Source of the DNA: Mycobacterium sp. Z3061
GTDB taxonomy: Bacteria > Actinomycetota > Actinomycetes > Mycobacteriales > Mycobacteriaceae
Length of the DNA: 64,000 nucleotides
Assembly (NCBI RefSeq): GCF_031583025.1
Contig: NZ_CP134062.1
Location: 1,302,001-1,366,000, forward strand
Direction: 5' to 3'
This document shows positions 1 through 64,000 of this stretch, in pieces. The stretch's first letter is position 1. Each line of letters starts with the position of its first letter. Below the pieces are notes generated by a model. The model was not told where the DNA came from and made no database searches. It saw only the letters and a list, made by a program, of their open reading frames with translations. Position numbers and translations under genes: made by a program.

Positions 1-787
1 CGACCACGTTGTTGCGCTCTCCTTCGTAGAACAGGGTCGACAGATTGATGTCGCAACCCAGGTTCGCCCAGCGCTGGTTGAACTGCTGGGCGCGCTGGCT
101 CACCGGTACACCCGAGTCGGGATGGTATTCGGTGGCGATCCTGCTGCCGGGTCCGCTGAGCGCGGTGATGTTGTCGAAGAGCAGGTCCTGCGCGTCGGGC
201 GGAAGGTACATCAGCAGGCCCTCGGCGCTCCAAGCGGTCGCCTGAGAGGGGTCGAATCCACTGCGGCGCAGCGCTTCCGGCCAGTCGTCGCGAAGGTCGA
301 TGCTGACCGCCTTGCGGTGTGCGGACGGAGTCGCGCCCAGCGCCGCCATCGCTGAGTTCTTGAACTCGATGACCTGGGGCTGGTCGACCTCGTACACCAC
401 GGTGCCGCGCGGCCAGGACAACCGGTAACCCCGGGCGTCGAGTCCGGCTGCCAGGATCACGGCCTGCCGTACCCCCTCGCGGGCCGCGCCGAGGAAGAAG
501 TCGTCGAAGAAGCGGGTGCGCACCGCAATCGAGTCCGTCTCGAATTGCAGGTCACGTCCGTCGGCCGCGTCGGGCAGCGCCTGCTCTAGCGGCAGGTCGC
601 CGTTGACCAGGCGGGTGAAGAAATCCAGCCCGACGGCCCGCACCAACGGTGCCGCGAACGGGTCGTCGATGATCGGGTTGTCCTGCGCGGAGGCCACCGC
701 CCGCGCGGCGGCGACCATGGTTGCGGTAGCCCCGACGCTCGAGGCCAGGTCCCAGCTGTCTCCGGCGGACCGCTCAGTGCTTGCCAT
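1..787 (-). CDS. SAM-dependent methyltransferase, 3' end outside the window
   Basis: Partial gene: the ATG at 785-787 opens a frame that stays open to the window edge, giving about 262 residues. The N-terminus ([19 protein letters not shown]), the RTRFFDDFF stretch, the AdoMet-site segment [14 protein letters not shown] and the acidic [11 protein letters not shown] strand match the mycobacterial family of putative class I methyltransferases (TIGR00027, Rv0725c/Rv0726c type). It is a close paralogue of the gene just upstream, with only 2 bases between that gene's stop and this ATG, so the two are probably cotranscribed. Substrate is unknown. The family call is firm; the function is only generic. 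Confidence 0.85.
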
Positions 788-789
788 GG

Positions 790-1734
790 TTACCGCCGCT
801 CCGCACTCAGGTAGACCACCTCGCCGAACGGCGCATCGTCACCGGAGGCCGGCTCCAGCCCGTGCTGAGCGAACAACTCAGAGTTGCGCCTGCTGGTGGT
901 CTGCCAGCCGTGAGCGGCCAGGTAGGTCCCCGCGTCGGTGCGATCGTCGAAATACACCAGCGCGGCCATGTCGAAGTCCAGACCGTGGCGGCTCCACCGC
1001 TCGTTCTGCCGCTTCATCCGGGTGCGCAGTTCCTCTTGGTTGATCTCGTTGATGTCCAGCAGGCCCTCGGTTGCGAACCGGCTCCCCGGGACACTGAGCG
1101 CGCCGATCTGATCCAGCAGCCGGTCCTGGGCGTCGGCCGGCAGGTAGCCCAGCAAGCCTTCGGCGATCCAGGCGGTGCGTTGCGTGGGGTCGAAGCCGGC
1201 CTCGCGCAGGGCGGCGGGCCAGTCCTCACGCAGGTCGACGGCCACGGTGCGCCGGTCCGCGGTCGGCTGAGCGCCCAAACCGGACAGCGTCGCGGTCTTG
1301 AACTCGATCACCTGAGGCTGGTCCACTTCGAACACGGTGGTGCCCGACGGCCAGGGCAACCGGTAGGCGCGGGAGTCCAGGCCCGCGGCCAGGATGACGG
1401 CCTGCCGGATGCCGGCCTCGGTCGCGGCGCCGAAGAAGTCGTCGAAGAAGCGGGTCCGGATGGCCATCGCGTTGGCGAAGTGCACCGTGCCGGTCGCTGT
1501 CTCCTCGTCCAATTCGGCCAGGTCCAGCTCGCCGCCGGCCAGCCGGGAGAAGAAGTCGACGCCAACCGCGCGGACCAGCGGCTCGGCGAAGGAATCGGTG
1601 GCCACCGCGCCCGCTCCATGGGTGTCGCGTGCCGCCACGGCACGCGCCGCCGCGACCATCGTGGCCGTCAGGCCCACGCTGGACGCCAGGTCCCAGGTGT
1701 CGCCCTCATACCGTGCGCTGCTTATTTGGGTCAT
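790..1734 (-). CDS. SAM-dependent methyltransferase (TIGR00027 family)
   Basis: A 314-residue protein, the usual length for the Rv0725c/Rv0726c-type putative methyltransferases. Visible signatures are [20 protein letters not shown] near the N-terminus, RTRFFDDFF around residue 94, the glycine-rich AdoMet motif [25 protein letters not shown], and AEGLLGYLP. It is the first gene of a tandem pair; its TAA stop is followed 2 bases later by the ATG of the paralogue. The ATG start at 1732-1734 gives the conserved N-terminal length. In M. tuberculosis related genes also lie near secY, so the neighbourhood looks conserved. Biological substrate unknown. Confidence 0.88.
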
Positions 1735-2032
1735 CTAGCTGCTCCCGAAAACGTGCGATCTGATACTTAGCAAATATAACGAGCTTCTCGGACTGTACGC
1801 CGGAAAGTTGACCGTCTGCTGTCAGCGGAGGCCACCCTGGACGGACCAGTGCGCACCAGCTGTTAGTCTCGTACACGGTTTGACGCGCTTGGATCTTGGC
1901 TGGCCGTATGTCCTGGCCTGCCGGTGTTGGGCGCGTGACGCGAGATGACCTCGGGAACTATTAGACATTGGAACCAGCCGGCCAGTCCCGGTTGGCATGC
2001 CGCCACCAGAGTTCGGCTGCGCAGGAGGAAGA
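1735..2032. other. Intergenic region between divergent methyltransferase genes and secY
   Basis: About 300 bases with no convincing gene. It must carry the promoters for the leftward methyltransferase pair and the rightward secY-adk-mapA genes. On the plus strand a TTGACG hexamer at 1880-1885 could be a -35 element, but no well-spaced TANNNT -10 follows, so no promoter is claimed. AGGAGG at 2023-2028 is the ribosome-binding site that fixes the GTG start of secY. Confidence 0.5.
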
Positions 2033-3358
2033 GTGCTTTCGGCTTTCATCTCATCGCTGCGGACAGCCGACCTGAGACGGAAGATCCTCTTCACGCTGAG
2101 CATCGTCGTCCTGTACCGCGTCGGCGCCGCGCTGCCCTCACCCGGCGTCAACTTCCCCAACGTGCAGCAGTGCATCAAGGAAGCCAGCGGCGGCCAGGCC
2201 GGTCAGATCTATTCCCTGATCAATCTGTTCTCCGGCGGCGCGTTGCTGAAGCTCACGGTGTTCGCGGTGGGGGTGATGCCCTACATCACCGCGAGCATCA
2301 TCGTGCAGCTGCTCACCGTGGTCATCCCGCGGTTCGAAGAGCTCAGGAAGGAGGGCCAGGCCGGTCAGGCCAAGATGACGCAGTACACGCGTTACCTGGC
2401 GATCGCGCTGGCCGTCCTGCAGGCCACCAGCATCGTGGCGCTGGCTGCCAACGGCGGTCTGCTCCAGGGCTGCTCGCTGGACATTCTGGCCAACCAGACC
2501 ATCTTCTCCGAGATCGTCATCGTGATGGTGATGACGGCCGGCGCCGCCCTGGTGATGTGGATGGGCGAACTGATCACCGAGCGCGGCATCGGCAACGGCA
2601 TGTCGTTGTTGATCTTCGTCGGCATCGCCGCCCGCATTCCCGCCGAGGGCAATCAGATCCTGCAGAGCCGGGGCGGGATGATCTTCGCGGCCGTATGTGC
2701 GGCCGCCCTGGTCATCATCGTCGGCGTCGTGTTCGTCGAGCAGGGCCAGCGCCGGATCCCCGTCCAGTACGCCAAGCGCATGGTGGGCCGGCGGATGTAC
2801 GGCGGAACGTCGACATACCTGCCGCTGAAGGTCAACCAGGCCGGCGTTATCCCGGTCATTTTCGCGTCCTCGCTGATCTACATTCCAAATCTGATCACTC
2901 AGCTGGTTCGTAGCGGCAGCGGCGGTGGTGGCCACAGCTGGTGGGACAAATTCGTCGGAAGCTACCTTTCCGACCCCAGTAGCCCGGTGTATATCAGCAT
3001 CTATTTCGGGTTGATCATCTTCTTCACGTACTTCTACGTGTCGATCACGTTCAATCCGGATGAGCGTGCCGACGAAATGAAGAAATTCGGCGGCTTTATT
3101 CCCGGCATTCGGCCCGGGCGCCCGACCGCTGATTATCTGCGCTTTGTGCTGAGCCGGATCACTCTCCCCGGCTCGATCTACCTCGGTGTCATCTCCGTGC
3201 TGCCCAACCTGTTCCTCCAGATCGGCAACAGCGGCGGGATACAGAATCTACCCTTCGGGGGTACCGCGGTTCTGATCATGATCGGCGTCGGGTTGGATAC
3301 GGTCAAACAGATCGAGAGTCAGCTCATGCAGCGCAACTATGAAGGGTTCCTCAAGTGA
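2033..3358 (+). CDS. secY: Preprotein translocase subunit SecY
   Basis: Central pore subunit of the SecYEG translocon, which moves unfolded proteins across or into the cytoplasmic membrane. The frame encodes 441 residues from the GTG at 2033, the same length as I recall for M. tuberculosis SecY. This start is chosen because AGGAGG lies 4 bases upstream and the product begins [20 protein letters not shown]; an upstream ATG at 1997 lacks such support. About ten hydrophobic segments are visible, with the conserved loops [15 protein letters not shown] and YAKRMVGRR and the C-terminal MQRNYEGFL. Its stop overlaps the adk start (GTGA), showing translational coupling. Confidence 0.98.
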
Positions 3359-3900
3359 GAGTGGTATTGCTGGGACCGCCTGGGGCGGGCAAGGGGACGC
3401 AAGCCGAGAAGCTGGCCGAAAAGCTGGGGATTCCGCACATCTCCACCGGCGAACTGTTCCGCAGCAATATCCAGGAGGGCACCAAGCTGGGCGTGGAGGC
3501 CAAGCGCTACCTGGACGCCGGTGACCTGGTGCCGTCCTCGCTGACCAACGAACTCGTCGACGACCGGCTCAATGACCCGGACGCCGCCAACGGCTTCATC
3601 CTCGACGGCTATCCGCGGTCGGTGGAACAGGCCAAGGCGCTGCACGAGATGCTGGAACGGCGCGGCACCGACATCGATGCCGTCGTTGAGTTCCGGGTCT
3701 CCGAGGACGAGCTGCTGACCCGGCTGACGGGCCGCGGTCGTGCCGACGACACCGAAGAGGTCATCCGAAACCGGATGAAGGTCTACCGCGAAGAGACCGC
3801 GCCGCTGTTGGACTACTACAGCGACGAGCTGAAGACCGTCGACGCGGTCGGTACCTTGGATGAGGTGTTCGCTCGCGCGTTGCAGGTTCTGGGCCAGTAA
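3355..3900 (+). CDS. adk: Adenylate kinase
   Basis: Catalyses ATP + AMP = 2 ADP in the cytosol. The 181-residue product matches the short adenylate kinase of mycobacteria. The P-loop GPPGAGKGT spans residues 7-15, the AMP-site segment HISTGELFR follows, and [10 protein letters not shown] is the conserved mid-domain motif. The LID region ([16 protein letters not shown]) is short and lacks the larger insert of long-type enzymes. Translation starts at a GTG that overlaps the secY stop by 4 bases. mapA begins 2 bases after the adk stop. Confidence 0.98.
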
Positions 3901-3902
3901 TC

Positions 3903-4700
3903 ATGGGCGCCCTGGCACGGCTGCGGGGCCGCAAAGTGGTACCTCAGCGCACTGCCGGTGAGCTCGATGCGATGGCGGCGGCCGGCGCGGTCGTTGCCAC
4001 CGCCCTGAAAGCGGTTCAATCTGCGGCGGTGGCCGGCGTGTCCACCCTGAGTCTCGACGAGATCGCCGAGTCGGTGATTCGCGAGGCGGGCGCCATCCCG
4101 TCCTTCCTCGGCTACCACGGCTATCCGGCGTCGATCTGCTCGTCGGTCAACGACCGCGTCGTACACGGAATCCCTTCCGCCGCCGAGGTTCTGGTGCCCG
4201 GCGATCTGGTGTCCATCGACTGCGGCGCGGTGCTGGACGGCTGGCACGGCGACGCGGCCGTCACGTTCGGGGTGGGCAACCTGATCCCCGCCGACGCGGC
4301 GCTGTCGCAAGCGACCAGAGACTCTCTGGAAGCCGGAATCGCGGCGATGGTCGTCGGGAACCGGCTCACCGACGTCGCGCATGCCATTGAGACCGGTACG
4401 CACGCCGCCGCGGCCCGCTACGACCGCGCCTTCGGGATCGTCGAGGGTTACGGCGGCCACGGCATCGGCCGGCAGATGCATATGGACCCCTTCCTGCCCA
4501 ACGAAGGCTCGCCGGGGCGGGGTCCCACCCTCGCGGTGGGGTCGGTGCTGGCCATCGAGCCGATGCTGACGCTGGGAACCGGAAAGACCGTCGTCCTCGA
4601 CGATCAGTGGACCGTGACCACCGTTGACGGCTCGCGCGCCGCCCACTGGGAACACACCGTGGCCGTCACTGAAGACGGTCCGCGCATCCTCACGCTTTGA
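3903..4700 (+). CDS. mapA: Methionine aminopeptidase type I
   Basis: Removes the initiator methionine from nascent proteins using a dinuclear metal site. The 265-residue product is the short class Ia form without an N-terminal zinc-finger extension. Metal ligands are visible in [20 protein letters not shown] (two Asp), [12 protein letters not shown] (His), AIEPML (Glu) and [11 protein letters not shown] (Glu). Gene order secY-adk-map is the ancestral bacterial one. In most bacteria infA comes next; here infA is 12 kb away. The TGA stop also forms part of the likely -35 element of the sigL promoter. Confidence 0.96.
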
Positions 4701-4724
4701 ACCAAACTCCCCGATGACTCGTAT
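4698..4724 (+). promoter_or_regulatory. Candidate SigL-dependent autoregulatory promoter
   Basis: TGAACC at 4698-4703 and CGTAT at 4720-4724 are separated by 16 bases and lie directly upstream of sigL. From memory, the M. tuberculosis SigL consensus is TGAACC, a 16-17 base spacer, then CGT. The -35 box overlaps the mapA stop codon. A ribosome-binding site (GGGAGGTGA, 4732-4740) precedes the GTG start. The motif is seen directly; control by SigL is inferred from the known autoregulation of sigL. Confidence 0.65.
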
Positions 4725-4744
4725 GAGTAACGGGAGGTGATCAG

Positions 4745-5278
4745 GTGGCTCGTGTGGCCAACACCGGGGCTGCTGAAGCCGCTCTGATGAAAGCGCTCTA
4801 TGACGAGCATGCCGCCGTCCTGTGGCGGTATGCGTTGCGGTTGACCGGCGACGCCAGCCAGTCTGAGGACGTCGTCCAGGAGACGTTGCTACGGGCGTGG
4901 CAGCATCCGGAGGTCATCGGCGACACCGAGCGTTCGGCGCGGGCCTGGCTGTTCACCGTCGCCCGCAACATGATCATCGACGATCGGCGCAGCGCCCGGT
5001 ACCGCAACGTCGTCGGGTCGACCGACGAGGACGGCGCGCCGGAACAGTCCACGCCCGACGAGGTCAACGCGGCGCTGGATCGGCTGCTGATCGCCGAGGC
5101 GATGGCCCAGCTGTCCGTCGAACACCGGGCGGTGATCGAGCGGTCGTACTACCGTGGCTGGACCACTGCTCAAATTGCCAACGATCTGAATATCGCAGAG
5201 GGAACAGTGAAGTCGCGCCTGCACTACGCGGTGCGCGCGTTGCGGCTCACTCTGCAGGAACTGGGAGTCACGCGATGA
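4745..5278 (+). CDS. sigL: ECF RNA polymerase sigma factor SigL
   Basis: Extracytoplasmic-function sigma factor of 177 residues, the length I recall for M. tuberculosis SigL. Region 2 spans about residues 15-85 (YDEHAAVLWRYALRLTGD, EDVVQETLLRAWQHP, RAWLFTVARNMIIDDRR). Region 4 spans about 115-170 (LSVEHRAVIERSYYRGW, TAQIANDLNIAEGTVKSRLH). The GTG at 4745 follows a strong ribosome-binding site. The stop overlaps the ATG of the anti-sigma gene, the usual coupling for ECF/anti-sigma pairs. In M. tuberculosis SigL has been linked to cell-envelope and polyketide genes. Confidence 0.95.
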   Translation: MARVANTGAAEAALMKALYDEHAAVLWRYALRLTGDASQSEDVVQETLLRAWQHPEVIGDTERSARAWLFTVARNMIIDDRRSARYRNVVGSTDEDGAPEQSTPDEVNAALDRLLIAEAMAQLSVEHRAVIERSYYRGWTTAQIANDLNIAEGTVKSRLHYAVRALRLTLQELGVTR

Positions 5279-5979
5279 CGGGGTCTGTGCGACACGACCA
5301 GCCCGGCGACACGCACCGCTACGCGACGTGGGATGCCGCTTACGTACTGGGGTCGCTGTCGGGTGCCGAGCGGCGAGAATTCGAAACGCACCTGGCCGAT
5401 TGCGCGTCCTGCCGGGAAGCCGTCGCCGAACTCAGCGGCATTCCGGCGCTGCTTTCTCAGCTGAGCCGCGACGACGTTGCCGCCATCAACGAGGCCGGAC
5501 CGGCGCCTTCGACGCCGGAGATGTTGCCGTCACTGCTGGAGACGGTGCGCTGGCGGCGGCGCCGCACCCGGCTGACCTGGCTGGCTTCGGCCGCCGCGGC
5601 AGTGGTGCTGGGCATCGGCGTGCTGGTTGGGGTCAACGGCTACTTCGCGACGAACTCGCAACCAATCACCTCGGCACAGCCGATGGAGCAGGTCGGCACC
5701 AAGCTGCTGACGTCGACGATCTCGGTGTCCAGCGAGCACTGGGGCACCTTCATCAACCTGAAGTGCTTCTGCCTGGCGCCGCCGGACGCCCCGCACGACA
5801 CCCTGGCCATGGTGGTGGTGGGCCGGGACGGCAGCCACACACGGCTGGCGACCTGGGTGGCCGAACCCGGTCACAGCGCAACCCCGGCCGGCAGTATCTC
5901 GACGCCGATGGAGCAGATCGCCGCCGTGCAGGTGGTTGCCGCCGACAGTGGTCAGGTTCTGCTCGAGCGTTCGATGTAA
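5275..5979 (+). CDS. rslA: Zinc-containing anti-sigma factor RslA
   Basis: Membrane-anchored anti-sigma factor expected to hold SigL inactive and release it under oxidative conditions. The 234-residue protein has an N-terminal zinc anti-sigma domain with H39-x3-C43-x2-C46 (HLADCASC), a basic stretch RWRRRRTR, one transmembrane helix at about 101-123 and an extracytoplasmic C-terminal domain. That outer domain contains a C-x-C pair (LKCFCLAPPDA), possibly redox-active. The ATG at 5275 overlaps the sigL stop, which fixes the start. Confidence 0.92.
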   Translation: MTGSVRHDQPGDTHRYATWDAAYVLGSLSGAERREFETHLADCASCREAVAELSGIPALLSQLSRDDVAAINEAGPAPSTPEMLPSLLETVRWRRRRTRLTWLASAAAAVVLGIGVLVGVNGYFATNSQPITSAQPMEQVGTKLLTSTISVSSEHWGTFINLKCFCLAPPDAPHDTLAMVVVGRDGSHTRLATWVAEPGHSATPAGSISTPMEQIAAVQVVAADSGQVLLERSM

Positions 5980-6005
5980 CTCGCCCGGTGCGGTAAGAAA
6001 GGGAC

Positions 6006-6506
6006 GTGGCTGACTCTGCGAAGCGCGATCCCATCGCCGTGGCGAGAACCAACTGGGAACTCGCCGGCTGGGGCGATGTCTCGCAGGGCATGGTCGCGGT
6101 GACGTCGGTGATGCGCGCGCACCAGATCCTCTTGGCCCGCGTCGAGACCGCGCTGCGGCCTTACGATCTGAGTTTTTCCCGGTATGAGTTGCTGCGATTG
6201 CTGGCATTCAGCCGCACGGGTGGCCTGCCGATCACCAAAGCGTCGGACCGACTGCAGGTACACGTCACCAGCGTCACGCATGCTATCCGGCGGTTGGAAT
6301 CCGACGGGCTGGTAAGGCGGGTACCTCATCCCACCGACGGGCGGACCACGCTGGTGCAGATCACCGAACTGGGACGCTCCACGGTCGAGGACGCCACCGT
6401 GACCCTCAACGAGCAGGTGTTCGCCGATATCGGGATCGATGCCGCCCAGTCGGAGGCGTTGGTGTCGTCCATAGAGACGTTGCGGCGCAACGCCGGTGAC
6501 TTCTAG
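6006..6506 (+). CDS. MarR-family transcriptional regulator (Rv0737-like)
   Basis: A 166-residue winged helix-turn-helix protein. The MarR core is clear: LSFSRYELLRLLAFS, the recognition region ITKASDRLQVHVTSVTHAIRRLESDGLVRRV, then the wing PTDGRTTLVQITELG. The GTG start at 6006 has an AAAGGGA ribosome-binding site. The same gene follows sigL-rslA in M. tuberculosis (Rv0737). Its TAG stop shares a CTAG tetramer with the stop of convergent mmsB. It could control the neighbouring mmsA-fadE9-mmsB operon, but that is only proximity. Confidence 0.88.
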   Translation: MADSAKRDPIAVARTNWELAGWGDVSQGMVAVTSVMRAHQILLARVETALRPYDLSFSRYELLRLLAFSRTGGLPITKASDRLQVHVTSVTHAIRRLESDGLVRRVPHPTDGRTTLVQITELGRSTVEDATVTLNEQVFADIGIDAAQSEALVSSIETLRRNAGDF

Positions 6507-7387
6507 CCGTTGCGCAGCATCTCGATGACGGCGCTGAAGTCCTTATCGGCGTGCTCTGCCGCGAATCTGGCGTAGATCTCCGCTGCGTGAGTGCCCAGGG
6601 GAGCGGCCGAACCGGTCGAGGCGACCGCATCCATCGCCAGGCCCAGGTCCTTGTTCATCAGCGCGGTCGCGAAACCCGGCTTGAAGTCGTTGTTGGCCGG
6701 TGATGTCGGAACAGGCCCCGGCACAGGACAATTGGTGTGCACCGCCCAGCAGTTACCGGTTGCCCCGGTGATCACGTCGAACAGCGACTGCGCAGACAGG
6801 CCGAGCTTCTCGGCCAGCACGAACGCCTCGCCGATCGCGATCTGCTGAACCGCCAGCACCATGTTGTTGCAGACCTTGGCGGCCTGACCGGCGCCAGCAG
6901 CGCCACAGTGAATCACCTTGCCCGCCATGGGTTCCAGCACCGGGCGCGCGCGTTCCAGGGCGTCGGACTCGCCGCCCACCATGAAGGCCAACGTCCCGGC
7001 CGTCGCTCCCTTGACGCCGCCGGACACAGGTGCGTCGAGCTGCTGCATACCCTGCGAGCCCGCCAGCTCGTGCGCGTCGCGGGCATCGCTGACCGAGATG
7101 GTGGAGCTGTCGATGAACAACGCACCGGGGCGCGCGGCGGGCAGCACCTCGGCGTAACAGCGTTTGACCACCTCGCCGCTGGGCAACATGGTGATCACGG
7201 CGTCCGCGTCGGCCACGGCTTCGGCGGCGGTCCCGAACAACGTCACACCCTTGTCGGCTGCGGCGCTCGCGGCTGCGGGTACCGGATCGTAGCCGCGCAC
7301 CAGATGGCCTGCGCCAAGGAGATTGGCTGCCATGGGCGCGCCCATGTTGCCGAGTCCCAGGAACGCGATCGCGAGACGTGTTGTCAT
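6503..7387 (-). CDS. mmsB: 3-hydroxyisobutyrate dehydrogenase
   Basis: NAD-dependent oxidation of 3-hydroxyisobutyrate to methylmalonate semialdehyde in valine breakdown. The 294-residue protein begins with a Rossmann fold (FLGLGNMGAPMAANLL, GLGNMG at 11-16), followed by the substrate-loop sequence DAPVSGG and the segment GQAAKVCNNM carrying the expected catalytic lysine. It is the last gene of the operon mmsA-fadE9-mmsB, 9 bases after fadE9. The order matches M. tuberculosis Rv0753c-Rv0752c-Rv0751c. It ends tail-to-tail with the MarR gene, sharing a 4-base overlap. Confidence 0.95.
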   Translation of the reverse strand: MTTRLAIAFLGLGNMGAPMAANLLGAGHLVRGYDPVPAAASAAADKGVTLFGTAAEAVADADAVITMLPSGEVVKRCYAEVLPAARPGALFIDSSTISVSDARDAHELAGSQGMQQLDAPVSGGVKGATAGTLAFMVGGESDALERARPVLEPMAGKVIHCGAAGAGQAAKVCNNMVLAVQQIAIGEAFVLAEKLGLSAQSLFDVITGATGNCWAVHTNCPVPGPVPTSPANNDFKPGFATALMNKDLGLAMDAVASTGSAAPLGTHAAEIYARFAAEHADKDFSAVIEMLRNG

Positions 7388-7396
7388 GGTGCCCTT

Positions 7397-8557
7397 CTAG
7401 GCGCTGGCCCGAATGCGCGCGGCCTCGGCGCGGCCGACGACCACCCGCATGATTTCGTTGGTTCCTTCCAGGATCCGATGCACCCGCAGGTCGCGGACGA
7501 TCTTTTCCAAACCATACTCGCGCAGGTACCCGTAGCCGCCGTGCAACTGCAGCGCCTTGTCGGCCACCTCGAAGCAGGTGTCGGTGACGTATCGCTTGGC
7601 CATCGCGCACAGCTCGACCTTGTCGGCGGCGTTGGCGTCCAGCGCGGATGCAGCCCGCCACAACATCATTCGCGACGTCTCCAGTCCGGTGGCCATGTCG
7701 GCCAGGGTGAACCGGATGGTGGGCTCGTCGAGCAGCGCGGAACCGAACGCCTGCCGGTCACGGACGTAGGCGCCCGCCTTGTCGAACGCGGACTGCGCTC
7801 CGCCCAACGAGCAGGCGGCGATGTTGAGCCGTCCGCCGTTCAGGCCGTTCATCGCGATCCCGAAACCGGTGCCCTCACCGTCGGCTCCGCCGAGCATGGC
7901 GTCGGCTGGGACCCGCACGCCGTCCAGAATCACTTGGGCGGTGGGTTGGGCATGCCAACCCATCTTCTCCTCGAGCGCACCGAAACTCAGTCCCGCAGTG
8001 TCTTTTTCGACGACAAAGGCGGAGATGCCGCGCGGTCCCTCATTGCCCGTTCTGGCCATCACCACGTAGACGTCGGACGCCCCGGCACCGGAGATGAACT
8101 GCTTCACGCCGTCCAGCACATAATCCGAACCCTGCTTGACCGCACGCGTGCTCAACGCGCTCGCGTCGGAGCCTGCGCCGGGCTCGGTCAGGCAGTAGCT
8201 GGCGATGACGTCCATCGACGCCAGCCGCGGCACCCACGCCTTGCGCTGCTCGTCGGTGCCGAAGCTGTCGATCATCCAGGCGCACATGTTGTGGATGGAC
8301 AGGAACGCCGCGGTCACCGGGTCGGCGATGGCCAGCTGTTCGAAGATGCGCACGCCGTCCAGGCGGCGCAGTCCGCTGCCGCCGACGTCGTCGCGGCAGT
8401 AGATCGCCGCCATCCCGAGTTCGGCGGCCTCGCGCAGCACGTCGGTGGGGAAGTGCTTGGTGGCATCCCATTCCAGGGCGTAGGGGGCCATCCGCTTGTC
8501 GGCGAAGGCTGCCGCCGTCTCGGTGATCACCCGTTCTTCATCGTTGAGGGTAAACAT
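7397..8557 (-). CDS. fadE9: Acyl-CoA dehydrogenase, probably isobutyryl-CoA dehydrogenase
   Basis: FAD-dependent acyl-CoA dehydrogenase of 386 residues, a standard length. Conserved blocks are CLTEPGAGSDASAL (FAD and substrate binding), the QLHGGYGYLREYGLEKIVRDLR region, and ILEGTNEIMR, which holds the likely catalytic glutamate. Position between mmsA and mmsB makes isobutyryl-CoA to methacrylyl-CoA in valine catabolism the best-supported reaction. The ATG start at 8557 gives the usual N-terminus (FTLNDEERVITE). Spacing to both neighbours is 9 bases. Substrate specificity is inferred from context, not from residues. Confidence 0.93.
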   Translation of the reverse strand: MFTLNDEERVITETAAAFADKRMAPYALEWDATKHFPTDVLREAAELGMAAIYCRDDVGGSGLRRLDGVRIFEQLAIADPVTAAFLSIHNMCAWMIDSFGTDEQRKAWVPRLASMDVIASYCLTEPGAGSDASALSTRAVKQGSDYVLDGVKQFISGAGASDVYVVMARTGNEGPRGISAFVVEKDTAGLSFGALEEKMGWHAQPTAQVILDGVRVPADAMLGGADGEGTGFGIAMNGLNGGRLNIAACSLGGAQSAFDKAGAYVRDRQAFGSALLDEPTIRFTLADMATGLETSRMMLWRAASALDANAADKVELCAMAKRYVTDTCFEVADKALQLHGGYGYLREYGLEKIVRDLRVHRILEGTNEIMRVVVGRAEAARIRASA

Positions 8558-8566
8558 TTCGGCCCG

Positions 8567-10087
8567 TTAATCCATTGTGGGGATGACGAATTCGGCACCG
8601 TCCTTGATGCCGGACGGCCAGCGGGAGGTGACGGTCTTGACCTTGGTGTAGAACTGGATCGACGCCGGACCGTGCTGGTTGAGGTCGCCGAAGCCGGACC
8701 GCTTCCAGCCACCGAAGGTGTGGTAGGCCACCGGAACCGGAATCGGGACGTTGACGCCGACCATGCCCACCTGCACCCGCGAGACGAAGTCGCGCGCGGT
8801 GTCGCCGTCGCGGGTGAAGACCGCCACGCCGTTGCCGTACTCGTGCGCGGACGGCAACCGGAGCGCCTCTTCGTAGTCGTGGGCACGCACGATGCACAGC
8901 ACCGGCCCGAAGATCTCGTCGGTGTAGATCGACATCTCCGGGGTGACGTGGTCGAAGAGGGTGGGCCCGATGAAGTAGCCGCCCTCGAGATTGGCGTCCC
9001 CGAAAGTCAGGTCGTCGCTGGCGCGTTCGCGTCCGTCGATGACCAGTTCGGCGCCGGCCTCCACGCCCTGGCCGATGTAGTCGCGCACCCGGGTCAGCGC
9101 GGCCTCGGTGACCAGCGGGCCGTAGTCGGCCTTGGGGTCCAGGCTGTGTCCGACGCGCAGGCCGTTGATGCGCTCAATCAGCCTGGCGCGCAGCCGGTCT
9201 GCGGTCTGTTCGCCGACCGGGACGGCGACGCTGATCGCCATGCAGCGCTCACCGGCGCTGCCGTAGCCGGCGCCGATCAGCGCGTCGACGGCCTGGTCGA
9301 GGTCGGCGTCGGGCATCACGATCATGTGATTCTTGGCGCCACCGAAGCATTGCGAACGCTTTCCGGTGGCCGCTGAGTGGCTGTAGATGTACTGCGCGAT
9401 GTCGGAACTGCCGACGAAACCCACCGCCTGGATGTCCGGGTGCTGCAGGATCGCGTCGACGGCTTCCTTGTCGCCGTGCACCACCTGGAAGACCCCGGGC
9501 GGGAGGCCCGCTTCCAGAAACAGCTCGGCCAGTCGGACCGGAACCGAGGGGTCGCGTTCACTTGGCTTGAGCACGAACGCATTTCCACACGCCAGAGCCG
9601 GACCGGCCTTCCACAGCGGAATCATCGCCGGGAAGTTGAACGGGGTGATGCCGGCGACCACGCCCAGCGGCTGGCGCAGCGAGTAGACGTCGATGCCGGG
9701 ACCGGCGCCCTCGGTGTAGTCACCCTTGAGCAGGTGCGGGATTCCGATGCAGAACTCGATCACCTCGATGCCGCGCTGAATGTCGCCTCTGGCGTCCGGC
9801 AGCGTCTTGCCGTGTTCGAGGGAGAGCAGCTCGGCCAGCTCGTCGATGTTCTTGTTGACCAATTCGACGAATTTCATCAGGACCCGGGCACGGCGCTGCG
9901 GATTCCATGCCGCCCAGCCTTGTTGGGCCTCGACGGCAGAGGCCACCGCGGCGTCGATGTCGGCCTGGTTGGCCATCGGGACCGTGGACTGGACTTCTCC
10001 GGTACTCGGATTGAGCACGTCGGCGGTGCGGGTGGAGGAGCCGGCGGTGCGCTGCCCGTCGATGAAGTGGGGAATCTGCGAGGTCAT
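8567..10087 (-). CDS. mmsA: Methylmalonate-semialdehyde dehydrogenase (CoA-acylating)
   Basis: Aldehyde dehydrogenase superfamily enzyme that converts methylmalonate semialdehyde, CoA and NAD to propionyl-CoA, CO2 and NADH. The 506-residue protein shows ITPFNFPAMIPLWKAGPALACGN, the family motif GAKNHMIVMPDAD, and the catalytic cysteine in AGERCMA. It is first in the operon, so the promoter probably lies upstream of 10087, where a 20-bp palindrome sits at 10116-10135. With fadE9 and mmsB it covers three steps of valine degradation, feeding propionyl-CoA into methyl-branched lipid synthesis. Confidence 0.95.
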   Translation of the reverse strand: MTSQIPHFIDGQRTAGSSTRTADVLNPSTGEVQSTVPMANQADIDAAVASAVEAQQGWAAWNPQRRARVLMKFVELVNKNIDELAELLSLEHGKTLPDARGDIQRGIEVIEFCIGIPHLLKGDYTEGAGPGIDVYSLRQPLGVVAGITPFNFPAMIPLWKAGPALACGNAFVLKPSERDPSVPVRLAELFLEAGLPPGVFQVVHGDKEAVDAILQHPDIQAVGFVGSSDIAQYIYSHSAATGKRSQCFGGAKNHMIVMPDADLDQAVDALIGAGYGSAGERCMAISVAVPVGEQTADRLRARLIERINGLRVGHSLDPKADYGPLVTEAALTRVRDYIGQGVEAGAELVIDGRERASDDLTFGDANLEGGYFIGPTLFDHVTPEMSIYTDEIFGPVLCIVRAHDYEEALRLPSAHEYGNGVAVFTRDGDTARDFVSRVQVGMVGVNVPIPVPVAYHTFGGWKRSGFGDLNQHGPASIQFYTKVKTVTSRWPSGIKDGAEFVIPTMD

Positions 10088-10115
10088 GGTTGTCCCGAGG
10101 AAGTAGGTAAGAGGT

Positions 10116-10135
10116 TTACTTGCATATCCTAGTAA
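10116..10135. promoter_or_regulatory. Palindrome upstream of mmsA, candidate operator
   Basis: A 20-bp inverted repeat with outer arms TTACT and AGTAA; 16 of 20 positions are self-complementary. It lies 28-48 bases upstream of the mmsA start codon and overlaps TAGGAT on the minus strand, a plausible -10 box. Size and symmetry suit a TetR- or MarR-type dimer. Which regulator binds is unknown; the MarR gene at 6006 is one candidate. Confidence 0.5.
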
Positions 10136-10159
10136 CTGAGGCGCGGGGCTGCAAGGAGG

Positions 10160-10768
10160 GTGGCTTGCCGCATCGCTTGCCGGTGTAACCCGATCCCGTA
10201 TTCACTATTCGTGAAGGGATCGGCGCGACACAGGAGTCAGGAAACGGTTAGCGATCAACCACGGCCTTTGCGTGCGGTGCCCGATGACGGTTACGCCAAC
10301 TGGGAGGCCGTCTATCAGGACAACGCCACCTGGGTATATCGCACGCTGTTCGCACGGGTAGGCAATCGGGCGGATGCCGAAGACCTGACCACGGAAGTCT
10401 TCCTGGCAGCCTTGCGGCCGCTGCGGTTGACCGCCAGTGTGGCCGAGGTGCGGGCCTATCTGCGGGCCACCGCGCGAACCGTGCTGGCTGCGCACTGGCG
10501 CGAGACCCTGGGCCGCGAAATCACCTCGATCGACGACATCGAGCAGCCACCTCAAAGTGAGGAAGCGGTCAACAACGCACCGCAGCGCGTCGCCCGCGTA
10601 CTGGACCAACTGCCGGAGAATTATCGTCGAATTCTGCAGCTGAGATTTCTGGGAGGTAATTCAATCAAGGAGTCCGCGGCCCTGCTCGGGGTGAGCGTCG
10701 CCAATGCCAAGGTGCTCCAACATCGTGCGCTGCGGCTCGCCGCACAGATGAACGAGGGGAGCGAGTGA
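10160..10768 (+). CDS. ECF-type RNA polymerase sigma factor
   Basis: Small sigma-70 family factor. Region 2 is visible as YQDNATWVYRTLFARVGNRADAEDLTTEVFLAALR with AYLRATARTVLAAHWR; region 4 as LPENYRRILQLRFLGGNSIKESAALLGVSVANAKVLQHRAL. The start is uncertain. The GTG at 10160 gives 202 residues, but its AAGGAG is too close; GTG at 10211 or 10277 are alternatives, and conserved sequence only begins near 10290. The stop overlaps the start of the Rieske gene, suggesting the partner acts on this sigma factor. It is not one of the sigma factors whose name I can assign. Confidence 0.85.
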   Translation: MACRIACRCNPIPYSLFVKGSARHRSQETVSDQPRPLRAVPDDGYANWEAVYQDNATWVYRTLFARVGNRADAEDLTTEVFLAALRPLRLTASVAEVRAYLRATARTVLAAHWRETLGREITSIDDIEQPPQSEEAVNNAPQRVARVLDQLPENYRRILQLRFLGGNSIKESAALLGVSVANAKVLQHRALRLAAQMNEGSE

Positions 10769-11469
10769 TGAACGTCCGTGCTCTGCGCCGATACCTCGAC
10801 GACTTGCTCGGCGGCCGCCGTCCGCGGCCGTTCCAGCCCGACGACTTCGAGGCCGCACAGATCCGCACCGCGATAGAGCTGCGGGCCGCGCAACCCGGGG
10901 GAGACGCACCGAGGCCGGAATTTCTTGCGGAGCTGCACCGGCGCCTCGCCGAGCAGCAATCCGAATCGGTTGCGCCTCAACCGTTTAAGGCTGGGGCCAC
11001 GCGCAGGCAGGTGGTGGTCGGGACGTCGGCCGCCGCTGCCGCCGCGGTGGCCGCAGTCTCCGTCGACCGGCTCGTCATCGGCGACCGCGGTCCGGCAACG
11101 CCGCCGGGAGGTGGGGAACTCACGCCCAACGCCGGGCGCTGGGTGCCGGTCGCGGCCAGCTCCGAGGTGCCCGATCGGATGATGCGGCCCTTCGACCTCG
11201 GCGTGGTCAACGGATTCGTTCGACGGGTGGACGGCAAGCCCGAGGCGGTATCGGGTGTGTGCACCCACCAGGGCTGCCGGCTGTGGTTCGATGCGCCCGA
11301 CGACCGGCTGCGCTGCCCGTGCCACTCGGCGTCGTTTTCGCCGGCCGGCGAGGTGTTGACACACCAAAACCCGGTTGCACCAAGCCCTTTGCCGAAATTC
11401 CTGGTTCGCGAGGTGGACGGGGAGATCGAGGTGTTCGCCCCGGCGCCCCCGGACAAACCGTCCGTGTAA
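10768..11469 (+). CDS. Rieske [2Fe-2S] protein with cytoplasmic N-terminal domain, possible redox-sensing anti-sigma factor
   Basis: A 233-residue protein in three parts. Residues 1-75 form a charged, helical, probably cytoplasmic domain with no zinc anti-sigma motif. Residues 78-100 (TRRQVVVGTSAAAA) look like a twin-arginine signal anchor. Residues 120-233 form a Rieske domain with CTHQGC at 165-170 and CPCH at 183-186, so all four cluster ligands are present. Translation is coupled to the ECF sigma gene (TGATG). The layout, a cytosolic arm plus an exported redox cluster beside an ECF factor, is what an anti-sigma redox sensor would need, but this role is inference. A GTG at 10765 is an alternative start. 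Confidence 0.82.
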   Translation: MNVRALRRYLDDLLGGRRPRPFQPDDFEAAQIRTAIELRAAQPGGDAPRPEFLAELHRRLAEQQSESVAPQPFKAGATRRQVVVGTSAAAAAAVAAVSVDRLVIGDRGPATPPGGGELTPNAGRWVPVAASSEVPDRMMRPFDLGVVNGFVRRVDGKPEAVSGVCTHQGCRLWFDAPDDRLRCPCHSASFSPAGEVLTHQNPVAPSPLPKFLVREVDGEIEVFAPAPPDKPSV

Positions 11470-11497
11470 GGCGTCTGCGGGCGGGTTGAATTGGTGG

Positions 11498-11518
11498 TAG
11501 TATCGAACATGTGTTCGA
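11498..11518 (+). promoter_or_regulatory. LexA (SOS) box overlapping a leaderless promoter and start codon
   Basis: TCGAAC at 11503-11508 and GTTCGA at 11513-11518, four bases apart, match the mycobacterial SOS box exactly. The wider palindrome has 8-bp arms ATCGAACA and TGTTCGAT. A -10 box TAGTAT at 11498-11503 places the expected transcription start at about 11510-11511, the first base of the GTG start. LexA binding would cover both promoter and start site. From memory, LexA control of 13E12-family genes has been reported in M. tuberculosis. Confidence 0.85.
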
Positions 11519-12791
11519 TTTGATGCGGTTGTCGCAGGTGGATTCGGGTGCCACCGAAGCCGAACTGGTCGCGCGCATCACCGAGTTGGAGCAGGTGAAA
11601 TCCGCAGCGGCTGCGGGGCAGGCGCGGGCGGCGGCCGCCCTGGATGCCGCCCGGCGTGCCGCGGAATCGGCCGCGGGAGTGCCGGCGGGCAAGCGGGGCC
11701 GCGGGGTGGCCAGCGAGGTCGCCCTGGCCCGCCGCGACTCCCCGGCCCGCGGGGGCCGGCATCTGGGGTTCGCCACAGCGCTGGTGCACGAGATGCCCCA
11801 CACCCTGGCCGCGTTGGAACACGGCGCGCTCAGCGAATGGCGCGCCACCCTGATCGTGCGGGAATCGGCCTGCCTGGACGTCGAGGACCGCCGCACGCTG
11901 GACCGCGAACTGTGCGCCGCGATGGACACGCTGGTGGGCCTGGGTGACAAGCGGATCACCGCCGCCGTCCAGAAGATCGCCTACCGCCTGAACGCGCAAG
12001 CCGTCGTCGACCGGGCCGCCAAAGCCCCCGCCGACCGCACCGTCACCATCCGCCCGGCTCCGGACACCATGACCTGGGTCAGCATCCTGCTGCCCGTCGC
12101 CCAGGGCGTCGGGGTCTACGCCGCGCTACGCCGCGCCGCCGACAGCACCGTCGACGGACGCTCCCGCGGACAAGTCATGGCCGACACCGCCTTCGAACGC
12201 ATCACCGCCAACCCCGCCACCACACCGGCCTCCCTCGCCCTGAATGTGGTCATCTCCGACCGGGCCCTGCTCGGCCACACCGACGACGCCGCGACCCTCG
12301 AGGGCTACGGGCCCATCCCCGCCGAGGTGGCCCGCCGATGGCTCAACGCCGCGCTGGCCGAGAAGAACTCCCTGGCCACCCTGCGCCGCCTCTACGCCAG
12401 CCCCACCACCGGCGCCCTGGTCGCCATGGAATCACGCGCCCGCACCTTCCCCCGCGGGCTGGCCGAGTTCATCAACCTGCGCGACCAAACCTGCCGCACC
12501 CCCTACTGCGACGCCCCCATCCGCCACCGCGACCACATCACCCCCGCCCAACACGGCGGGCCCACCACCGCCACCAACGGCGAAGGCCTGTGCGAACGCT
12601 GCAACTACGTCAAAGAATCACCCGGCTGGCGCGTCACCGCGCACGACGAAAACGGTGTGCACACCACCGAATACATCACCCCCACCGACGCCCGTTACCG
12701 ATCCGTCGCACCACCGATCTACGCCATCACCCATATCAGCGAGATGGAAGACGCCCTGGGCATCACCGTCATCGACTTCCATGCCGCCTAG
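11511..12791 (+). CDS. 13E12 repeat family protein, DUF222 with C-terminal HNH endonuclease domain
   Basis: A 426-residue protein. The N-terminal two thirds are DUF222 (helical, ELVARITELEQVKSAAAAGQ, HLGFATALVHEMPHTLAALE). The C-terminus is an HNH nuclease module: CRTPYCDAPIRHRDHITPA, then NGEGLCERCNYVKE, with zinc-binding cysteines and the catalytic histidines. This family is multicopy and mobile-like in mycobacteria (Rv3466/Rv3467 type). The GTG start sits inside an SOS box, implying DNA-damage induction and leaderless translation. The gene ends tail-to-tail with a lipoprotein gene through a shared CTAG. Cleavage target unknown. Confidence 0.92.
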   Translation: MFDLMRLSQVDSGATEAELVARITELEQVKSAAAAGQARAAAALDAARRAAESAAGVPAGKRGRGVASEVALARRDSPARGGRHLGFATALVHEMPHTLAALEHGALSEWRATLIVRESACLDVEDRRTLDRELCAAMDTLVGLGDKRITAAVQKIAYRLNAQAVVDRAAKAPADRTVTIRPAPDTMTWVSILLPVAQGVGVYAALRRAADSTVDGRSRGQVMADTAFERITANPATTPASLALNVVISDRALLGHTDDAATLEGYGPIPAEVARRWLNAALAEKNSLATLRRLYASPTTGALVAMESRARTFPRGLAEFINLRDQTCRTPYCDAPIRHRDHITPAQHGGPTTATNGEGLCERCNYVKESPGWRVTAHDENGVHTTEYITPTDARYRSVAPPIYAITHISEMEDALGITVIDFHAA

Positions 12792-13294
12792 GGGCAGGTG
12801 GCATCGACCTCGAAGGTCTTGCTGACCTGCTGCCCCGCATTGTCGACACCCGTTGCGGTGCCGGTGATCTGGTAGGCGTTACCGTTCTTCGTCGCCTTGG
12901 CGCTGTTGCCGGGAGCGCCTTCGGTGAAGCTGAGGACCACGCCGTCGACGGTGCCCAGGCCGGCGCTGCGGACCGTGGAGGCGTCCTGCTCCAGGCCGAC
13001 GATCACGCCGGTCATCATGTCACCGATGGCGATGGAGAACTTGCCCTGGTTGGTCTCGCACACGACCGCTCCGCTGACCGGCTGCGGCTGGCCGCCGATG
13101 ATGACCTTCGTCTCTCCGGCGGCGGCAGGGGCGGCGGGCGGAGCGGAGCTGGTGGCCGGGTTGGCCGGCGCGGCCGCACTCGACGAAGCCGGCGAGCTGG
13201 AAGAGGTGCCCGGCGACTTCTCATCCTTCGAACATCCGGCCATGCCCACCACTAGGGTCGTCGCACTCAGGGCGACCAACAGCTCACGCTTCAC
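12788..13294 (-). CDS. LpqH-like (19-kDa antigen family) lipoprotein
   Basis: A 168-residue exported lipoprotein. The signal peptide ends in a lipobox GMAGC with the modified cysteine at position 21. A Ser/Ala/Pro-rich linker follows (about 25-65), then a compact domain containing KVIIGGQPQPVSGAVVC and a terminal Cys, typical of the mycobacterial LpqH/LprI-like antigen family. The GTG at 13292-13294 is preferred over an upstream ATG at 13324 because GAAGGAGA lies 5-7 bases upstream and the product then starts with KRELL plus a hydrophobic core. Function unknown; relatives are surface antigens. Confidence 0.88.
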   Translation of the reverse strand: MKRELLVALSATTLVVGMAGCSKDEKSPGTSSSSPASSSAAAPANPATSSAPPAAPAAAGETKVIIGGQPQPVSGAVVCETNQGKFSIAIGDMMTGVIVGLEQDASTVRSAGLGTVDGVVLSFTEGAPGNSAKATKNGNAYQITGTATGVDNAGQQVSKTFEVDATCP

Positions 13295-13347
13295 CAATGT
13301 CTCCTTCGACTGATCGGCACACACAGCAGATGTTGAGAAGCAGTATG

Positions 13348-13956
13348 TCAGTGAGCGCGCAGGTCGGCGACAAAATCTTGAGCCTGTTGCCAGGTGGGAA
13401 GCAGGCCGGAGGCCCGAACGTCGGCGAAGCTGGGCGCCGCGGCGTCGCGATCGGACAGGCTCGGCGCGGCGCCGTCGACCAGTGGCCAGTCCACGCCGAT
13501 GGCTGGGTCAGTGGCGCAGATGGTGTGCTCGCGTTCCGGGTTGTACTCGGCCGAGCACAGGTACATCACGGTCGAATTGTCCTGCAGTGCAAGGAAACCG
13601 TGGGCCAGGCCCTCGGAGATGTAGACGCTTCTGCGGTCCTGGTCGTCGAGTAGCACCGAGTCCCACTTGCCGAACGTGGGTGAGCCCTCCCGGATGTCGA
13701 CGACCACGTCGAACACCGCACCCCGCACGCAAGTCACGTACTTGGCCTGGCTCGGCGGCAGCTGTGCGAAATGCAAGCCGCGCAACACACCGGCCGAGGA
13801 CGTCGAGCAATTGGCCTGGCGGACATCCAACCGGTGTCCGGCGAACGCGCTGAAACCTTTGTCGGTGAGCCATTCGAAGAACACGCCACGGGAGTCGCCG
13901 TGGATGGTAGGGGTGATCTCCCAGGCGCCCGGGATGTCGAGTTCACGAACTTTCAT
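13348..13956 (-). CDS. rmlC: dTDP-4-dehydrorhamnose 3,5-epimerase
   Basis: Third enzyme of dTDP-L-rhamnose synthesis, which supplies the rhamnose of the mycobacterial linker between peptidoglycan and arabinogalactan. The 202-residue product is the length I recall for M. tuberculosis RmlC and has the cupin-fold signatures VLRGLHFAQLPPSQAKYV (catalytic His) and GLAHGFLALQDNSTVMYLCSAEYNP. It begins 1 base after the rmlB stop. Synteny with M. tuberculosis Rv3463-rmlB-rmlC-infA is preserved. Confidence 0.97.
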   Translation of the reverse strand: MKVRELDIPGAWEITPTIHGDSRGVFFEWLTDKGFSAFAGHRLDVRQANCSTSSAGVLRGLHFAQLPPSQAKYVTCVRGAVFDVVVDIREGSPTFGKWDSVLLDDQDRRSVYISEGLAHGFLALQDNSTVMYLCSAEYNPEREHTICATDPAIGVDWPLVDGAAPSLSDRDAAAPSFADVRASGLLPTWQQAQDFVADLRAH

Positions 13957-13957
13957 G

Positions 13958-15837
<1,880 letters not shown>

Positions 15838-15856
15838 CGCCGGTCCCTATACCCGT

Positions 15857-16699
15857 TTACAGCCCGAGTGCCCCGGCCAATTCGGCAAGCGCGGGGACCA
15901 GGTTCTCGCTGCGGGCCAGAACCTGCACCGGCACGTGGTCGGCGCCGGCGTCGAGGTGCTCGCGCAACCGGGCTGCGATCGCATCGGTGGTGCCGTAGGC
16001 GACCACGGAGTCCACCAGACGATCGCTGCCGGGTTTGGCCAGGTCGTCGTCGCTGAAGCCCAGCCGCTTCCAGCTGTTCAGGTAGTTGGCCAGGTTGAGG
16101 TACATGCCAAGGGCTTTTCGGCCTACGGCGCGAGCCTGCTCCGCGTCGGTAGTGAGCACCACCTTGTGCTCAGGTGCCAGGAACGCCGATGGCCCGATGA
16201 GTTCCCGCGCGTGGGCGGTGTGCTCGGGCGTCGTCAGGTACGGGTGCGCGCCGGCACCGCGCTCCGCCGACAGCTTGAGGACCCGCGGGCCCAACGCGGC
16301 TACCACCCGGCGGCTGGCGGGCACGCCGTACTCGTCCAGCTGGTCGAGATACTCGGTGAGGGCGTCTATCGGCTTGCGGTACTCGGTGACCACCTCGCGA
16401 TGGCCGACGCCGATACCGAGCAGGAAACGTCCCGGGTAGGCCCTGTCGATCCGGTGGAACGATTCGGCGACCGGCTTGGCCGGTGCGGTCCAGATATTGA
16501 CGATGCCCGTGGCGACCTGCAGCGTCGTGGTCGCGTCCAGGATCGGTTCCACCCAGTCCAGTTCGGCGGGCGGGGAACCGCCCACCCATACGGCCCCGTA
16601 GCCGAGGGCCTCGATTTCTTTGGCTTGTTGGGGCGTGACGCCGCGTCCGAACGATCCGAACCGGCCGAGATCGGGCTTGCTGTCAGCAGAAGCGGTCAT
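15857..16699 (-). CDS. LLM-class F420-dependent oxidoreductase (Rv3463-like), copy 2
   Basis: A 280-residue paralogue of the preceding entry, with matching blocks EIEALGYGAVWVGGSPPAEL, ATGIVNIWTAPAKPVAESFH, GRFLLGIGVGHREV and GAHPYLTTPEHT. The C-terminal segment [14 protein letters not shown] is also shared. It is the promoter-proximal gene of the leftward set (two oxidoreductases, rmlB, rmlC) and diverges from infA. The clear similarity with visible divergence suggests a duplication older than very recent. Confidence 0.9.
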   Translation of the reverse strand: MTASADSKPDLGRFGSFGRGVTPQQAKEIEALGYGAVWVGGSPPAELDWVEPILDATTTLQVATGIVNIWTAPAKPVAESFHRIDRAYPGRFLLGIGVGHREVVTEYRKPIDALTEYLDQLDEYGVPASRRVVAALGPRVLKLSAERGAGAHPYLTTPEHTAHARELIGPSAFLAPEHKVVLTTDAEQARAVGRKALGMYLNLANYLNSWKRLGFSDDDLAKPGSDRLVDSVVAYGTTDAIAARLREHLDAGADHVPVQVLARSENLVPALAELAGALGL

Positions 16700-16940
16700 G
16701 ATCGCTCCAACCGGGCGGGTGGTGTGGCGTATTCCGGTTCGCAGCGGGATCCGGGCGTTTTTGCGTCGAACGCGGGGCTACGGGTATCGTGGACCAACGG
16801 TGCGGCGTCCGTGCCGACTCTTTGCGTGCCCTGTCTGAAATTTCTTCCGGGAATTTCCATTATCGGCTCACGTTTTGTAGTTCGGACGAATGCTGCGCCC
16901 AACCAGGTACGGACGAAAAGTAGAGGATCTCCGAAAAGTA
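16700..16940. other. Divergent regulatory region, oxidoreductase/rml genes and infA
   Basis: No gene is visible here. The stretch must hold the promoter of the leftward rml set and of the rightward infA-rpmJ-rpsM operon. An in-frame upstream start at 16890 would add 17 residues to IF-1; the conserved [13 protein letters not shown] start at 16941 is preferred. I do not see a confident -35/-10 pair. Confidence 0.4.
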
Positions 16941-17162
16941 ATGGCCAAGAAGGACGGTGCCATCGAGGTCGAGGGTCGCGTGGTCGAACCCCTGCCCAAT
17001 GCCATGTTTCGCATTGAGCTGGAAAACGGCCACAAGGTGCTCGCCCACATCAGCGGCAAGATGCGGCAGCACTACATCCGCATCCTGCCCGAGGACCGGG
17101 TGGTGGTGGAGTTGTCTCCCTACGACCTTTCCCGGGGCCGCATTGTGTACCGGTACAAGTAG
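16941..17162 (+). CDS. infA: Translation initiation factor IF-1
   Basis: A 73-residue single S1/OB-fold protein that binds the ribosomal A site during initiation. The sequence [32 protein letters not shown] and [18 protein letters not shown] is that of bacterial IF-1, and the length is standard. It is the first gene of the alpha-operon segment infA-rpmJ-rpsM-rpsK-rpsD-rpoA-rplQ-truA. The ORF can be read from 16890, but the conserved start is at 16941. Confidence 0.97.
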
Positions 17163-17199
17163 CAACTGACACGACCAGAAGAACAGGACCGAGACTGCC

Positions 17200-17313
17200 G
17201 TGAAGGTGAACCCGAGCGTCAAGCCGATCTGTGACAAGTGCAGGGTGATCCGTCGGCATGGACGGGTCATGGTGATCTGCCAAGATCCCCGTCACAAGCA
17301 GCGGCAAGGCTGA
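17200..17313 (+). CDS. rpmJ: 50S ribosomal protein L36, zinc-binding (C+) form
   Basis: A 37-residue protein starting at [19 protein letters not shown], then [20 protein letters not shown]. The four zinc ligands C11, C14, C27 and H32 are all present (C-x2-C-x12-C-x4-H), so this is the zinc-dependent isoform. It lies between infA and rpsM as in most bacteria. It is too short for routine ORF cut-offs. Confidence 0.97.
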
Positions 17314-17355
17314 TTGCCGACGTCGACAACTGAATGCTGACCTCCCAGCACCACT

Positions 17356-17415
17356 GAGCGAATACGTCGCTCGGGCACGCCCGGACGGAGGCCGGGCCCT
17401 CACCATCAGGTGAGG
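17356..17415 (+). promoter_or_regulatory. Three consecutive stem-loops in the rpmJ-rpsM leader
   Basis: Three perfect hairpins stand in a row within the 148-base gap before rpsM. Stem 1 pairs GAGCGA with TCGCTC (17356-17361, 17367-17372). Stem 2 pairs GCCCGG with CCGGGC (17379-17384, 17392-17397). Stem 3 pairs CCTCACC with GGTGAGG (17398-17404, 17409-17415). There is no U-tract, so a simple terminator is unlikely. Position just ahead of rpsM-rpsK-rpsD suggests an r-protein autoregulatory leader; in E. coli S4 controls the alpha operon through an rpsM leader. The structure is seen; the role is inferred. Confidence 0.55.
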
Positions 17416-17461
17416 AACGGACTGGGAAAAGACCTCCGCTGAGAAAGAGGAAACGCCACCT

Positions 17462-17836
17462 ATGGCTCGACTAGTAGGCGTCGATCTGCCGCGCGACAAG
17501 CGCATGGAGATCGCGCTGACGTACATCTTCGGCATCGGCCGCACCCGTTCGATCGAGATTCTCGCGGCCACCGGCATCGACAAGGACCTGCGGACCAAGG
17601 ACCTGACAGATGACCAGCTGACCCATCTGCGCGACTACATCGAAGCGAACCTGAAGGTCGAGGGTGACCTGCGCCGTGAGGTGCAAGCCGACATTCGTCG
17701 CAAGATCGAGATCGGCTGCTACCAGGGCCTGCGACACCGTCGTGGGCTGCCCGTGCGCGGCCAGCGGACCAAGACCAATGCGCGGACCCGTAAAGGCCCC
17801 AAGCGCACCATCGCAGGCAAGAAGAAGGCCAGGTAA
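17462..17836 (+). CDS. rpsM: 30S ribosomal protein S13
   Basis: 124 residues. The N-terminus [20 protein letters not shown], the helix-two-turn-helix region [14 protein letters not shown], and the C-terminal tail [20 protein letters not shown] identify S13, which sits in the 30S head and contacts tRNA and bridge B1. GAGGAAA lies about 10 bases upstream of the ATG. rpsK starts 3 bases after the stop. Confidence 0.98.
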
Positions 17837-17839
17837 CCG

Positions 17840-18256
17840 ATGCCACCGAAGAAGGGAACCGCTTCGGGTCCCAAGAAGGGCCAGAAGACCCGCCGCAGGG
17901 AAAAGAAGAACATCCCGCACGGCGCCGCTCACATCAAGAGCACGTTCAACAACACGATCGTGACGATCACCGACCCTCAGGGCAACGTGATCGCCTGGGC
18001 CTCGTCGGGTCACGTCGGGTTCAAGGGATCCCGGAAGTCGACGCCGTTCGCGGCTCAGCTGGCCGCCGAGAACGCCGCGCGCAAGGCGCAGGAGCACGGT
18101 GTCAAGAAGGTCGATGTGTTCGTCAAGGGCCCGGGTTCGGGCCGCGAGACCGCGATCCGTTCGCTGCAGGCCGCGGGCCTGGAGGTCGGCGCGATCTCCG
18201 ACGTCACTCCCCAGCCGCACAACGGCTGCCGCCCGCCCAAGCGTCGGCGCGTCTAG
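17840..18256 (+). CDS. rpsK: 30S ribosomal protein S11
   Basis: 138 residues with a basic N-terminal extension ([20 protein letters not shown]). The core signatures are [40 protein letters not shown] and the C-terminal [18 protein letters not shown]. It is part of the 30S platform. The gene is tightly packed between rpsM and rpsD. Confidence 0.98.
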
Positions 18257-18274
18257 GTCTAGGAGGACATACCC

Positions 18275-18880
18275 ATGGCTCGTTACACCGGACCCGTCAC
18301 TCGCAAGTCACGCCGGCTGGGCACCGACCTCGTCGGTGGCGACCAGTCCTACGAGAAGCGGCCCTACCCGCCCGGCCAGCACGGCCGCGCCCGGGTGAAG
18401 GAAAGCGAATACCGCCAGCAGCTGCAGGAGAAGCAGAAGGCTCGCTTCACCTACGGCGTGATGGAGAAGCAGTTCCGCCGCTACTACGAAGAGGCCGTTC
18501 GCCACTCGGGCAAGACCGGTGAGGAACTGCTGCGCATCCTGGAAAGCCGGCTGGACAACGTTGTGTACCGCGCCGGCCTGGCGCGTACCCGACGGATGGC
18601 CCGCCAGCTCGTCAGCCACGGTCACTTCTCGGTCAACGGCGTGCACGTCAACGTGCCCAGCTACCGGGTGTCGCAGTACGACATCATCGACGTCCGGGAC
18701 GGTTCGCTGAACACGGTGCCGTTCCAGATTGCGCGGGAGACCGCGGGCGACCGCCCGATCCCGAGCTGGCTGCAGGTGGTGGGGGAGCGGCAGCGCATCC
18801 TGATCCACCAGCTGCCTGAGCGCACCCAGATCGACGTCCCGCTCACCGAGCAGCTGATCGTCGAGTTCTACTCGAAGTAA
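18275..18880 (+). CDS. rpsD: 30S ribosomal protein S4
   Basis: 201 residues. The N-terminus MARYTGPVTRKSRRLGTDL, the segment ESRLDNVVYRAGLARTRRMA and the S4 RNA-binding domain QLVSHGHFSVNGVHVNVPSY are diagnostic. S4 is a primary 16S rRNA binder and, in E. coli, the autoregulator of this operon. The strong ribosome-binding site AGGAGG lies just upstream. No zinc-binding cysteine cluster is visible at the N-terminus, so this is the C-minus form. Confidence 0.98.
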   Translation: MARYTGPVTRKSRRLGTDLVGGDQSYEKRPYPPGQHGRARVKESEYRQQLQEKQKARFTYGVMEKQFRRYYEEAVRHSGKTGEELLRILESRLDNVVYRAGLARTRRMARQLVSHGHFSVNGVHVNVPSYRVSQYDIIDVRDGSLNTVPFQIARETAGDRPIPSWLQVVGERQRILIHQLPERTQIDVPLTEQLIVEFYSK

Positions 18881-19999
<1,119 letters not shown>

Positions 20000-20003
20000 A
20001 GAA

Positions 20004-20033
20004 CCCCCGTCCCGGTCCTACCTGATACGGGGG
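20004..20033 (+). other. Stem-loop between rpoA and rplQ
   Basis: CCCCCGT (20004-20010) pairs perfectly with ACGGGGG (20027-20033) around a 16-base loop. No U-tract follows, and AGGAGAA with the rplQ ATG comes 25 bases later. It may act as a weak attenuator or RNA-processing site that sets rplQ expression relative to rpoA. The role is unproven. Confidence 0.4.
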
Positions 20034-20058
20034 CCGGCCCCACATAGGAGAAGTCGCA

Positions 20059-20640
20059 ATGCCCAAGCCCACCAAGGGTCCTCGTCTCGGCGGGTCGTCC
20101 TCGCACCAGAAGGCGATTCTGGCCAACCTGGCCACGTCGCTGTTCGAGCACGGCCGGATCAAGACCACCGAGCCCAAGGCGCGGGCGTTGCGGCCCTACG
20201 CGGAGAAGCTGATCACCCACGCCAAGAAGGGCACGCTGCACAACCGGCGTGAGGTGCTCAAGAAGATCCGTGACAAGGACGTCGTGCACACCCTGTTCGC
20301 GGAGATCGGACCGTTCTTCGCCGACCGCGACGGCGGTTACACCCGCATCATCAAGGTCGAGAACCGCAAGGGCGACAACGCTCCGATGGCCGTGATCGAG
20401 CTGGTTCGTGAGAAGACGGTGACGTCGGAGGCCGACCGGGCGCGGCGGGTGCAGTCCTCGAAGAAGGCCGCGCCGGTCGCGGCGGCGGCGGCGCCTCAGG
20501 CGGCGGTCGAGCCGGAGGCGGCCGAGGGCCCGACGGCCGAGGAGGCCACCGAGGCCACCGAGACCGAGGCCGTCGAGACCGAGGCCGTCGAGACCGAGGC
20601 TGTCGAGGCCGACGAGACGTCGGAGAACTCCGAGAATTAG
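20059..20640 (+). CDS. rplQ: 50S ribosomal protein L17 with extended acidic C-terminus
   Basis: The first 120 residues are typical L17: [60 protein letters not shown]. After about residue 125 comes an Ala/Glu/Thr/Val-rich tail that brings the protein to 193 residues, compared with 180 that I recall for M. tuberculosis. The tail contains the repeated pentapeptide ETEAV, encoded by a 15-bp tandem repeat. Its last codons overlap the open frame of truA. Confidence 0.97.
20560..20604 (+). repeat. 15-bp tandem repeat (3 copies) inside rplQ
   Basis: The unit GAGACCGAGGCCGTC occurs three times head to tail at 20560-20574, 20575-20589 and 20590-20604; the last copy differs at one base (T for C). It codes for ETEAV repeats in the L17 tail. 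Related 9-bp units (GAGGCCACC) lie just before it. The 15-bp period keeps both the rplQ frame and the overlapping truA frame open, so copy number could vary between strains. Confidence 0.85.
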
Positions 20641-21481
20641 TGGGGACGTCCGTCTGCGGCTTGATATCGCCTACGACGGAACCGAATTCGCGGGCTGGGC
20701 GGCGCAAGCGGAGCAACGCACGGTCGCCGGCGTCCTCGATGCGGCGCTGACGACCGTGTTCCGCACGCCGGTGCGACTACGCGCGGCCGGCCGCACCGAC
20801 GCCGGCGTACACGCGACCGCGCAGGTGGCTCATGCCGATGTTCCCGCTGACGCCTTGCCGCACGCCTATTCGCGATCAGACCGCGCGGGCGATCCGGAGT
20901 TCGGATCGCTGGTACGCCGGTTGGGGCGGTTTCTGCCGGCCGATGTCCGGGTCATCGAGATTACGCGTGCGCCAACTGGTTTTGACGCCCGGTTCTCGGC
21001 GCTGCGGCGGCATTACGCGTATCGACTGTCGACAGCGCCCTACGGCGTGCTGCCGCAGCAGGCGCGGTTCGTCACCGCCTGGCCACGCGCGCTGGACCTG
21101 GACGCGATGATCTGCGCATCGCGAGAACTGTTGGGACTGCACGATTTTGCGGCTTTCTGCCGGCACCGTGCAGGTGCCACCACGATTCGGGAGCTGCAAC
21201 GGCTGGACTGGACGCGCGATGGGGATCTGGTCACCGCGCACGTGAGCGCCGACGCATTCTGCTGGTCCATGGTGCGCTCGTTGGTCGGTGCCCTGCTGGC
21301 CGTCGGCGAGCATCGGCGAGACCCGCGTTGGTGTCGTGAACTGCTCAGTGCGACAAGCCGATCCAGCGATTTCGCGGCAGCGCCACCGCAAGGCCTGACG
21401 CTGATCGGAGTGGACTACCCGCCGGATGACCAGCTGGCCGCGCGCAATCTGATCACCCGCGACATCCGTTCGCCCCGCTAA
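20636..21481 (+). CDS. truA: tRNA pseudouridine(38-40) synthase TruA, start codon unresolved
   Basis: Makes pseudouridine at positions 38-40 of tRNA anticodon arms. Conserved blocks are [15 protein letters not shown], the catalytic loop [14 protein letters not shown], and [14 protein letters not shown]. No ATG, GTG or TTG lies in frame between the in-frame TGA at 20420 and a GTG at 20756. Starting at that GTG would delete the first conserved beta strand. Possible non-standard starts are ATT at 20636 (overlapping the rplQ stop, with GGAG about 10 bases upstream) and CTG at 20654. The codon aligned with the usual valine start is GTC (20648). The end is certain; the start given is provisional. 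Confidence 0.85.
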
Positions 21482-22116
21482 ATCCTGCCCGCGACGAAGT
21501 TTGCGGCCTCATTGGTCAGGCCGGGGACGTAGCCCAGGTGCGCCTTCCATACGTTGCCGTCGGAGCAGATCGGGTCGCCCTCGTTGCACAGGTTGAGTAT
21601 TTTGCCGCCGAATTGCGGGCTCAGCGCGGTCAACAAGCCGCCGGCCCGGCCGGACGGATTGCCGAACAGGGTGACCGCGGAGACATGGTCGGCAGCTTCG
21701 GGTGGCAGTGGCTGGGTGAAACCGAGGCCGGCCAGCGGTGCGGCGGTGACGATGTCGATAACCGCGGCGCCCTGGGAATAGCCACCGAGCACCATCCTGG
21801 TGTCGGGGCAGGAGTTGGCCATCTGCTGCACATGGTCGCTGGCGTCGTTGGCTCCGTCGGTGGCGGCCAGGAAGTCCCGGCTGGCGGGATAGTTCACACC
21901 GTAGGCGCCGATATTGCGGCCGGTCTGCTGGCGCAGCGACCCGACCAGAGCGTTACCCACCCGGCCGAGGCCGGGCGGCTCGCCGGTTCCGCGGGCGAAG
22001 ATCACCTCGACATCCGGGCAAGCTGCCTGCGCCGGCGGTGCCAGCGGAGGGGCCACCAACAGAGCGGCCGCCGCGAGTGCGGCGGCCGTCAACCGACCCA
22101 GGGGGGCGCATCTCAT
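21478..22116 (-). CDS. Secreted cutinase family hydrolase
   Basis: A 212-residue exported serine esterase with a cleavable signal peptide ending near PPAQA. The cutinase fold is clear: [19 protein letters not shown], the nucleophile elbow [10 protein letters not shown], the acid in CNEGDPIC, and the histidine in KAHLGYVPG, with four cysteines able to pair. It corresponds to the Rv3451/Rv3452 (Cut3/Cut4) pair that lies between truA and ESX-4 in M. tuberculosis. Substrate could be a polyester, triacylglycerol or phospholipid. The stop overlaps that of convergent truA by 4 bases. Confidence 0.92.
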
Positions 22117-22147
22117 GGCCCCAATGCTAGGCGTTGTCGACGGTGCG

Positions 22148-22960
22148 TCACTGCACCTGAACGACGGGCTGCTGCACCGGAGTGATGGGAGTGGCGGGCA
22201 CCTGCGGTGCCAGGGCGGGGTTCTGCGGCACGACGCCCGGTATCTGAGGAACGAGGGGCAGCTGGCCGGGCATGTGCGGAGTGCCGTTCATGATCTTGGG
22301 CGCGGCGAAAGCGGCCCCCTGGGTCGTGTAGAAGGGCACGTAGCCTTCGGTATGTCCGCTCCACTCGTTGCCGGCGCCGGCGTGGCAGATCGGGTCCTGC
22401 GGATTGCAGTAGTCGACGGCTTTGGACCCCAACAGGGTGCTCTTGGTAGGCAGTGATCCGCCGGCACGGTCGGCGATGTCGCCGAAGGTGACCACCGCCG
22501 CGACGTTGCCGACGTATTCGGGCGGCAGGGAACTGCCCCAACTGATGCCGCCGATCGGAACGCCGGCCACGATGTCCATCACGGACGCACCCTGCGAGTA
22601 ACCGCCCAGCACGATTTTGGTGTTCGGGCAGGAGGACACCGTGGCTTTGACGTGAGTGATCACGTCATTGGCTCCATCGCCGCCGTGCAACTGCAACTTG
22701 CTGGCCGCGTAGTTGACGCCGTAGGTGCGGATGTTGAGACCACTGGTTTGTTGACGCAGCGAGTCCACGAACGCGTCGCCCACCCGGCCCAGGCCCGGAG
22801 CCTCATTGGTTCCCCGGGCGAACACCACCTCGGCGTCAGGGCAGTCGTCGGCCCACGCGGACGGCGCCGAGGCGAGCGGGCTGACCGGCAGGACAGCGGC
22901 GAACACGGCTGCGAGGCCTACACCGGCCCGACCGGCAAGGCGCATGAAGTGCTGATACAC
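22148..22960 (-). CDS. Secreted cutinase family hydrolase with proline-rich tail
   Basis: A 270-residue paralogue of the downstream cutinase. It has a signal peptide to about residue 38 (PSAWA), then [29 protein letters not shown] (Ser), NPQDPIC (Asp) and [10 protein letters not shown] (His). The last 45 residues are a Pro/Gln/Val tail, as in M. tuberculosis Cut3 as I recall. The GTG at 22960 is preferred because a TAAAAT -10 box ends 6 bases before it, implying a leaderless message; an internal ATG (22945) is an alternative. Confidence 0.9.
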
Positions 22961-22966
22961 GCCGAA

Positions 22967-22972
22967 ATTTTA
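22967..22972 (-). promoter_or_regulatory. -10 box for a leaderless cutinase transcript
   Basis: TAAAAT on the minus strand (read from 22972 to 22967) stands 6 bases before the GTG at 22960. The predicted transcription start coincides with the first base of the start codon. No Shine-Dalgarno is present, which supports leaderless translation, a common mode in mycobacteria. No clear -35 was identified. Confidence 0.5.
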
Positions 22973-23079
22973 CCCGCGCAGTGGCGGAGCAAAACCTCCA
23001 GCGTTGTGGATAACGGGTCAGGCGCAGCCCGTGGACGGCCTACCGTAACCGACGGGCAGGACGACGATATGGGAGATGT

Positions 23080-24444
23080 GTGGCGCTGCAGGTGGCGACG
23101 TGGCTGCAGGTGAGTGGGTACCGTTACCGGCTGCGGCGCATCGAGAATGCTTTGCTGGACGTGCCGCAGGGCTCACCCGGGAGGTTGTGGCGGAATTCGC
23201 TGGCGGTGGGGTGTGTCTTGACCGTCACCGCCTTGACGGGTTGCCTGCTCCTGAGCCGGCTCTGGCCTCAGCCCGATCTGGGCGACGCTCGGATCGTAAT
23301 GGGTCAGGCCTCCGGGGCGCTGTATGTGAAGGTCGCGGACACCTGGCATCCGGTGCTGAACCTGGCGTCTGCGCGGTTGATCGCCGCGACCGATGCCAAT
23401 CCGCGACCGGTGGCGGAGTCTGCGCTGGCGCGGACCAAACGCGGCCCACTGCTTGGTATTCCGGGAGCACCGGGATTGATTGCTCCGGCGCTGCCCGCGC
23501 AGGAGTCGCGCTGGACGGTGTGTGACAGTGCGGGAGGGACGGCGGTCTTACTGGGGGTGGATTCGCCGGCCGGTCGCGTCGGCGGCGGACAAGCGCTGCT
23601 GGTGGCCGCCCGTACCGGCGGGCCGGCCTACCTGCTCTACCGCGGCCGGCGGGCGCTGGTGGACCTCGCCGATCGTGCCGTCGTGCGAGCGTTGAGGTTG
23701 CCGGACCGGGCTCCACGCATCGTCTCTCAGACTTTGCTGAATGCTGTTCCGGAGGCACCGCCCATCGCGGCTCCCCGGCTACCTGGCGCGGGCGGCCCCG
23801 CAGGGGCATGGCTGCCCGGGTTTCGGGTGGGCACTGTGCTACGAATCACACGCGCCGCGGGTGACGAGTATTACGTCCTGCTCAACGCCGGGGTCCAGCG
23901 AATCAGCCAGGTCGTCGCGGACCTGCTCCGGTTCGAGGTCTCGGCCGAGATCACCACCGTGGACCCCGGGCTGCTGCGCACGGCCCCCAGCGTGGACACA
24001 TTGCCGGTCTCCGGGATCCCCGAGCAGGTGCCGTCGGACCCCGGGGGTTCGACGTGGTGTGCGGTGTGGACTCCCGTCGCGTCGGGTCCGCCCGACATCG
24101 GATTCCTGGCCGACCCGCGCCCGCCGGCCACGGGGGCGGTGAGGCTGGCGCAAGCCGACGGACCCGGACCGGCGGTGGATGCATTCTCCCTCGCCGCGGG
24201 CCACAGCGCCTACGTGGCCACGCAGAGCCGGATCGGAAACAGCACCCGGGTGGACACTCGCTATCTGGTGACCGACACCGGGGTGCGGTTCGCGATCCAC
24301 GACGACGAAGCGGCTCACCTGCTCGGGCTGCCGGCGACGCCAACGCCGGCGCCGTGGCCGGTGCTGGCCGCGTTGCCGTGCGGACCGGAACTGAGCCGGG
24401 AGAAGGCGTCAGTCGCCCGGGACACCCTGTCGCCGGGACCCTGA
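23080..24444 (+). CDS. eccB4: ESX-4 type VII secretion protein EccB4
   Basis: Membrane-complex subunit of the ESX-4 secretion system. The 454-residue protein has a short cytosolic N-terminus (TWLQVSGYRYRLRRIENALL), one transmembrane helix at about 40-60, and a large periplasmic domain with LYVKVADTWHPVLNLASARLI, TKRGPLLGIPGAP, RALVDLADRAVVRALRL and YLVTDTGVRFAIHDDEA. These match EccB, closest to Rv3450c from memory. GTG start. The 3' end overlaps convergent mycP4 by 36 bases. Confidence 0.95.
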   Translation: MALQVATWLQVSGYRYRLRRIENALLDVPQGSPGRLWRNSLAVGCVLTVTALTGCLLLSRLWPQPDLGDARIVMGQASGALYVKVADTWHPVLNLASARLIAATDANPRPVAESALARTKRGPLLGIPGAPGLIAPALPAQESRWTVCDSAGGTAVLLGVDSPAGRVGGGQALLVAARTGGPAYLLYRGRRALVDLADRAVVRALRLPDRAPRIVSQTLLNAVPEAPPIAAPRLPGAGGPAGAWLPGFRVGTVLRITRAAGDEYYVLLNAGVQRISQVVADLLRFEVSAEITTVDPGLLRTAPSVDTLPVSGIPEQVPSDPGGSTWCAVWTPVASGPPDIGFLADPRPPATGAVRLAQADGPGPAVDAFSLAAGHSAYVATQSRIGNSTRVDTRYLVTDTGVRFAIHDDEAAHLLGLPATPTPAPWPVLAALPCGPELSREKASVARDTLSPGP

Positions 24445-25716
24445 GCGTCGACTCGTCGCCAGCGCCCCCAGCATGAGCGTCAGGCAGATCGCGGCGCCGA
24501 CGACCATGCGCCGCCGGTTGTCCGGGCGGGTGCTGGTACCCGGTGCCGGCACGCTGAGCGGCTTGGCACCGGGTGCGGCACTGGGCGGGATGTCGGCGCT
24601 GACCGCAGCGAGGGCGTCGATGGTGCCGTTGCCGACCAGCGGGTCCCATCCGGCGGCCGGGTGGTGCGCGGTGGCCTCGATGCGCTGCATCACCTGACGG
24701 GCGGTCAACGCCGGGAAGCGGGCCCGGATCAGGGCGGCCAGTCCGCTGACGACCGGAGCCGCGTAGCTGGTGCCCGAGATGGCCGATTGTCCGTCGATCC
24801 GGTTCACCAGGCCGTCACCGACCGGGTTGAGCGAGGTGACCCCCTCACCCGTGGCCGCAACATCCACCCACGGACCAGCCAGGGTGAACGATGACGGAAT
24901 GCCCTGGGAATCAACCGAACCGACGGTCAGAACGTAGTCGTCGTACCAGGCTGGGCTGACCACCACCGCCACGGTGTCGCGAGTGACGCCGGCCGGCTGG
25001 GGTGGGCAGTGCGACCCACTGTTGCCGGCCGCCGCCACCACGACCGCGTTCTTGACGTCCACCGCATAGGCGAGTGCGGCGCCCAACGCCCGGTCGTCGG
25101 GCGCCTGGGCCACCGGGGCGCAGGCGACGGACGAAATGTTGATCACGGTGGCCCCCAGATCGGCGGCCGTGCGCACGGCCCTGGCCAGCGTCGCGACGTC
25201 GCCGACACCGCCGTCGGAGCGTTTGGCGGCAGGCGCGAACTTGGAGCTGGACTGGCGGATGCTGATCAGCGTGACGTCGGGAGCTATCCCGGTATATGCG
25301 GAATCCGTTGCGGCGGCGATGATGCCGGCGACCAGGGTACCGTGGGCGTCGCAGTCCTGGGTGCCGTCTCCGGTGGCCACGTAATCACCGCCGGCTAACA
25401 CGTTCTTCAGCAGGGGGTGCCGGTGCACTCCGGTGTCGATGACGGCAACTCGCTGACCTGAACCTCGGGTGAGTTGCCAGATCTGCGGCAGGTCGATGCC
25501 CGCGAGCTGCGCCGGCGCCTCTGCGCCACCGGGTTCCATCGTTGCCACCGCGCACGTCTCCCGTTGCACGGTGCGTTGCACGGGTGCCGGCAATGCCGGC
25601 GCCGGCAGCCACTTCTCGTCGACCGAAGGCGGCGTGACCGCCTGCGCGGGCGGTGCCGCACACTGGGACACCAGCACCGCGACGAGCAGGGGACGCACCA
25701 CCCGGACGGCGCTCAC
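24409..25716 (-). CDS. mycP4: ESX-4 mycosin protease MycP4
   Basis: Subtilisin-like membrane serine protease, 435 residues. A signal peptide (LLVAVLVSQCAAPPAQA) is followed by the catalytic domain with Asp in RVAVIDTGV, His in CDAHGTLVAGI, oxyanion Asn in AAAGNSGSHC and Ser in SGTSYAAPVVSG. A C-terminal transmembrane helix (VVGAAICLTLMLGALA) anchors it. The GTG start at 25714-25716 overlaps the eccD4 stop, fixing the start; longer upstream readings enter eccD4. Mycosins stabilise the ESX membrane complex and process substrates. Confidence 0.95.
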   Translation of the reverse strand: MSAVRVVRPLLVAVLVSQCAAPPAQAVTPPSVDEKWLPAPALPAPVQRTVQRETCAVATMEPGGAEAPAQLAGIDLPQIWQLTRGSGQRVAVIDTGVHRHPLLKNVLAGGDYVATGDGTQDCDAHGTLVAGIIAAATDSAYTGIAPDVTLISIRQSSSKFAPAAKRSDGGVGDVATLARAVRTAADLGATVINISSVACAPVAQAPDDRALGAALAYAVDVKNAVVVAAAGNSGSHCPPQPAGVTRDTVAVVVSPAWYDDYVLTVGSVDSQGIPSSFTLAGPWVDVAATGEGVTSLNPVGDGLVNRIDGQSAISGTSYAAPVVSGLAALIRARFPALTARQVMQRIEATAHHPAAGWDPLVGNGTIDALAAVSADIPPSAAPGAKPLSVPAPGTSTRPDNRRRMVVGAAICLTLMLGALATSRRSGSRRQGVPGD

Positions 25717-27032
25717 GCACGAACCAGGCTCAAGCCGCGGACGGCGCCGAACGCGCCACACGTCCAGCACGCCAGCGGAGCCACGGCGGCGAGCGCAATG
25801 CACCCCATGGCATTGACACCGCGGCGCGCCACCGGCGTAACGGCGGGAGCCACGAAACCCAGGTAGATCGCTGCGGCGGCCGCCGCAGCGGACAGCGCGG
25901 CGATCCACGGCGCCTGCTGCGGCAGGTCGACGGCCGCAATCACGAATGTGGTTGTCAGCGTGCCGATTCCGATGATGACATACATCGGTGCCCGTGCCCT
26001 GTCGGTCCGTGCGTGCAGCATCAACACGGCTGCCGTGAGGGCGGCCAGCGCGATCGCCCGGTGTACGGCCAGCGCGGCGGTCGCGGCGGCAACGGCCGCA
26101 GCCGCCGCGCCGCCGCCGCGCAGACCGGTCAGCCAACTGTCGGCACGCAAGGCCCTGGCCGTCAGTTCACTTTCGGGCCTGGGGTCATCGTGCTCGATGC
26201 CGGGCACCAGGCCGGCCAACCGGATCGACAGCCGCGGTGAGACCTCGATAAGTCCTAGGCAGGCGAGCGCGGTCACCGACCCGACGGCGTGCGACGGCGC
26301 TCCGGTGACGATGATTGCCAGCGCGGCCGCGGCCGCGACCAGCGCACAGCATGCCGTCGCGACCAATGTGACGGAGCCACAACCGGTTACGCGGGCCGCC
26401 AGGACCGCCATGGCGCCGGCGGCCATCGCGGCGAGCAGCAGATGCGGGGCGCCGGGAGCACCGGGCACCGCGAGCAGACCAGCCAGCGCCGCAGACGTTG
26501 TGGCAATGAGGCTGAGGGTGAGGCCGGCGATCGGGTCACGGTGGACGCGCAGGACGATAACCGCAGACATCAGGGCAGTCACAGCGGCGACGCCCGCTGC
26601 CGCTGCGGCGATGTCGGCATGGCCGGCGCCACCTGCCCAGCGAACCAGCACCAGCGCGCCTACGCCGGCGAAGCAGGCGGCGGCCAGACCGGCGGTCATT
26701 CCCCGCCAGGACCGCGGGGAGCGGACCAGCGCCGCGGACACCGCTTGGGCCTCGTCGTCGTAACGCACGGCCGGGGGTGCGGGCGGCTGCCGGCTCAGCA
26801 CCAACGCGGTACCGTCACGAACACCGTTCTGCCGCAGAGTTGTCGAGTTCGGCAACGGGGCGCAGCCGAGCCGCGCCAGGTGGTAGCGCGCCCCCGGCGT
26901 CACGCCCCCCAACACATCGACGATCGGCGGGATCAACTCCGCAACGGGCACCGCGGCGGGCAATGTCAGGTCGACGGAGGCGCTGCCGGCGTGGACGGAA
27001 ACGCGACGCAACTCCGGATCGGGTGTAGACAT
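25713..27032 (-). CDS. eccD4: ESX-4 type VII secretion integral membrane protein EccD4
   Basis: 439 residues. The N-terminal ubiquitin-like cytosolic domain (about 1-100: LRRVSVHAGSASVDLTLPA, DGTALVLSRQ) is followed by about eleven hydrophobic helices, the EccD architecture that lines the ESX membrane pore. The ATG at 27032 is chosen; a GTG 9 bases upstream is possible. It is cotranscribed with mycP4 (4-base overlap) and diverges from eccC4 across a 93-base gap. From memory the order equals M. tuberculosis Rv3448-Rv3449. Confidence 0.94.
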   Translation of the reverse strand: MSTPDPELRRVSVHAGSASVDLTLPAAVPVAELIPPIVDVLGGVTPGARYHLARLGCAPLPNSTTLRQNGVRDGTALVLSRQPPAPPAVRYDDEAQAVSAALVRSPRSWRGMTAGLAAACFAGVGALVLVRWAGGAGHADIAAAAAGVAAVTALMSAVIVLRVHRDPIAGLTLSLIATTSAALAGLLAVPGAPGAPHLLLAAMAAGAMAVLAARVTGCGSVTLVATACCALVAAAAALAIIVTGAPSHAVGSVTALACLGLIEVSPRLSIRLAGLVPGIEHDDPRPESELTARALRADSWLTGLRGGGAAAAAVAAATAALAVHRAIALAALTAAVLMLHARTDRARAPMYVIIGIGTLTTTFVIAAVDLPQQAPWIAALSAAAAAAAIYLGFVAPAVTPVARRGVNAMGCIALAAVAPLACWTCGAFGAVRGLSLVRA

Positions 27033-27125
27033 CCTCGGCACGCTAAACGGTTCGGCAGCGCGCTGCTTACGGCTATCCACAACTGAATTGCCATGAATCT
27101 CGGTGCCGCTTAACGTCGTCGAACT

Positions 27126-30100
27126 ATGGCCGCGGTCATCGAAGTAGCCGCCCCGCCCGAACTGTCGCAATCGGCGTCCTCGAGCACGCTGGTGCTGCCG
27201 GCCGTGATGGCCGTCGCGTCCGTGGCCGTCGCCGGAGTGGTCCTCTGCACCGGGTCTCCCGCCGCGCGCAACCCCGCATTGTTGGCCGTTCCAGCGATGA
27301 TGCTGGTGTCGCTGGCCCTGACGGCCGGGCGGGGCAGACGCCGGGGTGCGGCGATAGCCGGTGACCGGGACGAGTATCTGGACTACCTGTGCGCATTGCG
27401 CCCGAAAGTCACCGAAGCCATTGTCGCGCAGCATGCGTCGTTGACGACGTTGCATCCAGAGCCGGACAGTCTCTGGACGTTGACAGGCGGCCACCGCATG
27501 TGGAGGCGACAGTCCACCGAACCGGAGTCCTGCTCGGTCAGGGTCGGTGTCGGAAGTATTCCGCTGAAACCCGCTCTGGTGGTCGCGCCAGGACGATCTG
27601 CGCGCCGGTGTGATCCTCTGACCGTCTCGGCCCTGAATCGCTTCGTGCGAACATATTCGACGCTCCCGGATGCGCCGATCGCGATACCGCTACGCGTACT
27701 GGACAGGACGACCATCGACGGCGACGCAGACCGCGTGCGCGGACTGCTCCGCGCAATCGTCTGCCAGCTGGCGATAGCGCATCCGCCCGGGAAGTTGCTG
27801 ATCGTCGCTGCCGTGACGGATCGAGCGGAGTGGGACTGGTTGAAGTGGCTGCCGCACAATCAACATCCGAGCGCAACGGACCCGGCCGGTTCGGCGCGGA
27901 TGGTGTACCCGACGCCGGCCCAGGCGCGCGACGCGCTGGTCGGGCCGGCGCATGTGGTGGTGATCGTCGACGCTGCCGGAAACGACGACGTCGAGATCAG
28001 CGGCGCGACCGTGCTGCGGACCGGCGTTCCGGCAGCATCGTTGACGATTCGGCATTCCGCCGGGCAGGACCTGCTGGAGGCTCCCGACTACCTCGACCGA
28101 GACGATGCGCTGGTGTGCGCGCGCCGGATTGCGGCGTCCGCCTCAGGTGTGCCCGGACCCGCCGGCACGGCCGGTTTCCTCGGCATCGATGACGACCCGA
28201 TCGCGTTGTGGCACAACCAGAACCGCCAGGACCGCTTGCGGGTCCCGATCGGCGCCACTCTGGACGGCCGGTCCGTGCTCCTGGACATCAAGGAGGCGGC
28301 CGAGGGAGGGATCGGGCCGCACGGGCTGTGCGTCGGAGCCACCGGATCGGGCAAGTCCGAGCTGCTGCGCACCGTCGCGATGGGCATGATGATGCGCAAC
28401 TCGCCCGAGGTGCTGAATCTACTGCTCATCGACTTCAAGGGAGGCGCAACGTTTCTCGACCTCGCCAGGGCGCCGCATGTGGCGGCGGTCATCACCAATC
28501 TCGCCGACGAGGCAGCCCTGGTCGCACGGATGCGCGAGGCCCTGGCGGGAGAGATCAACCGACGGCAACAGTTGCTGCGCACGGCCGGCAACTTCGCCAG
28601 CGCCGCGGCGTACGCCCAGGCTCGGGGACCCGGATCGGTTGCGCTGCCGACACTGTTCGTCATCGTCGACGAGTTCTCCGAACTGCTCAGTCAGCATCCC
28701 GATTTCGCCGACACGTTCGTCGCGATCGGTCGGCTCGGGCGGTCCCTCGGCATGCACCTGCTGCTGGCCAGTCAACGGCTTGACGAGGGGCGGCTGCGTG
28801 GCTTGGAAGCCCACCTGTCCTACCGGATCTGCCTGAAGACCCTGTCCGCCGGCGAGTCACGTGCAGTGCTGGGCACCGCGGATGCATACGAACTGCCGAG
28901 CACGCCGGGAGCGGGGTTGCTGCGGGCAGCTAGCGGAGAGCCGGTCCGCTTCCAGGCCGCTTGCGTGTCGGGACGGGCGCCGTCGGGCGGTGCCGACGGT
29001 CCGGTAGCGCCCGGCGTACGCCGCTTCACCGCCGAAAATCATGCGTCAGTGCGGCATTCGGAGCAGGAACACGGCCCCTCGCTCCTGCACACGATCCTCG
29101 ACCGGCTGGAGCACCAGGGGCCTCCCGCCCACCAGGTGTGGTTGCCTCCGCTGAATGCGGCGCCCCGACTGCGGACGCTGCTGGCCGTTCGAAGGCCGAC
29201 ACGTCTGGTCGTTCCGATAGGCGTCGTCGACCGTCCCTACGAGCAGTGTCGCGTGCCGCTCACGGTCGACCTGTCGGGTGCTGCCGGCAATGTCGCCGTT
29301 GTCGGAGCGCCCCGATCGGGCAAGTCGACGGCGCTCTGCACCCTCATAACCGCATTGGCCGCCACGCACGGTCCCGGACAGGTGCAGTTCTATTGCCTCG
29401 ACTTCGGCGGCGGAGCACTGTCCGCCCTGCGCGGCATGCCGCACGTCGGCGAGGTCGCCGACCGGACTCAGCCAGAGCTCGTCTGGCGGATGGCGGCCGA
29501 GATGGAATCGGCGGTACACGCCCGCGAAGTATGCCGCCGCGACGGTGGTCCGCTCGACTGCTTCCCGGATGTGTTCCTCGTGGTCGACGGGTGGGCGGGC
29601 CTGCGCCAGGACTTCGACGCGGTTGCGGATTCGATCACTGCGCTTGCGGCTCAGGGACTTTCGTACGGGGTGCACGTGCTGGTGTCGGCCGGTCGCTGGG
29701 CGGAGATCAGGCCGGCGCTGAAGGATCGGCTCGGCACCCGCATCGAGTTGCGGCTCGGTGATCCCGCCGATTCCGAGCTTGACCGCCGGCAGGCCCGTCA
29801 GGTGCCCGCCGACCGTCCCGGTCGCGGTCTCAGCGTGGACGGCCTGCACATGATGGTCGCCCTGCCGGGACCGGAGGAACTCGAATTGCACCGCGGCGGC
29901 CCCGCAGCGCCGCCGATACCGCTGTTACCCACCCAGGTCGATTACGACGCCGTCGTCCTCGAACACGGGCCCCGGATCGTGCTCGGTCTCGAAGAACACC
30001 GATTGCAGCCGGCTGCAATTGATTTCCAGCAGCGGTCGCACCTGTTGATACTCGGGGACAACGGCTGCGGCAAGACCGCCGCGCTGCGCACCCTGTGCCG

Positions 30101-30662
30101 CGAGATCGTCCGCATAAACAGCGCGGCGCAGGCCCGGCTGTTCCTGGTCGACTTCCGGCGCACACTGCTCGGCGTCGTCACGTCGGAACATCTGGGCGGG
30201 TACGCCATGGCGCCCACGGCCCTGGAGGTTCTGGTGTCGAAGCTGGTCGATCTGCTGCGGCTGCGGATGCCGGGTCCTGAGGTCGGCCAGGCAGAGCTGC
30301 GGGCGAGATCATGGTGGACCGGTCCCGAGATCTACCTCGTCGTCGACGACTATGACCTGGTCACCACGTCGACCGCGAACCCGTTACTCCCGTTGCTCGA
30401 ATACCTGCCGTATGCAACAGATCTGGGACTGCACATGATCGCCGCGCGACGGAGCGGGGGCGCCGCGCGGGCATTGTTCGAGCCGCTGCTCGCCGGTCTG
30501 CGAGACCTGGGCTGCATGGGAATGATGATGAGTGGCCGCCCGGAAGAGGGTGCCCTGCTCGGATCGAGGCCACCCGCACCGCTGCCGCCCGGTCGAGGCA
30601 CACTGATCACGCGCCCTGGCGTCGAGCAGCTGGTGCAGGTGGCCTGGAGCCCGCCGGCGTGA
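27126..30662 (+). CDS. eccC4: ESX-4 FtsK/SpoIIIE-type ATPase EccC4
   Basis: Motor and substrate-recognition ATPase of ESX-4, 1178 residues in one chain. Two transmembrane helices lie at about 20-68. Three ATPase domains follow, with P-loops GATGSGKS near residue 404, GAPRSGKS near 727 and GDNGCGKT near 977. Walker B-type strands are [10 protein letters not shown] with [19 protein letters not shown], and [10 protein letters not shown] with IYLVVDDYD. Its stop overlaps the next gene (GTGA). A TAACGT hexamer at 27111-27116 could be a -10 for a nearly leaderless message. Confidence 0.96.
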
Positions 30663-31819
30663 CCGCGCACCGCGCAGTCGTCGTGGCCGGGCCGGTGCGC
30701 ATAAGCCGATTGTGTTGCGCGACAGCCGAGACCGACGCGCGCTTCGTAGCGGCGCTGGAGGCCGTGGACGACCCGGTGGCGTTGGTGGACGAGCGGCCGA
30801 TCGCCGTTGCCACGCTGTGGCGCGACGTGCTGCGCTCGTTGGCCGCGGGGCACCTCGGCGTGCTCGTGATGTGTCCGTCGTGGTGGTCGACGGCCCGGGT
30901 CGACGTGGTCACCGCGGCTGCGGGCGCTGAGGCCACCGTGTGCACGCGTTCTTCGATTCTGGCACAACAGAATTCGGCGATAGTGGTGGAGATCGCCGAA
31001 CGGCTCGTGGCCGTCTCGGGAGACGGTGTCGTTGCGGTGCCGCGCCGCACGGGCGAGCAGGGCGTCGTCGAGGAGGTTGCCCGCGTCATCGCCACGATGA
31101 CACCGGGCAACGTGGTGATCGACGCCCCGACCGCGGTACCCGGAGCACGTCGGCTCGCCCGAGCGATCACCGAAGCCATTGCGACCGGGCACCTCGTCAC
31201 CACGGTCGAGGACATCGGTGCGACGAATCCGGCCCGCGCGGCGGCATCGATTCCGGACCGGGAACCGGTCGTGGCATTCGGCGGTCGAACTCGTGCGCGG
31301 CTGGCGGTCGCCGGCGTCACGGTGACCGCGGCGGGTCTGGTGCTGCCCGCGGTGACCGCCGAGAATCCGCCCCCGGTGGCCCGGGTGGCGCCCACGACGG
31401 TTCTGGTCGAGGGTGACGTGGCGTTGACGATCCCCGCCGGCTGGCTCACCCAGCGCGTCACCTCCGGGCCGGGTTCGGCGCGGGTCCAGATCACCTCACC
31501 GTCTGACCCCGAGGCGGCGTTGCACGTCACGCAAACGCCGACGTCCGGCGAGACGCTGGCCGGTGCGGCCGACCGGTTGCGCCGCGCGATCGACGCCGAA
31601 CCTGCCGGGGTCTTCGTCGACTTCGACCCGGCCGGGGTCAGCGCCGGCCGTCCCGCAGTGACCTATCGCGAAGTGCGGGCGGCCCACGATGTGCGGTGGA
31701 CGGTGCTGCTGGACGGATCGCTGCGGATCAGCATCGGATGCCAGAGCCGGCCCGCGGAGCGGGACTCCGTACGGTCCGCCTGCGAGCAGGCCGTGCGGAC
31801 CGCGCACGCGGTGGGGTGA
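30659..31819 (+). CDS. Type VII secretion-associated protein (Rv3446c family)
   Basis: A 386-residue protein whose C-terminal part matches the type VII secretion-associated Rv3446c family (TIGR03931). Residues 1-215 are an actin/ASKHA-like or uncharacterised cytosolic region. A hydrophobic helix follows at about 220-240 ([16 protein letters not shown]). The C-terminal exported domain reads [40 protein letters not shown] and [18 protein letters not shown]. It is translationally coupled to eccC4. Its role in ESX-4 is unknown; the position suggests an accessory membrane factor. The ASKHA idea is weak. Confidence 0.88.
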
Positions 31820-31835
31820 GACCCGGGAAGTCGAT

Positions 31836-31862
31836 GGAACCAAACCGCGTCCACGCGGGTCG
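31836..31862 (+). promoter_or_regulatory. Candidate ECF (SigM-like) promoter upstream of esxU
   Basis: GGAAC at 31836-31840 is followed after 17 bases by GGTCG at 31858-31862. From memory, M. tuberculosis SigM recognises GGAAC, 16-18 bases, CGTCR, and esxU-esxT is a SigM target. The -10 has one mismatch. AGGAGG at 31878-31883 and the esxU ATG follow at proper distances. The match is moderate and short motifs occur by chance. Confidence 0.4.
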
Positions 31863-31887
31863 AACAAGGAGACGACAGGAGGACCAG

Positions 31888-32214
31888 ATGAGCACTTCTG
31901 CGGGTGCCGACGCACTCAACACCGACTTCGACCTGATGAGATCGGTCGCAGCAACCACAGACGTCCGCAACGACGAGATCCGGGCCATGCTGCACGCATT
32001 CATCGGGCAGATGGGCGCCGTACCGCCGTCGGTGTGGGGCGGGGTCGCCGCGGCGCGGTTCAAGGATGTGGTGGATCGCTGGAACGCCGAGTCGGCGCGG
32101 CTTCATCACGTCCTGCACGCCATCGCCGAAACCATCCGCCACAACGAAGCGGCGCTGCGTGAGGCCGGCCAGAGCCATGCCGACCGAATCGCCGCCACCG
32201 GCGGAACCCTCTGA
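31888..32214 (+). CDS. esxU: ESX-4 WXG100 protein EsxU
   Basis: A 108-residue ESAT-6/CFP-10 superfamily protein with two helices around the turn [15 protein letters not shown]; the WGG is the WxG motif. The C-terminal helix lacks a clean YxxxD/E signal. AGGAGG sits 4 bases before the ATG. It is paired with esxT 12 bases downstream and should form a heterodimer exported by ESX-4. Order eccC4, Rv3446c-type, esxU, esxT equals M. tuberculosis Rv3447c-Rv3444c. Confidence 0.94.
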
Positions 32215-32226
32215 TCGGAGACCGTC

Positions 32227-32523
32227 ATGGATTCAACGCTGTCGTATCACTTCGACGCCATCGAACACTCCGTCCGGCAGGAGATTCACACCACCGCCGC
32301 ACGCTTCAACGCGGCGCTGGATGAGCTGCGGTCTCAGATCACGCCCCTGCAGCACCTCTGGACCCGGCAGGCGGCCGCTGCCTACCAGGCCGAACAGCTC
32401 AAATGGCACCAGGCGGCCACCGCGCTCAATGAGATCCTGATCGAGTTGGGACAAGCGGTCCGCGACGGCGCAGACGAGGTGGCCGGCGCCGATCGCCGGG
32501 CGGCCGGCAGTTGGTCGTGGTAG
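32227..32523 (+). CDS. esxT: ESX-4 WXG100-like protein EsxT
   Basis: A 98-residue helical hairpin protein: [20 protein letters not shown], then the turn [14 protein letters not shown], then [20 protein letters not shown]. The turn has W-T-R in place of W-x-G, which I recall also holds for M. tuberculosis EsxT. Partner of EsxU. The 3' end is 5-6 bases from the -35 of the rplM promoter, so the ESX-4 and ribosomal units abut. Confidence 0.94.
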
Positions 32524-32528
32524 TCGTT

Positions 32529-32558
32529 TTGACCTGCGGGGATGCGCGTCGGTAAGCT
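32529..32558 (+). promoter_or_regulatory. Promoter of rplM-rpsI
   Basis: TTGACC (32529-32534) and TAAGCT (32553-32558) are 18 bases apart, a good housekeeping sigma-A type match. Transcription would begin near 32565, leaving a leader of about 125 bases before rplM. The pair begins only a few bases after the esxT stop. Confidence 0.6.
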
Positions 32559-32643
32559 GCTTCGTTGGCGTGCGGATAGTTGCGGGGCCTCGGGTCAATG
32601 TCGGTCGCCGAGACCAGCCCCTGCCGCAAACGCCTGACCGGCC

Positions 32644-32659
32644 CCCGGTTCGCACCGGG
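32644..32659 (+). other. Hairpin in the rplM leader
   Basis: CCCGGT (32644-32649) pairs with ACCGGG (32654-32659) around a TCGC tetraloop, 30 bases before the rplM start. A compact hairpin near the ribosome-binding site could be part of an L13 autoregulatory leader of the kind known in other phyla. Only the hairpin is seen; regulation is speculative. Confidence 0.35.
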
Positions 32660-32689
32660 ATCCACCCGAGAGAAGAGAAGGTAAGCGCT

Positions 32690-33133
32690 GTGCCCACATA
32701 CGCGCCCAAGGCGGGTGACACCACGCGGTCGTGGTACGTCATCGACGCCACGGACGTTGTGCTTGGCCGCCTTGCCGTAGCAGCGGCGACGCTGCTGCGC
32801 GGCAAGCACAAGCCCACGTTCGCGCCCAACGTCGATGGTGGTGACTTCGTCATCGTCATCAACGCCGAAAAGGTCGCCATCAGCGGCGACAAACTGCAGA
32901 GCAAGATGGCCTACAACCACTCGGGGTATCCCGGCGGTCTGCGTCAGCGGAGCATCGGTGAGCTGCTGCAGAAGCACCCCGACCGCGTGGTGGAGAAGGC
33001 GATCGTCGGCATGCTGCCCAAGAACAAGCTGAGCCGGCAGATCCAGAAGAAGCTTCGCGTCTACGCCGGCCCGGAGCACCCCCACACCGCTCAGCAGCCG
33101 GTTCCGTTCGAGATCAAGCAGGTGGCGCAGTGA
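32690..33133 (+). CDS. rplM: 50S ribosomal protein L13
   Basis: 147 residues from the GTG at 32690: [40 protein letters not shown], and [20 protein letters not shown] are L13 signatures. An upstream in-frame start (32570) would add unconserved residues and lies at the transcription start, so it is rejected. AGAAGG precedes the GTG. Its stop overlaps the rpsI start (GTGA). Confidence 0.98.
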
Positions 33134-33585
33134 CCGAGACCAGTCTGGAAACCACCGAGGTAGCAGAGGCCGTGGTCGAGACCGAGTCGTTCGTGTTCGA
33201 GCGCCCGATTCAGACCGTCGGCCGCCGCAAGGAGGCTGTGGTACGGGTGCGCCTGGTGCCCGGCACCGGCAAGTTCGACCTCAACGGCCGCAGCCTCGAG
33301 GACTACTTCCCGAACAAGGTGCACCAGCAGCTCATCAAGGCGCCGCTGGTGACCGTCGAGCGGTTGGAAAGCTACGACATCTACGCCCTCCTGCACGGCG
33401 GCGGCCCCTCCGGCCAGGCCGGGGCGCTGCGTCTGGGCATCGCCCGCGCGCTCATCGTGGCGACCCCCGAGGACCGGCCGGCGTTGAAGAAGGCCGGCTT
33501 CCTCACCCGCGACCCGCGTGCCACCGAACGCAAGAAGTACGGCCTGAAGAAGGCTCGCAAGGCGCCTCAGTACAGCAAGCGCTGA
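33130..33585 (+). CDS. rpsI: 30S ribosomal protein S9
   Basis: 151 residues. The first 30 form a mycobacterial acidic extension ([20 protein letters not shown]). The core has [40 protein letters not shown] and the tail [20 protein letters not shown] ending YSKR, whose terminal Arg reaches the P-site tRNA. GTG start coupled to rplM. Confidence 0.98.
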
Positions 33586-33597
33586 TCAGCCACCACG

Positions 33598-33661
33598 TTT
33601 TGGCTGCGAGCGTGTGTCAGTCGGCGTGTCGCACGCCCGGTCGGCACGCTCGCAGCCAAAA
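33598..33661. repeat. Long inverted repeat (17-bp perfect arms) after rpsI
   Basis: TTTTGGCTGCGAGCGTG (33598-33614) is perfectly complementary to CACGCTCGCAGCCAAAA (33645-33661). The 30-base loop holds an inner hairpin, GGCGTG/CACGCC with a 3-base loop (33623-33628, 33632-33637). CCAC and GTGG just outside could extend the stem. It can work as a bidirectional barrier or terminator between rpsI and glmM, although glmM is codirectional. The CGGCGTGTCG core recurs at 59352, so it may be a dispersed mycobacterial palindrome. Confidence 0.75.
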
Positions 33662-33704
33662 GTGGGTATGAGCACTATCGCTATCTTGTGAGAGGTTTGT
33701 CCGC

Positions 33705-35042
33705 ATGGGTCGACTATTCGGCACCGACGGCGTCCGTGGAGTCGCCAATCGCGAGCTGACCGCCGAGTTGGCGCTAGCGCTGGGCGCAGCCGCGGCGCGG
33801 CACCTGGCGAGTTCAACCGGACCCGGCCGCCGGATGGCTGTGATCGGGCGCGATCCGCGGGCCAGCGGTGAAATGCTCGAGGCTGCCGTCATCGCGGGCC
33901 TGAGCAGCGAAGGCGTGGACGCGCTGCGAGTCGGTGTGCTTCCGACGCCCGCAGTCGCCTACCTCACTGGCGCCTACGACGCCGACTTCGGCGTGATGAT
34001 CTCGGCGTCGCACAACCCGATGCCCGACAACGGCATCAAGATCTTCGGCCCCGGCGGCCACAAGCTGGACGACGACACCGAAGACCAGATCGAGAATCTG
34101 GTCGCGACCGGGCCGGGACGGCGCCCGGTCGGCGCGGGCATCGGCCGGGTCGTCGACGCCGAGGACGCGGCCGAACGCTATCTGCGTCACGTCGGCAAGG
34201 CCAGTACGAGCCGCCTGGACGGGCTCACCGTGGTGGTCGACTGCGCCCACGGCGCAGCCTCGCAAGCGGCTCCGAGCGCCTACCGCGCTGCCGGAGCCCG
34301 CGTCATCGCGATCAACGCCGAACCCAACGGCCTCAACATCAACGACCGCTGCGGCTCCACCCATCTGGAGGCGCTGCGGGAAGCGGTGATCGCCCACCGC
34401 GCCGACCTGGGGATCGCGCACGACGGCGACGCCGACCGCTGCCTGGCTGTCGACGCCAACGGCGAACTCGTCGACGGCGACACCATCATGGTGGTGCTGG
34501 CCCTGGCCATGAAGGAGGCCGGGGAACTGGCATCGGACACGCTGGTGGCGACCGTGATGAGCAACCTCGGACTGCATCTGGCCATGCGGGCCGCCGGCGT
34601 GACCGTGCGCACCACTGGCGTCGGTGACCGCTACGTCCTGGAAGAGCTGCGGGCCGGCGACTACAGCCTCGGTGGCGAGCAGTCCGGCCACATCGTGATG
34701 CCGGCCCTGGGGTCCACCGGCGACGGCATCGTCACCGGGCTGCGTCTGATGACCCGGATGGTGCAGACCGGTTCGTCGCTGGCCACTCTTGCCGCGGCGA
34801 TGCAGACGTTGCCGCAGGTGCTGATCAACGTTGAGGTCGCCGACAAGGCCACCGCCGCCGTCGCGCCGTCGGTGCAGACCGCGGTCGCGCAGGCCGAGGC
34901 CGAACTCGGTGACACCGGGCGAATCCTGTTGCGTCCCTCGGGAACCGAACCACTCATCCGGGTGATGGTGGAGGCTGCCGACGAGGACATCGCGCAGCGG
35001 CTGGCCGCCACCGTGGCCGACGCCGTCGGCGCTGCCGGCTAA
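33705..35042 (+). CDS. glmM: Phosphoglucosamine mutase
   Basis: Converts glucosamine-6-phosphate to glucosamine-1-phosphate for UDP-GlcNAc and peptidoglycan synthesis. The 445-residue protein (M. tuberculosis mrsA) has [13 protein letters not shown] at the N-terminus, the phosphoserine loop [13 protein letters not shown], the metal loop [13 protein letters not shown], the sugar-binding [11 protein letters not shown], and the phosphate-binding [13 protein letters not shown]. glmS, the preceding enzyme of the pathway, lies 4.5 kb downstream. Confidence 0.97.
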
Positions 35043-35086
35043 AAACCGGGTGGAACCCCGACGCCCCGCGTGGCGTCGAATGGGGT

Positions 35087-35374
35087 ATGAGACTCGATAG
35101 CGCGGATGTGCGAGGGATCGCCGGCCGGATCGACGACGCGGCGGAGCTGATCGGCGAGGCGGCCTCAAACCACCTGTCGCGGTTGGCCTTTGACAGTACT
35201 CGGGCAGGCCGGGCGTATGCCGCGTGCGGCCAGCGATTGCGTGCCGAACTTGACCGCCTGGCCGTCGAACTGTCCCAGTGGTCGCGGGCGGCGGTCGAGA
35301 TCGCCGCCGCGCTGCGGGCCGCAGCCGATCGATACGCCGAGGCGGAGTCGTATGCCGCCGCCCGGATCGCCTGA
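35087..35374 (+). CDS. Small EspC/WXG100-like protein (Rv3440c-like), candidate type VII substrate
   Basis: A 95-residue, almost entirely helical protein. The first helix reads MRLDSADVRGIAGRIDDAAE and the second QWSRAAVEIAAALRAAADRY. The end contains RYAEAESY, so a YxxxE motif lies near the C-terminus, where type VII substrates carry their export signal. A WxG turn is not obvious. It is followed 2 bases later by a large Pro-rich protein, an arrangement like EspC-EspA. From memory it occupies the place of M. tuberculosis Rv3440c. Export by ESX-4 is inferred. Confidence 0.8.
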   Translation: MRLDSADVRGIAGRIDDAAELIGEAASNHLSRLAFDSTRAGRAYAACGQRLRAELDRLAVELSQWSRAAVEIAAALRAAADRYAEAESYAAARIA

Positions 35375-35376
35375 CC

Positions 35377-36660
35377 GTGGCCGCGCGACTGGACGTCGCG
35401 GGACGCCTGGCCGAAGGCCTGCCCGCGGTTGAGCACACGCAGACGTACCTGTTGGCCTGCGGACAGATCGGTTACCGGGATCCGGACCTGACCGGCGACC
35501 CCGCGCAGATTCATGACTGGTACGCCGCCGAAGAGGGGCTCGACCTACCCGTCCTGGACGGTGACTGTGCGGCGTTGCGCGCCGCGGGGTCGGTGGCCAC
35601 GGACGCGCTGCGACTACTGCGCGACCAGCTCAATGCGTTGGCGACGGCGTGGACAGGCTCGGGTGCCGACGCCGCGGTGGCGTTTCTGCGGCGCCACTGC
35701 GACACCGCCAGTGCGCTGGTCACCGAAGTTCGCGCGGCGGCCCAGCGTTGCGAGTCGCTGCGTGACAACCTGTGGCAACTGGTCGACGCGAAGGTCGTGA
35801 CGACCACTGCGATCGACGACCGCACGCTGGCGCAGCGGCTGGCATGGTTGGCAGCGGCCGCCGCTGTGGCGACCGATGCGGGCGCCCGCGATGTGGTCGC
35901 CCAACAGATCAAGCCGTTCGTGGACAACGACATTCGCCATGAGTGGCGGTCGGCGATGTTGTCCACCCGGGCGGGCGTCACAGCGGCCTACGACATGGTC
36001 ACCGACCGGTTCGCTGCGGCCCCGCGCGCCTACTTCGAGATCCCCGGTGATTTCGGCCCGCTGGACCAGCCGCCGCGAGGACCGGCCGCTGGGACGCTGT
36101 CGGCGGCGCTCGCACGGTTCGCGCCGATCCCCACGACTACCGCCGCACCCCGGTCGGTACCCACACCGGCAGCGGCACCGGCGCCGACGCCGATGGAATC
36201 AGGGATCGGGTGGTCGGGTGACCCGGTTGGCGCGGGTGGTCTCGACGGCAGCGCCGGCTCCCAAGGTGTCGGTGGCCCGGACGGTCTCGGTGGTCTCGAA
36301 AGTCTCGCCAGCCGGATCGTCGCGAGCATGGGTGACCTGCTGGGATCGTCCGCCACCGACGGCGGCCCCGCCGACAGCCTGGCCGCCGACCCGTTCGAGG
36401 ACGAGAACGACCCGCACGAGCCGGACCGGCTCGAAGCAGCCGAAGAACCGAAGAAACCCGAGTCCGCCCCAGCCCAGGGTGTGGCCGCCGTACCGGTCTC
36501 GCAGCCGATCGGTGCGGCGCGACCGGTAACCGGATCACCTGTCACCGGGGCAGTCCCCGGGGAGCCGCCGCCGGTCGAGGTGCCGCCTCCTACCCCGCCC
36601 GCGACGGGGTCGACCCCCTGCGAAATCGCGGCAAACGAACTCCCGCAGGCGGGGCAGTGA
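35377..36660 (+). CDS. Hypothetical protein (Rv3439c-like), helical with Pro/Gly-rich C-terminus
   Basis: 427 residues from the GTG at 35377, 2 bases after the small partner's stop. Residues 1-230 are helical; AWTGSGADAAVAFLRRHCDT resembles a WxG helical turn. Residues 230-427 are low-complexity, rich in Pro, Gly, Ala and acidic residues. No enzyme motif, signal peptide or membrane helix is seen. The architecture resembles large type VII substrates encoded next to a small partner. Function is unknown. Confidence 0.8.
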   Translation: MAARLDVAGRLAEGLPAVEHTQTYLLACGQIGYRDPDLTGDPAQIHDWYAAEEGLDLPVLDGDCAALRAAGSVATDALRLLRDQLNALATAWTGSGADAAVAFLRRHCDTASALVTEVRAAAQRCESLRDNLWQLVDAKVVTTTAIDDRTLAQRLAWLAAAAAVATDAGARDVVAQQIKPFVDNDIRHEWRSAMLSTRAGVTAAYDMVTDRFAAAPRAYFEIPGDFGPLDQPPRGPAAGTLSAALARFAPIPTTTAAPRSVPTPAAAPAPTPMESGIGWSGDPVGAGGLDGSAGSQGVGGPDGLGGLESLASRIVASMGDLLGSSATDGGPADSLAADPFEDENDPHEPDRLEAAEEPKKPESAPAQGVAAVPVSQPIGAARPVTGSPVTGAVPGEPPPVEVPPPTPPATGSTPCEIAANELPQAGQ

Positions 36661-36662
36661 CG

Positions 36663-37715
36663 TCACGGAAGCAGCTGCAGCAGCTCCTCGACGTAGCGAA
36701 CGGCTTCACCGGCATCCGCCGTCGCCGGCCGCACCAGCAACGTGGTCACCCCCGATTCGGCGAAGACGGCCAGCCGCTCGGCGATGAATCCACGCGGGCC
36801 GATCAGCGAGACCCCGCGCACCAGTTCATCGGGCAACGCGTCGATTGCCTCACGTTTGCGGCCGGCCAGGTAGAGCTCCTGGATTCGGTCGGCGGCCTCG
36901 CCGAACCCGTACCGGGTGGCCAGGTCGTGGTAGAAGTTGCGGCCTCGGGCGCCCATGCCGCCGATATAGAGCGCCAACTGCGGTTTGATCCAGGCGAACC
37001 GGTCCTCGACGTCGTCGCCGATCGCGAGCGCCGTGCCCACCATGACGTCGAGGGGTCCAAGCTCAGGATCGCGCTTGGCGGCGCCGGCCGCCAGCGCCTC
37101 GCCCCACACCAGGTGCGCCTTGTCCGGATAGTAGAACGCCGGCTGCCAACCTTCGGCGATCTCCGCGGTAAGCTCCACGTTTTTCGGGCCCAGTGCCGCG
37201 ATCGATATCGGAATACGTTGCCGTACAGGGTGATTGATAAGCTTCAGGGCCTTGCCCAGGCCAGTCCCGCGATCGGCGGGCAGCGGGATCTGATAATGCC
37301 TGCCGTCGTACTCAAGCGGCCTCTCCCTGCGCCAAACCTGCCGGCAGATCTCCACGGCTTCACGGGTCCGGCCCAGCGGGGCGTCGAACTCGACGCCGTG
37401 GAACCCCTCGATCACCTGCGGTCCGGAGGTGCCGATGCCCAGGTTGAAGCGGCCACCGGAAACGTAGTCCAGGCCGGCGGCCGTCATCGCGAGCAACGAC
37501 GGAGTCCGGATGAAGAGAGGCAACACGCCCGAGGCCAGTTCGACGGTGCTGGTCCGGGCCGCCAGAAAGCCAAGCTGACTGATGGCGTCGAAGGCATAGG
37601 CTTCGGCGACCACGGCCACGTCGATACCGACCTTTTCAAGTTCCACGACGCGGTCGACCGCCTCGTGAAAGCCGCCCGAGTAGTCCAGCGCGATCCCGAT
37701 CCGCATCAACGACAC
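36663..37715 (-). CDS. LLM-class F420-dependent oxidoreductase (Rv3520c-like)
   Basis: A 350-residue luciferase-like protein. Visible blocks are MRIGIALDYSGGFHEAVDRV, LASGVLPLFIRTPSLLAMTA, the core GRFNLGIGTSGPQVIEGFHG, and IPISIAALGPKNVELTAEIA. Length and motifs fit the F420-dependent hydride-transferase group rather than the Rv3463 type found elsewhere in this window. It runs opposite to the preceding gene, with only 2 bases between the stops. GTG at 37715 or ATG at 37706 could be the start. Substrate unknown. Confidence 0.88.
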   Translation of the reverse strand: MSLMRIGIALDYSGGFHEAVDRVVELEKVGIDVAVVAEAYAFDAISQLGFLAARTSTVELASGVLPLFIRTPSLLAMTAAGLDYVSGGRFNLGIGTSGPQVIEGFHGVEFDAPLGRTREAVEICRQVWRRERPLEYDGRHYQIPLPADRGTGLGKALKLINHPVRQRIPISIAALGPKNVELTAEIAEGWQPAFYYPDKAHLVWGEALAAGAAKRDPELGPLDVMVGTALAIGDDVEDRFAWIKPQLALYIGGMGARGRNFYHDLATRYGFGEAADRIQELYLAGRKREAIDALPDELVRGVSLIGPRGFIAERLAVFAESGVTTLLVRPATADAGEAVRYVEELLQLLP

Positions 37716-37742
37716 TTACCACGGCCGCTCCGGGGCCCCGCG

Positions 37743-38093
37743 TCAGCCTGTCGCTGTGCCGGTCCAGTATTCGGCGAATCGGTGCCCGTCATCGGTGAGC
37801 CGCAGAATGTCGTTGCCGGTGAACCGCACCGGGCCGTCCTGGCTCTCGCCGCTGCCGACCCAACGGCCGGCGACCAGGTCGCCATCGTGCAGCGGGCCGA
37901 GTTCGATGTCAAAGGTCAGATCCTTCAACATATTCCGCGTCTGCTCGATGATCTGCGTCAGTTCGTCCGGTCCGTGTACTTCCCGATCGGGCCAGTGCCC
38001 GACGAAGTCATCGGTGACGATCTCCGCCGCGACCGGCCGCCCGGCCCACAGCTCGCTGATCCAACGCTGGTACAGAGCCTGTACGTCTGCCAT
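37743..38093 (-). CDS. SnoaL-like nuclear transport factor 2 fold protein
   Basis: A 116-residue small alpha+beta barrel protein: YQRWISELWAGRPVAAEIVT, FVGHWPDREVHGPDELTQII, GDLVAGRWVGSGES, RLTDDGHRFAEYWTG. This pattern is that of SnoaL-like/NTF2 polyketide-cyclase relatives, often small hydrolases, isomerases or binding proteins. It lies 27 bases upstream of the F420-type oxidoreductase and may be cotranscribed. Function not predictable. Confidence 0.75.
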   Translation of the reverse strand: MADVQALYQRWISELWAGRPVAAEIVTDDFVGHWPDREVHGPDELTQIIEQTRNMLKDLTFDIELGPLHDGDLVAGRWVGSGESQDGPVRFTGNDILRLTDDGHRFAEYWTGTATG

Positions 38094-38139
38094 AAGTGGC
38101 TATTACCCGCTCGCGTGCGCCGGGACACACGCCTGCCGA

Positions 38140-38991
38140 TCACTTCAACAGCGCGACGATCTTCTCTTCGGGAGTCACCGGTGGCGCTTCTGGATCGACC
38201 GGGTCGGTTCGGGGCAGCGCCACGTCCGGATCGGCGAAGTCGCGGTAGGTCTTGTCGCCGGCCAGCGTGTAGAGCAGATAGCCGGTCAGCAGCGCGCGGA
38301 CCGCCCGCTGGGTCTTGCGATCAGAACCGGCCAGCCCAACGGCTTTCGGCAGTCTCCGGCCCTCTACCAGGCCGCCGGCTTCTGCCTTGCTGACGATGCG
38401 CAGCGTGGCCTTGTCCCACGCGCGGTCCAGTGCGAGGGCGTTGGAGTTGAGCGCTTTGGGATCACCGGGGGCGGTCAGGATGAGACCCGGCACGTTCAGG
38501 CCCGCAGCCGGCAGCTCGGCGGGGGGAGCGGTCACCGTCGGGAAGAGCGCCGCCACCGCGGCCAGCGGTCTGCCGGTCGAACCGGACATGCCGGCCGCAG
38601 CGAAGACCGCGGCCGAAGCCCCGAATCCGTGGCCGGCCAGCCCGAGCTTGGCGGGGTGCACGCTGATCTCGCCAGGGCCCAGCCGCACACCCGAGACGAT
38701 GTCGAGGGCAACGCCGAGATCGAATGCCAGGTTCATCACCGACGGGACGAGGCCACGTTGGGTGTCCGGCGCCCCGGCCACGATGCCCCAGGACGCCAGA
38801 TGCTCCAGCAGGCCCGAATACTGGGCCGAGCCGGTCAGCCAGTCATGCCCGAAGGCGATGCCGGGCAGGTTGTACCCGGACTCCGGGGTGTACACCACGC
38901 CGGGCAGGCCGGCAAATGCCAGGTCACCGCGCAGAACGCGATGTGGACCACGACGGTTGAGGGCGGCGACGAGCTTGCGGATGCGGGCCAC
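38140..38991 (-). CDS. Alpha/beta-hydrolase fold protein lacking the nucleophile serine (Rv3438-like)
   Basis: A 283-residue protein with the overall plan of PET-hydrolase/dienelactone-hydrolase-like enzymes: VYTPESGYNLPGIAFGHDW, LASWGIVAGAPDT, then KLGLAGHGFGASAAVFAAA. At the nucleophile elbow, where G-H-S-x-G is expected, the sequence is G-H-G-F-G, so the serine is glycine. NVPGLILTAPGDPKAL follows the usual acid strand. It may be a non-catalytic relative. It occupies the same position as M. tuberculosis Rv3438. Confidence 0.82.
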   Translation of the reverse strand: MARIRKLVAALNRRGPHRVLRGDLAFAGLPGVVYTPESGYNLPGIAFGHDWLTGSAQYSGLLEHLASWGIVAGAPDTQRGLVPSVMNLAFDLGVALDIVSGVRLGPGEISVHPAKLGLAGHGFGASAAVFAAAGMSGSTGRPLAAVAALFPTVTAPPAELPAAGLNVPGLILTAPGDPKALNSNALALDRAWDKATLRIVSKAEAGGLVEGRRLPKAVGLAGSDRKTQRAVRALLTGYLLYTLAGDKTYRDFADPDVALPRTDPVDPEAPPVTPEEKIVALLK

Positions 38992-39000
38992 CCGTCGACG

Positions 39001-39441
39001 TTAGCGGTGCCCCGGTGGATGGGTAAAGGCGGTCCACGTCGCACCGTCCCAATAACGCTGGACGGGTTGGCCGGACGGGTCGGGATACCAGCCGGGTGGT
39101 GTGGCAGGCGGGGCCACCGGGTGTTGGTGGTGCCCGTAAGCGTGTGGGTTCTGGGCCAGCGCCCGCACCTGACGGATGGCGCGCATATTGGAGAACAACG
39201 CGATCCAGTTGAGCACCACGAGCGATCCCAGGCTCCACCAGCCGGCCAGCAAGCAGTGGGTCTGGGCGTCTTTATAGGCCTGCTCACACTGCTGCAGCGT
39301 GCCGGTGTACCGCGAGGTCTGCTGATGCCAGAAAATCAGCGCACCGGTGTGCTTGAGCAGGCCGATCTGGAACAACGGCTCCGGATATCCGGACGCGGCG
39401 GGCTGTGGATACGGGCCGGGCGGGCGGTACGGCTGTGACAC
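39001..39441 (-). CDS. DUF2510 membrane protein (Rv3437-like)
   Basis: 146 residues from the GTG at 39439-39441, which has AAAGG upstream; a longer ATG reading (39510) would run into the glmS promoter. After a Pro/Tyr-rich start come one or two hydrophobic segments (LFQIGLLKHTGALIFWHQQ and AGWWSLGSLVVLNWIALF). The C-terminus carries a DUF2510 motif: PPGWYPDPSGQPVQRYWDG with ATWT. Such domains sit on the cytosolic side of actinobacterial membrane proteins. Function unknown. It diverges from glmS. Confidence 0.82.
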   Translation of the reverse strand: MSQPYRPPGPYPQPAASGYPEPLFQIGLLKHTGALIFWHQQTSRYTGTLQQCEQAYKDAQTHCLLAGWWSLGSLVVLNWIALFSNMRAIRQVRALAQNPHAYGHHQHPVAPPATPPGWYPDPSGQPVQRYWDGATWTAFTHPPGHR

Positions 39442-39491
39442 AGCAGACCTTTCATGCAGGTAGAGAGATAAACGATATCGCCGGTCCCGGT

Positions 39492-39516
39492 GATAATTCA
39501 GCGCCTGCACTACCCT
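39492..39516 (+). promoter_or_regulatory. Candidate -10 elements for glmS
   Basis: Two options are visible. TACCCT (39511-39516) lies 7 bases before the ATG and would give a leaderless transcript. GATAAT (39492-39497) lies further upstream and would give a short leader. No Shine-Dalgarno precedes glmS, which favours the leaderless option. Confidence 0.4.
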
Positions 39517-39523
39517 GGTCAGA

Positions 39524-41401
39524 ATGTGCGGAATCGTCGGCTACGTCGGGCAGCGTCCTGCCTGCGACGTCGTGATGAACGCCCTGCGCCGGATGGAATA
39601 CCGCGGCTACGACTCCTCGGGCATCGCGCTGGCCGACGGCAGGGGCAAGCTCATGGTGTGCCGCCGCGCCGGCCAGCTGGCCAATCTGGAGGCGGCGCTG
39701 GCCAAGATGGCTCCGACCGAACTGTCCGGCACCACCGGCCTGGGCCACACCCGCTGGGCTACCCACGGCCGCCCCACCGACCGCAACGCGCACCCGCATC
39801 GCGACGCGGCCGGCAAGATCGCCGTCGTTCACAACGGCATCATCGAGAACTTCGCCGCGCTGCGCCAGGAGTTGGAGGCCGAAGGCGTGGAGTTCGCCAG
39901 CGACACCGACACAGAGGTCGCGGTGCACCTGGTCTCGCGCGCGTATCACCACGGCGAGACGGCCGGGGACTTCACCGCATCCGTGCTGTCGGTGCTGCGC
40001 CGGCTGGAAGGCCACTTCACCCTGGTATTCGCCAACGCTGACGAGCCCGGCACCATCGTCGCCGCCCGCCGCTCGACGCCGCTGGTCATCGGCATCGGCG
40101 AGGGCGAGATGTTCGTCGGCTCCGACGTCGCCGCATTCATCGAACACACCCGCCAGGCCGTCGAACTCGGCCAGGACCAGGCGGTGGTGATCACCGCCGA
40201 CGGATACCGGATCTTCGACTTCCACGGGAACGACGACCTGCAAGCGGGCCGCGAGTACCGGGAATTTCATATCGACTGGGACCTCGCCGCCGCCGAGAAG
40301 GGCGGCTACGAGTACTTCATGCTCAAGGAGATCGCCGAGCAGCCCACCGCGGTGGCCGAGACACTGCTCGGCCATTTCGTGGACAACCGGATCGTGCTCG
40401 ACGAGCAGCGCCTCTCCGACCAGGAGCTGCGCGAGGTCGACAAGGTCTTCGTCGTCGCCTGCGGCACGGCCTACCATTCCGGACTGCTGGCCAAGTACGC
40501 GATCGAGCACTGGACGCGGCTGCCGGTCGAGGTCGAGCTCGCGAGCGAATTCCGCTACCGCGACCCGGTTCTGGACCGCAGCACGCTGGTCGTCGCGATC
40601 TCCCAGTCCGGGGAGACGGCCGACACCCTGGAAGCCGTTCGGCACGCCAAAGAGCAGAAGGCCAAGGTGCTGGCGATCTGCAACACCAACGGCTCGCAGA
40701 TCCCGCGTGAGTGCGACGCGGTGCTGTACACCCGCGCCGGGCCGGAGATCGGGGTGGCCTCCACCAAGACGTTCCTGGCCCAGATCACCGCCAACTACCT
40801 GGTGGGCTTGGCGCTGGCGCAGGCCCGTGGCACCAAGTACCCCGACGAGGTCGAACGCGAGTACCGCGAACTCGAGGCGATGCCGGACCTGGTCGCCCGG
40901 GTGATCGCGGCGACCGACCCGGTGGCCGAGCTGGCTTACCGGTTCGCCCAGTCGTCGACCGTGTTGTTCCTGGGCCGCCACGTCGGCTACCCGGTCGCGC
41001 TGGAAGGCGCGCTCAAGCTCAAGGAACTCGCCTACATGCATGCCGAGGGCTTTGCGGCCGGCGAACTCAAGCACGGCCCGATCGCGCTGATCGAAGACGA
41101 CCTACCGGTGATCGTCGTCATGCCCTCGCCGAAAGGGTCGGCGACACTGCACGCGAAGTTGCTGTCCAATATCCGCGAAATCCAGACCCGGGGCGCGGTA
41201 ACCATCGTGATCGCCGAAGAGGGTGACGAGACGGTACGTCCCTACGCCGACCACCTGATCGAAATACCTTCGGTGTCAACACTTTTGCAGCCGCTGCTGT
41301 CGACCATCCCGCTGCAGGTGTTCGCCGCGTCGGTGGCCCGGGCCCGTGGTTATGACGTGGACAAACCGCGTAATCTAGCGAAGTCGGTGACAGTCGAATA
41401 G
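39524..41401 (+). CDS. glmS: Glutamine-fructose-6-phosphate aminotransferase (isomerising)
   Basis: First enzyme of UDP-GlcNAc synthesis, 625 residues. The mature N-terminus begins with the catalytic Cys2 (MCGIVGYVGQ), followed by EYRGYDSSGIAL, GLGHTRWATHG and VHNGIIENFAAL of the glutaminase domain. Two SIS domains follow, with VVACGTAYHSGLLAKYAIEH, AISQSGETADTLEA and LGRHVGYPVALEGALKLKEL. The C-terminus AKSVTVE carries the usual catalytic-lid residues. It leads a codirectional run extending to tsaD. Confidence 0.98.
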   Translation: MCGIVGYVGQRPACDVVMNALRRMEYRGYDSSGIALADGRGKLMVCRRAGQLANLEAALAKMAPTELSGTTGLGHTRWATHGRPTDRNAHPHRDAAGKIAVVHNGIIENFAALRQELEAEGVEFASDTDTEVAVHLVSRAYHHGETAGDFTASVLSVLRRLEGHFTLVFANADEPGTIVAARRSTPLVIGIGEGEMFVGSDVAAFIEHTRQAVELGQDQAVVITADGYRIFDFHGNDDLQAGREYREFHIDWDLAAAEKGGYEYFMLKEIAEQPTAVAETLLGHFVDNRIVLDEQRLSDQELREVDKVFVVACGTAYHSGLLAKYAIEHWTRLPVEVELASEFRYRDPVLDRSTLVVAISQSGETADTLEAVRHAKEQKAKVLAICNTNGSQIPRECDAVLYTRAGPEIGVASTKTFLAQITANYLVGLALAQARGTKYPDEVEREYRELEAMPDLVARVIAATDPVAELAYRFAQSSTVLFLGRHVGYPVALEGALKLKELAYMHAEGFAAGELKHGPIALIEDDLPVIVVMPSPKGSATLHAKLLSNIREIQTRGAVTIVIAEEGDETVRPYADHLIEIPSVSTLLQPLLSTIPLQVFAASVARARGYDVDKPRNLAKSVTVE

Positions 41402-41412
41402 TCGGAGACGCC

Positions 41413-42255
41413 ATGCGGTGGGGGATTGTCAGTCTCGGGGTTTTCGTGGTGTCTTACGTCGGCCTGGTCGCACTGTATGCGCTCGCCGGCATGGGCCCCG
41501 CCCATCCGTTGACCGAAGGCCAGCCGTCGGCCGACGGAACGACGGTGACGCTGGATATCACGGGCATCCAGCCCTACCGCAACGCGCTCGTCGGAGACCT
41601 CACGGTGACGCCCGGACCCGCGCTGCTGGATCCGCTCACCGGCAATCTCAAGGAAGACCTGACGGTCGCCGCCACATCCGCGACCGCACCGACCAGCCGA
41701 ACCTGGCCAAAGGGGACGCAGCCCGGCGTCGTCCCGGTCTCGCTCAACATCAGCGGCGACGTATCGGATTGGCCCTTCGACAGCTACGTCTCCAAACCGG
41801 TGTCGATCAACCTGTTCCGGGGCACCCCGCAGACGCCGGAGCGGGCTTCGGTGACATTCGTCGACCGCCTGCCCGGGTGGAAGGTCGAGGTGCAGGGCGG
41901 GACGGGCGATGCCAAGACGCCGTACCGCGCGGAGGTGCAGCGCTCGCCGAGCACCGTGGCGCTCGCGATCGCCCTGCTCGGGGTACTTGTCGCGATTGCC
42001 GGCTTCGCGCTCTTCGTCGCCGTGCAGACGGTGCGCGACCGCCGTAAATTCCAGCCGCCGATGACCACGTGGTTCGCCGCCATGCTTTTTGCGGTGATCC
42101 CGCTGCGCAACGCGCTTCCGGACGCGCCCCCGTTCGGCGCGTGGGTCGACGTCACCGTGGTGCTGTGGGTGATCGTGGCCCTGGTCGCCTCGATGGGGAT
42201 CTACGTGTCCTGCTGGTGGCGGCATCTGGCGCCGGAGAAGCCGGCCGGCCCGTGA
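41413..42255 (+). CDS. DUF4436 membrane protein, tandem copy 1 (Rv3435c-like)
   Basis: 280 residues. One transmembrane helix at 1-25 is followed by an extracytoplasmic domain (TVTPGPALLDPLTGNLKEDL, SRTWPKGTQPGVVPVSLNIS, DWPFDSYVSKPVSINLFRG). The C-terminal part has three helices with the signature KFQPPMTTWFAAMLFAVIPL and ends CWWRHLAPEK. It starts 11 bases after glmS. It is the first of three paralogues in a row and is coupled to the second by a GTGA overlap. Function of DUF4436 is unknown. Confidence 0.88.
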   Translation: MRWGIVSLGVFVVSYVGLVALYALAGMGPAHPLTEGQPSADGTTVTLDITGIQPYRNALVGDLTVTPGPALLDPLTGNLKEDLTVAATSATAPTSRTWPKGTQPGVVPVSLNISGDVSDWPFDSYVSKPVSINLFRGTPQTPERASVTFVDRLPGWKVEVQGGTGDAKTPYRAEVQRSPSTVALAIALLGVLVAIAGFALFVAVQTVRDRRKFQPPMTTWFAAMLFAVIPLRNALPDAPPFGAWVDVTVVLWVIVALVASMGIYVSCWWRHLAPEKPAGP

Positions 42256-43085
42256 AGCTTGCGATCGCGAGCGTTTTGCTTTTCATCTCGGCCTACATCG
42301 GCTCCATCGTCTTGTACGTCGACAGCGGTATGGGCCATCCACGTCGGATCGCCGACGGTCCCGCCCCGGCCGATGGAACCAAGGTGACTTTCGACATCGA
42401 GGACATCCAGTCCGACAACAGCGTGCTGCGGGCAAACATCACCGTCCTGCCTGGACCGGCGCTGCTGGACCCCGAGACCCACACGCTGAAAGACGATCTC
42501 AGCGTCGTCGCCACCTCCGTGGTTTCGACGAGCAAGCGGACCTGGCCCAAGGGCACGCTGCCCGACATTGTTCCGGTGTCGGTCACCCTCACCGGTGATG
42601 TCGCCAGTTGGCCGTTCGACCAGTACGAGTCGGGGCCCCTGGCGATGCAGCTCTTCACCGGGACAGCCCAGACGCCGGTGCCCGCCACCGCGACACTGGT
42701 CGACCGGCTGCTCGGCTGGAAGATCGAGGTCAATCGGCTCGGGGCGGGCAACGAACGTGCGCCCTACCGGCTGGATCTGTACCGGTCACCCAGTACCGCG
42801 GCCTTCGCCGTCGTCATTCTCGGTGTTCTGGTCGCACTCGCCGTGCTGGCGTTGTTCGTCGCGGTGCAGACATTTCGCGACCGAAGGAAATTTCAGCCGC
42901 CGATGACCACCTGGTATGCGGCGATGCTCTTCGCGGTGATGCCGCTGCGGGGCGCGCTCCCCGACCCGCCTCCTGTCGGCGCGTGGATCGACGTGACGGT
43001 GATTCTGTGGGTCATTGTGGTGTTGGTGATTTCGCTGACGCTGTACATCGCTTGCTGGTGGCGGCATCTCAGACCCGAGAATTGA
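42252..43085 (+). CDS. DUF4436 membrane protein, tandem copy 2
   Basis: 277 residues from the GTG at 42252, which overlaps the stop of copy 1; a longer reading would run inside copy 1. Same plan: N-terminal helix (LAIASVLLFISAYIGSIVLY), outer domain (VLPGPALLDPETHTLKDDLS, SKRTWPKGTLPDIVPVSVTL, SWPFDQYESGPLAMQLF) and three C-terminal helices with KFQPPMTTWYAAMLFAVMPL and CWWRHLRPEN. Clearly paralogous to its neighbours. Confidence 0.88.
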   Translation: MKLAIASVLLFISAYIGSIVLYVDSGMGHPRRIADGPAPADGTKVTFDIEDIQSDNSVLRANITVLPGPALLDPETHTLKDDLSVVATSVVSTSKRTWPKGTLPDIVPVSVTLTGDVASWPFDQYESGPLAMQLFTGTAQTPVPATATLVDRLLGWKIEVNRLGAGNERAPYRLDLYRSPSTAAFAVVILGVLVALAVLALFVAVQTFRDRRKFQPPMTTWYAAMLFAVMPLRGALPDPPPVGAWIDVTVILWVIVVLVISLTLYIACWWRHLRPEN

Positions 43086-43135
43086 GTTCGCTGCTGGTCC
43101 TTGCGGGTTTTCGGACACGGTTATAGGCATGACAT

Positions 43136-44017
43136 ATGAAGCTCGGAATCGCCGGTGTGCTGCTGTTCATCGCGGCCTACATCGCCACGAACTTCGTATA
43201 CGCCGGCGCCGGTCATGGCCCGCACGACCTGACCCAGGGGCGGCCGATGACCGACGGAACCACCATCACCATGGATTTGCAGGAAGTTCAGCAGAGCAAC
43301 ACGGTGCTGCTGGCCAACCTCGCCATCGTGCCCGGACCTACGTTGCTCGACCCCCGCACGCATGATCTGACCCAGGACTTCAGCATCGTCGTCACCTCCG
43401 CGGCGTCGCCCACCAAGCGCTCATGGTCGAAAGGCATGGTGCCCGGCAGCTTTCCGGTGCCAATGAGCATCGCGGGAGCCGTCACCGACTGGCCGTTCGA
43501 TCAATACGTTTCCGGGCCGGTCACGGTCGAGATCTTCCGGGGCGACAACCCGGTGCCGGAACGGGCGGCCGTGACGTTCGCCGACCGTCTCGCCGGCTGG
43601 CGCATCGACATCTCGACGACCGACAATTCCGCGGCCGCCGCACCGTATCGGGTGGAGTTGGAGCGGTCACCGAGCACCAAGACGTTCGCGGTCGTCATCA
43701 TCGCGGTCCTGGTGGCACTCGCCGGCATGGGACTGTTCGTCGCGGTGCAGACGGCCCGCGACAAGCGTAAGTTCCAGCCCCCGATGACCACCTGGTACGC
43801 GGCGATGCTCTTCGCGGTGGTGCCGCTGCGCAACGCGCTGCCCAACGCGCCGCCGTTCGGGGCCGAGGTCGACGTCAGGGTCGTACTGTGGGTGATCGTC
43901 GTATTGGTGCTCTCGATGCTGATCTACATCACCTGCTGGTGGCGGCACCTGGCGCCGGAGCAACCGGCGAAGCCGGAGAAACCCGCGAAACCCGCTGAGC
44001 CAGCGGCAACTAGCTGA
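43136..44017 (+). CDS. DUF4436 membrane protein, tandem copy 3
   Basis: 293 residues, with the same domain order as copies 1 and 2 (IVPGPTLLDPRTHDLTQDFS, SWSKGMVPGSFPVPMSIAGA, DWPFDQYVSGPVTVEIFRGD, KFQPPMTTWYAAMLFAVVPL). It differs by a Lys/Pro/Ala-rich tail after CWWRHLAPEQ. A 50-base gap separates it from copy 2. M. tuberculosis has, as I recall, a single gene here (Rv3435c). Confidence 0.88.
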   Translation: MKLGIAGVLLFIAAYIATNFVYAGAGHGPHDLTQGRPMTDGTTITMDLQEVQQSNTVLLANLAIVPGPTLLDPRTHDLTQDFSIVVTSAASPTKRSWSKGMVPGSFPVPMSIAGAVTDWPFDQYVSGPVTVEIFRGDNPVPERAAVTFADRLAGWRIDISTTDNSAAAAPYRVELERSPSTKTFAVVIIAVLVALAGMGLFVAVQTARDKRKFQPPMTTWYAAMLFAVVPLRNALPNAPPFGAEVDVRVVLWVIVVLVLSMLIYITCWWRHLAPEQPAKPEKPAKPAEPAATS

Positions 44018-44070
44018 ACCGAAGCCGCCCACGCTGTACGCTGCGACACCGGGCGTGAAAGGGTTACACG

Positions 44071-44787
44071 GTGGCGAGGGTATCGGTATCGGTACGGGCT
44101 CGGGCGTTGGTGCGCATCGTGTGGCACTACGTCACCAGCGCGCCGCTGACCTACGGCTGGCTGCTCGCGCTGGCCATCACGACGATCGTGCAGAACCTGC
44201 TCACCGGGCATCAGTTGCACTCGATCCTGCTGCACCGCTACACCAACGTGCACGCCCTGGCGACCGATCCGCTGGGTGTGCTGTTCTCCAGCCTGTTGTG
44301 GATCGACGGCCGGAGCCTGGAGCCCTACCTGCTGTTGTTCACCATCTTCCTGGCGCCGGCCGAGCGATGGCTTGGCCAATTACGTTGGCTCACTGTGGGA
44401 TTGTCTTCACACATCGTCGCCACCTATATCAGCGAAGGCCTGCTCTACCTGGCTATTCAGATGCATGACGCCTCGTCGAGATCGGTGCGCGCCCACGACA
44501 TCGGGGTCAGCTACTTCCTGGTCGGGGTCATGGGGATACTCACCTACCGCATCGCCCGGCCCTGGCGCTGGGGCTACCTGGGGGTGCTGTTGCTCATCTT
44601 CGGTTTTCCCGTGCTGGTGATGGACCGGATCGAGCTCAGCTTCACCGCCATCGGCCATTTCGCGGCGCTGCTGATCGGTCTCGCCTTCTTCCCGATGGCC
44701 CGCGAGCGCAAGACCGGGTCCTGGAATCCGGCCGAGCGGTTCAAAGCCGTCTTCGGACGGCGCAAGACACAGGAAGCGCCGGGCTGA
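44071..44787 (+). CDS. Rhomboid-like integral membrane protein (Rv3434c-like)
   Basis: 238 residues with five or six hydrophobic segments. Rhomboid-like features are IGVSYFLVGVMG, where GxS resembles the active-site serine loop but the following Gly is Tyr, and AIGHFAALLIGLAFF, where the His could be the catalytic partner. The protein may be an inactive or divergent rhomboid. GTG start. It lies 2 bases before nnrD and probably shares its transcript. Confidence 0.75.
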   Translation: MARVSVSVRARALVRIVWHYVTSAPLTYGWLLALAITTIVQNLLTGHQLHSILLHRYTNVHALATDPLGVLFSSLLWIDGRSLEPYLLLFTIFLAPAERWLGQLRWLTVGLSSHIVATYISEGLLYLAIQMHDASSRSVRAHDIGVSYFLVGVMGILTYRIARPWRWGYLGVLLLIFGFPVLVMDRIELSFTAIGHFAALLIGLAFFPMARERKTGSWNPAERFKAVFGRRKTQEAPG

Positions 44788-44789
44788 CG

Positions 44790-46205
44790 ATGCGGCATTA
44801 CTACTCTGCGGACACGATTCGCGACGCGGAAGCGCCGCTGCTGGCCAGCCTGCCCGACGGCGCGCTGATGAAACGCGCCGCCTATGGCCTCGCCACCGCG
44901 ATCATCCGTGAGCTGACCGCCCGCACGGGCGGAGTCGCGGGCCGCCGGGTCTGCGCGGTCGTAGGGTCCGGTGACAACGGCGGCGACGCGCTGTGGGCGG
45001 CGACCTTCCTGCGACGGCGCGGCGCGGCCGCCGACGCGGTGCTGCTCAACCCCGACAAGGCCCACCGAAAAGGGCTGGGCGCGTTCCGCAAGGCCGGCGG
45101 GCATGTCGTCGAAAACATCGATCCCACAACCGATCTCGTGATCGACGGAGTGGTGGGCATCTCCGGCTCGGGGCCGCTGCGGCCGGCGGCGGCTCACGTC
45201 TTCGAACAGGCCGGTGACATCCCGGTGGTCGCCGTCGACATTCCCAGCGGCATCGACGTGGCCACCGGCGCCATCACCGGACCCGCGGTGCGCGCCGCGC
45301 TCACCGTCACCTTCGGCGGCCTCAAACCCGTGCACGCGCTGGCTGACTGTGGCCGCGTCGAACTCGTCGACATCGGACTGGAACTGCCCGGCACCGACCT
45401 GCTCAGTTTCGAGGCCGCCGACGTGGTTGCGCGCTGGCCGGTGCCGGGCGCCCGCGACGACAAGTACACCCAGGGCGTCACCGGCGTGCTGGCCGGCTCC
45501 TCGACCTACCCGGGCGCCGCGGTGCTGTGCACCGGCGCGGCGGTGGCGACCCACTCGGGCATGGTCCGCTACGCCGGCAGCGCCCATCACGAAGTGCTCG
45601 CGCGCTGGCCGGAAGTGATCGCCTCACCCACCCCGGCGGCGGCCGGACGGGTGCAGTCCTGGGTCGTCGGGCCGGGACTGGGCACCGACGAGGCCGGCGC
45701 CGCCGCACTGTGGTTCGCCCTGGAGACCGACCTGCCGGTGCTGGTGGACGCCGACGGGTTGACGATCCTGGCCGCCCATCCGGAGCTGGTCGCCGGCCGC
45801 ACCGCCCCGACGGTGCTGACACCGCACGCCGGGGAGTTCGCCCGGCTGGCCGGATCGCCGCCCGGGGACGACCGGGTGGGCGCGACGCGCAGGCTCGCCG
45901 ACGCCCTGGGTGCCACGGTGCTGCTCAAGGGCAACGTCACCGTCATCGCCGAACCCGGCGGGCCCGTCTACCTGAACCCCGCCGGGCAGTCCTGGGCGGC
46001 CACCGCCGGGTCCGGCGACGTGCTGTCGGGGATGATCGGCGCGCTGCTGGCCTCCGGTTTACCCGCCGGCGAGGCCGCGGCGGCCGCGGTATTCGTCCAC
46101 GCCCGGGCGGCGGCGCTGTCGGCCGCCGACCCGGGACCCGGAGAGGCGCCGACCTCGTCGTCGCGGATTCTGCACCACATCCGGGCAGCTGTGGCCGCTC
46201 TTTAG
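44790..46205 (+). CDS. nnrD: Bifunctional NAD(P)HX epimerase / dehydratase
   Basis: Repairs hydrated NAD(P)H. The 471-residue protein joins an N-terminal YjeF-type epimerase domain (about 1-205: VCAVVGSGDNGGDALWAATF, VDGVVGISGSGPLRPAAA, VAVDIPSGIDVATG) to a C-terminal ribokinase-like dehydratase domain (about 225-471: VGPGLGTDEAGAAALWFAL, VLTPHAGEFARLAGSPPG, and the catalytic AGSGDVLSGMIGALLASG). The same order, Rv3434c-Rv3433c-gadB, occurs in M. tuberculosis. Confidence 0.95.
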   Translation: MRHYYSADTIRDAEAPLLASLPDGALMKRAAYGLATAIIRELTARTGGVAGRRVCAVVGSGDNGGDALWAATFLRRRGAAADAVLLNPDKAHRKGLGAFRKAGGHVVENIDPTTDLVIDGVVGISGSGPLRPAAAHVFEQAGDIPVVAVDIPSGIDVATGAITGPAVRAALTVTFGGLKPVHALADCGRVELVDIGLELPGTDLLSFEAADVVARWPVPGARDDKYTQGVTGVLAGSSTYPGAAVLCTGAAVATHSGMVRYAGSAHHEVLARWPEVIASPTPAAAGRVQSWVVGPGLGTDEAGAAALWFALETDLPVLVDADGLTILAAHPELVAGRTAPTVLTPHAGEFARLAGSPPGDDRVGATRRLADALGATVLLKGNVTVIAEPGGPVYLNPAGQSWAATAGSGDVLSGMIGALLASGLPAGEAAAAAVFVHARAAALSAADPGPGEAPTSSSRILHHIRAAVAAL

Positions 46206-46229
46206 CAACCAGCAACGAAAGGGATCGCC

Positions 46230-47612
46230 GTGTCCAAGAGCCACCCGTCGATGGCCACCCACTCGATCACTCCGGCCTACACCGGTCGCATGTTCACCGC
46301 GCCGGTGCCGGCGTTGCGGATGCCCGACGAGTCGATGGATCCCGAAGCCGCCTACCGCTTCATCCACGACGAGTTGATGCTCGACGGCAGTTCGCGGCTG
46401 AACCTGGCCACCTTCGTCACCACCTGGATGGACCCCGAAGCCGGGAAGCTGATGGCCGAGACGTTCGACAAGAACATGATCGACAAAGACGAATACCCGG
46501 CGACCGCGGCCATCGAGCAGCGCTGTGTGTGCATGGTTGCCGACCTGTTCCACGCCGAGGGCCTGCGCGACGACGACCCCGGCAGCGCCGTCGGCGTGTC
46601 CACCATCGGCTCCAGCGAGGCGGTGATGCTGGGCGGTCTGGCGCTGAAGTGGCGCTGGCGCGCCAAGACCAAAGATTGGAAGGGCCGCACCCCCAACCTG
46701 GTGATGGGCTCCAACGTGCAGGTGGTTTGGGAGAAGTTCTGCCGCTACTTCGACGTCGAACCCCGCTACCTGCCGATGGAGGAGGGCCGCTACGTCATCA
46801 CGCCCGAACAGGTTCTCGACGCCGTCGACGAGGACACCATCGGCGTGGTCGCGATCCTGGGCACCACCTACACCGGGGAACTCGAGCCCGTCGCCGAGAT
46901 CTGCGCGGCCCTGGACAAGCTGGCCGCCGACGGTGGCGTGGACGTTCCGGTGCACGTGGACGCCGCCAGCGGGGGGTTCGTGGTTCCGTTCCTGCACCCG
47001 GAGCTGGTGTGGGACTTCCGGCTGCCGCGCGTGGTCTCGATCAACGTCAGCGGCCACAAGTACGGCCTGACCTATCCCGGGATCGGGTTCGTGGTGTGGC
47101 GCAGTCCCGAACACCTGCCGGAGGACCTGGTTTTCCGGGTCAACTATCTGGGCGGTGACATGCCCACCTTCACGCTGAACTTCTCCCGGCCGGGCAACCA
47201 GGTGGTCGGCCAGTACTACAACTTCCTGCGGCTGGGCCGCGAGGGCTACACCCAGGTCATGCAGTCGCTGTCCTCGACCGCGCGCTGGCTGGGTGAGCAG
47301 CTGCGCACCGGCGAGCACATGGAGATCATCTCCGACGGCTCGGCCATTCCGGTGGTCAGCTTCCGGCTGGCCAAAGACCGCGGCTACACCGAGTTCGATG
47401 TCTCCCACGAGCTGCGGGGATACGGCTGGCAGGTGCCGGCCTACACCATGCCCGACAACGCCACCGACGTGTCGGTGCTGCGCATCGTGGTGCGCGAAGG
47501 GCTCTCCGCCGACCTGGCCCGCGCGCTGCACGACGACGCGATCAAGGCGCTGGCGTCGCTGGATAAGCTCAAGCCCGGCGGGCACTACGAGGCGGAGCAC
47601 TTCGCCCACTGA
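46230..47612 (+). CDS. gadB: Glutamate decarboxylase
   Basis: PLP-dependent decarboxylation of glutamate to GABA, consuming a proton. The 460-residue protein has the length I recall for Rv3432c. Signatures are VDKNMIDKDEYP-like EYPATAAIEQRCVCMVADLF, VGVSTIGSSEAVMLGGLALK, VDAASGGFVVPFL and the PLP lysine in INVSGHKYGLTYPGIGFVVW. GTG start with AAAGGGAT upstream. Codirectional with nnrD and alr. Confidence 0.95.
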   Translation: MSKSHPSMATHSITPAYTGRMFTAPVPALRMPDESMDPEAAYRFIHDELMLDGSSRLNLATFVTTWMDPEAGKLMAETFDKNMIDKDEYPATAAIEQRCVCMVADLFHAEGLRDDDPGSAVGVSTIGSSEAVMLGGLALKWRWRAKTKDWKGRTPNLVMGSNVQVVWEKFCRYFDVEPRYLPMEEGRYVITPEQVLDAVDEDTIGVVAILGTTYTGELEPVAEICAALDKLAADGGVDVPVHVDAASGGFVVPFLHPELVWDFRLPRVVSINVSGHKYGLTYPGIGFVVWRSPEHLPEDLVFRVNYLGGDMPTFTLNFSRPGNQVVGQYYNFLRLGREGYTQVMQSLSSTARWLGEQLRTGEHMEIISDGSAIPVVSFRLAKDRGYTEFDVSHELRGYGWQVPAYTMPDNATDVSVLRIVVREGLSADLARALHDDAIKALASLDKLKPGGHYEAEHFAH

Positions 47613-47646
47613 GCGTTCTGGATCGCCACTCTGAGGTTCTGGGACA

Positions 47647-48822
47647 ATGGTCGGCGTGTCCGTCACGCCGATCTCCCTGACCCCCGGCGTCCTCGCCGAG
47701 GCCGTAATCGACTTGGGCGCGATCGCGCACAACGTGCGGGTGTTGCGGGAACATGCCGGAAACGCGCAGGTCATGGCCGTGGTCAAAGCCGACGGCTACG
47801 GGCACGGCGCGACCCGCGTCGCCTTTACCGCGCTGGCCGCCGGGGCTACCGAACTCGGCGTGGCCACCGTCGAGGAGGCGCTTGCGCTGCGGGCCGACGG
47901 CATTCTGGACCCGATTCTGGCCTGGCTGCATCCGCCGGGCTGTGACTTCGCTCCCGCCCTGCAGGGCGACGTGCAGATCGCGGTCTCCTCGGTGCGCCAA
48001 CTCGAAGAAGTGCTGGACGCGGTACACCGGACCGGCACCCAGGCGACCGTCACCGTCAAGGTGGACACCGGCCTGAACCGCAACGGCGTGGCCGCGGCGG
48101 ACTTCCCCGCCATGGTGAGCGCGCTCAAGCAGGCCGTCGCGGACGAGGCGATCACGCTGCGCGGGCTGATGTCGCACATGGTCTTCGCCGACGCCCCCGA
48201 GCAGCCGATCAACGACATCCAGGCCCAGCGGTTCCGCGAGATGCTTTCCTACGCCGCCGATCAGGGGGTGCGGTTCGAGGTGGCACACCTGTCGAACTCC
48301 TCGGCCACCATGGTCCGTCCCGACCTGACGTTCGACCTGGTGCGCCCGGGCATCGCGGTGTACGGGCTCAGCCCGGTGCCTAGACTGGGCGACATGGGTC
48401 TGATTCCGGCCATGACGGTCAAATCCCCTGTCGCACTGGTCAAGTCGATCAAAGCCGGGGAGGGCGTGTCCTACGCGCACACCTGGATTGCCCCCCGCGA
48501 CACGAACCTGGCGCTGATTCCGATCGGCTACGCCGACGGCGTGTTCCGGTCCTTGGGCGGGCGGCTGGACGTGCTGATCAACGGCCGTCGGCGCCCCGGG
48601 GTGGGACGGGTCTGTATGGACCAGTTCGTCGTCGACCTGGGGCCCGGCCGGCCGGATGTAGCCGAGGGCGACGAGGCGATCCTGTTCGGGCCCGGCACCC
48701 GCGGGGAACCCACCGCGCAGAATTGGGCCGACCTGATCGGGACGATTCACTACGAGGTGGTCACTGGCATCCGCGGCCGGATCACCAGGACCTACCGCGA
48801 GGTCGAAGCCGTTGAGCGCTGA
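47647..48822 (+). CDS. alr: Alanine racemase
   Basis: Interconverts L- and D-alanine for peptidoglycan; PLP enzyme and the target of D-cycloserine. The 391-residue protein has the PLP lysine in [34 protein letters not shown], the catalytic Tyr in [10 protein letters not shown], and [17 protein letters not shown] at 47647 is given; a GTG at 47656 is equally plausible because conserved sequence begins TPISLTPG. The 3' end overlaps the next gene's TTG start by 11 bases. Confidence 0.96.
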
Positions 48823-49939
48823 CCACAGCCACCGCATCCCGAAGGGCAAGGCCTGGCTCGCGGGTAGTGCTGGGCTGACCGCGGTGGCCACCCTGGTCGG
48901 CGCGTCGGCCCGCAAGACGATCATCGAACGGACCTCGTCCGACGAAGACCCCTGGGCGGACGAGGATTTCGAGCGACTCGACAGCGACCGCGCCCAGGTG
49001 GTGATGACCTCTGACGGGGTACCGCTGGCGGTCCGAGAGGCCGGGCCACCCGACGCACCGCTGACCGTCGTCTTTGCGCACGGCTTCTGTCTGCGGATGG
49101 GCGCCTTCCACTTTCAGCGGATGCGGCTGGGCGAGGTGCTGGGTTCGCAGGTACGCATGGTGTTCTACGACCAGCGTGGCCACGGCCAGTCCGGCGAGGG
49201 CGAGCCCGACTCCTACACGCTCACCCAACTCGGCCGGGATCTGGAAACGGTGCTGCAGGTCACCGCGCCGCGTGGTCCGATCATTCTGGTGGGCCATTCG
49301 ATGGGCGGCATGACGGTGCTGTCGCACGCCGGGCAATTCCCCGAACAGTACGGCCGCCGCATCGTGGGAGCGGCGCTGATCTCGTCGGCCGCCGAAGGCG
49401 TCACCCGCTCACCGCTGGGGGCGTTCCTGAAAAACCCGGCGCTGGACGCGGTCCGGTTCACCGCCAAATCCGCACCGAAGCTGATGCACCGGGGCCGCAA
49501 CGTGTCCCGGTCCCTGATCGGCCCTATCCTGCGCGCCGCGTCCTACAGCGATCTGCAGGTCAGTCGCAGTCTGGACGCCTTCTCCCAGCGGATGATGAAC
49601 GGCACCCCGATCGCCACCCTGGTCGGCTTCCTGCGCGCCCTGGAGAAGCACGACGAAACCGCGGGACTGTGGACGCTGCTGAAGATCCCGACCCTGATCG
49701 CCTGCGGAGACCACGACCTGCTCACCCCAGACGAATACTCCCGGTTGATGGCTGCCTCGCTGCCGCAGTCGGAGCTGGTGATCGTCCCTGGCGCCAGCCA
49801 CCTGGCGTTGCTGGACAAGCCGGACACCATCAACGACGGGCTGATCCGGCTGATCGAGCGGTCACAGCCGGGCAAGCTGAAGTGGCACTACCGCCGATTC
49901 GGCGAGCGGCTACGTGGACGGTTTCGGCGCCGTGGCTGA
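48812..49939 (+). CDS. Alpha/beta hydrolase with N-terminal membrane anchor
   Basis: 375 residues from a TTG start inside the end of alr. A hydrophobic segment at about 14-30 is followed by the hydrolase domain: oxyanion motif [26 protein letters not shown], the nucleophile Ser in [12 protein letters not shown], Asp in ACGDHDLL, and His in GASHLALLD. The intact triad predicts an active esterase, lipase or similar enzyme. The C-terminus is strongly basic. It lies between alr and the t6A genes; substrate unknown. Confidence 0.9.
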
Positions 49940-50405
49940 CTGTGGGTTTGATGGCGGCAAGGCCACGCTCGAGCGTGTCGAGGACACGCTCGCGCTCGGT
50001 TCGAAGCTGGGCGAACAATTGCGCGCCGGCGACGTGGTCGTGCTCTCGGGTCCGCTGGGTGCCGGAAAAACAGTGCTGGCCAAGGGAATTGCCGCGGCAA
50101 TGGACGTCGACGGCCCGGTGACGTCGCCGACGTTCGTGCTGGCGCGGGTGCATCGTGCGCGTTCTGCGGGCCGTCCGTCGCTGATCCATGTCGACGTCTA
50201 CCGACTGCTCGACCAGCACGGCGCGGACCTGCTCGGCGAGCTCGACTCGCTCGACCTCGACACCGATCTCGAAGACGCCGTCGTGGTGGTGGAGTGGGGC
50301 GAAGGGCTCGTCGAGCGCCTCGCCGAACGGCACCTCGACGTCCGCCTCGAGCGCCTCGCCCACTCGGACGTGCGGACCGCGACGTGGGAGTGGGTTCACG
50401 CATGA
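49914..50405 (+). CDS. tsaE: tRNA t6A biosynthesis ATPase TsaE
   Basis: Small P-loop ATPase that drives turnover of the TsaB-TsaD complex in threonylcarbamoyl-adenosine (t6A37) synthesis. 163 residues; Walker A is GPLGAGKTVLAKGIA, followed by TSPTFVLARVH, HVDVYRLLD and VVVEWGEGL. The GTG at 49914 overlaps the hydrolase gene; GTG at 49932 is an alternative, since the first six residues are not conserved. The stop overlaps the tsaB start (ATGA). Confidence 0.93.
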   Translation: MDGFGAVADCGFDGGKATLERVEDTLALGSKLGEQLRAGDVVVLSGPLGAGKTVLAKGIAAAMDVDGPVTSPTFVLARVHRARSAGRPSLIHVDVYRLLDQHGADLLGELDSLDLDTDLEDAVVVVEWGEGLVERLAERHLDVRLERLAHSDVRTATWEWVHA

Positions 50406-51022
50406 TCCTGTTGACGCTCGACACCTCCACCCCCGCCGTGACAGCCGGCGTCGTCAGGCTCGACGACTGTGCCACCCTGGCGCAGCGGGTCACCGTCGAC
50501 GCCCGCGCCCACGCCGAGCGGCTGACTCCCAATGTTGTTGCGGCGCTATCCGATTCAGGACTGACGATGGCCGATCTGGACGCCGTGGTGGTGGGCTGCG
50601 GACCCGGCCCGTTCACCGGGTTGCGGGCCGGCATGGCCAGCGGGGCCGCCTACGGGCACGCACTGGGCATCCCGGTGCACGGCGTGTGCAGCCTGGACGC
50701 CATCGGCGTGCTCACCGCCGGCGAGACGTTGGTGGTGACGGACGCCCGACGCCGGGAGGTCTACTGGGCGCGCTACCGAGACGGCGTTCGCACCGAAGGC
50801 CCCGCCGTGAACGCCGCGGTCGACGTGGACCCGGGTGCGGCGCGCGCGGTCGCCGGGTCCCCGGAGCACGCGGCACTGTTCGACCTGCCGTACTGCGAGC
50901 CCGGGTACCCGACGCCGGCCGGTCTGGTGCGTGCGGTGCCCGACTGGTCCGCCGAACCCGCGCCACTGGTGGCGCTGTACCTGCGTCGACCCGATGCCAA
51001 GCCGCTGGCGGCTCGGTCGTGA
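50402..51022 (+). CDS. tsaB: tRNA t6A biosynthesis protein TsaB
   Basis: 206 residues. ASKHA-fold partner of TsaD: ILLTLDTSTPAVTAGVV, LDAVVVGCGPGPFTGLRAGM, AYGHALGIPVHGVCSLDAIG and VTDARRREVYWARY. ATG at 50402 is fixed by the overlap with tsaE; the rimI start overlaps its stop (GTGA). Confidence 0.95.
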   Translation: MILLTLDTSTPAVTAGVVRLDDCATLAQRVTVDARAHAERLTPNVVAALSDSGLTMADLDAVVVGCGPGPFTGLRAGMASGAAYGHALGIPVHGVCSLDAIGVLTAGETLVVTDARRREVYWARYRDGVRTEGPAVNAAVDVDPGAARAVAGSPEHAALFDLPYCEPGYPTPAGLVRAVPDWSAEPAPLVALYLRRPDAKPLAARS

Positions 51023-51486
51023 CCGCCCACCTCGACCCGGTCACCCTGGGTCCGCTGACGTACGGGGACGCCGCACGGTGTGCCGAACTGGAAGCGATGC
51101 TGTTCGACGGCGACGACCCGTGGCCGGCCGTCGCGTTCCAGCGCGAACTGCACAGCAAGACCAACCACTATGTCGGCGCCCGCAGCGGCGGCACGCTCGT
51201 CGGGTATGCGGGCATCTCCCGGCTGGGGCGGATCGCGCCGTTCGAGTACGAGGTGCACACCATCGGCGTAGACCCCGCCTACCAGGGCCAGGGGATCGGC
51301 CGCCGACTGCTCGGCGCCCTGCTGGACTTCGCGGACGGGGGAGTGGTGTTCCTCGAGGTCCGTACCGACAACGAACCCGCCATCGGCCTCTACCGCAGTG
51401 TGGGGTTCGAGCAGATCGGTCTGCGCAAGCGGTACTACCGCGTCAGCGGGGCCGACGCGTACACCATGCGGAGGGACGCTCGATAG
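51019..51486 (+). CDS. rimI: Ribosomal-protein-alanine N-acetyltransferase RimI
   Basis: A 155-residue GNAT enzyme that acetylates protein N-termini, in E. coli ribosomal protein S18. The acetyl-CoA motif is VDPAYQGQGIGRRLLGALLD, with FLEVRTDNEPAIGLYRSVGF and IGLRKRYYR following. The GTG start overlaps tsaB, and tsaD begins immediately after the stop with no gap. The order tsaE-tsaB-rimI-tsaD matches M. tuberculosis Rv3422c-Rv3419c. Confidence 0.94.
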   Translation: MTAHLDPVTLGPLTYGDAARCAELEAMLFDGDDPWPAVAFQRELHSKTNHYVGARSGGTLVGYAGISRLGRIAPFEYEVHTIGVDPAYQGQGIGRRLLGALLDFADGGVVFLEVRTDNEPAIGLYRSVGFEQIGLRKRYYRVSGADAYTMRRDAR

Positions 51487-52530
51487 ATGACGACCATCCT
51501 TGCCATCGAAACCTCTTGCGACGAAACGGGTGTCGGTATCGCCCGGCTTGACCCCGACGGCACCGTGGCGTTGCTGGCCGACGAGGTCGCGTCCAGCGTC
51601 GACGAGCACGTCCGGTTCGGCGGAGTGGTGCCTGAGATCGCGTCCCGGGCACACCTGGAGGCACTGGGTCCCGCGATGCGCCGGGCGTTGGCGACGGCCG
51701 GATTGGCCAGGCCGGACATCGTCGCGGCCACCATCGGACCGGGGCTGGCGGGTGCGCTATTGGTGGGAGTTGCTGCGGCCAAAGCGTATTCGGCCGCCTG
51801 GGGGGTGCCGTTCTATGCGGTGAACCACCTGGGTGGACACCTGGCCGCCGACGTCTACGAGCACGGCCCACTGCCCGAGTCGGTCGCCCTGCTGGTATCC
51901 GGCGGGCACACCCACCTGCTGCACGTCCGCTCTCTCGGAGAACCGATCGTAGAAATGGGCAGCACTGTCGACGACGCGGCCGGCGAGGCCTACGACAAGG
52001 TGGCCCGGCTGCTGGGCCTGGGCTACCCGGGCGGTCGGGTGCTCGACGAGCTGGCCCGCACCGGCGACCGCGACGCGGTCGGGTTTCCGCGCGGCATGAC
52101 TGGGCCGCGCGATGACCCGTACGCCTTCAGCTTCTCGGGTCTGAAGACCGCCGTGGCCCGCTATGTCGAGAGCCATCCCGACTACGTGCCCGCCGATGTG
52201 GCCGCCGGCTTCCAGGAAGCGGTGGCCGATGTACTCACCCGGAAAGCGGTGCGTTCGGCAACCGAATTGGGGGTGTCGACGCTGCTGATCGCCGGTGGGG
52301 TGGCCGCGAACTCGCGGTTGCGCGAGCTGGCCACGCAGCGCTGCCGCGACGCGGGCCTGACGTTGCGGATTCCCAAACCGCGACTGTGCACCGACAACGG
52401 CGCGATGATCGCCTCGTTCGCCGCGCACCTGGTGGCCGCGGGCGCGGCGCCGTCGCCGTTGGACGCGCCGAGTGATCCGGGGCTGCCCGTGGTGGTCGGC
52501 CAGGTCTGGTCGCGACTACCCATCGGCTAA
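51487..52530 (+). CDS. tsaD: tRNA N6-threonylcarbamoyladenosine transferase TsaD
   Basis: Catalytic subunit that transfers threonylcarbamoyl to A37 of ANN-decoding tRNAs. 347 residues with the metal-binding [20 protein letters not shown], the nucleotide-site [11 protein letters not shown] and [33 protein letters not shown] and the C-terminal CTDNGAMIA. It ends the plus-strand operon that includes alr. The TAA stop overlaps the convergent PE_PGRS stop by 3 bases. Confidence 0.97.
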
Positions 52531-55500
52531 CCAGGGGCTCCGCCGGTACCGAGGCCGCCGCCGCTCCCGCCGGTGCCACCGTTCACACCGGTGGGACCGT
52601 TGCCGACGCCGCCTCCCGTTCCGGGCTCGCCGGCTTTGCCGTTGACAGAGCCGCTCCTGCCGCCGGTGCCTCCGCCTCCGCCCGTGCCACCGCTGCCCCC
52701 AGTGCCGCCCGTGCCCGCGCCGCTACCGGTGCCGCCGGTGCCGCCGGTCCCGCCGACGCTGCCGTCGCCACCAGTACCGCCGGTGGAGATGCTGGAGTTA
52801 CCGCCGACGCCGCCGGTACCTCCGGTGCCGCCGGAACCGCCGGTGCCCCCGTTGCCGTTTCCGCCGCCGGCATTGCCGCCCACGCCGCCGGTACCGGCAA
52901 TACCGCCGGTTCCGCCGTTTCCGCCCTTGCCGGAGGTATTTGCCAGGCCGCCGGCGCCGCCGGTGCCGGCGGTGCCACCCTGGCCTCCCGTGCCGCCAGA
53001 ACCGCCGTCGGTTCCGGTGCCGCCCGCGCCGCCAGTGCCGGCGACGCCCCCGGTGCCGCCGACACCGCCGGTGGCCTTGCCGCCGGTGGCGTTGCTGCTG
53101 CCGCCGGTGCCGCCGGTGCCGCCGGTGCCGCCCTGGCCGCCGGTTCCACCTTGACCGCCGCCGACGCCGCCGATACCGGCGCCGCCGTCACCACCGACAC
53201 CGCCCGCACCCGCGGTGCCGCCCAGCTTGCCATCGGTAGGCGCCGAGCCTGAGCTGCCGCCGGCCCCGGTAGCGCCGGTGCCACCTTTACCCCCGGTGCC
53301 GCCTTGGCCGCCGGTGCCGATCGATCCGTTGGCGCCGCCGTCGGTGCCGGTGCCGGCGGCCCCGGCCGTACCACCGGTGCCGCCCTTGCCGCCATCGGCA
53401 GCGGCCGTCGTGCTGCCCGCCGTGGTGTTGCTGCCGCCCGCGCCGCCGGTACCGCCGACGCCGCCGGTGCCGCCCTGGCCACCCTGGCCTCCGCCCTGCG
53501 GACCCTGGCCGTCCAGCAAGTCGATGCCGGCGCCGCCGCTTGCCGCCTTGACCGCCCGCGCCGGCCTTGCCGCCCTGGCTGCCGTTCGTGGGCGCGCCAC
53601 TGCTGGTCCCGGCTGTGCCGGTACCGCCGGTGCCGCCGGTGCCACCCTTGCCGCCTTGTCCGCCGGTTCCGATCGTTCCGTCGCTGCCGCCGGCCTTGCC
53701 GGATCCGGCCGACCCCGCCGCGCCGCCGGTGCCGCCCTTGCCGCCGTCGCCACCACCACCGCCGCTCGTGCCTGTGTTGGCGCCGCCGACACCACCGGCG
53801 CCACCCGTACCGCCATTTCCGCCCTGGCCGCCCTGGCCGCCGCCCTGCAGGTCGATGCCGGCACCGCCGTCACCGCCCTGACCGCCGGCGCCGCCCTGGC
53901 CGCCCTGGTTCCCGGCGCCGGCCGTGGCTGCGGTCGTCGAGGTGGCACCGGCACTGCCGTTGCCACCGTTGCCCCCGTTGCCGCCCGTGCCGCCCGTGCC
54001 GCCGATGCCGTTCGAGCCGGCCGCACCACCGTCGGTGCCTTTGCCGCCGGCCCCGGCCGCCCCGCCGGTGCCGCCCTTACCGCCGCTATTGCCGTTGCCG
54101 CCGCTGCTCGCGGTGTTGTTGCCGCCTTGGCCGCCGTAGCCGCCCTTTCCGCCGTCGCCTCCGATGCCGCCTTGACCGCCACCTTGGCCGTCGATGCCGG
54201 CACCGCCGTTACCGCCGACGCCGCCCGCGCCGCCCAGGCCTCCCTGGCTGCCCTTTCCGGGTCCGCTGCCGCTGCCACCGGCGTTGCCGGTGCCGCCCTG
54301 GCCGCCGGTGCCACCGGTCCCGCCCTGACCGCCACTGCCGTGCGACCCGTTCAGGCCGCCGTCCACGCCGACGCCTGCCGCTCCGGCCGCGCCGCCGGTG
54401 CCGCCCTTACCGCCCGCGGCGGCGCTACCCCCAGTGGTGCCGGTGTTGTTGCCGCCCTGACCGCCGTGGCCGCCCTTTCCGCCGTCGCCTCCGATGCCGC
54501 CTTGACCACCACCTTGGCCGTCGATTCCGGCTCCACCGTCACCGCCGGCGCCGCCGGCGCCGCCCGCGCCGCCCTGCGATCCGTCGGTGGGTGCGACGGC
54601 ATTGGTTCCGGCGGCGCCGGTGCCACCACCCCCGCCGGTGCCGCCCGCACCGCCGCGGCCCCCACGCCGATCGATCCGCTGCCGCCGCCGGCGCCGCCGA
54701 TCCCGGCCGCTCCGGCCGTGCCTCCGGTGCCGCCCTTGCCACCCTCGGCGCCGGCACCGCCTGCGGTGTTGGCGCCACCCTGACCGCCCGTGCCGCCGAA
54801 TCCGCCTTGGCCGCCATTGCCTCCCTGGCCGCCACCTGCGCCGTTGATGCCAGCACCGCCGTCCCCGCCCTGGCCGCCCGCACCTCCCTGGCCGCCCTGG
54901 AATCCCGCGGCGGGTGACGCGCCGGCGGAGCCGCCGGTACCGGTGGCGCCGTTACCGCCGCCCCCGCCGTTGCCGCCCCGCCCGCCGGTGCCGATTGCCC
55001 CGTTGGCGCCGCCGTCTGACCCGGCCCCGGCACCGCCGGCCGCGCCCCGGAACCGCCTTTGCCGCCCTCGGCGCCGGCGCCGCCTCCGGTGACGTCGGTG
55101 TTGCTGCCGCCCGTGCCGCCGTCGCCGCCTTGGCCGCCGATGCCGCCCTTGCCGCCCGCGCCGCCACCCGTCCCGTTGATGCCGGCGCCGCCGTCTCCGC
55201 CTCGACCACCTGCCCCGCCCTGGAAGCCCTGCTGACCGGCGGTGGGGGCCGTGGAACTGGTTCCTGCGCCGCCGATGTCGGCTGCCCCGCCGTTACCGCC
55301 CACCCCGCCCTGACCGCCGGTGCCGTGGCCGCCCGCCTGACCGCCGAAGCCCAGGAATCCCGCGGCGCCACCGGCTCCGCCGGCCCCGGCGTTGCCGCCG
55401 GCGCCGCCATTGCCGCCGGTTCCCCCGTCGGTGGCAAAGCCCACGCCGGTGCCGCCCGCCGCGCCGTCGCCGCCAAGACCACCCGCCCCGCCGGTCCCGC

Positions 55501-56546
55501 CGGTCCCGCCGCTGCCCAGCAGCCCGCCGAGGCCGAACAGCCCGGCGTTGGCGCCGCCCGCGCCGCCGGCGCCGCCGGCTCCCTCCGGCTGATCCATGAC
55601 CGCCGGCCACGCCTCCATCGAGGCCGGCGCTGCCCTGCGCACCGGCTCCACCAGCACCCCCGGCCCCGCCGGCACCCCCGGTCCAGCCCACCGGTGCGCG
55701 ATCGAGGCCGCCGCTACCGCCGGCGCCACCGTTACCGCCGGCGATACCGGCCGCACCAGAGCCGCCGTGACCCCCGGCGCCGCCGGCGCCGCCGAAGCCA
55801 CCGAGAAGGCCACCCGCACCCCCGGCCCCGCCGGCACCGCCATCTGCGCCGATCGCGACGGCAGTGCCACCGGTGCCGCCAATCCCGCCATTGCCGAGCA
55901 GCCCGGCCCATCCACCGGCCCCGCCTGCCTGGCCGGCCGAGCCGATTCCACCCGCGCCGCCGCTGCCGAACAGGAACCCACCGGCGCCGCCCCGCCCACC
56001 GACCGCGCCGGTGCCACCGGCGCCACCGATTCCGCCGGTACCGATCAGGCCGGCCGCCCCGCCCGCGCCACCCGCTTGCCCGGCCGCGCCGGACCCGCCG
56101 TTGCCGCCGTTGCCGAACAAAATCCCGCCGGCCCCGCCGGCGGCGCCGCTGCCCGGTGCTCCACTGACCCCGTCCCCGATCAGCGGGCGCTGAAACAGTG
56201 TTTGGGTGGGCGAGTTGATTGCACCCAGGATGTTCTGTCCGATCGACTGCAACGGCGCCGCGTTCGTCGCTTCTGCCAGGGCATACGCTGCGTCGGCCGT
56301 CCGCAACGAAGCCACCAGTTGGTGGTGGAACAGCGTCGCCTGCGCGCTCAGCGCCTGATACTCGCTGCCAAACCCGCCGAACAACTCCGCGATCGCGAGA
56401 GACACTTCATCTGCGGCAGCTGTCGCGATCCGAGTCGTCACGCCCGCGGCCGCCTCATTGGCCGCCCGCACCGCTGAGGCGATTCCGTTCAGATCGGCGG
56501 AGGCGCTACCAAGGACTTCGGGCGCGAGGAAAACGAAAGATGACAA
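52527..56546 (-). pseudogene. PE_PGRS family gene with several frame disruptions
   Basis: The N-terminus is a PE domain: [31 protein letters not shown], and [10 protein letters not shown] with YxxxE type VII signal. About 1200 codons of Gly-Gly-x repeats follow ([22 protein letters not shown]). The TTG at 56544-56546 with GGAG 7 bases upstream is the likely start; a GTG at 56564 is the alternative. The glycine frame changes near 55580, 55046, 54662 and 53550. The first and third out-of-frame segments meet stops at 55293 and 54351 if the frame is not corrected. Two shifts lie in C-runs, so assembly error is possible. As read, translation would end after roughly 417 residues. PE_PGRS proteins are exported by ESX-5 in relatives. 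Confidence 0.85.
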
Positions 56547-57016
56547 TTGGGGGCTCCAATACACGGCAGACCCCGGCAGGATCCTCGGGGTGATTGACCC
56601 GCAACGATATCGGGCCGCATTAGCAGCGCCGCCCCAATTTCTGCATGCTGATTCTATGGATCCTCATAAATTGCACACTGATTTTATTGACGGTAACCAC
56701 GGTGAAACACGCTGGTAGAGAGGAACGTTGACCTGGGCGACCAAGACGCGCGGTTGTCGCGGTAGATATTGTCGTAAGCATTCTTCGATAAGTGGGCTTT
56801 ACTCAGTGAATTGGTGAGCGGCCGGGTATTGGCTGGTTTTATTTCTTGCGATGAATTTTTTGCGGGATCCGGACTCCGGGGCGCGCCGTCCCGGGCCGGT
56901 GCGCGGATCGCCCAGGCGTCACGGTCGGCCGATATGTCCGGTCAGTGACCGGCAAGCCCGAAGGGGGTCAGGCGTTCGCCATTTCGCTGTGCGCGTAGAA
57001 GCACCGGGCCACCCTT
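56547..57016. other. Intergenic region, AT-richer than surroundings, upstream of PE_PGRS and groES
   Basis: No supported gene. The part from about 56590 to 56870 is visibly lower in GC than the rest of the window, with many T-runs (for example GATGAATTTTTTGCGGG). Such stretches upstream of PE_PGRS genes are typical binding ground for Lsr2/EspR-type nucleoid proteins in mycobacteria; that role is inferred. From 56870 to 57016 GC content rises again, and no promoter could be assigned with confidence. Confidence 0.5.
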
Positions 57017-57048
57017 GAGTGCTAGCACTCTCATGTATAGAGTGCTAG
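57017..57048 (+). promoter_or_regulatory. CIRCE element (HrcA operator) with an additional overlapping half-site
   Basis: CTAGCACTC (57022-57030), nine bases, then GAGTGCTAG (57040-57048) is a perfect CIRCE inverted repeat. An extra GAGTGCTAG (57017-57025) overlaps the left arm, so GAGTGCTAGCACTC forms a second, spacerless palindrome. HrcA binding here represses groES-groEL1 until heat stress. The groES start is 170 bases downstream. Confidence 0.93.
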
Positions 57049-57217
57049 GTGGCATTCGGACGACCCCTGTGTCGGCACCCGCGACGACGGCGCGAGGGAC
57101 CCGGACGATTGCCGAATCACCTGGTAATTCGGACGGTGCGGGGCAGCCCGGACCGACCGCCAACTCCGGTCAGGGCATACGCTCCGGACCCGATTCAACT
57201 AGTGGAGGGCTCCAATC

Positions 57218-57520
57218 GTGGCGAAGGTCAACATCAAGCCACTCGAGGACAAGATTCTCGTACAGGCCAACGAGGCCGAGACCACGACCGCATCCGGTCT
57301 GGTCATTCCCGACACCGCCAAGGAGAAGCCCCAGGAGGGCACCGTCGTCGCAGTCGGCCCCGGCCGTTGGGACGAGGATGGCGAAAAGCGGATCCCGCTC
57401 GACGTCGCTGAGGGTGACACCGTCATCTACAGCAAGTACGGCGGCACCGAGATCAAGTACGGCGGCGAGGAATACCTGATCCTGTCGGCACGCGACGTGC
57501 TGGCTGTCGTTTCCAAGTAA
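57218..57520 (+). CDS. groES: Co-chaperonin GroES
   Basis: The 10-kDa lid of the chaperonin. 100 residues: [20 protein letters not shown], the mobile loop [20 protein letters not shown], and [23 protein letters not shown] start with GGAGGG upstream. The last codons and stop (VVSK-stop) are duplicated in the downstream spacer. Heat-inducible through CIRCE. Confidence 0.98.
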
Positions 57521-57541
57521 CACCGGTCGTTTCCAAGTAAC
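57506..57541 (+). repeat. 20-bp-period direct duplication at the groES stop
   Basis: GTCGTTTCCAAGTAAC occurs at 57506-57521 and again at 57526-57541, separated by ACCG. The first copy encodes the last groES codons and stop; the second is non-coding. A simple slippage or tandem duplication of 20 bp explains it. It does not alter the protein. Confidence 0.9.
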
Positions 57542-57551
57542 GCAACGTGTT

Positions 57552-57598
57552 CCGCCCCGGCGATCCCCGCACGCAAGCGCGGGTGATTTCCGGGGCGG
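57552..57598 (+). other. Intercistronic hairpin between groES and groEL1
   Basis: CCGCCCCGG (57552-57560) pairs perfectly with CCGGGGCGG (57590-57598). The 29-base loop contains a second imperfect stem (CCCGCACGC with GCGCGGG). No U-run follows. Such a hairpin could be an RNA-processing or partial-termination signal that makes groES and groEL1 levels differ; processing between the two genes has been reported in M. tuberculosis, as I recall. Confidence 0.55.
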
Positions 57599-57608
57599 CA
57601 TGCGTTAG

Positions 57609-59252
<1,644 letters not shown>

Positions 59253-59263
59253 TCAGTTCGACG

Positions 59264-59298
59264 AAACACCCCCGGCCCTGTTGGTCCGGGGGTGTTTT
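59264..59298 (+). terminator. Intrinsic terminator after groEL1
   Basis: AAACACCCCCGG (59264-59275) pairs perfectly with CCGGGGGTGTTT (59286-59297) around a 10-base loop and ends in TTTT. A 12-bp GC-rich stem with a short U-tract, 12 bases after the groEL1 stop, is a strong rho-independent terminator by mycobacterial standards. Confidence 0.9.
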
Positions 59299-59335
59299 CG
59301 TCGCGGCAACTGTGCTCGCTTTCGCGAGACATAAA

Positions 59336-59370
59336 CCACGCACACATTTCCCGGCGTGTCGTGTGCGTGG
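59336..59370. repeat. Inverted repeat downstream of groEL1
   Basis: CCACGCACAC (59336-59345) is perfectly complementary to GTGTGCGTGG (59361-59370) with a 15-base loop holding CGGCGTGTC. The same loop core occurs in the palindrome after rpsI (33622-33631). It lies between the groEL1 terminator and the end of a convergent gene, so it may be a dispersed intergenic palindrome or a backup terminator. Confidence 0.6.
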
Positions 59371-59430
59371 AGTCAGTGTCGCGCCCGGCTGTCGCGACCA
59401 CAGCCGCGGAAGGCCCGGCTGACGCTTAGA

Positions 59431-59937
59431 TCACTGCGACGTCGGCTGAATGGATACCAGCCGGAACCAGCCGGGGTACTCGTCGTCGGGTGTGAACCGC
59501 ACGACCAGGACGTTCGGCGGGAACTGGGCGGCCAGGTCATTGAGAGTCCGGGGCAGGAACGCCCTGGACTTGGCGTCGCCGTACCAGTTGGGATTGTTCG
59601 GGTCGTAGGGTCCGACACTGTCGATCGCGGAATCCCAGCGCTGGATCGGGCCCGGGGGCGCAGCCCCGAATCCGGTCGACTTCAGGTACGCGTCGGCTTG
59701 TCCCGAGAGGGTGATCGCGGTCCCGCCGCTGACCGGCTTCCCGGTGATCGTTCCGTCGGTGACATTGGCCGTCACCGATGCCAACCGCACGGTACAGACG
59801 TTGTCGGCCACCGCCGGTGGCGTGCAGAAACCGGGTAGCGGTGCGCCGTGGGCTTCGGCGGTGTTCAGCACGGCCGGAACCGACAGGACAGATAGGGCGG
59901 CGGCGATGGTGGCTGCTGCACGACTGCGAGTCGACAT
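59431..59937 (-). CDS. Secreted protein of unknown function
   Basis: 168 residues from the ATG at 59935-59937; a longer reading to 60015 would overlap the divergent hydrolase. A signal peptide (RAAATIAAALSVLSVPAVLN, ending near AEAHG) is followed by a small domain with two cysteines (FCTPPAVADNVC), then SVTANVTDGTITGKPVSGGT, and a C-terminal part FPPNVLVVRFTPDDEYPGWF. No enzyme motif. It diverges from the hydrolase at 59964 with 26 bases between starts. Family not recognised. Confidence 0.75.
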   Translation of the reverse strand: MSTRSRAAATIAAALSVLSVPAVLNTAEAHGAPLPGFCTPPAVADNVCTVRLASVTANVTDGTITGKPVSGGTAITLSGQADAYLKSTGFGAAPPGPIQRWDSAIDSVGPYDPNNPNWYGDAKSRAFLPRTLNDLAAQFPPNVLVVRFTPDDEYPGWFRLVSIQPTSQ

Positions 59938-59963
59938 CCCTGCACTGTATATAGGCTGCGGGC

Positions 59964-60830
59964 ATGCAGTCATTGCCGCAGGCGCGAGAGGCGGCGGACG
60001 CGCAGACGGCGTCACTGTCGCAGGGGATCACCGCCTACCACGTCGCCGGTGACGAGGGTCCGTGGGTGGTGCTGGTGCACGGCTTGGTCACGCCCAGCTA
60101 CGCCTGGGAGCCGCTGGCCGAAGTGCTTGCCGGGCAAGGATTTCGGGTGCTGCGCTACGACCAGTACGGTCGGGGGCTCTCCGACCGGCCACCGATCAGG
60201 TATGACCTCGACGTGTATGTGCGGCAACTGCGTGAGTTGGTGGACACGCTGGGGATCGACAGCATGCATCTCGTCGGCTGGTCGATGGGTGCTCTCGTCG
60301 TGACTCGTTTCGCCGCCGAATCTGCCGACCGGGCCGCAAGCATCGCGCTGATTTCGCCCGGTCTTTATGCGGCAGGGTCACTGAAAATCCTCGCCCAGCG
60401 GTTGTTGCGCCTGCCCGGCGGCCAGAAGCTCATCGCCTCCCGCGTCGGCGACGTAGTCGACCAGCTGGAAAACCAGCACCTGAGTCGTCCGGAAAGATTC
60501 CCCGATTACAACCGACGCGCACGAGAACAGCTCCGGTTTCCGGGCATGGCAGAGTCTTTCGCATCGACCGTCGCCCACTTCCCTGCCCGCGCCGGCGACC
60601 AGTGGGCCGCTGTCGGACGCCATCGACGTCCGGTGCTCGTGGTGTGGGGCACCGAGGACAAAGTCACCCCCTACGCAAACAGGGAGCGCGTCTTGCAGTT
60701 GTATCCCCGCGCGGAGTTGCTGACGGTCCAAGGTGCTAAGCATGCACCACATCTCGACCATGCTGAGGTCGTCCATCCGGCGATTCTGCGGCTGCTGGCG
60801 GCGGGAGAGCAGGAAAACCAGATCGGTTGA
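59964..60830 (+). CDS. Alpha/beta hydrolase
   Basis: 288 residues. HG oxyanion motif VVLVHGLVTPSYAWEPLA, RYDQYGRGLSDRP, nucleophile Ser in LVGWSMGALVVTRF, Asp in WGTEDKVTPY and His in VQGAKHAPHLDH give a complete triad. No signal peptide is visible, so it is probably cytosolic. Likely an esterase or C-C-bond hydrolase; substrate unknown. The DGPF gene follows after 110 bases. Confidence 0.9.
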   Translation: MQSLPQAREAADAQTASLSQGITAYHVAGDEGPWVVLVHGLVTPSYAWEPLAEVLAGQGFRVLRYDQYGRGLSDRPPIRYDLDVYVRQLRELVDTLGIDSMHLVGWSMGALVVTRFAAESADRAASIALISPGLYAAGSLKILAQRLLRLPGGQKLIASRVGDVVDQLENQHLSRPERFPDYNRRAREQLRFPGMAESFASTVAHFPARAGDQWAAVGRHRRPVLVVWGTEDKVTPYANRERVLQLYPRAELLTVQGAKHAPHLDHAEVVHPAILRLLAAGEQENQIG

Positions 60831-60940
60831 GGCGCCCGATGAATTTTCTTGTCGGGACGTGTCATATCCAGCGTGCCGTCTTCGTAGACATCATGACGGG
60901 CAGCCAGACCGGGCCGCCCGCGGAGTTCAAGGAGCATGTG

Positions 60941-61300
60941 ATGCCGCAGTACTTCCTCGCCGTCAACCACGACGCCGCCGACACCGCCGCCATGGCGGAG
61001 ATGACCATCGAACAGATGCAGCCGATCTTCGAGGCCGTCGACACCTTCAACAACAAGTTGCAGGCCGAAGGCGCCTGGGTATTCGCCGGTGGCCTGACCG
61101 CACCTGAGTCGGCCACCACCGTCGACAACACCGGCGAGAAGCCGATCATCACCGACGGCCCGTACGCCGAGTCCAAGGAGTACCTCGGCGGTTTCTGGAT
61201 CATCGAGGCCGCCGACCTCGATGCCGCCCTGGACTGGGCGAAGCAGGGGTCGAAGGCCTGCCAGGGCCGGGTCGAGGTGCGGCCGTTCCAGGAGGGTTAG
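60941..61300 (+). CDS. YCII/DGPF-domain protein
   Basis: 119 residues from the ATG at 60941, which has AAGGAG 5 bases upstream; longer readings back to 60827 overlap the hydrolase. The fold markers are MPQYFLAVNHD, WVFAGGLTAPESATTVD, and DGPYAESKEYLGGFWIIEA, which contains the DGPF-family core (DGPY). It lies 8 bases before an ECF sigma gene with a C-terminal extension, the partnership described for the ECF42 group. It may be an enzyme or a signalling partner; its role is not known. Confidence 0.88.
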   Translation: MPQYFLAVNHDAADTAAMAEMTIEQMQPIFEAVDTFNNKLQAEGAWVFAGGLTAPESATTVDNTGEKPIITDGPYAESKEYLGGFWIIEAADLDAALDWAKQGSKACQGRVEVRPFQEG

Positions 61301-61308
61301 GCGAACGG

Positions 61309-62526
61309 GTGAACCCGATCGAGCGGGTGTACCGCGAAGAGTACGGGCGGGTGGTCGCCTCGCTGGTGCGCCGCTTCGGTGACATCGACGTCGCCGAAGA
61401 GGCGGCCGGCGAGGCGCTGGTGGTCGCCCTGCAGCGGTGGCCACAGGACGGGGTTCCGCCCAATCCGGCCGGCTGGCTGACGCGGACCGCGGCCAACAAG
61501 GCGGTCGACCGGCTTCGGCGTGAATCGCTTCGACCTTCAAAACATCTGGCAGCAAACATGATTCGCGATGACACTGCGCACGAGCCGACGGGACCCGTCG
61601 AGGATGACCGGCTGCGGTTGATTTTCACTTGTTGTCATCCGGCGCTCGCACCTGAGGCGCGGGTGGCGCTGACGTTGCGACTCCTCGGCGGGCTCACCGT
61701 CGCCGAGATCGCCGCGGCCTTCCTGGTGACCGAGACGACGATGGCCCAGCGGATAAGCCGGGCGAAAAAGAAGATCGCGGACGCGCACATCCCTTATCGC
61801 GTACCCGCGACCGACGACCTCGGCGAGCGGGTCGCCGCTGTGCTGGCCGTGATCTATCTCGTCTTCAATGAGGGTTACCTGGCGACCGGGGGATCAGAGG
61901 TGCGCGACGACCTGACGGCCGAAGCGATCCGGCTCGCCCGTATCCTGCGCGGGTTGCTGCCTGAGGTGCCGGAGGTGACGGGCCTGCTGGCGCTGATGCT
62001 GCTCATCCAGGCCCGTCGGGCGAGCCGGATCGTCAACGGTGAATTGGTGCCACTGCACGAACAGGACCGCGGTGGATGGGACCCGGCATTGATCGCCGAG
62101 GGACATGCCCTGGTCCGCAACTGCCTGTCTATCAACAGGCCTGGCCGTTACCAACTGCTGGCCGCGATCAACGCGGTGCACACCGATGCACCTACTGCGG
62201 CCGATACCGACTGGTCCCAGATCGCGGCGTTGTACCGCCAGCTGCTGGCGTTTGATTCCGGCCCCGTGGTCGAACTCAACTACGCGATCGCCGTCGCCGA
62301 GCTCGACGGACCCGCTGTCGCCCTGGCCCGGGTCGACCGACTGCCGCCGGCTGCCATGCAGCGCTATCACCCGTTTCATGTCACCCGCGCCGAGTTGCTC
62401 AGGCGCCTCGGACGATCGGATGAGGCCCGCGCCGCCTACGCGGCGGCTCTCGCCCTCGTCGACAACCCGGCCGAACATGCCTACCTGGCGCGCCGCCGGG
62501 ATCAATTAGGTTCCCGCACCAGCTGA
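61309..62526 (+). CDS. ECF42-type sigma factor with C-terminal extension
   Basis: 405 residues, over twice a normal ECF factor. Region 2: EYGRVVASLVRRFGDIDVAE, ALVVALQRWPQDG, NPAGWLTRTAANKAVDRLRR. Region 4: ALTLRLLGGLTVAEIAAAFL, TTMAQRISRAKKKI. The remaining ~220 residues (DUF6596, then TPR-like helices: YLVFNEGYLATGGSEVRDDL, SINRPGRYQLLAAINAVH, ELNYAIAVAELDGPAVALAR) are typical of ECF42, in which the extension replaces an anti-sigma factor. GTG start; the DGPF gene is immediately upstream. Confidence 0.93.
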   Translation: MNPIERVYREEYGRVVASLVRRFGDIDVAEEAAGEALVVALQRWPQDGVPPNPAGWLTRTAANKAVDRLRRESLRPSKHLAANMIRDDTAHEPTGPVEDDRLRLIFTCCHPALAPEARVALTLRLLGGLTVAEIAAAFLVTETTMAQRISRAKKKIADAHIPYRVPATDDLGERVAAVLAVIYLVFNEGYLATGGSEVRDDLTAEAIRLARILRGLLPEVPEVTGLLALMLLIQARRASRIVNGELVPLHEQDRGGWDPALIAEGHALVRNCLSINRPGRYQLLAAINAVHTDAPTAADTDWSQIAALYRQLLAFDSGPVVELNYAIAVAELDGPAVALARVDRLPPAAMQRYHPFHVTRAELLRRLGRSDEARAAYAAALALVDNPAEHAYLARRRDQLGSRTS

Positions 62527-62532
62527 TTCGGT

Positions 62533-63882
62533 TCAGAGTCCGACGGCCTGTTCCAGATCTTTGAGGGAGGTCTCCAGATGACCCAGCAGACGCTGCAGGT
62601 GTGGGACCGCACGGCGGCACCCCACCAGACCGAAGTCGAGGCTGTCGCCACTACCGACCAGAGTGATGTTCAGCGCCTGACCGTTGGCCGCGATTGACAT
62701 CGGATAGCTGCCGTGCAGGCGGGCGCCATTGGCGTACAACGGGTTCCGTGCGCCCGGCACATTGGAGATGCACACGTTGAACGGCGGCGGTGTGGCCATG
62801 CCACCGGTCACGCCGCCCAGTACAACGGGCGACAGCAGCATCATGCCCATGGCGATCGCCTGTGCCCGGGGCAGGCCGGCCAGGACGGCCTTGCTCTTGC
62901 GCATGGATGAGCTGATCGTCGCGAGACGCAGTGCCGGATCGTCGACGTGCGTCGCCAGGTTTGCCAGCACGGCGGTGACCGCATTTCCGCCGGGACCTTC
63001 GTCGGCGGCGCGCAAGCTGACCGGAACCATTGCCACTAACGGCTTTTCGGGGAGCGCCTGCTGTTCGCGGAGGTAGGCGCGCAATGCGCCGGCGCACATC
63101 GCCAGTACGACGTCGTTCACGGTGACGCCGGCGGCGTTCTTGACATCCTTGATCCGTTGCATCGGCCATGATTGCGCAGCACATCGTCGGGCACCGCCGA
63201 TCGGAACGTTGAACATGGTGCGCGGCGCCCGGAACGGCAGCGTCAGCTGTTGTTCGAACAGCGCGGAACGGGCCAGTCCCAGCGTCGAGGAGCCAAGGCG
63301 CGGAATGGATCTGACTGCTTGAGCCAGCGCCTGCAATCGCGACGGGGCGTCGGCGGGATCGTCAGCGCCGGCCACCGTCGACCAGGGCGCCCGGATGTTT
63401 TCGTCGAGTGCGTCCGCGCTCAGTGCCCCCTGGAGCAGGTTGATCGCCGAGACCCCGTCAACGAGGGCGTGATGGATCTTGGTGTAGACGGCGAAGCGTC
63501 CGTCGGCCAGCCCTTCGATGACGTGGGTCTCCCACAGCGGCCGGTGCCGGTCGAGCATGGTGGAATGCAGCCGGGACGTCAATTCCAGCAGTTCCCGCAC
63601 CCGGCCGGGACCGGGCAGTGCCGAGTGGCGCACGTGGTAGTCGAGGTCGATGTCTCCGGCGGAAGACCAGCCGAGGTTCAGTCCCGTCGGCAGGCTTGCC
63701 GGGTACCTGCTGAACAGGGGCGCTACGTCATCCCTGGACCGCAGTGACCGGTAGTAGTCGCCGGCGAACTCCGGCCCGGCGCCATCCGGTGTCTGGAACA
63801 GCTGCAGTCCGGCGACGTGCATCGGGTGTCCGGGTGACTCGGCAAGCAGCATCATCGATTCGATGGGTGACATCAGGTTCAT
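62533..63882 (-). CDS. WS/DGAT-family acyltransferase (putative triacylglycerol synthase)
   Basis: 449 residues from the ATG at 63880-63882, supported by AGAGGA upstream; a longer reading to 63936 lacks support. The catalytic motif HHALVDG is present, with PLWETHVIEGLADGRFAVYT before it and TVNDVVLAMCAGALRAYL and NVCISNVPGARNPLY after it. The family makes triacylglycerol or wax esters from diacylglycerol or alcohol and acyl-CoA; mycobacteria carry many copies. It converges on the ECF42 gene with 6 bases between. The remaining 118 bases to the window end show no gene. Confidence 0.92.
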   Translation of the reverse strand: MNLMSPIESMMLLAESPGHPMHVAGLQLFQTPDGAGPEFAGDYYRSLRSRDDVAPLFSRYPASLPTGLNLGWSSAGDIDLDYHVRHSALPGPGRVRELLELTSRLHSTMLDRHRPLWETHVIEGLADGRFAVYTKIHHALVDGVSAINLLQGALSADALDENIRAPWSTVAGADDPADAPSRLQALAQAVRSIPRLGSSTLGLARSALFEQQLTLPFRAPRTMFNVPIGGARRCAAQSWPMQRIKDVKNAAGVTVNDVVLAMCAGALRAYLREQQALPEKPLVAMVPVSLRAADEGPGGNAVTAVLANLATHVDDPALRLATISSSMRKSKAVLAGLPRAQAIAMGMMLLSPVVLGGVTGGMATPPPFNVCISNVPGARNPLYANGARLHGSYPMSIAANGQALNITLVGSGDSLDFGLVGCRRAVPHLQRLLGHLETSLKDLEQAVGL

Positions 63883-64000
63883 GGCTTGTCCTCTGGTGCG
63901 TAGGTGTGTTCTGAGCGGTGTCGTCCCGCCGATCACCGCAGAAGTTAGGCGCTCAGGATCGGCCAGCGCTCGTCTCCGCGTGCCAAGGTCTAGTCCGGCG

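Follow-up and report, generated by a model that had tools for sequence, protein, structure and literature searches.

We found that a 64,000-nt stretch of the Mycobacterium sp. Z3061 genome (6.79 Mb in one contig), hereafter the window, probably encodes an ECF sigma factor together with a dedicated membrane anti-sigma factor, the latter combining an RsbN-like cytosolic arm with a Rieske domain that would serve as sensor outside the membrane. The first-pass annotation had described a sigma gene coupled to a membrane Rieske protein, and that observation was confirmed for both domains, the gene overlap, the arm, the twin arginine, and the cluster boxes. Its further proposal of a redox-sensing anti-sigma system was upheld in part: the anti-sigma half gained strong, if indirect, support from gene co-occurrence, a promoter-like motif, a swap of the outer domain, and the profile of the arm. 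The features of the locus, all on the forward strand, are the following:

10184..10201, + strand: promoter-like motif TGTAACC-N8-TAT with the putative -35 TGTAAC, ahead of the sigma gene; some N16 further on, the -10 is weak in this species
10268..10768, + strand: ECF sigma gene (Pfam), of uncertain start (TTG 10268 or GTG 10277)
10768..11469, + strand: gene of the membrane Rieske protein (233 aa, counted from the conserved ATG), a predicted anti-sigma factor
10768..10995, + strand: N-terminal arm, residues 1-76, predicted cytosolic sigma-binding domain (conservation into other families; profile match to RsbN-position domains)
11002..11064, + strand: twin arginine at residues 79-80, then a hydrophobic anchor spanning about 81-99, from RR invariance in 14/14 sequences and hydropathy
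11140..11370, + strand: Rieske [2Fe-2S] domain (PF00355 match to residues 126-202, counted from the GTG), with an expected location outside the membrane
11260..11325, + strand: cluster boxes CTHQGC ... CPCH, from the alignment of 14 sequences
11470..11510, + strand: site of the second motif and operon in relatives, absent here, with a DUF222/HNH gene next

The sigma ORF matched Pfam Sigma70_r4_2 (E 7e-11) and Sigma70_r2 (E 1e-7), both over the cut-off, and no further domains were found in the scan, consistently with an ECF sigma factor as defined here by regions 2 and 4 only and a length of about 170-200 aa. The best PDB sequence match of its profile was 6dxo_A (E 4e-15), which we take to be the BldN complex with RsbN from Streptomyces. 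Among NCBIfam families the best was the BldN family, TIGR02952, whose 72.4 bits lie below the curated cut-off of 206 and leave the window's sigma factor outside that family. The reading frame was first read as 10160-10768, ending inside the start of the Rieske gene. A start at 10160 is nonetheless unlikely, because the conserved promoter motif at 10184-10201 would then fall within the coding sequence. The relatives have, 3' of the motif, a GGAGG-like site and then a start codon in 72 of 81 loci (loose pattern), and the downstream candidates in the window are TTG 10268 and GTG 10277, between which the start is uncertain. This sigma factor is 91% identical to that of locus L079 and the Rieske protein only 69%, a disparity that points to recombination or to rapid change in the Rieske gene.

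The downstream ORF was recognized as a Rieske protein in the Pfam scan (PF00355, E 4e-14). The sigma stop codon (10766-10768) shares one base with the conserved Rieske ATG at 10768, and a GTG is present at 10765. The coupling originally noted extends to all 83 loci with both genes (64 distinct Rieske sequences), which overlap by 4 bases in 80 cases and by 1 base in the three from the window's species if the in-frame start closest to the sigma stop is used for the Rieske gene. Translation from the ATG gives an N-terminal arm of 76 residues, in agreement with the ~75-residue N-terminus initially reported. This arm is predicted to be cytosolic and, by eye from its sequence, expected to form three helices (RRYLDDLL, PDDFEAAQIRTAIELRAA, and PRPEFLAELHRRLAEQ). 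The twin arginine at 79-80 is invariant in the 14 aligned sequences (the window's and 13 others) and is followed by a hydrophobic stretch from residue 81, the most hydrophobic 19-residue segments of the protein beginning at 81-82, so that a twin-arginine-like anchor is indeed evident and export as a Tat substrate is predicted by sequence. In the outer domain, C165, H167, C170, C183, C185, and H186 (ATG numbering) are likewise invariant in 14/14, and all four expected ligands are therefore in place; presumably, C165, H167, C183, and H186 hold the cluster and C170 and C185 form the disulfide pair, as in Rieske proteins generally. CxHxxC and CxCH boxes with disulfide cysteines are those of the high-potential type. 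The protein has four cysteines in all (165, 170, 183, and 185), every one inside the Rieske boxes. The arm has none, and a zinc anti-sigma (ZAS) arm, defined by HxxxCxxC in the cytosolic domain, was discarded on this ground. One in-frame stop was seen within the Rieske match in each of four genomes (G033, G050, G066, and G147), and a partial second copy, consisting of the sigma 3' end and the Rieske 5' end, lies downstream of the intact pair in L022 (2350-2897).

The protein shares the box residues, including the disulfide pair, and a Tat-type anchor with the bc1/b6f Rieske subunits (QcrA and PetC), from which it differs by its own N-terminal arm and by an ECF sigma neighbor in 58 of 60 genus genomes. 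Scores against the NCBIfam Rieske equivalogs were far below the cut-offs, and no bc or oxidase genes were noticed near the pair in the seven neighborhoods whose frames were read; a respiratory bc Rieske was accordingly rejected.

A co-occurrence survey, as suggested in the first-pass annotation, was carried out on 148 genomes of the genus. The sigma gene, counted at 56% identity or more (matches at 37% or less and a partial second copy in G134 were left out), is present in 58 of them (about 40%), in every case with the Rieske gene alongside on the same strand, the sigma match ending within about 30 bases of the Rieske match. Conversely, 58 of the 60 genomes with the Rieske gene carry sigma. 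The Rieske search had matched 64 genomes at E 1e-10 or better, four of which (G027, G056, G099, and G133) were dropped as weak matches to the Rieske domain only (38-41% identity, E about 1e-11). Among the named records found, the nearest is M. gordonae CTRI 14-8773 (L032), 99% identical over the Rieske protein. Both Rieske genomes devoid of sigma have damaged loci. In G091 the Rieske gene is truncated, with the arm and about half of the Rieske domain kept, and in G057 the arm and sigma are lost, the outer domain (81% identical) and a cupredoxin operon being retained; the outer domain can thus outlast the sigma gene. The G057 locus adjoins sequence read by eye as PGRS-like. A Rieske gene conserved without sigma and sitting with respiratory genes had been named beforehand as evidence against the anti-sigma reading; such a case was not clearly found in the genus, since 58 of 60 genomes keep sigma, but the outer domain of G057 does persist without it.

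The motif upstream of sigma is a further hallmark of the system. In 81 of 83 loci, TGTAAC is present in the 200 bases that precede the conserved part of sigma. When the 55 distinct upstream sequences are aligned on it, position 6 is C in 54, position 7 is C in 53, and positions 15-16 are TA in all 55. For counting we used the 53 long-flank loci (at least 4.5 kb each), in which [TC]GTAAC-N9-TA[TC] lies upstream of sigma in 52 and at most 150 bases from the Rieske stop in 51. Elsewhere in these loci the relaxed motif has two sites in 1,253,356 strand-bases, one of them fronting a displaced cupredoxin operon 2.6 kb further off (L063). Genome-wide, the exact motif was found in 56 of 58 sigma-plus genomes (131 sites, including the locus sites from which the motif was derived) versus 22 of 90 sigma-minus genomes (29 sites). 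The reversed pattern gave 49 sites in the former and 75 in the latter, an equal frequency per genome that argues against chance as the source of the motif. An inverted repeat visible in some upstream sequences was dismissed, as it is absent from others by eye.

About N16 after TGTAAC there is a loose -10, with consensus cGggtga before sigma and GGcatG before the cupredoxin gene. The TAT holds a fixed place in the spacer and is as constant as the -35, both in the copy before sigma and in the one 3' of the Rieske gene. Such a constant spacer TAT combined with a weak -10 is not textbook for ECF promoters. BldN recognizes CGTAAC-N16-CGTTGA according to a passage of PMC2375139, and the two motifs have the -35 in common (YGTAAC here, CGTAAC for BldN).

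The second copy of the motif, after the Rieske gene, fronts an operon encoding a cupredoxin, a Tat-type metallophosphoesterase, and a small membrane protein. Downstream matches to these genes were obtained in 50, 51, and 49 of the 53 long loci, respectively, and the motif is less than 300 bases before the cupredoxin match in 48. A scan of L043, where the three genes overlap by four bases, identified the cupredoxin (PF00127, E 1e-10) and the metallophosphoesterase (PF00149, E 4e-12; by eye, its start resembles an RR signal) and assigned the membrane protein to no Pfam family. None of the three genes was found downstream in L032 (2.1 kb of flank) and L074, the latter having the motif after the Rieske gene all the same. 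Across the genus, the metallophosphoesterase is present in 52 of the 60 Rieske genomes (partial in G005) and otherwise only as a fragment in G089. It can be displaced, lying divergently upstream of sigma (G021 and G087), at a distance of 5.6 kb (G143), or on a separate contig, where it has a motif of its own (G067 and L098).

Other genes also stand behind the motif. It precedes a DoxX-type gene followed by sigma in L103 (PF07681) and L104 (by eye), an operon arrangement unlike the usual one, in genomes in which the metallophosphoesterase was not found. In five genomes (L098-L102) it precedes a small secreted protein (GYxVQxNG...PLSxCxVTGxxG) that had no Pfam family in the L101 scan. It also lies roughly 50-90 bases before a PPE gene in the sigma-plus loci L087, L088, and L090-L092, the PPE identity coming from PF00823 in the scanned piece of L090; L089 is a sixth PPE-type locus, its frame cut or masked. 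The operon, DoxX, secreted-protein, and PPE genes behind the motif are predicted targets of the sigma factor.

We also searched outside the genus with the arm profile. At the level of the order, with the own genus counted, 26 of 348 genomes from 10 of 80 genera gave a match; at the level of the class, the figures were 28 of 394 genomes and 9 of 137 genera. Sigma adjoins the arm, with 52-62% identity, in 14 of the 15 order-level regions outside the genus; the arm match of L148 looked false. Twelve of these 14 loci have the Rieske domain and nine the cupredoxin, in all nine with the motif before the cupredoxin gene. The motif is just upstream of sigma in 12 of the 14, about 0.5 kb up in L135, and on the other strand only in L141. 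At class level, 16 of 19 loci outside the genus have arm plus sigma (15 with Rieske, one cut by the contig end); weak arm matches in L204-L206 (E about 3e-4) looked false.

Two loci from two genera of one family, L143 and L146, have the same sigma and arm and an anchor, followed by an outer domain without Rieske boxes. The L143 protein reached no Pfam cut-off (best E 0.07), and the L146 outer domain was compared by eye. In both, the motif lies upstream of sigma and after the arm gene. The next gene in L143 encodes a secreted-repeat protein (PF03640) and not a cupredoxin; the fetched stretch of L146 ends after the motif 3' of the arm gene. Three of 24 genomes of this family have the arm, one of the three with Rieske. 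This exchange, seen in two genomes, would be expected of an anti-sigma module whose sensors can be swapped.

Known anti-sigma domains were then considered as relatives of the arm. Passages of PMC7406223 and PMC8103513 describe RsbN as a third class of anti-sigma domain, with helices contacting sigma regions 4 and 2, and the passage of PMC7406223 prints the two names the other way round. As comparison set, we took the N-terminal domains encoded behind BldN-family sigmas (TIGR02952) in 27 of 30 loci, with junctions regarded as approximate, and split them into 13 outside family f33 and 14 in f33 (taken as Streptomyces). The arm matched the 13 non-f33 domains over 53 columns in three segments, with an hhalign score of 28.5 (E 5e-5). 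Controls remained well below this value, namely, 0 of 60 column shuffles reached it (maximum 17.5), the reversed profile scored 15.6, and 21 unrelated windows gave at most 13.1. Against the same set, non-Mycobacterium arms scored 31.2, Mycobacterium arms 21.2, and the two swapped-domain arms 19.4. Against the 14 f33 domains there was no significant match (score 12.5, reached by 3 of 60 shuffles), and the score versus the pooled 27 was only 19.1 over 21 columns (0 of 60 shuffles). These comparisons used trimmed sequences; untrimmed ones gave a score of 6.6. The best hit of the arm profile among solved structures had an E of 0.1.

The pair thus resembles the Streptomyces RsbN-sigma BldN system in the best solved relative (6dxo_A) and best NCBIfam match of its sigma, in the gene immediately 3' of sigma, which encodes a membrane-anchored partner with a short arm (three helices by eye), and in the -35 (CGTAAC there, YGTAAC here). 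It is unlike that system in that its sigma falls below the BldN cut-off, its arm matches the non-f33 set and not the f33 set, its outer domain is Rieske, and its predicted targets are envelope proteins instead of development genes. RsrA, RshA, and RslA are redox-responsive zinc anti-sigma factors. The SigK-RskA pair is redox-sensitive according to a title in a reference list. These systems and the pair have in common that an ECF sigma gene adjoins that of its anti-sigma factor (a predicted one here) and that the signal is presumed to be redox; unlike in them, the arm here contains no Cys and hence no zinc motif, and the redox center would be a [2Fe-2S] cluster outside the membrane. The claim that no zinc anti-sigma gene is nearby holds for the immediate neighbors, but a second ECF sigma gene at 4745-5278 is followed by a zf-HC2 gene at 5275-5979 (PF13490, E 5e-8), about 4.2 kb upstream. 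We take this ECF/zf-HC2 pair (4745-5979) to resemble SigL-RslA.

Ordinary co-transcription offers another explanation of the pair: the Rieske protein would be a sigma-dependent envelope redox protein, sigma would be controlled at the level of transcription or by another anti-sigma factor, and the arm would have some other role. The Rieske gene does lie inside the predicted operon of sigma, so that both would be induced together. Nevertheless, the overlap and adjacency of the two genes are kept in some genomes where the cupredoxin operon sits elsewhere, the arm follows sigma in other families even with Rieske replaced, and its profile is similar to RsbN-position domains, all of which renders this explanation very improbable. 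The anti-sigma role of the Rieske protein is well supported by these comparisons, if indirectly.

Regarding mechanism, we infer that the RsbN-like (putatively class III) cytosolic arm contacts sigma and would hold it at the membrane, with the Rieske [2Fe-2S] domain, placed outside by the Tat-type anchor, receiving the signal. The outer domain would change state, the cluster being oxidized, reduced, damaged, or lost, or the domain bound by a partner, for example the cupredoxin. This signal would pass through the anchor, upon which the arm would release sigma. Freed sigma would then transcribe [TC]GTAAC promoters, that is, its own operon and, in most relatives, the cupredoxin-metallophosphoesterase-membrane protein operon; in the window's species the self-promoter alone is recognizable. 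Cluster state is a plausible signal, given that every ligand and disulfide residue is retained, including those in the window's species. More specifically, the exported cluster could read the redox condition of the envelope, probably exchanging electrons with the sigma-induced cupredoxin, in a closed loop that would link an envelope electron-transfer chain to transcription. We put this forward tentatively, as a possibility falling somewhat short of an even chance.

A differing account retains the anti-sigma arm but treats the Rieske domain as non-sensing, mainly an electron carrier working with the cupredoxin, and leaves the release of sigma to another signal such as regulated proteolysis or failed Tat export of cluster-free protein. 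The Rieske and cupredoxin genes adjoin and have the motif in common, both products look like exported redox proteins, the cluster and disulfide residues are invariant in 14/14, and G057 keeps the outer domain and the cupredoxin operon in the absence of arm and sigma. In contrast, two genomes bear a non-Rieske outer domain, and in L143 the secreted target differs as well, which would fit an outer domain that determines the signal. Moreover, the window's species preserves the cluster residues, yet the cupredoxin operon was not found there. On balance, we consider a non-sensing Rieske domain quite unlikely.

The window's own copy deserves separate treatment. The place of the relatives' cupredoxin operon, directly after the Rieske gene, is taken by the DUF222/HNH gene (11511-12791), presumably 13E12-like; in L032, transposase-like frames were seen by eye at this site. 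Neither metallophosphoesterase nor cupredoxin was found in the window's genome, the cupredoxin result coming from a single-genome search that had no positive control of its own. The exact motif occurs there at two sites in total, and no convincing target besides the pair's own promoter was found with the strict motif. The second site (G000:C1:4404636), which precedes a frame resembling an FAD-dependent oxidoreductase by eye, was rejected as a target, its letters recurring in the sigma-minus genome G120. A third site keeps only TGTAAC and TAT and precedes an aldehyde-dehydrogenase-like frame (by eye).

With its target operon lost, the pair could be a decaying, non-functional remnant in the window's species. 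Consistently, the operon was not found in the searches above, the start of the sigma gene is unclear, and the outer part has changed faster than in relatives: for the part behind the arm, dN is 0.21 between the window and L043 and 0.10 between L079 and L043. The arm is not faster in the same comparisons (0.15 versus 0.17). Against decay, the species keeps sigma, the arm and its motifs, the cluster residues, RR, and the promoter motif intact, and dN/dS between its strains is low (Rieske 0.06 and sigma 0.12, on few changes). We therefore deem a non-functional remnant unlikely, albeit with a chance worth retaining. The window copy may be a regulator that has been orphaned, or a remnant at an early stage.

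Membrane anti-sigma factors are known as a kind; in the literature searched, we found no description of one with a Rieske sensor. Our literature search of titles and abstract starts returned no Rieske plus anti-sigma/ECF system among the matches listed, and no paper on the cupredoxin-metallophosphoesterase pairing; the main ECF classification papers, in which such a system may be listed, lay outside its scope. In the excerpts of PMC3599157, a Rieske gene appears in one table and an anti-sigma gene unrelated to it in another, and the word "Rieske" is absent from the text of PMC8103513. The locus is spread over several actinomycete families and about 40% of the sampled genus genomes (58/148), and its predicted promoter and target genes make the system directly testable. 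To our knowledge, the redox anti-sigma factors described so far rely on zinc-thiol switches in the cytosol or on disulfides of the sigma factor. An anti-sigma factor with an iron-sulfur domain on the outer side of the membrane would, if true, represent a different route to envelope redox sensing. Together, the pairing and its switch sequence suggest a little-known mode of extracellular sensing.
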